NCBI GenBank assembly: GCA_947470185.1
Contig: CANIRZ010000018.1
Span: forward strand, 1 to 39,475
Direction: 5' to 3'
Length of the DNA: 39,475 nucleotides
DNA from: Sphingomonadales bacterium
GTDB taxonomy: Bacteria; Pseudomonadota; Alphaproteobacteria; Sphingomonadales; Sphingomonadaceae
Notes under the pieces: model-generated
The model's input: only the letters and a program-made list of their open reading frames with translations
Databases searched by the model: none
Told to the model about the DNA's origin: nothing
Program-made: the position numbers and the translations under genes
In this document: in pieces, positions 1 to 39,475 of the stretch
How positions within the stretch are numbered: the first letter of the stretch is position 1
Layout: each line of letters begins with the position of its first letter

Positions 1-93
1 TCCCCGATGGTCAAACGCAGCGCGGGCGAAGACATTGCGACCTCAAGCGTCATCAGCATGGATGACATCGAAGCCTTATTGAAAGCGATATAA
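1..93 (+). CDS. fabD: C-terminal end of probable malonyl-CoA:ACP transacylase (partial)
   Basis: Only the last 30 codons are in the window, open from base 1 and ending at TAA 91-93. The visible tail reads PMVKRSAGEDIATSS followed by a helix ending DDIEALLKAI. A VKR/TKR motif followed by a Ser/Thr-rich strand and a final helix resembles the end of FabD proteins, and fabD normally precedes fabG in this cluster. FabD loads malonyl groups onto the acyl carrier protein encoded downstream. The stop overlaps the next start codon (TAATG), so the two genes are probably translationally coupled. The identification rests on a short tail plus gene order and could be wrong. Confidence 0.5.
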   Translation, partial: SPMVKRSAGEDIATSSVISMDDIEALLKAI

Positions 94-896
94 TGACCGA
101 CCAAATTCTTCAGTCACGCGATGGCGGAATATTGACCATTACCCTGAATATGCCCGAAAAACGTAACCCGATATCTGATGTCGGCGTTGTAGACCAAATG
201 TGCGACGCGTTTATGGCTGCGGATCAGGATATGTCGGTGCGCTGCGTTATCCTGACCGGCGCAGGGACCGTTTTTTCATCGGGTGGCGACCTCAAGCAGA
301 TGCGCCCTGATAGCGGCGGGTTGCGGGCAGGTCTGCCTGCTGAAACCCGGCGTAATTACAAATATGGTATTCAGCGGCTGCCCTTGATGTTTCAGGCGCT
401 TGAGGTACCGGTCGTCGCGGCGGTCAACGGGGCAGCCATCGGAGCGGGACTTGACCTGACAACGATGTGCGACATACGAATCGCTGCGGCTTCGGCAAAG
501 TTTGCCGAAAGCTTTGTGCGCTTGGGTATCACTCCGGGTGACGGCGGCGCATGGCTTTTGCCGCGGATTGTTGGTTTTTCAAAAGCCACCGAGCTTGCCT
601 TAACCGGTGAAACCATCGACGCAGCAGAAGCTTTGCGCATCGGGCTCGTTTCCGAAGTCGTGGACGATGCCGAATTGATGGCTGCCGCGCGCAAGGTTGC
701 AAACAAGATCGCGGCGAACCCCCCGCATGCGGTTCGGATGACCAAAAGGCTGCTGCGAGAAGGGCAGACGGCGGACCTCAAAAATATCCTCGAAATGTCC
801 GCAGCGATGCAAAGCCTTGCGCACGCGACCGCCGATAATGATGAGGCCATCACCGCGTTTCTGGAAAAACGCGAACCCGAGTTTAAGGGAGAGTAA
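93..896 (+). CDS. Crotonase-superfamily protein (enoyl-CoA hydratase/isomerase-like)
   Basis: This 267-residue protein has the crotonase fold signatures: EKRNPIS near residue 22, SSGGDL at 62-67 (CoA and oxyanion-hole region), NGAAIGAG at 112-119 and PGDGGAWLLPR at 148-158. The two glutamates of classical enoyl-CoA hydratase are not conserved. By alignment they become Asp121 and Phe141, while Asp150 sits in the PGDGG motif. It is therefore probably not a standard hydratase; an isomerase, hydrolase or another crotonase reaction is possible. It starts inside the stop codon of the upstream gene and ends one base before the fabG start, so it belongs to the fatty-acid synthesis operon. Family assignment is firm; the substrate is unknown. 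Confidence 0.9.
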   Translation: MTDQILQSRDGGILTITLNMPEKRNPISDVGVVDQMCDAFMAADQDMSVRCVILTGAGTVFSSGGDLKQMRPDSGGLRAGLPAETRRNYKYGIQRLPLMFQALEVPVVAAVNGAAIGAGLDLTTMCDIRIAAASAKFAESFVRLGITPGDGGAWLLPRIVGFSKATELALTGETIDAAEALRIGLVSEVVDDAELMAAARKVANKIAANPPHAVRMTKRLLREGQTADLKNILEMSAAMQSLAHATADNDEAITAFLEKREPEFKGE

Positions 897-897
897 T

Positions 898-1635
898 ATG
901 TTTGATCTAACCGGTATGACCGCGCTCGTTACGGGCGCATCGGGCGGGATTGGCAGTGCGATCTGTCAAGCGCTTGCGGCCCAAGGCGCGCGTCTTGCGG
1001 TCTCGGGCTCCAATGTGGACAAGCTAGAGGCGTTCCGAGCGTCTTTAGGTGGCGACCATGTCGCGGTTCCCTGCGACCTAGGCGACAAAGACAGCGTTGA
1101 GGCGCTTGTGCCTGCTGCGCTCGAGAAATTGGGCCAGATCGATATTCTTGTGAACAATGCCGGTGTCACCCGCGACAACCTCACGATGCGGATGAAGGAT
1201 GAAGAATGGAGCGACGTTATCCGCATTAATCTTGAAGCGACATTCCGCCTGATGCGCGCCGCCACCAAGCCAATGATGAAGGCGCGCTTTGGCCGGATAA
1301 TTACGATCACTAGCGTCGTTGGCACCACAGGCAATCCCGGCCAAGCCAACTACGCAGCGTCCAAAGGTGGCCTTACAGCGATGACAAAGGCCATCGCGCA
1401 GGAGCTTGCCAGCCGCAACGTGACGGCCAATTGCGTTGCGCCAGGCTTCATTGCAACCGCAATGACCGAAAGCTTGCCCGATGCCCAGAAAGACGCACTA
1501 AACGCGCGCATCCCCATGGGCCGTATGGGCGAAGGCACGGACATTGGGGCTGCGGTTGCCTATCTCGCATCCAGAGAAGCTGGCTATATTACAGGCCAGA
1601 CAATCCATGTGAATGGCGGCATGGCGATGCTTTGA
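898..1635 (+). CDS. fabG: 3-oxoacyl-[ACP] reductase FabG
   Basis: A 245-residue short-chain dehydrogenase, the usual FabG length. It has the NADPH-binding GASGGIG at 13-19, NNAG at 86-89, Asn111, and the catalytic Ser139, Tyr152 and Lys156 (YAASK). It reduces 3-oxoacyl-ACP to 3-hydroxyacyl-ACP in fatty-acid elongation. I chose the ATG at 898 rather than upstream in-frame codons because it has a good ribosome binding site (AGGGAG, six bases upstream) and gives the standard N-terminus. The binding site lies inside the end of the crotonase gene. The direct position before acpP and fabF supports FabG rather than another SDR. Confidence 0.96.
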   Translation: MFDLTGMTALVTGASGGIGSAICQALAAQGARLAVSGSNVDKLEAFRASLGGDHVAVPCDLGDKDSVEALVPAALEKLGQIDILVNNAGVTRDNLTMRMKDEEWSDVIRINLEATFRLMRAATKPMMKARFGRIITITSVVGTTGNPGQANYAASKGGLTAMTKAIAQELASRNVTANCVAPGFIATAMTESLPDAQKDALNARIPMGRMGEGTDIGAAVAYLASREAGYITGQTIHVNGGMAML

Positions 1636-1728
1636 TGTACAACCGTCGCTTGCCACTTGCCAGCGGCCAATCTGGACATTAGGGCAATAATAGAAATTCA
1701 TCATCCCAACCAATTAAGGGGCACAAAA

Positions 1729-1962
1729 ATGAGCGATACCGCAGAACGGGTCAAAAAGATCGTAATCGAACATCTGGGCGTGGAAGCCGACAAGGTCACG
1801 GAAGCTGCAAGCTTCATCGACGATCTTGGCGCAGACAGCCTCGACATTGTCGAGTTGGTTATGGCGTTTGAAGAAGAATTCAACGTCGAAATCCCAGACG
1901 ATGCCGCTGAAAAGATCGCCACCGTTAAGGACGCGATCGATTTCATCAACAGCAACGGCTAA
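1729..1962 (+). CDS. acpP: Acyl carrier protein
   Basis: A 77-residue, highly acidic protein with the canonical phosphopantetheine site DSLDIVEL; Ser37 carries the prosthetic group. It carries growing acyl chains between the fatty-acid synthase enzymes in the cytoplasm. The ATG at 1729 is preceded by AAGGGG with seven-base spacing. The 93-base gap after fabG could hold a separate promoter, and a strong terminator follows, as fits a small and highly expressed gene. Confidence 0.98.
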
Positions 1963-2001
1963 GCCGCTTCGCGCAATATGTTGCGCGGTTAGTTAGAAAT
2001 T

Positions 2002-2058
2002 CAAACGGCTTTCCGGCCAGCGTCAACAGCGCTCCAGTCGGAAAGCCGTTTGCTTTTT
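2002..2058 (+). terminator. Rho-independent terminator after acpP
   Basis: A 14-bp perfect inverted repeat (CAAACGGCTTTCCG at 2002-2015, its complement at 2039-2052) with a 23-base loop is followed by C and a run of five T. It lies 39 bases after the acpP stop, between acpP and fabF. Transcription therefore probably ends or drops here, and fabF would depend on read-through or its own promoter. Confidence 0.85.
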
Positions 2059-2110
2059 GGGCATTATTCACAGTAATAGGCCGCAAAGATAAGCATATGG
2101 AGATAACGCA

Positions 2111-3367
2111 ATGCGTCGTGTCGTGGTCACCGGATTAGGTCTGGTTACACCCTTGGGTGCAGATGTTGAAACGACTTGGTCCAACCTGATAGCCGGAAAA
2201 TCTGGCGCGGGTATGATTACGCATTTCGACGCAAGCGACCAGAAATGCCTGATTGCGTGCGAAGTGAAGCCAAAGGACCACCCATGGGGCTTTGACCCTG
2301 ACAAGCGCGTTGACCACAAGGTGCAACGCCAGGTCGATCCATTCATTATTTTCGGAATTGATGCCGCTGGCCAAGCGCTTGAAGATGCAGGCCTCACAGA
2401 ATTGACCGAAGAGCAAAAGGTGCGCGCTGGTTGCTCGATTGGATCGGGCATTGGCGGTCTTCCAGGCATTGAAAGCGAAGCGTTGTTGCTCGCAGAAAAA
2501 GGCCCAAGCCGTGTCAGCCCACATTTCGTGCATGGCCGCTTAATCAACCTGATTTCCGGTCAAGTCAGCATCAAATATGGACTGAAAGGCCCTAACCACG
2601 CGGTCGTGACCGCGTGTTCTACGGGGGCGCACTCCATTGGTGATGCTGCTCGCATGATCCGCGATGATGATGCAGACATCATGGTCGCTGGTGGTTCGGA
2701 AGGCACCATCAACCCACTCGGAATTGCAGGCTTCGCTCAAGCGCGTGCCTTAAACATGAGCTACAACGACCGTCCAGAAGCCGCCAGTCGGCCGTATGAC
2801 AAGGACCGCGACGGTTTTGTAATGGGTGAAGGCGCAGGCGTCGTGGTTCTGGAAGAATATGAACATGCAAAGGCGCGTGGTGCAAAGATTTATGCTGAAG
2901 TCGTAGGCTACGGCCTGTCGGGCGACGCCTATCACGTAACGGCACCGCATCCTGAAGGTGACGGGGCTTTTCGGTCGATGCAAATGGCGTTGAAAAAGGC
3001 GGGCATGACGCCAGCCGATATCGATTATATCAACGCCCATGGCACATCGACCATGGCCGATACGATTGAACTGGGCGCGGTAAAGCGCCTGTTTGGCGAT
3101 GCTATGTCGCATGTATCGATGAGCTCGACCAAGTCTGCCATCGGCCACCTTCTGGGCGGCGCAGGAGCGGTTGAGAGCATTTTCTGCATCTTGGCCCTCC
3201 GCGATCAAATCGTGCCACCGACGCTCAATCTGGACAACCCGGATGACGGGACTGAAGGCGTCGACTTGGTTCCGCATGTGGCCAAGAAGCGTGAAGTGAA
3301 AGCTGCTTTGAACAACAGCTTTGGCTTTGGCGGTACCAATGCCAGCCTCATCATGAAAGCCATCTGA
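2111..3367 (+). CDS. fabF: 3-oxoacyl-[ACP] synthase II FabF
   Basis: A 418-residue condensing enzyme (KAS II), full length. The catalytic triad is visible: Cys169 in VVTACSTGAH, His310 in INAHGTST and His346 in KSAIGHLLGGAGA. It extends acyl-ACP with malonyl-ACP. The ATG at 2111 has GGAG eight bases upstream. It is separated from acpP by a strong terminator and followed four bases later by mltG, so fabF and mltG are probably cotranscribed. Confidence 0.98.
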   Translation: MRRVVVTGLGLVTPLGADVETTWSNLIAGKSGAGMITHFDASDQKCLIACEVKPKDHPWGFDPDKRVDHKVQRQVDPFIIFGIDAAGQALEDAGLTELTEEQKVRAGCSIGSGIGGLPGIESEALLLAEKGPSRVSPHFVHGRLINLISGQVSIKYGLKGPNHAVVTACSTGAHSIGDAARMIRDDDADIMVAGGSEGTINPLGIAGFAQARALNMSYNDRPEAASRPYDKDRDGFVMGEGAGVVVLEEYEHAKARGAKIYAEVVGYGLSGDAYHVTAPHPEGDGAFRSMQMALKKAGMTPADIDYINAHGTSTMADTIELGAVKRLFGDAMSHVSMSSTKSAIGHLLGGAGAVESIFCILALRDQIVPPTLNLDNPDDGTEGVDLVPHVAKKREVKAALNNSFGFGGTNASLIMKAI

Positions 3368-3371
3368 CACT

Positions 3372-4343
3372 ATGCGCCGCCTCGCCACATGGGCGATATT
3401 AGCGGCGACGTTGCTGCTTGCAGTTATTGCCAGCAACTTCATCTATGGCTGGACTGCTGCAGGACCGCTGGAGCGCGAAACCAGTGTTGTGATTAAGCCG
3501 GGGTCAAGCATCACCTCGGCCGCCCAAAAGCTTGAAAAAAGTGGTGCGGTCAAATCCGCCAGCGCTTTTGTGAACCGGGCAAAGGTGTTTGGCGCGTCCA
3601 GCACGATCAAGGCCGGTGAATTCGTCATTCCGGCGAAAGCTTCCAACTCTGACATTTTGTCCATACTGACTGGTGGGAAAACCGTGCAACGCATGGTGAC
3701 CATTCCCGAGGGCATGCCGTCGATCATGGTGTATGAACGCATCATGGCGAATGATCGGCTGAGCGGCAGTATCTCCTTGCCCGCCGAAGGCTCAGTGCTG
3801 CCTGACAGCTATGCTTTTGACAAACACGAACCCCGCGCCGACGTCCTTCAGCGCATGCAGGACGCAATGACGAAAACAATGGCAGAGCTATGGCCGGAGC
3901 GAAGCGCCGACACCATGGTCAAAACTCCGCTCGAAGCGCTGACCTTGGCATCCATTGTCGAAAAGGAAACTGCGTTAAAGTCCGAATTGCGGATCGTCGC
4001 TGGAGTCTATTCCAATCGCTTGCGAACGGGCATGCGGTTGCAGGCTGACCCAACGATCATTTACCCGATCACAAAAGGTAAGCCGCTTGGCCGCCGTATT
4101 CTTCGATCCGAAATTACGGACGTGAATGATTATAACACCTATGCAATGTCTGGTCTGCCAAAAGGACCAATTGCCAATCCGTCGCGCGCGGCAATTGCCG
4201 CTGTGCTTAACCCGCAAAAGACCAGCGCATTATACTTCGTTGCCGATGGCAATGGCGGACATGTTTTCGCCGACACGTTGCAAGAGCATAATGCAAATGT
4301 GGCAAAATGGTACGCTCTGCGCCGCCAGCGCGGTGAAATGTAG
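3372..4343 (+). CDS. mltG: Endolytic murein transglycosylase MltG
   Basis: A 323-residue YceG/MltG-family protein. An N-terminal transmembrane segment (about 6-25) anchors it in the inner membrane. The catalytic region TLASIVEKETAL is at 191-202, with the essential glutamate in IVEKET (E197 by position). The later blocks LQADPTIIYP (223-232) and GLPKGPIANPS (261-271) are typical. It cleaves nascent glycan strands and helps terminate peptidoglycan polymerisation. The fabF-mltG pairing is common in proteobacteria. I see no good ribosome binding site in the four-base gap, so it may rely on coupling. Its stop is three bases from the stop of the convergent alkylsulfatase. Confidence 0.95.
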   Translation: MRRLATWAILAATLLLAVIASNFIYGWTAAGPLERETSVVIKPGSSITSAAQKLEKSGAVKSASAFVNRAKVFGASSTIKAGEFVIPAKASNSDILSILTGGKTVQRMVTIPEGMPSIMVYERIMANDRLSGSISLPAEGSVLPDSYAFDKHEPRADVLQRMQDAMTKTMAELWPERSADTMVKTPLEALTLASIVEKETALKSELRIVAGVYSNRLRTGMRLQADPTIIYPITKGKPLGRRILRSEITDVNDYNTYAMSGLPKGPIANPSRAAIAAVLNPQKTSALYFVADGNGGHVFADTLQEHNANVAKWYALRRQRGEM

Positions 4344-4346
4344 CCC

Positions 4347-6293
4347 TTAAGGCTCAACGATGTTGAACGCGCCCGGCATCGGATCAAGCGCAGCCTGAAG
4401 CTTTTCAATCACCGTCCGGTCACCCTCAATCTTCAACCCTGCCATTTGGAGCTGGGCCGCGGGCATTTTGAGGAACAGCAAAGCAAGAAACAATTGGCGC
4501 GGCCCTGTTATGGTCACGGCTGGCGAAGCATGCCCTTTGCCCATTTCGCTAAACATCACCGAATTGCCAACCGTGATTTTCGCCGTTTCCTTCCGGTCCG
4601 AAATCACGAAGTTCAGCGCCAACGCCGCGTCGCCAATGATATTCGGGTCCAGCCGGGTCGCGACTGAATCTAGCAATAGGCCCGTCGGTATCGCCGAAAT
4701 CATATCGATACTTTGCGCGCTCACACCCGCCTTCATGCCATCACGCAATTCGCGTGCGCCTGACAGGAATATGTTGCGCCAAATGGCGGATTCGGACTGA
4801 TAACCCTGCTGCTCATAGCTATCGGCGAGCAGCGCCCGTCCCTTAATATTTTTGGGGTCTGCAAAAACCATCTGATTTAATAGGTCTGACGACCAACGAT
4901 AATCGCCGGCTTTCATCGCCTTCTTGGCCTCAGTGATGACCTTCTTCGCGCCGCCCATTGCCGCGATCATTTTGGCCGCGCGCACTTCGGGCGGATGCGG
5001 GTTCAGATTTGCAGGAACAGCATCATACCAACCGAGATAATATTGATAAATCGCCTTCGAATTATGGCTATATGTGCCATAATAGCCCTTGTTGAACCAT
5101 TGATTGGCAATCGCAGGCGGCGCCTTCAAAACCTCAGCAATTTCCGCCTGAGTCATGCCCTTGTTCATCATGCGGACGGTTTGGTCATGCAAATAACGGT
5201 AATTGTCGCGTTGCCCCGACAGCCAACCTTTGACCTCTGCCTGACCAAAACGCGGCCAGCAATGGCTTGAAGCGATGATATCGCTCCGGTCACCGTACAG
5301 GTTGACCGCTTCATTCAAAAACCCGGACCAACTCAACGTATCACGCACCTTTGCCCCGCGTGGCGTCAGGATATTGTGGAGCGTACAGGTCGCAATCTCC
5401 GCCGCAAGAAACGTCCGCGACGCTGGCATGTACACATTCATCTCGGCAGGGGCTTCTGACTGAGGCACCATTTGGAACTCAAGCGTGACGCCATCAACTT
5501 CGCGCTGCTCGCCAGTTTTGCGGATATCGATTGTGGGCGGAATCAGCGTAATGTCACCGCCGCCAATGCCTCTGCCAATGCCGCTGCCCATGGTTCCCTG
5601 TGGTCCGGGGGTCAGGTTGGTGCCGAACTGGAATGTGGCGCGCCTGCTCATTGCAGGACCAGCCATGACATTTTCAGACGCGGTTTCGGCGAGGAAATGT
5701 TCCGGCGCGATAATCGCCACCTTGCCGGCTTTCACATCGGCTTCGTTGATGATCCCGCGCACCCCACCAAAATGGTCGCCATGGCTGTGGCTATAGACAA
5801 CAGCCGTGACTGGTCGGGCGCCTAGCTTTTCATTCACAAGCTTTAGCGCAGCGGCAGCCGTATCGCGGCTCGTCAGCGGATCGATGATGATCCAGCCTGT
5901 TTGGCCCTTGATAATCGTCATGTTTGACACGTCAAACCCACGCACTTGCCATATATTGTCCGCCAGCGCGTAAAGGCCATGCTTGCGCAGCAGCCCCATA
6001 TGCCGCCACAGGCTTGGGTTGACGGTGTCTGGCGACTTGCCGTCTGTCATCCAGTCATACGCACCGAGATTCCATACCGGCTTGCCATCTTTATTGGTGA
6101 TTACAGGGTCGGACAAAGTACCGATAAAGCCCCGGTCAGCAAAATCGAAATCACGGCCGTCTTCGACTGGAAGCTGCGCCGCAACGCTGCGTTGCGCGGC
6201 GATCGTCACATCAGAGGCTGGCTTTGTATCTTGTGCCCACGCGCCGGTGGCCGATACGGTGCTCAATAACGCCGCCCATAAAATTCTCCGCAT
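4347..6293 (-). CDS. Secreted alkylsulfatase (SdsA/BDS1-type, metallo-beta-lactamase fold)
   Basis: A 648-residue protein with a signal peptide ending ATGAWA-Q. The zinc-binding SHSHGDHFGG motif follows, with His169, His171, Asp173 and His174. Further blocks typical of the family are ILTPRGAKVRDTLSW, ASSHCWPRFG, and a C-terminal SCP2-like domain that binds the alkyl chain. Such enzymes hydrolyse primary alkyl sulfates such as dodecyl sulfate to the alcohol and sulfate in the periplasm. I chose the ATG at 6293 because GGAGG lies seven bases upstream and it begins a clean signal peptide; a longer form from 6332 would add 13 unlikely residues. It has no operon partner. Confidence 0.92.
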   Translation of the reverse strand: MRRILWAALLSTVSATGAWAQDTKPASDVTIAAQRSVAAQLPVEDGRDFDFADRGFIGTLSDPVITNKDGKPVWNLGAYDWMTDGKSPDTVNPSLWRHMGLLRKHGLYALADNIWQVRGFDVSNMTIIKGQTGWIIIDPLTSRDTAAAALKLVNEKLGARPVTAVVYSHSHGDHFGGVRGIINEADVKAGKVAIIAPEHFLAETASENVMAGPAMSRRATFQFGTNLTPGPQGTMGSGIGRGIGGGDITLIPPTIDIRKTGEQREVDGVTLEFQMVPQSEAPAEMNVYMPASRTFLAAEIATCTLHNILTPRGAKVRDTLSWSGFLNEAVNLYGDRSDIIASSHCWPRFGQAEVKGWLSGQRDNYRYLHDQTVRMMNKGMTQAEIAEVLKAPPAIANQWFNKGYYGTYSHNSKAIYQYYLGWYDAVPANLNPHPPEVRAAKMIAAMGGAKKVITEAKKAMKAGDYRWSSDLLNQMVFADPKNIKGRALLADSYEQQGYQSESAIWRNIFLSGARELRDGMKAGVSAQSIDMISAIPTGLLLDSVATRLDPNIIGDAALALNFVISDRKETAKITVGNSVMFSEMGKGHASPAVTITGPRQLFLALLFLKMPAAQLQMAGLKIEGDRTVIEKLQAALDPMPGAFNIVEP

Positions 6294-6388
6294 CCCACTT
6301 CCTCCAAATATTTTGAGAGCTTCATGCAACATAAGATGGCGCAGGTAAATCCGCTATTGCGCGAATGCTGCTGGGTTTGAAGCGCGGA

Positions 6389-8566
6389 TCACAAGAAGCT
6401 GTAGGGATCGACATCCACCCCGACGCGGACGCCGCGCGGAAATTGCAGGCCACCAAGCCATTCGCGGATAATTGTCTGCACCTCAACCGAGCGCTGCGCA
6501 TGCACCAACAGCCGCTGACGATAGCGGCCCCGCAGCATCGCCAACGGTGCGGGTGCAGGACCGTAGACATGCATGCCCTCAACCTTCGGTGCAGCGCCAC
6601 CCACTGCGCGTGCGGCCTCAATTGCCTCCCGTTCGTCCTCGGATGAGATGATAATCGCGGCAAACCGGCCAAAAGGCGGTGCGCCAGCGGATTTACGCTG
6701 CTCGGTTTCGGCATCATAAAATGCATCGCGGTCGCCAGCGACCAAGGCTGCGATAACAGGATGGTTGGGGTTGCGTGTCTGGATAAAAACTTCGCCGGGC
6801 TTTTCCCCGCGTCCCGCCCGGCCAGCCGCCTGTGCGATTTGCTGGAATGTGCGTTCTGCTGCGCGCAAATCCCCGCCCTCAAGACCCAAATCAGCGTCGA
6901 TCACGCCGACCAAGGTCAGTTCAGGAAAGTGATAGCCCTTTGTTACCAATTGCGTGCCGATGATGATGTCTACCGCCTTGTTTTCGACGCGCGATACGAA
7001 TTCGGCGGCTTTTTCTGGCGACCAGAGCGTGTCCGATGTCGCAACAATAGTGCGGGCGTTCGGCAACAGGCGGTTAACCTCGTCGCTGATGCGTTCAACC
7101 CCCGGACCACAAGCGACCAAGGTGTCGCTTTCGCCGCATTCGGGACATTCCTCCGGCGGTGGCATGACATGGCCGCAATGATGGCAGGCGAGCCTACGAA
7201 CCAGCCGGTGCTCAACCATCCAGCTTGTGCAATTCGGGCACTGAAAACGGTGACCGCAGGTTCTGCACAAGGTCAACGGCGCATATCCCCGTCGGTTGAG
7301 GAACAACAGGCTCTGTTCGCCCCGTTCGACCCGCTCTTCCAGCGCTTTCAACAATGTCGGCGCAATCCAGTGCTGCGATTCAGGCGCATCCAGAGTGAGG
7401 TCGATGGCCTTGATCTCGGGCATTTTGGCCGCACCAAAGCGTGACGGGATTTCAAGCCCTTTATATCGTCCAATCGCAACCATGTGACGCGATTCCAGTG
7501 CGGGTGTGGCTGAAGCCAGTACGACCGGAAAGCGTTCAAAACGGCCACGCATTACTGCAACGTCGCGCGCATGGTAGCGCACGCCGTCTTCCTGTTTGAA
7601 ACTGGTCTCATGCGCCTCATCAACGATGATGAGGCGCAGATTGGGAAAAGGAAGAAAAAGAGCCGAGCGCGCGCCCACGAGCACCTTCGCGCTGCCATCC
7701 GCAACAGCGCGCCAGACACGGCGGCGCTGGGTGGAGCGCAGATTGCTGTGCCATACGGCTGGCTCCACGCCAAATCTGCCTTCAAAGCGCGCAAGAAACG
7801 GAGCGGTCAGGGCGATTTCGGGGAGCAGGACCAAAACCTGTTTACCCATGCGTATCGCCTCGGCAACCGCTTCAAAATAGGTTTCAGTTTTGCCTGAACC
7901 CGTAACGCCATCAAGGACGAAGGTGTCAAAGCCGCCCGACCGAACCGCTTCCACCATGCTTGTTGCCGCCGCCAGTTGCGCTTCATTCAAAGCCGGCGCA
8001 GCAAAGTCAGCTTCTGGTTCGGGCAACGGCGTGTCGACGCTGATCGTGACAGGTTCAAAGGCGCCAGCCTTGATAAGCCCGCGAATGACCGCGTCACTCA
8101 CCCCAGCCTCCGAAGCCAGCTCGCGCACAAGCCCCTGAACGCCTTCCAGTGCATCGAGCGCAGCCGCGCGTTGCGGTGTAAGCCGTGCAGGTTCGAACCC
8201 CGTGCGGCGATACTCCGTAATAGTGCCTGAGGCTGTGAATGCAGCGGAAGAGGCCAACACCATCCGCAACACCGCAGCATGGGTGGTCAGATAATAATCA
8301 GCAACCCAGTCAACGAGGCGGCGCAGACCCGGCCCTACTGGTGGACATTCAACATGCTCAAGCACAGCGCGCAGTTTGCTGGCTTCAACCGGTTCGTCGC
8401 CAAAGACATCATCGTCCCAGATAACGCCCGGCAATTTGCGTGGGCCAAGCGGCACCATCACGACAGTGCCCGGACCAGCGTGCATGTCGGCAGGTAACCG
8501 GTAATCCAGCGGACCAATCGCTTGCGTCAACAAGACGACACGGACGCGGTTGGTGGGCGGGCTCAT
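6389..8566 (-). CDS. priA: Primosomal protein N' (replication restart helicase PriA)
   Basis: A superfamily 2 helicase of about 725 residues. In the 741-residue reading from 8614 it has Walker A VTGSGKT (236-242), DEAH (332-335), and eight zinc-binding cysteines as four pairs (C450/C453, C459/C462, C477/C480, C490/C493) inserted between the helicase lobes. The C-terminus DVDPYSFL is typical. PriA recognises stalled forks and reloads DnaB. I prefer the ATG at 8566, which gives the usual N-terminus (PTNRVRVVLLTQ); the longer reading starts with TTG and adds 16 residues. Neither has a clear ribosome binding site. It is divergent from the transaldolase gene. Confidence 0.95.
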   Translation of the reverse strand: MSPPTNRVRVVLLTQAIGPLDYRLPADMHAGPGTVVMVPLGPRKLPGVIWDDDVFGDEPVEASKLRAVLEHVECPPVGPGLRRLVDWVADYYLTTHAAVLRMVLASSAAFTASGTITEYRRTGFEPARLTPQRAAALDALEGVQGLVRELASEAGVSDAVIRGLIKAGAFEPVTISVDTPLPEPEADFAAPALNEAQLAAATSMVEAVRSGGFDTFVLDGVTGSGKTETYFEAVAEAIRMGKQVLVLLPEIALTAPFLARFEGRFGVEPAVWHSNLRSTQRRRVWRAVADGSAKVLVGARSALFLPFPNLRLIIVDEAHETSFKQEDGVRYHARDVAVMRGRFERFPVVLASATPALESRHMVAIGRYKGLEIPSRFGAAKMPEIKAIDLTLDAPESQHWIAPTLLKALEERVERGEQSLLFLNRRGYAPLTLCRTCGHRFQCPNCTSWMVEHRLVRRLACHHCGHVMPPPEECPECGESDTLVACGPGVERISDEVNRLLPNARTIVATSDTLWSPEKAAEFVSRVENKAVDIIIGTQLVTKGYHFPELTLVGVIDADLGLEGGDLRAAERTFQQIAQAAGRAGRGEKPGEVFIQTRNPNHPVIAALVAGDRDAFYDAETEQRKSAGAPPFGRFAAIIISSEDEREAIEAARAVGGAAPKVEGMHVYGPAPAPLAMLRGRYRQRLLVHAQRSVEVQTIIREWLGGLQFPRGVRVGVDVDPYSFL

Positions 8567-8707
8567 GACGAGCGTATAGGCAATTGAATGGCTAACGTCA
8601 CCACCTTCGATCAATGGCTGGCTTTCTCAATCCAATAGGCCCTGTTATTTCTGCTGCAACTTTGCCAATAAGCAGTGAACCCGAATCTCCAATCAGGAAG
8701 ACGTCCC

Positions 8708-9361
8708 ATGAAATTCTTTGCCGATACCGCTGACATTGCCGACATCAAGGATCTGGCAGCGACTGGTTTGCTCGACGGTGTGACCACTAATCCGTCATTG
8801 ATTGCCAAATCAGGCCGAGATTTCATTGAGGTAACGCGCGAGATCTGCGCGCTGACCGACGGTCCGGTTTCGGCGGAAGTCGTTGCGCTTGACCATGTAA
8901 CAATGATGAAAGAGGCCGAAATCTTGCGCAAAATTGCGGACAATGTCTGCATCAAGGTACCATTGACTATTGACGGTTTAAAAACCTGCAAGGCGCTGAC
9001 TTCGGAAGGCACTTTGGTCAACGTAACCTTGTGCTTTTCCGCCAATCAGGCGCTTTTGGCCGCCAAAGCCGGAGCAACCTTCGTATCTCCGTTCGTTGGC
9101 CGTCATGACGACAATGGCTTTGATGGCATGCAACTCATTAGCGACATCCGTTTGATCTATGACAATTACAATTTCGGCACCGAAATCTTGGTCGCCAGCG
9201 TCCGCCATGGAGTCCATGTGCTTGAGGCTGCAAAGATCGGCGCTGACGTTATGACTGCGCCGCCTTCCGTCATCAAGGGATTGTTCAAGCACATCCTGAC
9301 CGACAAGGGCATCGAAGGCTTTTTGGCCGATTGGGCGAAAACCGGTCAGGCCATTGGCTAA
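8708..9361 (+). CDS. tal: Transaldolase / fructose-6-phosphate aldolase family (short form)
   Basis: A 217-residue protein of the short transaldolase (TalC/Fsa) subfamily. It begins [13 protein letters not shown], and [10 protein letters not shown] at 25-34 is the family signature. Lys83 in CIKVPL is the Schiff-base lysine. It transfers dihydroxyacetone units in the non-oxidative pentose phosphate pathway, or acts as a fructose-6-phosphate aldolase; the sequence alone does not separate these. The ATG at 8708 is supported by AGGAAG upstream and by family N-termini, against a start 33 bases earlier. Confidence 0.93.
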
Positions 9362-9482
9362 TTTGTGATTGCAGAAAACCGCACAAACGCTGGCAAAAAT
9401 CTTCGGATTTGCGGAACTGCATCTATGGGCTATTGTCCGTATAGTTTTTAAAGGCGGGCAGACCTATCTTCAGGCAGAAGAT

Positions 9483-9504
9483 GCGAGCACAAAGCTCGCC
9501 GGAG
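9483..9504 (+). promoter_or_regulatory. folE: Hairpin touching the folE ribosome binding site
   Basis: GCGAGC (9483-9488) and GCTCGC (9494-9499) form a perfect 6-bp stem with a 5-base loop. Directly after it comes CGGAG (9500-9504), the likely Shine-Dalgarno of folE. A stem stacked against the binding site could modulate ribosome access. No sensor domain is recognisable, so a regulatory role is only a possibility. Confidence 0.35.
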
Positions 9505-9511
9505 CCTAAAG

Positions 9512-10147
9512 ATGAACAAGCCCGAGAAGGTGTTTCCCATCGCGCATATACATTATGAAGACGAAATTGGTGAGAACGGCAAAATCGTCGTTCCTGATGA
9601 AGTCCAGAACGCCATCCGTACGCTGATTCGCTGGTCAGGTGATGACCCAGAGCGCGAAGGCTTGCTCGATACGCCTGCACGCGTTGGCCGCGCATGGCGT
9701 GAATATTGCGGCGGCTATGCCGAAAATCCCGCAGCGCATTTGTCGCGTACCTTTCAAGAGGTTGGTGGCTATCACGAATTGGTGCTGCTGAAGGATATTC
9801 CGTTCCAGTCGCATTGTGAGCACCACATGGCGCCCATCATTGGTAAAGCATCGATTGCGTATATGCCAACGGACAAAGTCGTCGGCATTTCAAAGCTAGC
9901 ACGCGTTCTGCACGGATTTGCCCAGCGGCTTCAGGTTCAGGAACGCCTGACCGCAGAAGTCGCAAACTGCATCTGGGAAAATCTAAAGCCAGCAGGCGTA
10001 GCGGTCGTTATCGAAGCACAGCATGGCTGCATGACCGGACGCGGCGTGAAGGTACATGGCGTTGGCATGGTCACTTCAAAACTTATTGGCTGCTTCCTTG
10101 ACGACCAGTCAAGCCGCAAGGAAGTGATGAGCCTGATGGGTTACTAA
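9512..10147 (+). CDS. folE: GTP cyclohydrolase I
   Basis: A 211-residue FolE1 protein, full length. Zinc ligands are visible as Cys102 and His105 in SHCEHHMAP and Cys173 in QHGCMTGRGV. It converts GTP to 7,8-dihydroneopterin triphosphate, the first step of folate and pterin synthesis. The ATG at 9512 has CGGAG seven bases upstream. It lies 150 bases after tal and 100 bases before nadC, which does not by itself prove an operon. Confidence 0.97.
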   Translation: MNKPEKVFPIAHIHYEDEIGENGKIVVPDEVQNAIRTLIRWSGDDPEREGLLDTPARVGRAWREYCGGYAENPAAHLSRTFQEVGGYHELVLLKDIPFQSHCEHHMAPIIGKASIAYMPTDKVVGISKLARVLHGFAQRLQVQERLTAEVANCIWENLKPAGVAVVIEAQHGCMTGRGVKVHGVGMVTSKLIGCFLDDQSSRKEVMSLMGY

Positions 10148-10247
10148 TCTCGGTCAGCTCGGTATCTTTTGGTGTATGAAAGACCATCGGCAGCACCTAA
10201 GGTTGCGGGATAGCCCCTCTCTTCAATCCGCGCCGGACAATAGCACA

Positions 10248-11096
10248 ATGGTCTTTACCCTTCCCCACTTCGATCTTGAGGCCTTTGTGCGGGCTACACT
10301 CGCCGAAGATCTGGGGCCGACTGCAAAGGACGTTACGTCCGAAAGCGTCATTCCAGCCGATTTACAGTTTGCCGGTGTCATGGACAGCCGTGATGCAATA
10401 ACCGTCGCAGGCTTGTCGATTGCGGCAGCATTCTTCCGGTCGCTCGACCCTGCAATGGACATAGCAATGTTGGTCGAAGACGGCCAGCAGGTGCCAGCGG
10501 GAACGGACCTTATGCGACTAAAGGGCAATGCCCGCGCTATGTTGACGGCGGAACGGTCTGCGCTGAATACCGTACAGCACCTATCCGGCATCGCGACGAT
10601 GACGCGGCAATATGTCGACGCAATATCGGGCACTGGCTGTATTCTTTTGGACACAAGAAAAACCATTCCTGGCCTTCGCGTGCTGGAAAAATATGCAACC
10701 TGCATGGGCGGCGCAACGAACCATCGCATGGGATTGTGGGATGCCGCCATGATCAAAGACAACCATGTCGCGGTCGCAGGCGGCGTGGCCGAGGCGGTGG
10801 CGCGCGCACGAAATGCTGGCGTTGAACGCATTATCTTAGAGGTTGATAGCATCGCGCAGATCGAGCCTGGCCTTGCCGCAGGGGCAAGCCATTTGTTGCT
10901 GGACAATATGGATGCCAATACGCTGCGCGCGGCTGTTGCGCTCATTGCTGGCCGCGTGCCAACCGAGGCCTCGGGCGGTGTCACCTTGGAGACTATCCGC
11001 GCCAAGGCGGAAACTGGGGTCACCTATATCTCCGTCGGCCGCCTCACCCAAAGCGCGCCTGCCGCCGACATTGGACTGGACTTTGCGCAGGCTTAA
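10248..11096 (+). CDS. nadC: Nicotinate-nucleotide pyrophosphorylase (quinolinate phosphoribosyltransferase)
   Basis: A 282-residue protein with the NadC signatures: AERSALN at 101-107, LDTRKTIPGLR at 134-144, NHRMGL at 158-163 and MIKDNH at 168-173. These form the quinolinate and PRPP site. It makes nicotinate mononucleotide from quinolinate, the product of NadA, which is encoded about 6.5 kb away on the other strand. I chose the ATG at 10248 because family members start near FDLEAFVRATLAEDLG; an in-frame ATG at 10176 would add 24 unlikely residues. No clear ribosome binding site precedes either. Its end overlaps the next gene by 14 bases. Confidence 0.95.
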   Translation: MVFTLPHFDLEAFVRATLAEDLGPTAKDVTSESVIPADLQFAGVMDSRDAITVAGLSIAAAFFRSLDPAMDIAMLVEDGQQVPAGTDLMRLKGNARAMLTAERSALNTVQHLSGIATMTRQYVDAISGTGCILLDTRKTIPGLRVLEKYATCMGGATNHRMGLWDAAMIKDNHVAVAGGVAEAVARARNAGVERIILEVDSIAQIEPGLAAGASHLLLDNMDANTLRAAVALIAGRVPTEASGGVTLETIRAKAETGVTYISVGRLTQSAPAADIGLDFAQA

Positions 11097-11814
11097 GGCT
11101 CTCGCATTTGTAGGCGTTGTGGCGGCGGCCCAGCCTTCGCCGCTCATCGCACAAGCGTGGCAATGCCAGCCGCCAAAGTTTCTGCCTCGTCCAGCGTTAG
11201 AAATGCCCCCACCAGGTCAGGTCCGGCGCGGCGCCATAGACGGCTACGTGCTGACGCTGAGCTGGAGCCCGGAGCACTGCCGTGGGCGGGAACGCGATCC
11301 GGCCGGGCGGTTCCAATGTTCTGGCGAAATCGGTGACTTCGGCTTTGTGCTGCAGGGCCTTTGGCCAGAAGCGAAGGGGCGAAATCATCCACAATATTGC
11401 CGCACCGTTGGCGTCTTGCCTCGGCGGGTCGTCACTGAAAACATCTGCCTCAGCCCCTCCCCCCAATTGCTGCAACATCAATGGGCAAAGCATGGCAGCT
11501 GCATGGCCAGAACGCCGGAAGCTTATTTTGGCGCCGCTAGGTTGCTGTTCAATGCCATTGAATTTCCGGATATGGCGCGGCTTTCGCGCGAACCTGAGCG
11601 CGGAACCCCCTTAACTGCGCAAGTGCTGGCCGAACGAATCGCCGATCTTAATGTAGGTCTGCTGCCGGATGCCATCATTGTTAAGACGACGGACAAGGGC
11701 TGGCTTGACGAAGTGCGCATCTGCCTTGGACGCGATTTCAAACCTCGGCGCTGCAGGCCATCAAGTCAACTGGCGCCTGCCAAGGCACAAATCAAAATCT
11801 GGCGCGGTCGTTAG
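11083..11814 (+). CDS. RNase T2-family secreted protein with altered active site
   Basis: About 243 residues. A hydrophobic signal-like stretch ending SPLIAQA leads into a cysteine-containing RNase T2 domain. Recognisable blocks are YVLTLSWSPEHC (55-66), FVLQGLWPEAKG (88-99, CAS I) and HQWAKHGSC (132-140, CAS II). RNase T2 enzymes normally have His in CAS I (xHGLWP) and H-E-x-x-K-H-G in CAS II. Here the first His is Gln91 (codon CAG at 11353-11355) and the Glu is Gln133, while His132 and His137 remain. Activity may be reduced or lost. The TTG at 11083, inside the end of nadC, best fits a signal peptide, but the start is uncertain. The stop overlaps the convergent DUF4112 gene. Confidence 0.85.
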   Translation: MRRLKALAFVGVVAAAQPSPLIAQAWQCQPPKFLPRPALEMPPPGQVRRGAIDGYVLTLSWSPEHCRGRERDPAGRFQCSGEIGDFGFVLQGLWPEAKGRNHPQYCRTVGVLPRRVVTENICLSPSPQLLQHQWAKHGSCMARTPEAYFGAARLLFNAIEFPDMARLSREPERGTPLTAQVLAERIADLNVGLLPDAIIVKTTDKGWLDEVRICLGRDFKPRRCRPSSQLAPAKAQIKIWRGR

Positions 11815-12233
11815 CCTTCAATAATCCGCGTTCCGGGGTGATGCTTGTCGAGATGCTTCTTGATAATCCTCAGATTCTTGCTGTTCGAACGCCAGATAAG
11901 GTCAAACGCGTCGCCCACTAACGGGATTGCGCCAATGGCTGTATCAATGCCGACATTGGCCGTCATACGGATCAATTGCCACTTAGACATGCCCAGGTTG
12001 CGGGCCTCCCACACCATATACGCCCCCATTGCTGCGGTTATAAGATCACCCAATACAGGCACGAGGCCAATGACGCTGTCTAACCCGAACGGAATTTTCG
12101 TGCCCGGAATATAAAAGGCACGTTCCAGCAATTTTTCAAGCGCTTCAACACGCATACGCACGGCCTGCGGGTCGTTACCCATTCCAGGTATATCTTTGGC
12201 AATCTGCGCAAACTGTTCCTGCGAAATAGGCAT
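11811..12233 (-). CDS. DUF4112-family membrane protein
   Basis: A 140-residue protein. A soluble N-terminal part with a short helix leads to IPFGLDSVIGLVPVLGDL and a related second block, IGAIPLVGDAFDLIWRSN. This duplicated G-x-x-P-x-x-G-D pattern with hydrophobic segments is typical of DUF4112, whose function is unknown. The ATG at 12233 has AAGGAG eight bases upstream, whereas the longer reading frame would run deep into the neighbouring gene. It is the last gene of the PBP, protease and lipoprotein run, 19 bases after the solute-binding gene. Confidence 0.85.
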   Translation of the reverse strand: MPISQEQFAQIAKDIPGMGNDPQAVRMRVEALEKLLERAFYIPGTKIPFGLDSVIGLVPVLGDLITAAMGAYMVWEARNLGMSKWQLIRMTANVGIDTAIGAIPLVGDAFDLIWRSNSKNLRIIKKHLDKHHPGTRIIEG

Positions 12234-12252
12234 TGGCGTAGCTCCTTGGAGC

Positions 12253-13707
12253 CTATGTCGGGTCACGTCCGAGATATTGCAACAGGTGCCATCCTCGACC
12301 ATTGGCGACATGCCCCAAAAGACCAGGTCGGATGACAGACCAGCGCAATGGGTTGGCAATAGGAATGAAGGAGACGGTGCTTTGTAATTCGGCTTCCGCT
12401 TGTCCCAATAACTGCGCGCGCACTGCAATATCGGTCGTGAAACGCGCTTGGGCCAGGAGTTCGTCTGTGCGTGCGTTGCAAATGGTGGCAAATTTACAAG
12501 ACAGTTGATCCAAGTACCATGCGGGGCTCGATTGCTCAGCGGTGCGGTCAATAAGTCGCAAATCATGCGGCCTGTCGATAGTAACGCGCTCCAGTTCAAT
12601 GCCGATGGACGCAAGATCGGCGCGCAGGCGCGCGAAGAAAATCCGGCTACCATAGCCTCGGGGCAAAGCTACACGCAAACGCCGGATGTCGCCATTTGCG
12701 CGCTTCCAATTGGCGACCGTAGCCGCCGCCATCGCTCTGCGCGCGTCTATCGCTGGCTTGGCCCACTCAGGGCGCGCTATGCTGGCGCGATTGGGTAAGC
12801 TCTCAGGAACCAAAGTCACGGTTTCACGCCACGCAACAATGTCGAAAGCGGTGAGCAATTTTGGACGATCAATGGCCATGGCTACTGCTTCGCGATTTGC
12901 TTTCTCGGCCAAAAATGCACTGGACTGGACGACTTGCAAACCAAACAGTCCTGAAACTGCATCGAACTGAATTTGGTCCGCCGTAATTCTGGCTGCTTCT
13001 AGCAAAGGAAAGCTCTCAAATCGTCCGCCTTCAACTATATCGCTTTGACCAAGAACATAGCGTGCGAGCACAAGTGATGCCTCGCCGCGCCGCAATGTCA
13101 CCGTGGCGCCTCCCAAAATTGCTGCACCTTCAGCATCAACTTCATTACGGCGCAGTTGCATCGCCCGACCGAATTTTTTGGCCTGCATTGGCCCTGAGCC
13201 AACCCCTTTGTTTAAAAGTCCGAATTCCGGCAAAGCGAGCAATTCCAGCAAATAAGGCATAGGCGCCTTCAATCTGATCTCCACCACCTTGCCAGTCATG
13301 GCGACAACACGGTCAACGACACCAAGTTCCGGTCCAAAATTGCCCTTACCAAGTTCGCGGATCCGGGCATTCAAAAGCCCCGCCACCTCCTGTGCCGTCA
13401 ATTCGCGCCCGTCATTCCATCGCGTTTTATTCAACCGGAAGATATAGCTCAAGCCATCGTCAGTGACGATCCAGCGATTGGCAAGGCCCGGCGCAACGCG
13501 TCCCTTTTCGTCGAACGTAACGAGCCCTTGCGCCGTTGCTGCGCGCAAATAGGCTGAAGCGAGCGGCAAGGGCGTAGCGGACACGTTGAAGGGTCCTGGC
13601 CGGTCCTCAATGACATCAATGCGCACACGCTCATTGTCGACACCTTCGGAACATCCGGCAAGCATTACGGAACATAGCAAAAGCAAGGATGAAAGCGCGC
13701 GGATCAT
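12253..13707 (-). CDS. Orphan extracellular solute-binding lipoprotein (SBP family 5-like)
   Basis: A 484-residue protein starting with a lipoprotein signal; the lipobox is LAGC with Cys19. The region from about 60 to 130 (LANRWIVTDDGLSYIFRL, RWNDGRELTAQEV) matches the start of peptide/nickel-type solute-binding proteins (SBP_bac_5). That family delivers oligopeptides or similar ligands to ABC permeases, but no permease or ATPase genes are nearby. It sits 42 bases after a membrane protease gene and 19 bases before the DUF4112 gene, in an operon led by a penicillin-binding protein. A role in binding peptidoglycan peptides is therefore conceivable but unproven. I prefer the ATG at 13707 for the short signal; a start at 13749 is possible. 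Confidence 0.78.
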   Translation of the reverse strand: MIRALSSLLLLCSVMLAGCSEGVDNERVRIDVIEDRPGPFNVSATPLPLASAYLRAATAQGLVTFDEKGRVAPGLANRWIVTDDGLSYIFRLNKTRWNDGRELTAQEVAGLLNARIRELGKGNFGPELGVVDRVVAMTGKVVEIRLKAPMPYLLELLALPEFGLLNKGVGSGPMQAKKFGRAMQLRRNEVDAEGAAILGGATVTLRRGEASLVLARYVLGQSDIVEGGRFESFPLLEAARITADQIQFDAVSGLFGLQVVQSSAFLAEKANREAVAMAIDRPKLLTAFDIVAWRETVTLVPESLPNRASIARPEWAKPAIDARRAMAAATVANWKRANGDIRRLRVALPRGYGSRIFFARLRADLASIGIELERVTIDRPHDLRLIDRTAEQSSPAWYLDQLSCKFATICNARTDELLAQARFTTDIAVRAQLLGQAEAELQSTVSFIPIANPLRWSVIRPGLLGHVANGRGWHLLQYLGRDPT

Positions 13708-13749
13708 GCCATCACCATAAGCAGTATGTCCGCGCGCACAATCCACCAT

Positions 13750-15300
13750 TCAACGGTTAGAACATGTGAACAGCAATATCTCGTTCGGCGTCGGCGGTAA
13801 TTGCGAGGCAATGGCCTTGTTCATATTTTCAATATTGGTCCGTTGGCTTGGGTCCGCGGTACAGGTTTTGACATCGTATAATTGCCGCGCTTCACGGGCC
13901 GACTGCATCGCCTCATTGCCTGGCAAAAAGCGTTCGATGCGGTAGATTTCTGTTTCTGGAACATAGCTGACCACTGAGATTTGCGCATCGTTGTTAGGCA
14001 CGAAACTGCGGATCCAGCGGTCACCATTTTCGACATATTGGGTGCGTCCGTTCACACACCCATCGGACTGCCACGTGAATGCGACGTCAGCAGTATCCGA
14101 CATCGTGACGCGGCTGCGTTCGGGTTGCAATATGCAGATTTTCGCCACGGGTGCTAAACTGTTGACCGCCGTCTTTTGCCCCACCGCATTATCCGGCGTA
14201 TCGGCAGTCAAAACCGCACGCACCCGGTCATCAACTTCGTTGAATGATGGCCGTGCGGCAAAGATTCCGACCGCCATGACAAATATCACAGCGCCTGCAG
14301 CACATGCGGCTTTGAACCGGTCGCGCTGGCCGCGTTCCGCAAACTGCCACGCGGCGCCTCCTGCGAGCGCACTTACCACCAAAAGCAAGGCCGCGAATGC
14401 CAAATAGTTTTCCCGTTCCGCGATCACCGTGTGCTCGGCGTCACTGCGGACCTTGCCTTCGCGGCTGCGTTGCAACTCAGCTGCAACGCGCGCCTCTTTA
14501 TCTATCTTTACACGTGTCGATGCCTCAAGCTCCGCTTCGGCACGCGTCAAGTCAGCTACCGAACGACAGTCGCCACGCACAGACCGAAATTCGATGCCTC
14601 TATTGGCTAAAAAAGTCGTCAGTTCGCGGGCAGAAATGGCAAAGTAAAATTCTGCGCCACCATCGGTGGGTACCGAGCCAAAGCTGTTGATCCCAAGCAC
14701 ACGTCCGCAGGCATCAACAATAGGTCCACCACTGTTGCCCGGCGCGATAGGGGCAGTATGCAAGAGTGATTCAACGGTTTTTGACGTACGGCCCGATGAT
14801 ACGGTACCGCGCGTCTTAACAGGCTGCTGCGGACGAAGAACCTCGGCTTCGCTCTGCTCAAGCGCTATATCGACGCTTGCGGGGTAGCCGATTGCAAATA
14901 CATCTGCGCCGTCTGCTATGACGCCGGCAAATATGCTGGCGGGAACGAGCGAACCAGATTTTAACTGCAGCAGCGCCAGATCCTTGCCTGACAAGCTGGC
15001 GACGACCGAAGCGCGGTAGCTTTGCGCACCATCGGACGGCACAATGACAATTTGCGCGCTGTCATCACCCCTGGCCATTTCAACCACATGGGCATTCGTC
15101 ACGATTTTATCGCGGGCGACCGCAACACCAGAACCTATGCTGACGATGCTTTGCTGCCCATCGGCAGTGCTAAAAACAACCACGCGCACAACGCTACGCG
15201 ATGCCGCGCTGATGTCACTTGCATCGGCAAATGCTGGCACAACCAAAACCGGCGCCAGAAACAGGCAGAAAACGGCAAGATATCGCATGATGTTATCCAT
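13750..15300 (-). CDS. Trypsin-like (S1C/DegP-type) serine protease with C-terminal membrane segments
   Basis: A 516-residue protein. A signal peptide (about 1-26) precedes a trypsin-fold protease with the full triad: His71 in VTNAHVV, Asp107 in GKDLALLQL and Ser190 in APGNSGGPI. No PDZ domain is visible. A charged, probably coiled-coil stretch follows (about 250-295), then two hydrophobic helices (about 298-318 and 330-348), and a further domain of about 165 residues with four cysteines. The architecture suggests a periplasmic protease tethered to the inner membrane. It lies 18 bases after the PBP gene, so cotranscription is likely. No clear ribosome binding site; an ATG at 15288 is an alternative start. 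Confidence 0.85.
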   Translation of the reverse strand: MDNIMRYLAVFCLFLAPVLVVPAFADASDISAASRSVVRVVVFSTADGQQSIVSIGSGVAVARDKIVTNAHVVEMARGDDSAQIVIVPSDGAQSYRASVVASLSGKDLALLQLKSGSLVPASIFAGVIADGADVFAIGYPASVDIALEQSEAEVLRPQQPVKTRGTVSSGRTSKTVESLLHTAPIAPGNSGGPIVDACGRVLGINSFGSVPTDGGAEFYFAISARELTTFLANRGIEFRSVRGDCRSVADLTRAEAELEASTRVKIDKEARVAAELQRSREGKVRSDAEHTVIAERENYLAFAALLLVVSALAGGAAWQFAERGQRDRFKAACAAGAVIFVMAVGIFAARPSFNEVDDRVRAVLTADTPDNAVGQKTAVNSLAPVAKICILQPERSRVTMSDTADVAFTWQSDGCVNGRTQYVENGDRWIRSFVPNNDAQISVVSYVPETEIYRIERFLPGNEAMQSAREARQLYDVKTCTADPSQRTNIENMNKAIASQLPPTPNEILLFTCSNR

Positions 15301-15318
15301 GGCCGGAGTGCCTAAACA

Positions 15319-17424
15319 TCAACGCGGTTCCGGCGCGGGTCGTTCCGCAGATGGCGCGGCTTGAATATTTGCACCATTGCGATCAAGTTTGATTTCCAGA
15401 GGTACACCGCCCACATCGGTGTTCACAATTACCCCCTTGTCTTGATCGATCCTGACATCCGAATTGCCAATGTCGATCGGCAGTTCCTGCAAATCAGGTA
15501 AATCCAATGGTTCAATCGGGCCTTCGGGATCGGGCGCCTTGCGTGTTTCGGGTGCGGCTGCTGGCGCAGCATTGCGGATAGATTGTGCCATGAAGTCGCG
15601 CCAGATCCGCGCAGGCAGGCCACCGCCATTTACGCCACGTAAGGGTGTGTTATCATCATTACCAACCCAAACGCCAACAACTAGGTCGCCTGCAAAACCG
15701 ATGAACAGCGCATCGCGGTTGTCTTGGCTGGTGCCCGTTTTGCCATATGCTGGAATAGACAGACGCGCGGCGCGGGCCGTACCCTTGTTGACTGTTGCTC
15801 CCAACAGATCGAGCAACATGCGGTGCATGCGACCACTAAAGGCGCGTGGGCCGGAAAACAGCCACTCGATCCAGCCTTGCTCTTCGCGCTTAAACGCATG
15901 GGGTTCGACAGGCCATTGGTTGCTCGCCACACCAGCATAGGCGGATGTCAGCTCGATCAAGGTCACCCCTGAACTGCCCAGCGCAAGGCTTGGGTCCAGC
16001 GTCAATGGGCTGCGAATCCCAAGGTCTTGCGCTGCTTGCTCAATCTCTTGGCCACCTATTTTTTGGTAAAGCCGCACCGCGGCAACATTGCTCGACTGAG
16101 CAAATGCCTGCTCAAGGGTGATATCCCCACGATAGCGCTGTCCTGAATTTTTAGGGCGATACGCGCCTTCATTAATTGGCGTATCCGCAATCATGGATTG
16201 CGGAGTCATGCCAGACCGCAATGCCGCCAGATAAACAAACAATTTGAATGTAGACCCTGGCTGCCGCTTTGCCTGCGTAGCGCGGTTGAAGGCAGATTCC
16301 TTATAACTTTTACCCCCGACCATAGCGACAACTTCGCCATTGGGACGCATCGCAACAAGCGCGATTTGCGCCCCAGCGACGCCAGAGCGGGCCACCACCT
16401 TACGCGCAATATTCTGTAAACGCGCATCGAGCGTTGTGGTCATCTGCACGTCGGCATAGCCGCTTTCCGTTAGCAACCGCGCTTGCGGGATCGCCCAGTC
16501 GGCAAAATAGGTGCCTGTCGGCAAAGTCTCTCGTACACGCACGTCGAGCCGCGCCACGGGGGTGGCATCGGCCTTTGCTTGAGTGATGACCTTATTAGCA
16601 ACCATCGCCTTTAGAACAAGCCTGGCGCGCTTTGCAGCACGTTCTGGGTTCTTTGTCGGGGCCAAGCGCGATGGCGCTTGCACAAGGCCTGCCAGCATGA
16701 CCGCTTGGCTCAGCGTCAAACGCTCCGGCTGACGGTAGAAATAATGCAAGGATGCGGCGCGCAGGCCATACACATTATCGCCGAAATAGACGTTGGACAG
16801 ATAGCGCCCCAGAATTTCATCCTTTGTCAAACGCCCTTCAAGCCAGAACGCGATGAGCATTTCTCGCGCCTTCCGCGTCAAGTTTCGCTCAGGTGTTAGA
16901 AACGTAAATTTCGCAAGCTGCTGAGTAATCGTGCTGCCACCTTGCGTCATGCCGCTGCCAAACGCGTTCGACCAAGCGGCACGGGCAAGGCCGCGCGGAT
17001 CAACACCAAAGTGCGAATAAAAGCGGCGGTCTTCGATCGAAAGAAAAGCCTGAACAACATGCGGCGGCAATTCGCGGACATCGACGGGCTTATCGACGAT
17101 CGCGCCATTGCGCGCGATAGGCGTACCATCGGACGCCAGCAAAGTAATGCGTGGCGGCGCTATAGGCTGAAGCGATTTTGATAAGGGCGCGGTAACGGCA
17201 AGCCACAGCAGTAGCAGCATGAACAGAGCGATACATGCAGCGATGGTCCGGCTAATCCACCACCAGCGCGTTTTGCCCAGAAATAGAAGTTTCCCGCCGG
17301 CGGGCTGTCCATTGTTCGACGGATGCGTATTGTCGGGAAAAGGTTGCGCGAAGCTCTCGTCGAAAGCGGCAAGCCGACTATCGATATCCGTGTTTTGATT
17401 AGAAGAGGAGCGCCAAAAGAGCAT
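15319..17424 (-). CDS. Bifunctional penicillin-binding protein (PBP1-type, GT51 plus transpeptidase)
   Basis: A 701-residue class A PBP. Cytoplasmic residues 1-55 are followed by a transmembrane helix (about 57-78). The glycosyltransferase domain has catalytic Glu131 in SIEDRRFYSHFGVD and GGSTITQQLAK at 162-172. The transpeptidase domain carries STFK (nucleophile Ser391), SSN (444-446) and KTGTS (562-566). The Pro/Glu-rich tail after about 610 has no recognised domain. It polymerises and cross-links peptidoglycan in the periplasm. It leads a run of four genes separated by 18, 42 and 19 bases. The ATG at 17424 lacks a strong ribosome binding site but is the only good N-terminal start. Confidence 0.93.
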   Translation of the reverse strand: MLFWRSSSNQNTDIDSRLAAFDESFAQPFPDNTHPSNNGQPAGGKLLFLGKTRWWWISRTIAACIALFMLLLLWLAVTAPLSKSLQPIAPPRITLLASDGTPIARNGAIVDKPVDVRELPPHVVQAFLSIEDRRFYSHFGVDPRGLARAAWSNAFGSGMTQGGSTITQQLAKFTFLTPERNLTRKAREMLIAFWLEGRLTKDEILGRYLSNVYFGDNVYGLRAASLHYFYRQPERLTLSQAVMLAGLVQAPSRLAPTKNPERAAKRARLVLKAMVANKVITQAKADATPVARLDVRVRETLPTGTYFADWAIPQARLLTESGYADVQMTTTLDARLQNIARKVVARSGVAGAQIALVAMRPNGEVVAMVGGKSYKESAFNRATQAKRQPGSTFKLFVYLAALRSGMTPQSMIADTPINEGAYRPKNSGQRYRGDITLEQAFAQSSNVAAVRLYQKIGGQEIEQAAQDLGIRSPLTLDPSLALGSSGVTLIELTSAYAGVASNQWPVEPHAFKREEQGWIEWLFSGPRAFSGRMHRMLLDLLGATVNKGTARAARLSIPAYGKTGTSQDNRDALFIGFAGDLVVGVWVGNDDNTPLRGVNGGGLPARIWRDFMAQSIRNAAPAAAPETRKAPDPEGPIEPLDLPDLQELPIDIGNSDVRIDQDKGVIVNTDVGGVPLEIKLDRNGANIQAAPSAERPAPEPR

Positions 17425-17436
17425 TGGATGGCTGTA

Positions 17437-17450
17437 TTATATCGATATAA
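17437..17450. promoter_or_regulatory. 14-bp perfect palindrome upstream of the PBP gene
   Basis: TTATATCGATATAA reads identically on both strands, 13 bases upstream of the PBP start codon. It contains a TATAAT on the minus strand (17441-17436) that could be a -10 box, though no matching -35 is seen. It may be a binding site for a dimeric regulator or just AT-rich promoter sequence. Confidence 0.3.
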
Positions 17451-17595
17451 CGGTGAAGGCGAGTGTATATTTGCGGATGCGCATCAACAAAAGAGGCAGT
17501 ACGTTCAAAATATTTGCTTTGGTGAAGTTAAAGCCCGCCTGCATCCAACCAATATCGACCAAATTCAGCGCCGAGCGTGACGGGGTTAAATTTGT

Positions 17596-18588
17596 CTAGG
17601 CCCTACCAAGGTCGCCCTTACCCAATGTGCCGCCTGCCATTTCGAGCATGCGGTCGAGGCTCTTTTTGGCGGCAAGACGCACATTTTCGTCTAGTTCGAT
17701 TTGCGGTTGGAGATCACGCAAGGCGAGATATAATTTTTCCATCGTGTTCAGCGCCATATACGGACAGATGTTGCAAGCGCAATTTCCGTCGGCGCCGGGT
17801 GCGCCGATGAAGGTTTTAGTGGGTTCGGCCTTTTCCATTTGGTGGATAATGTGCGGCTCGGTGGCGACGATCAGGGTGTCGCCTTCCATCGTTTGGGCAT
17901 ATTGCAGGATGCCACTTGTGCTACCGACATAATCCGAATGATCGATGATATGCGGCGGACATTCGGGGTGTGCAGCAACTGGAACGCCGGGATATTGGGC
18001 TTTAAGTTTCAAAAGCTCGGTTTCCGAAAACGCCTCGTGCACGATGCACACGCCCGGCCATAACAACATTTCGCGGTTGAATTTGCGGCTGAGATAGCCG
18101 CCCAGATGGCGGTCAGGTCCAAAGATGATTTTCTGTTCTGGCGGAATTTGGCTCAGGATTGTCTCCGCGCTGCTGCTGGTCACGATAATGTCGGACAATG
18201 CCTTCACTTCGGCAGAGCAGTTGATGTACGTCAGCGCGATATGGTCGGGATGCGCCGCACGAAACGCTTTGAATTTGCCTGGGGGGCAGGCGTCCTCTAA
18301 CGAGCAACCAGCGGCCATATCCGGCAGAATGACCGTTTTCTGTGGGCTTAAAATCTTGGCAGTTTCCGCCATGAATTTCACGCCGCAAAAAGCGATGACA
18401 TCAGCGTCGGTTTCCGCCGCGCGCTTGCTTAATTCAAGGCTGTCGCCGACAAAATCGGCGAGATCCTGTATCTCTGGCTTTTGATAATAATGCGCAAGTA
18501 TGACGGCGTTGCGTTCTTTTTTTAGCCGCGCGATTTCGGCGAGCAGGTCAATACCTTGCAGGTTTTCACGGGCGGTGGGAGCATTCAT
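17596..18588 (-). CDS. nadA: Quinolinate synthase NadA
   Basis: A 330-residue protein with the NadA landmarks: AHYYQKPEIQDLAD (32-45), GDSLELS (48-54) and VGSTSGI (221-227). Three cysteines align with the [4Fe-4S] ligands: Cys95 in AAGCSLED, Cys181 in GVCIVHEAF and Cys275 in ICPYMA. It condenses iminoaspartate with dihydroxyacetone phosphate to quinolinate, which NadC then uses. The ATG at 18588 has AAAGG nine bases upstream and gives the usual N-terminus; a longer reading from 18636 adds 16 residues. It stands alone: nadC is far away and nadB is not in the window. Confidence 0.96.
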   Translation of the reverse strand: MNAPTARENLQGIDLLAEIARLKKERNAVILAHYYQKPEIQDLADFVGDSLELSKRAAETDADVIAFCGVKFMAETAKILSPQKTVILPDMAAGCSLEDACPPGKFKAFRAAHPDHIALTYINCSAEVKALSDIIVTSSSAETILSQIPPEQKIIFGPDRHLGGYLSRKFNREMLLWPGVCIVHEAFSETELLKLKAQYPGVPVAAHPECPPHIIDHSDYVGSTSGILQYAQTMEGDTLIVATEPHIIHQMEKAEPTKTFIGAPGADGNCACNICPYMALNTMEKLYLALRDLQPQIELDENVRLAAKKSLDRMLEMAGGTLGKGDLGRA

Positions 18589-18769
18589 GCTTTCATACCT
18601 TTGCCATGCCGAACATATCTCGACAGCTGAGTTCAAAGTCTATGTGGTCGATTTGGTGTCGCGAAACAAGATCAGCCGGGCAACTTTGCGATTGGCCCGG
18701 TGCCTAAGCAGCCATGCGCCATTCTCCCCGAAGTTGGTACGTCGCGAAACGATGCAAAACACTACGCCG

Positions 18770-19714
18770 TTAAACGGGCTTCAAGCTTTCCTTGACCATA
18801 TGCCACCCATCGCCCTGCGCCGCCACGCGGCCCTGATTTTGCAAATCAATCAAATGCGCAAGGACCGATCGTCCCGCGGCGCCGATGAGGCGGGGGTCCA
18901 ACCCCTTATACATCGCCGCTACCATATTGGGCACATGCCCCTCACCTACCTCAAGCAACTTCACGATCTGCCGCTCGCGTTGACGGCGGTGGCCAATCAT
19001 ACCGCGCACAAGCTGGCGTGGATTTTCCACAGCAGGGCCGTGGGCGGGGTAATAAATGCGGTCTTCACGGTCGTACAACTTCTGCAGGCTCGCCAGATAG
19101 TCACTCATGTCGCCATCGGGCGGGCTAACGACGCTCGTCGACCATTTCATGACATGGTCGCCTGTAAACAGCGCGCCACTCTCCTGCAACGCAAAGCACA
19201 GATGATTGCTGGTGTGCCCCGGCGTTGCCACCGCCTCCAGAGTCCAGCCATCGCCAGAGATAATCTCCCCATCGGTCAGGATGCGGTCAGGGCGGTAATC
19301 CGGGTCAAAGGCACTGTCAGCCCGCGGCCCATCATCGCGCAGCACCAAAGGTGCACAGCCAATGATTGGCGCGCCGGTTGCTGCTTTCAACGGCGCTGCG
19401 GCGGGAGAATGGTCTCGGTGTGTGTGTGTGCATAGGATCGCCACGACCTTGGCATCGCCTATGGCATGCAAAATCGCCTCAACATGCCCCTCCCCGCGAA
19501 TGTCAGCAGGGTCGCCAATGCTTTGACCGCTGCCCACTGGACCCGGGTCGATCACGGCAACATCTTTGCCATTCCCGACAAGCCATGTTTGCGTTCCCGT
19601 GTAGGTATAAGGCGAGGCATTGGGCGCGAGCACCCGCCGCACGAGCGCCTCATGCTGTTCGGTCTCGCCTGCTTTGATGGTGTCTGGCCAATTCATTACG
19701 GCAATATGGCGCAT
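18770..19714 (-). CDS. Metallo-beta-lactamase-fold hydrolase (LACTB2/glyoxalase II-like)
   Basis: About 314 residues from the ATG at 19714. The zinc-site motif THTHRDH is at 96-102, with further metal ligands in TPGHTSNH and TGDHVM and a late YYPAHGP. A C-terminal winged-helix-like domain follows, as in LACTB2-type proteins. Members hydrolyse thioesters, nucleic acids or lactones; the substrate cannot be read from this sequence. The start is uncertain, with a TTG at 19723 and an ATG at 19696 also in frame. It stands alone between nadA and the TonB receptor terminator. Confidence 0.88.
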   Translation of the reverse strand: MRHIAVMNWPDTIKAGETEQHEALVRRVLAPNASPYTYTGTQTWLVGNGKDVAVIDPGPVGSGQSIGDPADIRGEGHVEAILHAIGDAKVVAILCTHTHRDHSPAAAPLKAATGAPIIGCAPLVLRDDGPRADSAFDPDYRPDRILTDGEIISGDGWTLEAVATPGHTSNHLCFALQESGALFTGDHVMKWSTSVVSPPDGDMSDYLASLQKLYDREDRIYYPAHGPAVENPRQLVRGMIGHRRQRERQIVKLLEVGEGHVPNMVAAMYKGLDPRLIGAAGRSVLAHLIDLQNQGRVAAQGDGWHMVKESLKPV

Positions 19715-19831
19715 GAGGGACAAAAGAGAAAGGGGGCGATGTTAAAGAGCCTGCCAAATGGCGAACAACCCAATTGGTTCTCTAAAGGTATCCGACTAAC
19801 TGCCCCCGCATTCTTCTATGAAAATTGACAC

Positions 19832-19870
19832 AAAAAAGGCCGGAATCCAATATGGATCCCGGCCTTTATA
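19832..19870 (-). terminator. Rho-independent terminator of the TonB receptor gene
   Basis: AAAGGCCGG (19835-19843) and CCGGCCTTT (19859-19867) form a 9-bp perfect stem, extended inside by ATCC/GGAT pairing after one mismatch. On the minus strand the stem is followed by a T run (complement of the A run at 19832-19837). It lies 22 bases after the receptor stop codon. Confidence 0.92.
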
Positions 19871-19892
19871 TACCCCCGTTAAGGGTTCGGTA

Positions 19893-22283
19893 TTATTTCG
19901 CGCCGAAGTTGATTTTCGCGGTTACGCCGAAGTAACGATCAGCTTCACGCGGGATGATGTAACGGAACGAACCGCCAGGGCCGCCAGAGACAATCGACGA
20001 TGCAAAGCTCTTATCAAACAGGTTTTTAACCTGAAACGCCACGCGCCAGCCATCGTTTGGATCAACCAGAGCAGCCGTTAAATCGACAATCGCATATCCG
20101 TCTACGGTCGAACCGAGGCGCACAGCAGGGTTGGGACTCAATTCGTAAATCTGGTCCGACTGCATCGCAATCTGGCTTCCCAGTTCGATGTTGGCAAAAC
20201 CGGAGGTTTTAATGTCATATTGCGCGCCAAGTGACATTTTCCATTTCGGCGCATTTGCCAGCGGCGTGCCTTTGGCAAGCAACTGTGTTGAGTCGGCACC
20301 GGGTGGCAAGCGGAAGTCTTCGACCCGCGCTTTATTATACGCAACGCCGCCCGAGAGGGTGAAGTTACGCGAAGGCGTAGCAACAAAATCAAGCTCAAAG
20401 CCTTTGGTCGAAACCGAACCTGCATTGGTAAGGCGCGTGGTCCGAACGCCAGCAACGAAGTCGGGGCTATTTGCCTGATAGTTGTTATATTTCGCATAAT
20501 ATGCCGCGAGGTTAACAATCAAGTCGCCGTCCAAGAATGTGTTCTTCAGACCGACTTCATAAGCATTGACCGTTTCTGGAGCGATAACACCGGCCCCCAC
20601 AGTCGTGAGATTGTAGAAGATGTTATAGGCAGGGCCCTTATAACCACGCGTATAGCTGGCATAAGCCATGTTGTTTTCGGTCAGGTCAGCCTGAACACCC
20701 GCTTTGCCCGAAAGATTATTGTTGCTGGTGCTGGTTGTGAACGGAACGCCATTTGACGTACCCGCTACAAAGCCCGTTGCAGGCAGCGTTGCAACCAAGC
20801 CATTGTTGTATACACCAGCATCAAAGTTGCCATTCACACCCGGACCCGACAAGGTCGTGCGGCGGATATGGTTCACATCCAATGTGTCATGCGTGTAACG
20901 CAAACCGCCAATCAGGCGCAGGCTGTCGGACAGGTTCAATGTTGTCTGACCGAATACTGAGACATTCTTGAACGTTGAACCAAAGTCGGCGGTGCCAGCA
21001 GGGGTCGTAATGGTCGACGCCCCGGAGGCCGTTGAGCACGGCACGAGCCCTGGAACAACAGCAGCAAGCGTTGAAGCCGAGCAGGTGATTACATTGCGCG
21101 TAAAGGTCCGGTCAGACTCCGCTTTCGAATAATATGCCCCAACGACATATTCGAGAAACTGACCCGTAGGCGACGCAATCCGGAGTTCCTGACTAAAGGT
21201 ATTGGATGTTTGCGGTCCATTGTCGTGCAGTTGGTTCAGGCCAACATAGGGCTGATCCAGCCAATCGCCGTCGCGAATTTCGGTATTGTCCCAACCGCGA
21301 TAGCTGGTGATCGAAGTCAGGCTGTGTTCGCCCAAAGCGATATCGGCCTGCAGCGAAATGCCCCAACTTTTTTCCTTGGTAGCGGTGACAAGATTCTGCC
21401 GGATGTTGCGCGAGTCGGCAGCGTTAAAGCCAGTACCGGCAAGCGCCAGCGCCGCGGCATTGGTGGGCGTAGTGCCGATGATTTCAGCACAGCAATCGTC
21501 ATTCGCCTTGCGGTAATCGCCGCGCAACGTCAGCATGATATTCTCGCTGACGTCAGCCTCAATGGCACCACGGAGGCCATAATGCTCGTAGCCATTGACC
21601 TTGTTACCCTTGGTCAGATTGTTGACGTTGCCGTCATAGTTTCCATAAAATCCTGTGAAGCGTGAACGTACATTGGCAGCCAGTGGAATGTTTACAGTCG
21701 CCCGGCCGCGATATTCGGATTTCGTGAAATAAGAAGCTTCGACCGTAGCGCCAAAGTCGGCGGTAGGTCGCTTGGTAACGATGCTCACAACACCCGCAGA
21801 TGCGTTTTTGCCGAACAATGTACCCTGCGGTCCGCGCAGCACTTCGATGCGTTCAACGTCGAACAGATCGGTAAAGCCCTCGCCCGCACGGCTTAGCACG
21901 ACGCCATCAAGCACTGCAGCAACTGAAGGCTCAGCCGCGATCGAAAAGTTGATTGTGCCAACGCCGCGCAGGAACAATGCCTGGTTAAGCGACGTGCCGG
22001 ATTTGCGGAAGTTCAAGCTTGGTACGAGATACTGGGCATTCTCAAGCGTGATGCCGCCATTATTGGCAACAGCGTCGCCGCCAATTACGGAAACGGCGAG
22101 CGGAATATCCTGCAGGCGTTCTTCCCGCTTCTGCGCGGTTACGATAATTTCAGCATTTGCAGATTCATCGTCTGCAGGCGCATCCTGCGCCATTGCGGGC
22201 AAGCTGATGCCTATCATGATCGCGGCGCTCGCGAATAATGAAGCCCGAATGAATTTGGTGTTGATCGAACTGATACTGAGCAT
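19893..22283 (-). CDS. TonB-dependent outer-membrane receptor, probable sulfoquinovose-glycoside importer
   Basis: A 796-residue receptor. The signal peptide is cleaved near AMA-Q (residues 30-33), the TonB box EIIVTAQKR is at 45-53, and the plug domain includes ERIEVLRGPQGTLFGKNA (144-161). The rest is a 22-strand-type barrel. The C-terminus ends KINFGAK, three residues past the usual terminal aromatic. Such receptors import scarce ligands through the outer membrane using TonB energy. The ATG at 22283 has GGAG seven bases upstream. It is divergent from the sulfoquinovose operon across 215 bases, so its cargo is probably a sulfoquinovosyl glycoside. That is inferred from context, not from the receptor itself. 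Confidence 0.93.
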   Translation of the reverse strand: MLSISSINTKFIRASLFASAAIMIGISLPAMAQDAPADDESANAEIIVTAQKREERLQDIPLAVSVIGGDAVANNGGITLENAQYLVPSLNFRKSGTSLNQALFLRGVGTINFSIAAEPSVAAVLDGVVLSRAGEGFTDLFDVERIEVLRGPQGTLFGKNASAGVVSIVTKRPTADFGATVEASYFTKSEYRGRATVNIPLAANVRSRFTGFYGNYDGNVNNLTKGNKVNGYEHYGLRGAIEADVSENIMLTLRGDYRKANDDCCAEIIGTTPTNAAALALAGTGFNAADSRNIRQNLVTATKEKSWGISLQADIALGEHSLTSITSYRGWDNTEIRDGDWLDQPYVGLNQLHDNGPQTSNTFSQELRIASPTGQFLEYVVGAYYSKAESDRTFTRNVITCSASTLAAVVPGLVPCSTASGASTITTPAGTADFGSTFKNVSVFGQTTLNLSDSLRLIGGLRYTHDTLDVNHIRRTTLSGPGVNGNFDAGVYNNGLVATLPATGFVAGTSNGVPFTTSTSNNNLSGKAGVQADLTENNMAYASYTRGYKGPAYNIFYNLTTVGAGVIAPETVNAYEVGLKNTFLDGDLIVNLAAYYAKYNNYQANSPDFVAGVRTTRLTNAGSVSTKGFELDFVATPSRNFTLSGGVAYNKARVEDFRLPPGADSTQLLAKGTPLANAPKWKMSLGAQYDIKTSGFANIELGSQIAMQSDQIYELSPNPAVRLGSTVDGYAIVDLTAALVDPNDGWRVAFQVKNLFDKSFASSIVSGGPGGSFRYIIPREADRYFGVTAKINFGAK

Positions 22284-22498
22284 GTTGAATCTCCGGTGAA
22301 ACCTGGGTCCCCACTTCTCAACCATTTTACTTGAGTTTTCTCAAGCAACAAAAGCTATGGTGGCGTATACCGTTGGCGTGGGGGATTTGTTACCAGATTG
22401 ACTCAATATGTCTAGCGGTGTCATATGGAGACAATATTTTGACGCGTACTGTTGCAATGTTGCCATAGTGCCGCTTTACGGACCGAGAAGGACAAGAG
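22284..22498. promoter_or_regulatory. Divergent control region between TonB receptor and sulfoquinovose operon
   Basis: This 215-base region has no gene. Besides the receptor promoter it holds a second short palindrome, ATTGA-C-TCAAT (22397-22407), that shares TTGA/TCAA half-sites with the one at 22330. A -35-like TTGACG lies at 22439 on the plus strand without a convincing -10 at normal spacing. Both transcription units are probably controlled from here. Confidence 0.55.
22324..22351 (-). promoter_or_regulatory. Candidate TonB receptor promoter with an operator in its spacer
   Basis: On the minus strand, TAAAAT (22329-22324) resembles a -10 box and TTGTTG (22351-22346) a weak -35 box, 16 bases apart. 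The spacer (22330-22345) is exactly the inverted repeat CTTGAG-TTTT-CTCAAG. A repressor bound there would block RNA polymerase, and the LacI-type regulator encoded in the divergent operon is the obvious candidate. The repeat lacks the central CG common in LacI-family operators, so the assignment is tentative. Confidence 0.45.
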
Positions 22499-24511
22499 TT
22501 GCCATTTAAAATCATCATGCAACAAGGCGGCTTTGACCTGTTGCGCGATGACGTCAGCATGCTGGCGCACCGCGCCGATGCCCCTGCAATTACGCTGGGG
22601 ATCGGCGTACCTGATCTGGAAATGGTTCGTGGTAACTTTCGCATCGACGATCTGGTTGAAAGGCGTTTGGCCTTAGATTGCTTTGCGGCCTCCGATGGCG
22701 CTATTCGGCTTTGGAATGCGGCGCGCCCTGATGTGGTGGTTACTCTCAAGCTGACTCAGCGTGTGCAGCAATCTGCGCTTGAACTGCGTTGCAGTGACCC
22801 CGCCTTCAACCGTCTTTGGATAGATATGCAGTGCGCAACTTCCGAAGCCTTCTGGGGCGGCGGGGAGCAAATGTCTTATTTGCGACTGAACGGCCGGCGT
22901 TTTCCATTTTGGACATCCGAGCCTGGTGTTGGCCGTGATAAATCTACGGCGTTGACGCAGACCATGGACGCGAATGGTTTGGCAGGCGGTGATTATTGGA
23001 CGACCAATTATCCGCAGCCGACTTGGCTAAGCTCCGCGCGTTACGCGGTGCATCTAGAGACAAATGCATACTCGGTTCTGGATTTGACCGAAAAGGGTCG
23101 CGTTGGCATCGAATGCTGGTCCGCCAATGTCGATCTGGAGTTGTTCGAGGCACCATCGTTGCCCAATCTGGTCACCAAATTGTCCGATCGCTTTGGTAGG
23201 CAGCCACCTTTGCCCGAATGGGCGATTTCGGGCGCGATTGTGGGCCTTAAAGACGGGGCAGACACATTCGACCGTTTCGAGACAATTGCGGCCTCTGGCG
23301 CAGCGATAACGGGCTTGTGGTGCGAAGATTGGGTCGGCATCCGGCAAACCAGCTTTGGAAAGCGGTTGTTTTGGGACTGGAAATGGAATGCAACGCGCTA
23401 TCCAGATTTACCCGCCCGTATAGCCGCGCTGGCGGAGCGTGGCATTCGCTTTTTGGGTTATGTTAATCCCTATTTGGCCGTGGATGGCGCGCTCTACCAA
23501 GAGGCGCTAGCGCACAATTATCTCGCATTGCGGCAGGAAAGCGACAAACCTTATGCCGTGGATTTCGGCGAATTTGACGCAGGCGTTGTCGATTTCACCA
23601 ATCCTGCCGCCGCCAGCTGGTTTGCCGACCGCATAATTGGGCAAGAAATGCTCGACTTTGGGCTGTCAGGCTGGATGGCGGATTTTGGCGAATATTTGCC
23701 CACCGATGTGCGATTGTTCGACGGTTCGGACCCAATGGAAGCGCATAACCGCTGGCCTGTATTATGGGCGAAGGTCAATGCCGACGCCATCGCATCGCGC
23801 GGTAAGACGGATGACGCCACCTTCTTCATGCGGGCTGGCTTCTCAGGCGTCCAAGCCCATTGCCCCTTGTTATGGGCCGGCGACCAATGCGTTGATTTTA
23901 CGCGGCATGATGGCATTAACACCGTGATAACTGCTGCTTTGTCGTCAGGTCTTCTCGGCAATGCCTATCATCATAGCGACTTGGGCGGTTACACCAGTTT
24001 ACACGGCGTTGTTCGCACGGCCGAACTGATGCACCGCTGGATTGACCTGGCCGCATTCGCGCCGGTCATGCGCAGCCATGAAGGCAATCGTCCCTCGGAA
24101 AATCTGCAAATTGACAGCAGCCCCGAAATCCTCACCCATTTTGCGCGGATGACCCAAGTGCATGCGCAGCTTGCGCCTTATGTGCGTGCAGTTTGCGATG
24201 AAGCAGTAGCCACCGGCTTGCCCCTGCAACGGCCATTATTCCTTCATTATGATGATCCCGAATATCACGACATTCAGGATCAGTATCTTTATGGGGCAGA
24301 CATGATTGTCGCGCCCGTCGTTGAAGAAGGGCATGACAGCCGCCTCGTGGTACTGCCCCAAGGCGCTTGGATGCACCTATGGACAGATGCATTATATGGC
24401 AAAGGCACGCACGACATAGCTGCGCCGCAAGGCCAGCCGCCCGTGTTTACACGCCAAGACAGTGCCCATGCAGACCTTTTTGCATCCATCCGTGCAGCGT
24501 TTGGCGCATGA
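22499..24511 (+). CDS. smoI: Sulfoquinovosidase (GH31, YihQ/SmoI type)
   Basis: A 670-residue GH31 glycosidase that resembles E. coli YihQ along its length. The nucleophile is Asp395 in GWMADFGEYLP and the acid/base is Asp462 in WAGDQ. The residues that in known sulfoquinovosidases hold the sulfonate are present: Lys251 (GLKDG), Glu276 (WCEDW), Arg289 and Trp292 (KRLFW), and Tyr498 (SDLGGY). This is the K-E-R-W-Y version seen in Agrobacterium-type enzymes rather than the Q-Q-R-W-Y of E. coli. It releases sulfoquinovose from its glycerol or lipid glycosides. There is no signal peptide, so it acts in the cytoplasm. I chose TTG 22499 because AAGGA lies just upstream; ATG 22517 has none. The stop overlaps the LacI gene (ATGA). 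Confidence 0.93.
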   Translation: MPFKIIMQQGGFDLLRDDVSMLAHRADAPAITLGIGVPDLEMVRGNFRIDDLVERRLALDCFAASDGAIRLWNAARPDVVVTLKLTQRVQQSALELRCSDPAFNRLWIDMQCATSEAFWGGGEQMSYLRLNGRRFPFWTSEPGVGRDKSTALTQTMDANGLAGGDYWTTNYPQPTWLSSARYAVHLETNAYSVLDLTEKGRVGIECWSANVDLELFEAPSLPNLVTKLSDRFGRQPPLPEWAISGAIVGLKDGADTFDRFETIAASGAAITGLWCEDWVGIRQTSFGKRLFWDWKWNATRYPDLPARIAALAERGIRFLGYVNPYLAVDGALYQEALAHNYLALRQESDKPYAVDFGEFDAGVVDFTNPAAASWFADRIIGQEMLDFGLSGWMADFGEYLPTDVRLFDGSDPMEAHNRWPVLWAKVNADAIASRGKTDDATFFMRAGFSGVQAHCPLLWAGDQCVDFTRHDGINTVITAALSSGLLGNAYHHSDLGGYTSLHGVVRTAELMHRWIDLAAFAPVMRSHEGNRPSENLQIDSSPEILTHFARMTQVHAQLAPYVRAVCDEAVATGLPLQRPLFLHYDDPEYHDIQDQYLYGADMIVAPVVEEGHDSRLVVLPQGAWMHLWTDALYGKGTHDIAAPQGQPPVFTRQDSAHADLFASIRAAFGA

Positions 24512-25539
24512 ACCCACGCGCCAACATTCGCGATGTCGCAAAGCTTGCTGGCGTGGCGGTAAAAACCGTCAGCCGCGTGCTCAACAATCATCCTTATGTA
24601 AGCGCGACCACCAAAGCGAAGGTCGATGCCGCGATGTCGGAACTTGGGTTTAGCCCAAGCATCGCCGCACGCATCCTTGCAGGCACCAAGTCCGGGCAGA
24701 TCGCCTTGATCTACGACAATCACAGCCCATATTATATGCACCAGATCATGCAAGGGTGCTGGGACCGCTGCCATGAAGAGGGCATGCGCCTGATAGCGCA
24801 ACCAGTGGACGTGGCCGACCCCGATGTCGGCGAACAAGTGCGAGGCATGGTGCGTCAAACGCATGTCGACGGGGCGATATTGTCCTCACCTGTGACCGAT
24901 TGCGTGCCGGTGCTCACCGCGCTTGAGGCACTTAACATACCTTTCGTCCGCATCTCACCCGGCACCAACCATGCGCTGACCAGTTCAGTTTTCATGGACG
25001 ATATGCAGGCCGCCGATGACATGACAACGAAGCTCATCAACATTGGACATCGACGCATCGGCTTTATCAAGGGCCACCCAAACCATATGGCGAGCACCGA
25101 GCGGCAAGCTGGCTACCAACGTGCGCTTGGACGCGTTGGCATTTCGGTCGATCCAGCTTTGATTGCCGAGGGCTTGTTTGATTTCGAAAGCGGTGTTGCC
25201 GCAACTGAGCAATTCCTGTCGCTTAAATATCCGCCTACGGCCATCTTTGCGTCCAATGACGATATGGCATCAGGCGTTCTCGCAGTCGCGCATAGGCGCG
25301 GAATTCAAATTCCGGAACAACTGTCGGTCGCAGGTTTTGACGATACCACGCTCGCCCGCGTTGTTTGGCCGCCGTTGACCACCGTGCGTCAACCCGTTCG
25401 CGACCTTGCATCGACCGCAGCCGACCTTTTGTTTGGCGAAGGTGGCATTGAACATCGCCGCTTGCCGCATGAGCTTATCAGCCGAGAATCGGTCGCCCCG
25501 CCTTATTTTCCTTCACTTAAAAAGAGCAAAAACACATGA
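24508..25539 (+). CDS. LacI-family transcriptional regulator of the sulfoquinovose operon
   Basis: A 343-residue LacI/GalR protein. The helix-turn-helix is at about 7-27 (IRDVAKLAGVAVKTVSRVLN), followed by the hinge helix SIAARILAG (52-60) with the intercalating leucine. A periplasmic-binding-like ligand domain includes ASNDDMASGV and the typical C-terminal TTVRQP. It probably represses the operon and the divergent TonB gene until a sulfoquinovose-derived ligand binds; the effector is inferred from position. Its start overlaps the sulfoquinovosidase stop and its stop overlaps the next start, both as ATGA, so it sits inside the operon it should control, implying autoregulation. Confidence 0.93.
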   Translation: MNPRANIRDVAKLAGVAVKTVSRVLNNHPYVSATTKAKVDAAMSELGFSPSIAARILAGTKSGQIALIYDNHSPYYMHQIMQGCWDRCHEEGMRLIAQPVDVADPDVGEQVRGMVRQTHVDGAILSSPVTDCVPVLTALEALNIPFVRISPGTNHALTSSVFMDDMQAADDMTTKLINIGHRRIGFIKGHPNHMASTERQAGYQRALGRVGISVDPALIAEGLFDFESGVAATEQFLSLKYPPTAIFASNDDMASGVLAVAHRRGIQIPEQLSVAGFDDTTLARVVWPPLTTVRQPVRDLASTAADLLFGEGGIEHRRLPHELISRESVAPPYFPSLKKSKNT

Positions 25540-26438
25540 CGCTTCCCACCCCTTCGCGCACCCGTAAACTGGGCAAAAGCGGAATTGAAATTTCCTCCCT
25601 CGCATGGGGTATGTGGCGCTTTGCCGGGCTTGAACTATCCGCCGCGAGAGGCACGATCGACGCTGCGTTTGAGGCAGGCATTACCCTGTTCGACACCGCC
25701 GACATTTACGGTTTTGGCGAACAAGGCTTTGGCAAAGCTGAAGAGCTTCTAGGCCAAGTCTTTGCCGATGCGCCCGCATATCGCGACCGCATGGTGCTGG
25801 CGACCAAGGGGGGCATCACCCCGCCAACACCCTATGACAGCAGTGCAGAGTATCTGACAAAAGCCATTGATGACAGCCTGACTCGGCTGCGCACAGACCG
25901 CATCGACTTGTGGCAAATTCACCGGCCAGACGTGTTAACCCACCCACAGGAAATCGCGCGCACCATCGAGGACGCGCACAAAGCAGGGAAAATTCGCGCC
26001 TTTGGCGTTTCTAACTTCACTCAGGCGCAGATCACCGCGCTTGCCCAGTTTAGCGCAGTGCCCATAGTTTCAACGCAACCTGAACTCTCACCCTTGCGGA
26101 TAGACACTATCGAAAATGGTGAGCTGGATCAGGCTATAGCCATGGACCTTGCGGTGATGGCATGGTCGCCGCTGGGCGGCGGCAGAATTGGTGAACCGCA
26201 AGATGTTCGTGAGCAAAATGTCGCTGCGGCGCTCTCGGGTGTTGCTGCTGCGCATAATGTATCGCGCACTGCTGCGGCGTATAGCTGGATCATGGCGCAC
26301 CCGGCACGGCCAATTCCGATTGTCGGCTCACAAAATCCTGCGCGCATAATCGAAGCTGCTGACGCGTTCAAAATCCAATGGACCCGCGCTGATTGGTACA
26401 GCGTGTTGGTTGCCGCAAGAGGAGTGCCACTGCCATGA
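25536..26438 (+). CDS. smoB: Aldo/keto reductase, probable 6-dehydroglucose reductase (SmoB-like)
   Basis: A 300-residue aldo/keto reductase with the full catalytic tetrad: Asp53 and Tyr58 in FDTADIYGFG, Lys91 in LATKGG, and His129 in WQIHRPD. NAD(P)H binding is suggested by the C-terminal PIVGSQNPARI block. In the known sulfo-SMO pathway an AKR (SmoB) reduces 6-dehydro-D-glucose, the product of the monooxygenase, to glucose. Family membership is clear from sequence; the specific substrate is inferred from its place between the sulfoquinovosidase/LacI pair and the monooxygenase. Start and stop are both ATGA overlaps. Confidence 0.88.
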   Translation: MTLPTPSRTRKLGKSGIEISSLAWGMWRFAGLELSAARGTIDAAFEAGITLFDTADIYGFGEQGFGKAEELLGQVFADAPAYRDRMVLATKGGITPPTPYDSSAEYLTKAIDDSLTRLRTDRIDLWQIHRPDVLTHPQEIARTIEDAHKAGKIRAFGVSNFTQAQITALAQFSAVPIVSTQPELSPLRIDTIENGELDQAIAMDLAVMAWSPLGGGRIGEPQDVREQNVAAALSGVAAAHNVSRTAAAYSWIMAHPARPIPIVGSQNPARIIEAADAFKIQWTRADWYSVLVAARGVPLP

Positions 26439-27502
26439 GCAAGCCGGTTGAAGTGAGCTGGTTTTCGGCGTTGTGTGATGATGACTATGAATTTTTGGGC
26501 GTCCCCGACCCGATGCTGGCGTCCAGTTGGGAACATTGCCGCAATATCGTTTTAGCCGCCGAAAAGGGCGGGTTTGATAATGTTTTGCTGCCATCGGGCT
26601 ATACCCTTGGCCTCGACACCACCGCCTTTGCCAGCGCCGTTGCCGCGCTCACATCGCGGATCAAATTGCTCATGGCGGTGCGCATTGGCGAAAGCTGGCC
26701 GCCGCAGCTTGCCCGTCAAATTGCCACACTTGACCAGATTTCGGGTGGGCGGCTGAATGTGAATATCATCTCCTCCGACTTGCCCGGCGACAAGATGGAT
26801 TCCGAACCGCGCTATCGTCGCACAGTAGAAGCCATGCACATATTAAAGACATTGCTGAACGGTGAGCATCTGTCGATTGATGGCGAGCATTACAAGATCG
26901 ACCTCGACCCGCCGCGCATGAAAACCGTCAGCGGCAAATGCCCGCCTTTATATTTCGGTGGATTGTCGCCAGCGGCCAAGGACGCGGCGGCAGAGGGTTG
27001 TGACGTCTACCTGATGTGGCCCGAAACGGTTCAGGGCGCCAAGGACTTGGTCGACGATATGACCGCCCGCGCCGCCAAATTCGGCCGCACGCTGAAATAT
27101 GGTTTCCGCGCGCATGTTATCGTCCGGGAGACGGAGGCCGAGGCGCGCGCTTATGCCGACCGCTTGCTGTCGAAACTTGATGCCCAGCAAGGCGAAGCTA
27201 TTCGCAACAAGTCACTGGATACGCAAACCTTCGGTGTCGCGCATCAGGCAGAGTTGCGCGAACAAGCGGCAGCGAATGACGGCTATCTAGAGAACAATTT
27301 ATGGACAGGTATTGGCCGTGCCCGTTCAGGATGCGGCGCGGCAATCGTCGGCGATCCAGACCAAGTGCTCGCCAAAATCAATGCCTATCGCGACGTCGGT
27401 ATCGAGGCGTTCATCCTGTCCGGCTATCCGCACATAAACGAATGCGACATGTTCGCACGTTATGTGCTGCCAAAGCTGGAGCATGGCCGGTTGGAAATTT
27501 AA
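26435..27502 (+). CDS. smoC: Flavin-dependent sulfoquinovose monooxygenase (SsuD/SmoC-like)
   Basis: A 355-residue bacterial luciferase-like monooxygenase close to alkanesulfonate monooxygenase SsuD. It keeps the residues that shape the sulfonate site there: Arg225 and His227 ([10 protein letters not shown]), Arg297 (GRARSGCG) and Tyr331 (ILSGYPH). In the sulfo-SMO pathway SmoC uses reduced FMN and oxygen to split the C-S bond of sulfoquinovose, giving sulfite and 6-dehydroglucose. Using it on sulfoquinovose rather than simple alkanesulfonates is inferred from the neighbouring sulfoquinovosidase. The ATG at 26435 overlaps the reductase stop and has GAGGAG ten bases upstream. It needs a flavin reductase, which is not encoded in the window. 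Its end overlaps prfA by four bases, convergently. Confidence 0.9.
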
Positions 27503-28575
27503 TCCCCCAACCCCGCCATGCGTTCGGCCTGATCCTCGGCAATCAATGCGGCAACCAGCTCTCCGAGCCCGCCGCCTTCGAGAATTTCAGGCAGCTTGTG
27601 CAGCGTCAGGTTAATCCGGTGGTCCGTCACACGGCCTTGGGGGAAGTTATAGGTGCGGATACGTTCGGAACGGTCACCTGAGCCGACCATCGCCTTACGC
27701 GCCTCTGCTTCGGCCCCTTGGGCCTCCTCACGCTCCTTTTCGTACATGCGGGCGCGCAGCACTTGCATCGCCTGTTCCTTGTTCTTGTGCTGGCTGCGCC
27801 CGTCCTGACAGGTGACGACTATTCCTGTCGGCAGGTGAGTGATGCGCACGGCAGAATCAGTCGTGTTCACATGTTGCCCGCCCGCACCCGACGCGCGGTA
27901 AACGTCGATTTTAAGATCTCGTGCTTCAATTTGGATATCAACTTCAGTTGGCTCGGGCAGGACCGCCACAGTGGCCGCGCTGGTGTGAATGCGCCCGCCA
28001 CTTTCGGTCACGGGCACGCGCTGCACACGGTGCACGCCGCTTTCATATTTCAACTTGGCAAACACGCCTATACCCTTGATGGCAACTACGACTTCCTTAA
28101 ACCCGCCAACATCGGAGGAGCTGACCGAAATCGGTTCAATCTTCCAACCTTGGCCAGCGGCATAGCGTTCATACATGCGGTACAGATCGCCCGCAAACAA
28201 CGCCGCTTCATCACCACCCGTGCCCGCACGGATTTCCAACATCGCTGGCCGGTCATCCGCAGAATCGCGGGGCAGCAGCGAAATAGCGAGCGACATTTCT
28301 GCGTCTGAAAGCTGCCGGGTAACATCTTCCAATTCCTCGACCGCCATCTCGTGCAAATCAGGGTCGGAGGAATCCTGAGCCATATGCTCAAGCGTTTCGA
28401 TTTCTGTGCGCAACCGCCGGACCTCTGCCGCCGCTTTGGCCACAGGCTCAAGTTCGGAATACTCCTTGGACGCAGCGACAAAGCCATCGCCTTCAAGCTG
28501 TCCCGAAGCCATTCGCGCCTCAAGCTCGGAAAAGCGCGATTCAATTTGGGCAATACGGTGCGGGGAGATTTTCAA
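27499..28575 (-). CDS. prfA: Peptide chain release factor 1
   Basis: A 358-residue class I release factor. GGQ (232-234) triggers peptide release, and the tripeptide PVT (188-190) in [14 protein letters not shown] marks RF1 (UAA/UAG) rather than RF2 (SPF). The start is a TTG at 28575, overlapping the hisS stop as TTGA, and the N-terminus [14 protein letters not shown] fits RF1 proteins. I see no strong ribosome binding site, so translation is probably coupled to hisS. Confidence 0.97.
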
Positions 28576-29795
28576 GGGGCAAGCGACTTAAGAAAATTCA
28601 TAAGTGGGCTGTTGGTATCTTCACCCGAAAAGCCGTAATACCCATTCTCGTTCACGCGCAAGATTGCCGCAGGGTTTTGCTTAACGGCTTTGTCATATCG
28701 TTTTTTGGGTGACCCCGTTGCGATCATATCTGCTGATATTCCTGCTTGGCGGAGCTGCCGCAGCAGAGCAAAGGCCTGACCAAGTCCTGCATCATTTTCC
28801 AAAACGATCATGGCCTCAAGCTGCTGAACGGGCAATTGTTCAATCAACATCGCCAACCGCTCGATCCCCGCGGCCCAGCCAACTGCGGGCGTTGCTGGTC
28901 CACCGAGATTCTCGATTAAGCCATCATAGCGCCCGCCACCAAGCACGGTGCCTTGCGCACCCAGCCGGTCAGTGACAAATTCGAACGCCGTGTGGCGATA
29001 ATAATCAAGGCCGCGCACCAAAGCAGCATTGCGCGTCCACGCAACGCCGGCGGCATCAAGACCGGCGGTGACCGCGCCAAAGAAATCCTGCGCTTCACCC
29101 GACAGATAGTCGTCGATCACTGGCGCCGCGGCAGCAACGGGGCGATCCATGGGGTCTTTGCTGTCTAGAATACGCAGTGGGTTTTTCTCCAGCCGCGCGA
29201 GGCTGTCTTCGGACAATGCATGCTTATGGTCGTTGAAATAACCAACCAAGGCAGCACGCCATGCATCGCGGCTTGGCGTATCGCCAAGCGTATTGAGCTG
29301 CAATGTCACGCCATCGTTGATGCCCAATTCCTTGAGCAGTTGATCCGCCATAACGAGCAATTCTACGTCAGCGGCGGGCTCTGCTGCGCCGATTATTTCG
29401 GCATCGATCTGGTGAAATTGCCGATAACGGCCCTTTTGTGGGCGTTCATAGCGGAACAACGGCCCATGCACTGACAGCTTCATCGGCGCAAATTGTTGCC
29501 AACCATTGGTCAGATAGGCGCGCGCAATCCCTGCGGTAAATTCGGGGCGCAGCGTGATGGAATCGCCGCCGCGGTCTTCGAAACTGTACATTTCCTTCGA
29601 CACGACATCGGTCGCCTCGCCAAGGCTGCGTGAAAACACAGCCGTCGGCTCAATAACCGGCAACTGAAGGCCCTTAAAGCCATAAAGCCGTCGCACGCGT
29701 TCAAAGGTAGCAACAACATGCGCGAAGCGTTCCTCGCTTTCACCGAACATGTCCTGCGTGCCGCGCACGGCCTGGGGTGTCTGTATCTTTGCCAT
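28572..29795 (-). CDS. hisS: Histidyl-tRNA synthetase
   Basis: A 407-residue class II synthetase. Motif 2 is [16 protein letters not shown] (114-129), TLRPE is at 81-85, the histidine-specific [16 protein letters not shown] is near 258-273, and motif 3 follows as [12 protein letters not shown]. It charges tRNA-His in the cytoplasm. It precedes prfA with a four-base overlap and is divergent from the M61 peptidase gene across 79 bases. A HisZ paralogue is unlikely because all catalytic motifs are intact. Confidence 0.97.
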
Positions 29796-29874
29796 GGGTT
29801 AGCGCCCTAGCGGTTAATTGTTGTTAGTGGAATAGGGCTGGACGCGGCCCAGCGCATTCGCCAAAGTTGCGGAC

Positions 29875-31812
29875 ATGAATCCTCGCACTTTATCGCGCGC
29901 ACTTGCCGCATTCGCCCTTTCCGCTAGCCTCATTTCCGCAGCATCTGCGCAAAACAGTGCGCCGCAACCGGTGCCGATTGTTTCTGCGATTCCCGAGCCG
30001 CAGGACCGCCCCCTAACGACGGCTATGACCTTACAAGTGGATGCGACCGATATTGATCGCGCCATTTTCCAAGTGCGGCAGACAATTCCCGTTGAACAGG
30101 GCAAGCCGCTCATTTTGCTGTATCCCCAATGGCTGCCAGGTAAGCACGGTCCGCGTGGAGCATTGGCCGAAATGACAGGCCTGATGGTCCGCGCTGGTGG
30201 TAATGCTTTACGTTGGACCCGCGATCCGGTGCAGGTTTACGCCTTTCATGTAGATGTGCCCGCAGGGACGGCATCGGTCGATGTGGAATTCCAATTCACC
30301 GCGCCAGTGCGCGAAAGCGAAGGGCGCATTAACGTCACGCCAAATATGATGAATGTGCAGTGGGAACAGGTCGCGGTGTACCCCGCCGGGCATTTCACCC
30401 GCGCCATTCAGGTGAAGCCGTCGATCACCCTGCCAGAGGGCTGGACCGGGGTTGCCGCACTTGATGGCGCCAAGGTTAGCGGCAACCGAATTGAGTATGG
30501 CGTCACAGATTTTGAAACATTGGTGGACAGCCCGTTGTTCGCGGGGCCCAATTACAGGAAATGGGACTTGGGGAATAATGTTACGCTTAATGTCTGGGCG
30601 GATAACGCGAAATATCTGGAAGCGAAGCCAGAGCAGATCGCCGCGCACCGCGCCTTGGTCGATGAATCCATCCTCTTATTCGGATCAAAGCATTTCGACC
30701 GTTATGAATTTCTGCTTGGTCTGACCGAGGAGCTTGGCGGCGTCGGCCTTGAGCATCATCGCAGTTCGGAAAATACGCGCGAGACCGATTATTTCACGGA
30801 GTGGGATGACAATATGTCGGAACGCGGCCTATTGCCGCATGAATTCACCCATAGTTGGAATGGAAAGTTCCGTCGTCCTGCGACTATGTGGACACCCGAT
30901 TATTCCACGCCGATGCGTGACAATTTGCTTTGGGTGTATGAAGGGCAGACGAGTTTTTGGGACTTGGTCCTCGGCGCGCGCTCAGGGTTGCAGTCCAAGG
31001 AAATGGTGCTGGCCGAATGGGCCAAATACGCCGGATTTTATGCTGAACAGTCGGGGCGGACGTGGCGATCGGTTGAAGACACCACGCACGACCCGATTTT
31101 CGGCGCACGCAAACCAAAACCCTTTGCAAGCCAAGCCCGTGGCGAGGATTATTATAACGAAAGCTCGCTTATCTGGCTCGACGCCGACATGACCATTCGC
31201 CAATTGTCCAAGGGCAAAAAGTCTCTGGATGATTTTGCCAAGGCTTTTTTTGGTGTGCGCGACGCCGATTGGGGCGTGCTGACCTATGATTTTGACGAAG
31301 TTGTCCGCACATTGAATGCTGTACAACCCTATGATTGGGCAAAGTTCCTCGACACCAAATTGCGCCAACCAGGCCAGCCAGCACCGCTCACTGGACTGGA
31401 AAAGGGCGGGTACAAGCTTGTCTGGAAAGAAGAGCCCAATATCTTCGACAAGGAATCGATGAAGGAAGGCAATGTTTTCAACCTAACCCACTCGCTTGGG
31501 ATCACTTTGAACAAGGACGCGACCGTCACCTCTGTGATGTGGAACAGCCCTGCATTTAAAGCGAATATCGTCAGCGGTGCCAAGATCATTGCTGTGGATG
31601 GCTATGCCTATTCCAAGGATGGCCTGACCAGCGCAATCAAGGCCGCAAAAGACAATAAGACACCTGTCCGATTACTCATCGAGCGCAACAAACGTTATAC
31701 GCAAATAGACATCGCCTATTCAGGTGGCTTGCGCTATCCGCACCTCGAAGCAATAGGCCAAGGCGAGACTGCAATTGACCGTCTCCTCAGCCCGCGGCGT
31801 CCCAAGAAATAA
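29875..31812 (+). CDS. Secreted M61-family metallopeptidase with PDZ domain
   Basis: A 645-residue protein. A signal peptide ends ISAASA-Q (about residue 25), followed by the M61 beta-rich N-domain and the zinc motif HEFTH (322-326) in LLPHEFTHSWNGK. Glu356 in VYEGQTSFW is the likely third ligand. GLEHHRSS (291-298) is a family block, and a PDZ-like domain lies near 530-620. M61 enzymes are glycyl or acidic aminopeptidases of the periplasm or surface. The gene is probably cotranscribed with ppa, which starts 20 bases later. Confidence 0.93.
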   Translation: MNPRTLSRALAAFALSASLISAASAQNSAPQPVPIVSAIPEPQDRPLTTAMTLQVDATDIDRAIFQVRQTIPVEQGKPLILLYPQWLPGKHGPRGALAEMTGLMVRAGGNALRWTRDPVQVYAFHVDVPAGTASVDVEFQFTAPVRESEGRINVTPNMMNVQWEQVAVYPAGHFTRAIQVKPSITLPEGWTGVAALDGAKVSGNRIEYGVTDFETLVDSPLFAGPNYRKWDLGNNVTLNVWADNAKYLEAKPEQIAAHRALVDESILLFGSKHFDRYEFLLGLTEELGGVGLEHHRSSENTRETDYFTEWDDNMSERGLLPHEFTHSWNGKFRRPATMWTPDYSTPMRDNLLWVYEGQTSFWDLVLGARSGLQSKEMVLAEWAKYAGFYAEQSGRTWRSVEDTTHDPIFGARKPKPFASQARGEDYYNESSLIWLDADMTIRQLSKGKKSLDDFAKAFFGVRDADWGVLTYDFDEVVRTLNAVQPYDWAKFLDTKLRQPGQPAPLTGLEKGGYKLVWKEEPNIFDKESMKEGNVFNLTHSLGITLNKDATVTSVMWNSPAFKANIVSGAKIIAVDGYAYSKDGLTSAIKAAKDNKTPVRLLIERNKRYTQIDIAYSGGLRYPHLEAIGQGETAIDRLLSPRRPKK

Positions 31813-31832
31813 CAAAGTGAAAGCATTCTCCC

Positions 31833-32369
31833 ATGCGTATTGATTTAATCCCCGCGGGCGACAACGTGCCTGAAAGCCTCAATGTCCTGATCGAAGTGCC
31901 CATTGGCGGCGAGCCAGTGAAATATGAATTCGACAAGGCCTCAGGGGCGTTGTTCGTTGACCGCTTCTTGCACACGCCAATGCGCTACCCCGCCAACTAC
32001 GGCTTTGTACCGCATACATTGGGCGAAGATGGTGATCCACTTGATGCGCTCGTTGTCGCACGTTCGCCCATCATTGCCGGTGCGGTCGTAAAATGCCGTC
32101 CGATTGGCGTACTGATGATGGAAGATGACAAGGGCGGCGATGAAAAACTGCTTTGTGTTCCGGTGAACGAGACTTTTCCATATTATTCAGAAGTTGCCAC
32201 ATACAAAGACATGCCGCCAATCGTCCTTCAGCAGATTGAGCATTTCTTCACCCATTATAAGGATCTGGAGCCCGGGAAATGGGCCAAGTTAAATGGTTGG
32301 GGAGACGAAAAGGACGCAAAACGCATTATTCTTGAATGCGTTGAGCGCGCAAAGGAACATGACACATGA
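31833..32369 (+). CDS. ppa: Inorganic pyrophosphatase (family I)
   Basis: A 178-residue family I pyrophosphatase. Metal-binding aspartates are visible in EDGDPLD (Asp66, Asp68, Asp71), and Asp103 lies in MEDDKGGDEK; RYPANYGFVP (51-60) is the substrate block. It hydrolyses pyrophosphate to drive biosynthetic reactions. The stop overlaps the next start (ATGA). Confidence 0.97.
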   Translation: MRIDLIPAGDNVPESLNVLIEVPIGGEPVKYEFDKASGALFVDRFLHTPMRYPANYGFVPHTLGEDGDPLDALVVARSPIIAGAVVKCRPIGVLMMEDDKGGDEKLLCVPVNETFPYYSEVATYKDMPPIVLQQIEHFFTHYKDLEPGKWAKLNGWGDEKDAKRIILECVERAKEHDT

Positions 32370-32680
32370 AACGGGTCGCGCTGGCCAGCTTAACGTTGCT
32401 GCTGGCGCTTTCGGCTTGTGCCACGCCAGAAACTCGTATCCGCATTGCGTTGACAGATGCAGGCCTATCCAAACCTATCGCAGCATGCATGGCGGACCGC
32501 ATGGTCGACCGACTTTCGCTGGTTCAGCTGAACAGGCTCAACGGTTTGAAAAAGCTGGGTGGGCAAGACATACGCAAAGTAACCGTTGACGAATTTCTCC
32601 GGCGGACGCGGTCTCTGCAAGACCCGGAAATACTGGGTGTTGCGACATCTTCGGGCTTGATCTGCGCGATAAAGGCTTAA
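32366..32680 (+). CDS. Small hypothetical lipoprotein
   Basis: A 104-residue protein with a clear lipoprotein signal (lipobox LSAC, Cys18) and a mostly helical remainder with two more cysteines (residues 41 and 100). I recognise no domain. It overlaps ppa by four bases, so it is probably translated from the same message. It faces sppA convergently with a 20-base gap. Confidence 0.8.
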   Translation: MKRVALASLTLLLALSACATPETRIRIALTDAGLSKPIAACMADRMVDRLSLVQLNRLNGLKKLGGQDIRKVTVDEFLRRTRSLQDPEILGVATSSGLICAIKA

Positions 32681-32700
32681 ACTTTTACCGCGCAGATTTT

Positions 32701-34575
32701 TTAGCTGAACGCCTTAATCAAAATCGCGAGCCAGCTCTTATCCGTTGATACCGGCGCGGGCGAAGCGAAGTCCCCGCATTCCAAGCAGGCAGCTTGCACG
32801 CCCTTTACCCCTGTAAGCATGTTCAGATCACGCGCTACGCGTTGCGCAAACAGATTTTGCTGCCATGCGGCATGGGCAAAAATATCCATCGGCGCAGTCG
32901 CCTGTGCCCGCTTTGGCATCAATCCTTGAAGCAAGGTTTCGGTGAAACTGACAGGTGGCTCGATATATTCCGCATGCCAGCCGTCAGATTTCAAACCTGC
33001 CCGCTTTGCAGCTTCCGCGAACGCATCGTTCATACCGCCGGTGCGGTCTACAAGGCCAAGCCGACGCGCCGTGCCACCTGCCCAAACGCGGCCTTGTGCA
33101 ATGGCATCAACCTGCGCTGGTGTTTTCTTTCGTGCAGCGGCCACGCGGTTCAGAAACTGACGATAGCCATTTTCAATTGCGCTTTGCGCCACACGGTCAA
33201 ACTCCGGGCTAAAGCCATTCAGAACGTCAGGCTCACCTGATAATGGGGTCGTTTTGACGCCATCGGCATTCACACCAATTTTGGCGAGGCCTACCTCAGC
33301 ACTTGGGATGACACCAAATATGCCGATCGAGCCGGTGATGGTCGATGGGTCAGCGAAAATCACATCTGCAGGAAGCGAAATCCAATATCCGCCGCTGGCG
33401 GCCAAATTGGCCATTGAGACGATTACGGGAATTTTTTTCGCTTTCGCAGCTTCAATGGCGAGCCGTATTTTCTCCGATGCCATGACCGATCCGCCAGGCG
33501 AATCCACACGCACGACAAGCGCCTTCAAATCCTTGTTATCCAAGGCATCGTAAATCAATCCGCTAACCGTATCGCCCGCCGCAGAACCTGGGCCGCCTTC
33601 GCCATCCACTATGGTTCCAGCGATTGTAATTACGCCAATCTGTTTACCAGCAGACGCTGGACCATAATGCGCGAGAAACGCATCCATCGGCGTATTTGCA
33701 AAGCCGCCAGTCGTCTTCTTGTCGTCAGCGCCGACCTTACTCGCCACAAATTTGCCAAAAGCGACACGGTCGCCCAATGTGTCCACCAGCTTACTGGACA
33801 AGGCCAATTGGGCAAGATTACCCTGCGCACCTTCAACCGCCCCAGCCGGATCCGTCAGCATCTGTTCCAATTGCGCTTGCGGACGAGCCTTGCCGACAGC
33901 GGCTTTCCACTGGCCCCAGATTTCATCATAAACGCCCTTGATCGCGGCCTTTGATGCCTCCGACTGATCGGAGCGCATAAAGGGTTCAACCGCGCTCTTG
34001 TACGTCCCGACGCGATAGATGTTGGCCTTCACGCCCAATCGGTCGAGCAAGCCTTTAAAATAGGGTTGCGAACCGCCTGGTCCAGTCAACATGGCACCAC
34101 CAAGTGGATCCATCCATATCTGCGTCGCATGCGCCGCAAGCTGATAGCTATCATCGGTATAGGCCGTGGCAAAGGCGTATACTGGCTTGCCTGCCTTTTT
34201 AACCCCATCGAGGCTGCTACCAATGGCGGCAAGGCTGGCTTGCCCGCCGCCCATAAAGCGGTCCATGTCAACGACGACAGCCTTTACGCGGTCATCTGTC
34301 TCAGCAAGTTTCAACGCGCGGACAATGTCGCGCTGACGCATTTCACCAACGGACGCAGCCGATGATGTCAGCGTCGTGAGCGTATCAATTTCCGAAGGTT
34401 GCTCGGACACGACGCCATCCAGCTTGAGCAGCAAGGCACCGTCACGAACCATAGCGGGGTTTGGACTTGAATTCAGCAGCGCAAAAATAGCGGCAAAAAA
34501 CAGAAGCATGAACAAAAGAACAAGGAGGTCTTTTAAACCAACCAAAATCTTCCAGCTAACGCGAACGAACTGCAT
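32701..34575 (-). CDS. sppA: Signal peptide peptidase SppA (long form, 67K type)
   Basis: A 624-residue double-domain SppA. An N-terminal membrane anchor (about 12-34) leads to the catalytic Lys193 in VGTYKSAVEPF in the first half and the nucleophile Ser394 in LAASGGYWIS in the second half. This is the Ser-Lys dyad split over two repeats, as in E. coli SppA. It degrades cleaved signal peptides in the inner membrane. AGGA lies 11 bases before the ATG. Upstream on the same strand is a structured leader ending in a terminator, which could control it or be independent. TTGCCA and AACAAT spaced 17 bases, between the terminator and the start, might be its own promoter. Confidence 0.95.
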   Translation of the reverse strand: MQFVRVSWKILVGLKDLLVLLFMLLFFAAIFALLNSSPNPAMVRDGALLLKLDGVVSEQPSEIDTLTTLTSSAASVGEMRQRDIVRALKLAETDDRVKAVVVDMDRFMGGGQASLAAIGSSLDGVKKAGKPVYAFATAYTDDSYQLAAHATQIWMDPLGGAMLTGPGGSQPYFKGLLDRLGVKANIYRVGTYKSAVEPFMRSDQSEASKAAIKGVYDEIWGQWKAAVGKARPQAQLEQMLTDPAGAVEGAQGNLAQLALSSKLVDTLGDRVAFGKFVASKVGADDKKTTGGFANTPMDAFLAHYGPASAGKQIGVITIAGTIVDGEGGPGSAAGDTVSGLIYDALDNKDLKALVVRVDSPGGSVMASEKIRLAIEAAKAKKIPVIVSMANLAASGGYWISLPADVIFADPSTITGSIGIFGVIPSAEVGLAKIGVNADGVKTTPLSGEPDVLNGFSPEFDRVAQSAIENGYRQFLNRVAAARKKTPAQVDAIAQGRVWAGGTARRLGLVDRTGGMNDAFAEAAKRAGLKSDGWHAEYIEPPVSFTETLLQGLMPKRAQATAPMDIFAHAAWQQNLFAQRVARDLNMLTGVKGVQAACLECGDFASPAPVSTDKSWLAILIKAFS

Positions 34576-34693
34576 GTTATCAATATCCTAAAAGCCCAAG
34601 TGACTGATGTAGGCATTCCATCACAATATGCCACCATTGTTCGACAAAAAGCTTTGCATGGCAAGAATGACGATCGGCTTGCCGCATATACCG

Positions 34694-34728
34694 CAGAAAA
34701 GGGCCGCTGGATTGAACCAGCGGCCCTT
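34694..34728 (-). terminator. Strong rho-independent terminator upstream of sppA
   Basis: A 12-bp perfect stem (AAGGGCCGCTGG at 34699-34710 with its complement at 34717-34728) and a 6-base loop. On the minus strand it is followed by TTTTC. It lies 118 bases before the sppA start on the same strand, so it ends a short transcript that begins upstream of 34860. Confidence 0.9.
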
Positions 34729-34800
34729 AAACATGGGTCAGCGGTCGGACGCCCGCTGCCGGAAGTTGCTTTCACGCCGTGACCGGCATCGCTGATGTGC

Positions 34801-34857
34801 TCAGCGGCCGATCTCCCGAACGGAATTTTCCGACCTCTTAACTGAACCATGAGACAT
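34801..34857 (-). CDS. 18-codon ORF with a near-perfect ribosome binding site
   Basis: The ORF encodes MSHGSVKRSENSVREIGR and is too short for normal gene calling. Its start is preceded by AAAGGAGGTGATC, a 13-base match to the complement of the 16S rRNA 3' end, with AGGAGG seven bases from the ATG. Its stop lies in a hairpin. It may be a leader peptide, a very small protein, or an incidental ORF on an sRNA. A second ATG at 34850, in another frame, would run through the terminator and is less likely. No homologue is recognised; four of 18 residues are serine. Confidence 0.5.
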   Translation of the reverse strand: MSHGSVKRSENSVREIGR

Positions 34858-34880
34858 CGGATCACCTCCTTTCGTTGGAT

Positions 34881-35019
34881 GGAAATTGCTTGCTTCAAAC
34901 ATATATCTGCCCTCCGCAGGAATGAAATTGAATCAATCCGCAGTGTTAAACAAGTCTTGAATTATATTTTTTTTCGTTCAAATATTGGGGTTCTGCGCTG
35001 CGATATATGCCGCTTCAAA
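34881..35019. other. AT-rich gap, probable promoter region of the leader transcript
   Basis: There is no gene here. The stretch is AT-rich, with a run of eight T at 34968-34975 on the plus strand. The minus strand shows a TATAAT near 34966-34961 and a TATATG near 34904-34899, neither with a convincing -35 box. It probably carries the promoter of the leader RNA, but I cannot place it. Confidence 0.35.
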
Positions 35020-35547
35020 TCATCCCCGACAATCTTCGACAATGCGCGCAATTTCGGCCCATGATGGCAGGATAATGGGCTGCTGCCCTTCGGCTTCGAC
35101 CAATATCCGCCCGCGGCTAAAAGCCATGGCATCCAAAATCGGATCGTTCGTCATAATTTCCGCCGCAACATAAGCGGGCGTTCCGCCAGTTAGCTGAGCG
35201 GGCAGCTGCTGCGTCGATGAAGACGTCCGTATGACCATATGCTGTGCTGACGCCGATGCCTCTCGTGACAAAGTGACGCGGCGGGTCTGCATATCGCAAC
35301 GCAAGCTAAGCATTGCCGCTCGACCCGAAGCGCCGAACTGTCCAACTGAACCCCGGCTGTCGCGGCTATAGGTCCAATCCCCAGGCGTGAAAGGCCAGTC
35401 ATTCCAATCACCCGTCAATGCGGGCGCTGGGGCCATTGCAGCAGCGCGCGGAGGCGCGGATACCGCCTTTGGCGCAGGTGGAGGAGGTGGCGAAACGCAC
35501 GCGGAGAGCGCCAGCATGGCGACTAGGGTCAGGTGACGGGTTTGCAT
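35020..35547 (-). CDS. Hypothetical proline-rich lipoprotein
   Basis: A 175-residue protein with a lipoprotein signal (lipobox LSAC, Cys17), then a Pro/Ala-rich linker (about 19-44) and a compact C-terminal domain (WNDWPFTPGDWTYSRD onwards) with two cysteines. I recognise no named family. It is divergent from tlyA with 49 bases between starts and lies upstream of the structured leader on the same strand. Confidence 0.8.
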   Translation of the reverse strand: MQTRHLTLVAMLALSACVSPPPPPAPKAVSAPPRAAAMAPAPALTGDWNDWPFTPGDWTYSRDSRGSVGQFGASGRAAMLSLRCDMQTRRVTLSREASASAQHMVIRTSSSTQQLPAQLTGGTPAYVAAEIMTNDPILDAMAFSRGRILVEAEGQQPIILPSWAEIARIVEDCRG

Positions 35548-35596
35548 GATGTTGTCTTATGGCCAAATCCCCTTCGGTCCGCTAGCATGTTGCGAC

Positions 35597-36337
35597 ATGG
35601 CGACCAAAAAAACACGACTGGATCAGATCATCGTTGATCGCGGCCTTGCCGAAAGCAAGACCCGCGCGCAGGCGCTGGTGATGGCGGGTCATGTCTATAT
35701 TGGTGAGGCAAAAGCGCAAAAGCCAGGACAGCAAATTGCCGAGGATGCGGACATCAGCGTTCGAGGCAGCGACCACCCATGGGTCTCACGCGGCGGTATC
35801 AAGCTCGCCCATGCGCTTGAGGTTTTCGCGATCAATGTGACCGGCAATGTTGCAATCGATGTCGGTTCATCAACCGGTGGCTTTACCGATGTGCTGCTGA
35901 CGCATGGCACGGCGCGCGTTTATGCCGTCGATAGCGGCACAAACCAGTTGGCGTGGAAGCTACGCCAAGACCCCCGCGTAATCGTCCATGAACAGACGAG
36001 CGCACGCATTTTAACCGAAGCGCATATATCAGAACCCGTCGACCTCATTGTATGCGATGCAAGCTTCATCGGGCTTGCCAAAGTGCTCGATCGGCCGCTC
36101 ACCTTCGCCAAGGTCGGCGCGCAGTTGATTGCGCTCATCAAGCCGCAGTTTGAGGCTGGACGCGAAGAAGTTGGCAAGGGCGGTGTGGTCAGGGACCCAG
36201 ACGTCCACGCACGCGTTTGCAACGAGATTAAAATGTGGTTGGTCGAAAAAAATTGGACAGTGCACGGGCTCACCACCAGCCCCATCACCGGGCCGCAAGG
36301 CAATGTTGAATTTTTGGTATGGGCGCAGAATAACTAG
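35597..36337 (+). CDS. tlyA: TlyA-family rRNA 2'-O-methyltransferase
   Basis: A 246-residue protein with an N-terminal S4 RNA-binding domain (about 1-65) and an FtsJ-like methyltransferase domain. The SAM motif is IDVGSSTGGF (87-96), and Asp154 in VCDASF and Lys182 in LIKPQFE are catalytic-site residues. TlyA proteins methylate 16S and 23S rRNA and were once annotated as hemolysins. I chose the ATG at 35597 to match family N-termini; an upstream in-frame ATG at 35546 adds 17 unlikely residues. Confidence 0.94.
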   Translation: MATKKTRLDQIIVDRGLAESKTRAQALVMAGHVYIGEAKAQKPGQQIAEDADISVRGSDHPWVSRGGIKLAHALEVFAINVTGNVAIDVGSSTGGFTDVLLTHGTARVYAVDSGTNQLAWKLRQDPRVIVHEQTSARILTEAHISEPVDLIVCDASFIGLAKVLDRPLTFAKVGAQLIALIKPQFEAGREEVGKGGVVRDPDVHARVCNEIKMWLVEKNWTVHGLTTSPITGPQGNVEFLVWAQNN

Positions 36338-36365
36338 CGCTCCAGTCGTCATCAGGGACTTACAT

Positions 36366-39023
36366 ATGAAAATCCGTTCTATCTTGGCAGCGTCGGCTGC
36401 GTTTCTGGTCCTCACCCCGATCAGCCAAATTCAGGCTGCGCCAGCCAAGCAGTTTGCGGCTCAACTCGTGCCCTCCCAATTGCCGCGCAATGCTGTGCCT
36501 ACGCATTACGCCATTACCGTCACGCCCGATGCGGAAAAGCTGCGCTATGACGGCAAAGTACGGATTGAGTTTCAGCTGAAAAGCGCAAGCAAAACCATTA
36601 CCCTAAACGCCGCCGACATCGAATTTCGGGCGGTTAGCGTCGCGGCTGGCCGCGCGGCGGCCATGCCAGCCACGGCCTCCGTCAACGCAGCCGCACAAAC
36701 CGCCACGATCGATTTTGGTCGCACACTTACAGCGGGCCGTTACACCTTGTTCATTGATTACGCTGGCAAGATTTTACAGCAAGCAAATGGCATCTTTGCG
36801 CTCGATTACAAAGACCCAATGGGCGCTGAAAAGCGCGCGATATTCACGCAATTTGAAGCGCCGGATGCGCGCCGCTTCGTACCAAGCTGGGATGAGCCAA
36901 GCTACAAGGCGACGTTTGACCTAACAGTCAATGTTCCAGCAGACCAGATGGCGGTCAGCAACATGCCCGTCGCGGCGCGCCGTGACTTAGGCAATGGCAG
37001 GGCCGAAGTCCGCTTTGGCACTACACCCAAAATGTCGACCTATTTGTTGTTTTTCGGAATGGGCGAATTTGACCGCATTACGAAACAAGTCGGTCCAACC
37101 GAAGTTGGCGTCGTGGTCGGTAAGGGCAATGGACCAAAGGGCCAATATGCGCTTGATGCGTCGGCCAAGCTTGTCGGCTATTATAACGAATATTTTGACA
37201 CGCCCTATCCGCTGCCAAAGCTCGATAATGTAGCCGGCCCCGGACAAAGCCAGTTTTTCAGCGCTATGGAAAATTGGGGCGCCATCTTTACCTTCGAACG
37301 CGTCTTGTTGAACGATTCAAAAATCACCAGCGCCCGCACCCGCCAAGGCATCTTTGCAACGGACGCCCATGAAATTGCACACCAGTGGTTCGGCAATCTC
37401 GTAACCATGGCGTGGTGGGATGACTTGTGGCTCAACGAAGGTTTTGCGAGCTGGATGGAAAGCAAGGCGACCGCGCATTTCAACCCTGAATGGCAAAGCA
37501 ACCTGGACCGCGTCAATGGCCGCGAGGGTGCAATGGGCCTGGATGCCTATGTGACAACGCATCCAGTGATCCAGAAGATCAGCACCGTTGAGCAAACAAG
37601 CCAGGCGTTTGATACCATCACGTACCAAAAGGGTGAGGCTGTCATCACCATGTTGGAGGCTTTTGCTGGCGAGGATATATGGCGCAATGGCCTGCGCGCT
37701 TATATGAAAAAGCATGCATATGGTAACACCCGCACTGACGATCTGTGGACTGCGGTCGAAGCCGCTGGGGCCAAGGGGCTCGTAAAGATTGCGCATGACT
37801 TCACCCGCCAACCGGGCGTCCCGTTGATCAGCGTGGATAGCGCGCAGTGCGTAAATGGCATGACGCAACTTGCGTTAAGCCAAAGCGAATTTTCGCGTGA
37901 CCGCAAAACGGCAACAGCCGCCACGCCGCAACGCTGGAATGTCCCCGTTATTGCTCAAATAGTTGGCAACGCGACCGCAACAACAATTGTTTCAGGCGGT
38001 GCTGGCAATATTACCCTTCCAGGCTGCGGCGCAGTTTTGGTGAATGCAGGGCAAAGCGGATATTACCGCGTGCTGTATACACCCGATATGATGGCGGCGC
38101 TAAAGGACGCCTTTCCGAAGCTGGCACCCATCGACCAATTGGGTCTTTTGAACGATAGCCAAAGCCTCGCTTATGGAGCGTACCAGCCCGTCCGCACGGC
38201 ACTTGAGCTTGTGGATGCGGAGCCTGCTGGCGCCAGCCAGCGCGTGACCGAAGACAATGTTGCGACCTTTGCCTATCTGTATGGGCTTTATAACAAAGAC
38301 GCAGCACGCCAGGCAAAGCTTGCAGCGATGGCCACACAGCGTTTTGGTCCTGTCCTCAACAGGCTTGGGATGAAGCAGAATGTGTCTGACAGCACGCTCG
38401 ATGCGAACCTGCGTAGCGCCCTTATAAGCACGCTGGGATACATGGGCGACGCCAACGTAGTTGCGGAGGCCAATCGGCTGTTTAATACGCTTGATGCCGA
38501 TCCAGCGGCGCTGGATGGCCCATTGCGGACAACATGGCTTGGCGTGGTGGCGCGGAATGCGGACCAAGCCGCTTGGAACAAGCTACGCATGCTCGGCCAA
38601 AGGGCAGAAAGCCAGTTGGTCAAATCCAGCATGTACCGTTTGCTTGGTGCCTCACGTGATATTGCGCTTGCCAACCAAGCTCTGGCGCTCGCCCTCACTC
38701 CGGAACCGGGTGCAACATTGAGTGCAGCCATGATTGGCTCAGTTGCCGGAGAGCACCCTGACCTCGCCGTTGATTTTGCCCTTGCCAATCGTGCGGCTGT
38801 GGAGGCGTTGGTAGACGTATCGTCCACGTCCGAGTTCATTCCCGGTCTGGCCAATGGTTCGTCCGATCCGGCGATGGTGGCCAAGCTGACCACCTATGCC
38901 GAAGCACATCTGAAGCCTGAATCACGCAAGCCTGTGGAACAGACGATTGTGGCGATACAGACGCGTATAACATCGCAGCCCCGCATCCGGTCCGAGGTCA
39001 GTAATTGGCTGGACGCAAAATAA
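36366..39023 (+). CDS. Secreted M1-family aminopeptidase
   Basis: An 885-residue gluzincin. A signal peptide ends SQIQA-A (about residue 24). The zinc motif HEIAHQWFGN covers 335-344, with the distal ligand Glu358 in LNEGFAS and the transition-state Tyr420 in ITYQKGEAV. The exopeptidase motif is SAMENWG (299-305) instead of the usual GAMEN. It removes N-terminal residues from peptides, probably in the periplasm. The ATG at 36366 has AGGGA seven bases upstream and begins a clean signal; the longer frame into tlyA is not real. The gap to tlyA is 28 bases. Confidence 0.95.
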   Translation: MKIRSILAASAAFLVLTPISQIQAAPAKQFAAQLVPSQLPRNAVPTHYAITVTPDAEKLRYDGKVRIEFQLKSASKTITLNAADIEFRAVSVAAGRAAAMPATASVNAAAQTATIDFGRTLTAGRYTLFIDYAGKILQQANGIFALDYKDPMGAEKRAIFTQFEAPDARRFVPSWDEPSYKATFDLTVNVPADQMAVSNMPVAARRDLGNGRAEVRFGTTPKMSTYLLFFGMGEFDRITKQVGPTEVGVVVGKGNGPKGQYALDASAKLVGYYNEYFDTPYPLPKLDNVAGPGQSQFFSAMENWGAIFTFERVLLNDSKITSARTRQGIFATDAHEIAHQWFGNLVTMAWWDDLWLNEGFASWMESKATAHFNPEWQSNLDRVNGREGAMGLDAYVTTHPVIQKISTVEQTSQAFDTITYQKGEAVITMLEAFAGEDIWRNGLRAYMKKHAYGNTRTDDLWTAVEAAGAKGLVKIAHDFTRQPGVPLISVDSAQCVNGMTQLALSQSEFSRDRKTATAATPQRWNVPVIAQIVGNATATTIVSGGAGNITLPGCGAVLVNAGQSGYYRVLYTPDMMAALKDAFPKLAPIDQLGLLNDSQSLAYGAYQPVRTALELVDAEPAGASQRVTEDNVATFAYLYGLYNKDAARQAKLAAMATQRFGPVLNRLGMKQNVSDSTLDANLRSALISTLGYMGDANVVAEANRLFNTLDADPAALDGPLRTTWLGVVARNADQAAWNKLRMLGQRAESQLVKSSMYRLLGASRDIALANQALALALTPEPGATLSAAMIGSVAGEHPDLAVDFALANRAAVEALVDVSSTSEFIPGLANGSSDPAMVAKLTTYAEAHLKPESRKPVEQTIVAIQTRITSQPRIRSEVSNWLDAK

Positions 39024-39050
39024 GGCCGTCAAAAACTAAGCCGCCCGGCG

Positions 39051-39475
39051 TCAGTCCTTGTACATTGCATTGACGCGCGCGGTGTAACGTTCGCGAATGA
39101 TATGACGCCGGATTTTCATGCTCGGCGTCATTTCGCCATTCTCGATAGAAAACGGTTCATCGGTAAACTCAAACTGGCGCACCTTTTCAGTCACGGAAAC
39201 GTCTGCGTTTACGCGGTCAACTGCAGCGCGCACAGCGGCGCGGAACTGCGGATTGGCTTGCAGCTCGGTAAAATCAAATTTAATGTCCTGCCCATGCGCC
39301 CATTCCAGCGCCCATTCGGGGTCGGGTACAATCAGCCCGACAATATACGGACGCTTGTCACCTGACACCATCGCTTGCAAAATTTCAGGCTGAAGCGTCA
39401 GCATACCCTCGATCTTTTGCGGTGCGATGTTGTCACCCTTGTCATTTACGATCAGGTCTTTTTTGCGGTCCGTAA
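39051..39475 (-). CDS. Long-chain acyl-CoA synthetase, C-terminal part (cut by window edge)
   Basis: The frame is open to the window end and reads TDRKKDLIVNDKGDNIAPQKIE, the hinge and C-terminal lobe of FadD15-like AMP-forming acyl-CoA synthetases. KRPYIVGLIVPD and a final EMTPSMKIRRHII follow. These activate fatty acids to acyl-CoA through an acyl-adenylate. The N-terminal adenylation domain lies outside the window. It is convergent with the M1 peptidase gene. Confidence 0.9.
   Translation of the reverse strand, partial: TDRKKDLIVNDKGDNIAPQKIEGMLTLQPEILQAMVSGDKRPYIVGLIVPDPEWALEWAHGQDIKFDFTELQANPQFRAAVRAAVDRVNADVSVTEKVRQFEFTDEPFSIENGEMTPSMKIRRHIIRERYTARVNAMYKD

Follow-up and report, generated by a model that had tools for sequence, protein, structure and literature searches.

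Catabolic core of a predicted LacI-controlled sulfoquinovose regulon, with putative parts elsewhere in the genome, in a Sphingorhabdus-like bacterium

Locus layout and predicted enzymes

The window, meaning the whole stretch of 39,475 nucleotides analysed here, comes from a Sphingorhabdus-like bacterium whose genome assembly (G000) is 63% complete. It carries a TonB-dependent receptor gene divergent from a four-gene operon encoding a GH31 sulfoquinovosidase, a LacI-family regulator, an aldo/keto reductase and a SmoC-type monooxygenase (Table 1). This layout had been proposed by a sequence-only reading of the DNA; the genes do lie as it described, and the three ATGA overlaps of the operon were verified in the DNA, one of them coupling the aldo/keto reductase to the adjoining monooxygenase. 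Gene order is conserved among 80 related loci, and a survey recovered it in many sphingomonad loci, so the arrangement is not due to chance.

Table 1. Features of the receptor-operon region, in window positions.
Feature	Position	Strand	Evidence
TonB-dependent receptor, class A	19893..22283	-	PF07715 + PF00593 (Plug + beta-barrel)
19-bp predicted operator TATGTCTAGCGGTGTCATA	22407..22425	.	Gap between divergent receptor and operon
GH31 sulfoquinovosidase, YihQ/SmoI type	22499..24511	+	NF007746 861 bits, cut-off 553; best PDB 5ohy
LacI-family regulator	24508..25539	+	PF00356 + PF13377; predicted binder of 19-bp site
Aldo/keto reductase, SmoB/SquF type	25536..26438	+	PF00248; best PDB 7bbz/7bby
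Predicted FMNH2-dependent sulfoquinovose monooxygenase, SmoC/SquD type	26435..27502	+	Best PDB 7olf/7oh2, 371/368 bits

The GH31 reading frame opens with a TTG start preceded by AGAAGGA, and its product scores 836 bits against its best solved relative. D395 and D462 (ORF numbering) align with Asp at both positions of 5ohy that we take to be the catalytic pair; the near-identical chain 5ohs has N at the second position. The stretch WCEDWVGIRQTSFGKRLFWDW, presumed to include sulfonate-binding residues, is almost identical to 5ohy. No signal peptide was seen on the enzyme by eye, and it is therefore probably cytoplasmic. The monooxygenase is closest to 7olf (371 bits) and 7oh2 (368 bits), which we take to be SmoC, followed by 7jv3 (224 bits) and 1nqk/1m41 (196 bits), while the nearest chains of the aldo/keto reductase presumably represent SmoB.

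By their sequences, these enzymes are of the sulfo-SMO/sulfo-ASMO kind. The GH31 enzyme would split sulfoquinovosyl glycerol (SQGro) into sulfoquinovose (SQ) and glycerol, the monooxygenase would cut the C-S bond of SQ to give 6-dehydroglucose and sulfite, and the aldo/keto reductase would convert 6-dehydroglucose to glucose. The proposal of a sulfo-SMO pathway yielding glucose and sulfite, with TonB uptake and an operon-internal regulator, is thus supported by homology and synteny, and the genes would probably allow the bacterium to take up and fully degrade the sulfur-containing sugar found in the membranes of plants and algae. The enzymes could instead act on another sulfonated or plain sugar, or on simple alkanesulfonates for sulfur scavenging, rather than on SQ as a carbon source; the monooxygenase does match the SsuD model as well (263 bits, below the 518-bit cut-off), and SQ activity in this organism is a prediction. 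However, 7olf and 7oh2 lead any other chain by at least 144 bits, and the operon holds a YihQ-family sulfoquinovosidase above its cut-off. Furthermore, a gene of the Gfo/Idh cluster replaces GH31 in 18 of the 80 related loci and no locus has both, and we regard a substrate other than SQ as very improbable.

The sulfo-SMO cluster of Agrobacterium tumefaciens is reportedly SmoA-I, a description ascribed to Sharma et al. 2022. Judged by the nearest solved chains, that organism shares homologous sulfoquinovosidase, aldo/keto reductase and monooxygenase with the window. In A. tumefaciens an SQGro ABC transporter is reported (in the portions of PMC9594981 considered) together with the flavin reductase SmoA (Table 1 of PMC12890257), whereas the window differs in having a TonB receptor, an MFS transporter in trans and an operon in which no flavin reductase gene was found. 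Within the sphingomonads, a sulfo-ASMO pathway (SquD/SquF; Liu et al. 2021) is described for Novosphingobium aromaticivorans DSM 12444 in the consulted parts of two reviews, according to which the SQ monooxygenase and aldo/keto reductase were found through YihQ and the cluster is without SsuE (PMC12890257; PMC9594981). The enzyme core is therefore not new, and the suggestion that the window holds a little-described variant has to be given up in this respect. Transport genes and operator of N. aromaticivorans are not described in those parts of the two reviews (PMC12890257; PMC9594981), although the original figure may show a TonB receptor.

A shared 19-bp site and its likely regulator

The gap between receptor and operon contains a 19-bp near-palindrome with the dyad TATGWCA-N5-TGWCATA. 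A second copy, differing by one base, was located on a different contig of this incomplete genome (G000:C5:72678-72696); these are its only two sites, the next best having 3 mismatches. A scan of 62 genomes (11 of the window's genus and 51 of the 53 others over the GH31 cut-off, two with cut genes being excluded) gave 58 sites in 42 genomes, compared with 0 for the reversed pattern, and 55 of the 58 had an SQ gene no more than 7 kb away. When wider genome searches were made (scoring the best 5 and best 4 candidates per genome where more existed, so that some matches may have been missed), the strict site was found in 46 of 104 SMO-positive genomes versus 1 of 293 others, a comparison that is not independent because related loci supplied the consensus and its strict form was selected afterwards. 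The remaining 58 SMO-positive genomes do not have the strict site, and in GH188-type loci the site either deviates by 3-4 mismatches or is absent. No SQ gene was recognised in the neighbourhood of the site at G289:C1:3230838.

The LacI cluster is the commonest regulator of the related loci, being present in 61 of the 80. Of the 53 proteins in which its helix position could be read, 52 have VK or IK there (9 of 62 were not readable by the pattern). DeoR-like and LysR-like genes, both named by eye, occur in 5 loci each. The 19-bp site would serve as LacI operator in the receptor-operon gap, in the start region between yeiH and an MFS transporter gene, and, in five complete congeners, before a hydrolase-flavin reductase fusion. 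Since these target loci share the site, we infer a single LacI regulon dispersed across two or three places in the genome, on the premise that LacI binds the site. Binding of the site by another regulator, or its use as a promoter element with the in-operon LacI acting elsewhere, is unlikely: an alternative description of the dyad is a direct repeat of TGTC at 10-bp spacing, but a scan for sigma-70-like promoters found none in the gap, and both the frequency of LacI over DeoR-like and LysR-like genes and its nearly constant helix position argue for LacI as the binder. A text search of a paper on LacI regulons (PMC4052901) returned nothing on sphingomonads, TonB or sulfo-.

Surveys of gene clusters catch the core and miss the parts in trans. 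The site offers a cheap means of seeking more such parts in the genomes of sphingomonads. It already points to testable candidates for an outer-membrane receptor, an importer of the inner membrane, a sulfate exporter and the flavin reductase. In the portions of the literature considered, the uptake route for sphingomonads is not named.

Candidate uptake genes for both membranes

Receptor and importer were sought in 40 genomes, comprising the same 11 and the 29 further genomes whose monooxygenase scored best. With the best 25 candidates scored per genome where there were more, 36 of the 37 SMO-positive genomes had a receptor homologue next to the cluster, and no receptor match (E 1e-100) was obtained in the three SMO-negative congeners; the idea of a random neighbour was rejected on this pattern. 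The nearest models and structures of the receptor are mainly siderophore receptors, and two receptor classes, only about 39-44% identical to each other, use the same position in the loci. Both observations would suit a chance neighbour such as a siderophore receptor, with free SQ entering through porins, yet this kind of receptor is kept at the cluster and shares the gap containing the 19-bp site with the operon, which makes such an explanation improbable. The receptor is thus better read as importing SQ or SQGro across the outer membrane. It scores far below the cut-off of the SusC-type model TIGR04056 (61 bits; cut-off 368), and no further gene in the cluster could be SusD, so that the locus lacks the SusC-type receptor with SusD of a SusCD-type glycan utilisation system. 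No description of TonB pairing with an SQ cluster was found, the word 'TonB' being absent from the main texts of PMC12890257, PMC9594981, PMC13372026 and PMC10755693.

The sequence-only reading had the receptor take the place of an absent ABC importer. No ABC genes were found in the operon, but the TonB receptor is not a substitute for an inner-membrane importer because it serves the other membrane, and the same 19-bp site accompanies an MFS transporter gene on another contig of the genome (C5). With this gene found in trans, the idea that no importer exists was rejected. The MFS protein, which may import SQ or SQGro across the inner membrane, is nearest to anionic-sugar families (galactonate, phosphoglycerate, UhpC), all below cut-offs. 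Of the 37 SMO-positive genomes, 36 gave an MFS match above 570 bits, and the three SMO-negative genomes gave none (E 1e-70); in G073, no MFS scored over 387 bits.

On C5, the second site lies in a block glpD-yeiH|MFS. Besides the transporter, this block codes for a putative sulfate exporter of the YeiH type and for the sole GlpD recovered, which would serve the glycerol branch. The block is likewise in trans in all five complete congeners with GH31 clusters, and this detachment distinguishes the window's genus from the N. aromaticivorans comparison. In several Novosphingobium the block is beside the SQ cluster, and in L087, L088, L098 and L107 (Novosphingobium, Rhizorhapis) it adjoins the receptor; the stretches examined of three Novosphingobium loci (L081, L092, L095) contain no MFS or YeiH gene. 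Two observations would fit a separate locus for glycerol or sulfate whose site merely resembles the other. First, each of 11 congeners, with or without the monooxygenase, carries a single GlpD gene over the cut-off, and in six of them this gene is part of the satellite. Second, the likely start of YeiH (ATG ACA CCG CAA GAC ATA) overlaps the satellite site within the window's genus, where coding could help to conserve the site. However, the same block adjoins the SQ cluster in those four loci, the MFS match is absent from SMO-negative congeners, and both sites of the window's genome fall at this block and the SQ operon, so that independence is hardly to be expected. Taking gene families, synteny and motif distribution together, we consider it likely that the window is the catabolic core of a LacI-controlled SQ sulfo-SMO regulon with parts elsewhere in the genome.

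Candidate flavin reductase and variation among sphingomonads

A flavin reductase is not present in all sulfo-SMO/sulfo-ASMO clusters, and the parts of the review considered leave open which one serves SsuE-less clusters (PMC9594981). In all five complete congeners with GH31 clusters, a third copy of the 19-bp site precedes an alpha/beta-hydrolase-flavin reductase fusion. The hydrolase of G329:C1 might have been a stray match, an idea rejected on finding that its C-terminal half is a flavin reductase (PF01613) and that the site is kept in 5 of 5 congeners. By its sequence and site, the fusion may be the missing FMNH2 source of the monooxygenase. It was not found in the window's genome at 63% completeness, and the copy in G370 has no 19-bp site. 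A wider link between fusion and SQ fails because the fusion is also carried by 11 of the 293 genomes that lack a monooxygenase match, compared with 14 of the 104 that have such a match.

Relatives vary in the class of receptor, the family of glycosidase and the flavin reductase. This would fit a modular SQ regulon with a LacI operator and a fixed core, in which the receptor, the glycosidase, the flavin reductase and the place of the importer can be exchanged, the fusion is a new FMNH2 partner in Sphingorhabdus and the receptor classes import different SQ glycosides, a scheme we put forward tentatively and hold to be somewhat short of an even chance. As to the glycosidase, sulfo-SMO clusters containing GH188 SqgA are known (PMC10755693, in the part considered), and the Gfo/Idh-cluster gene found in sphingomonad loci is of this kind, where the window has GH31 instead; for the one member tested (L072), the closest structures are those of GH188 SqgA, 8qc2/8qc3. 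These genes mostly lie beside the same receptor, aldo/keto reductase and monooxygenase.

The predicted sulfoquinovose cluster and its enzymes

The gene order GH31 - LacI - aldo/keto reductase (AKR) - monooxygenase, with three ATGA overlaps and a divergent receptor, was borne out as the sequence-only reading had described it (Table). The surrounding genes appear to be of the housekeeping type: nadA-like and MBL-fold genes flank one end, prfA and hisS the opposite one (names assigned by eye from translations). The GH31 protein scored well above the YihQ family cut-off, its closest solved chain was 5ohy, and both catalytic positions are aspartate. The monooxygenase shares 96% identity with its Sphingorhabdus wooponensis counterpart (L032), and the window probably derives from Sphingorhabdus. 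The enzyme was closest to chains 7olf/7oh2, with the alkanesulfonate monooxygenases 7jv3, 1nqk and 1m41 clearly more distant, in line with the earlier sulfo-SMO reading rather than with a simple alkanesulfonate enzyme. The AKR was closest to 7bbz/7bby; we take both pairs of chains to be Smo proteins.

Table. Coordinates of the features discussed
Feature	Location	Strand or context
TonB-dependent receptor; GH31 - LacI - AKR - luciferase-like monooxygenase	window 19893-27502	receptor on minus strand, divergent from the operon
19-bp near-palindrome, predicted LacI operator (the site)	window 22407-22425	
Alkyl sulfatase	window 4347-6332	minus
MFS transporter	G000:C5:72760-74010	divergent from YeiH gene, then glpD
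Alpha/beta-hydrolase fused to PF01613 flavin reductase, 416 aa	L158:6381-7628 (G329:C1:473380)	site directly upstream
Operator-like site	L163:5839 (G289:C1:3230838)	no recognised sulfoquinovose gene nearby
Small gene, cluster c41	L097:810-1415	between FMN reductase and YeiH (Sphingopyxis)

A sulfo-ASMO pathway has been reported in N. aromaticivorans, in a cluster without SsuE (PMC12890257, section 2.1; PMC9594981), so the enzymatic core was already known in this bacterial group. In its enzymes this is an ordinary member of a known pathway; uptake, layout and control are what set it apart as new. The earlier proposal of a little-described variant does not hold for the core. In the portions of the literature covered by our search, which left Sharma 2022 and Liu 2021 outside, we found no account of the split arrangement, of the site, or of exchanges of receptor and reductase. 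About 13.5 kb from the cluster lies a second organosulfur gene; its product is an alkyl sulfatase (PF14863, PF14864, metallo-beta-lactamase) whose start, judged by eye, resembles a signal peptide.

The neighbourhood was surveyed in the best 80 of at least 582 confirmed stretches, where counts are rough because contig ends truncate many of the loci and gene calling relied on a custom ORF script: the receptor cluster occurred in 61/80 loci, LacI in 61, AKR in 65, MFS in 44, YeiH-type genes in 29, GlpD in 12 and FMN reductase in six. Among these same best 80 stretches, the glycosidase was GH31 in 46 loci and a Gfo/Idh enzyme in 18, never both together (0/80); the one Gfo/Idh enzyme compared with solved chains was closest to GH188 SqgA structures. 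Six loci, mostly Sphingopyxis (L074, L077, L084, L089, L103 and L109), carry extra linked genes c21-c25 near the sulfoquinovose genes, including, by eye, alcohol dehydrogenase-like, sugar kinase-like and GlpD-like genes.

Receptor, transporter and the glycerol branch

The window's receptor was searched against 40 genomes (11 of its genus and 29 others), among the best 25 candidates per genome. At E 1e-100 there were 39 matches in 37 genomes. In 36 genomes one match each lay no more than 12 kb from the GH31 or monooxygenase gene; the remaining three comprise the only match of G140, at a distance of 280 kb, and an additional one each in G218 and G380. Genomes with no match among these candidates number three, and they are the three that lack the monooxygenase.

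Receptors longer than 600 aa from 59 of the 80 loci, plus that of the window, were assigned by identity to the window's protein to class A (n=38) or class B (n=22). In a quick receptor tree, a single branch (SH-aLRT 98) separates the two classes, with a warning from the program that long branches meet inside class B. On the monooxygenase tree, the class label requires at least seven changes, five of them forced by starred branches. Between L038 and L039, identity falls to about 35-68% across the receptor gene (about 3450-5966), with flanks mostly at 88-99%; the 19-bp site is exact in both. The receptor gene appears to have been exchanged whole. Two deep receptor classes occupy one genomic position, with an apparent replacement of the gene between these close relatives.

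An MFS profile (A1), built from cluster-borne transporters and run on the same 40 of the 62 genomes searched for the site, exceeded 570 bits in 36 of the 37 monooxygenase-positive genomes (the exception, G073, reached 387 bits) and gave no match at E 1e-70 in any of the three monooxygenase-negative ones. In 29 of the 36, no more than 15 kb separates the transporter gene from the monooxygenase gene; in G380 and the six window-type genomes of the genus it is farther away or on a separate contig. In the window's own genome (G000) it lies on contig C5, divergent from a YeiH gene with glpD next in line (Table). The fetched stretches of the 19 prfA-containing loci, which share the window's arrangement, contained no gene for MFS or YeiH. 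The glpD-yeiH/MFS block adjoins the receptor in three Novosphingobium loci (L087, L098, L107) and in Rhizorhapis L088; neither MFS nor YeiH gene was found in the fetched stretches of Novosphingobium L081, L092 and L095. At 103 bits the YeiH protein stays below its cut-off of 233, and "sulfate exporter" is therefore a family hint only.

Each of the 11 congeners has one GlpD copy above cut-off; this satellite block is where the six window-type genomes carry theirs. Glycerol kinase matched in 11/11 congeners, seven above cut-off and the window's own genome two bits below. Both fit uptake of sulfoquinovosyl glycerol as the substrate; both are also present in SMO-negative congeners.

A shared 19-bp site

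The receptor/operon gap carries TATGTCTAGCGGTGTCATA and the MFS/YeiH start region TATGTCTTGCGGTGTCATA. The site was exact in all 14 prfA-arrangement loci close to the window that include the gap (four ending before it were left out), and differed by three bases in the more distant L047. Within the window's genus, the opening YeiH codons are part of the satellite site, so conservation of the site there carries a caveat; in L085 and L088 the site at this position is intergenic.

A scan with the pattern WHTGTCNNRCGNTGTCAKA located 58 sites across 42 of 62 genomes (11 of the genus and 51 others over the GH31 cut-off); read backwards, the pattern occurred in none of the 62. For 55 of the sites, a match to GH31, the monooxygenase, the receptor or the MFS transporter lay no more than 7 kb away (receptor and MFS positions being available for 40 genomes); 35 were at most 300 bp from the GH31 gene and 13 at most 300 bp from an MFS match. 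Across 397 genomes, a strict form, chosen afterwards from loose-pattern hits, was present in 46/104 monooxygenase-positive genomes (E 1e-120) and absent from the other 58, against 1/293 without a monooxygenase match, in a genome that is 69% complete. The loose pattern gave 51/104 against 9/293, and its reversed control two sites. Fisher values for this association are not readable as probabilities, since such loci were the source of the pattern and the genomes are relatives of one another.

Off-cluster sites and flavin reductases

Three sites lie far from sulfoquinovose genes: one directly upstream of glpD (G021:C5), one in G289 and one in G329:C1 before a hydrolase-flavin reductase fusion (Table). 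The last was kept in all five complete congeners with the window's arrangement, its final A replaced by C in four of them. No match to the fusion gene turned up in G269, in G000 (63% complete) or in any of the three SMO-negative congeners; G269 has a stand-alone PF01613 reductase behind the monooxygenase, and G370 has the fusion without the site. At the site in Sphingopyxis L097 stands, opposite the MFS gene, an FMN reductase of the unrelated family PF03358. These differences suggest recruitment of different reductases to a single regulon. The fusion was found in 14/104 monooxygenase-positive genomes and 11/293 without a monooxygenase match; outside the genus it is not tied to sulfoquinovose. 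The small c41 gene of L097 is also found behind the FMN reductase in L056 and L096.
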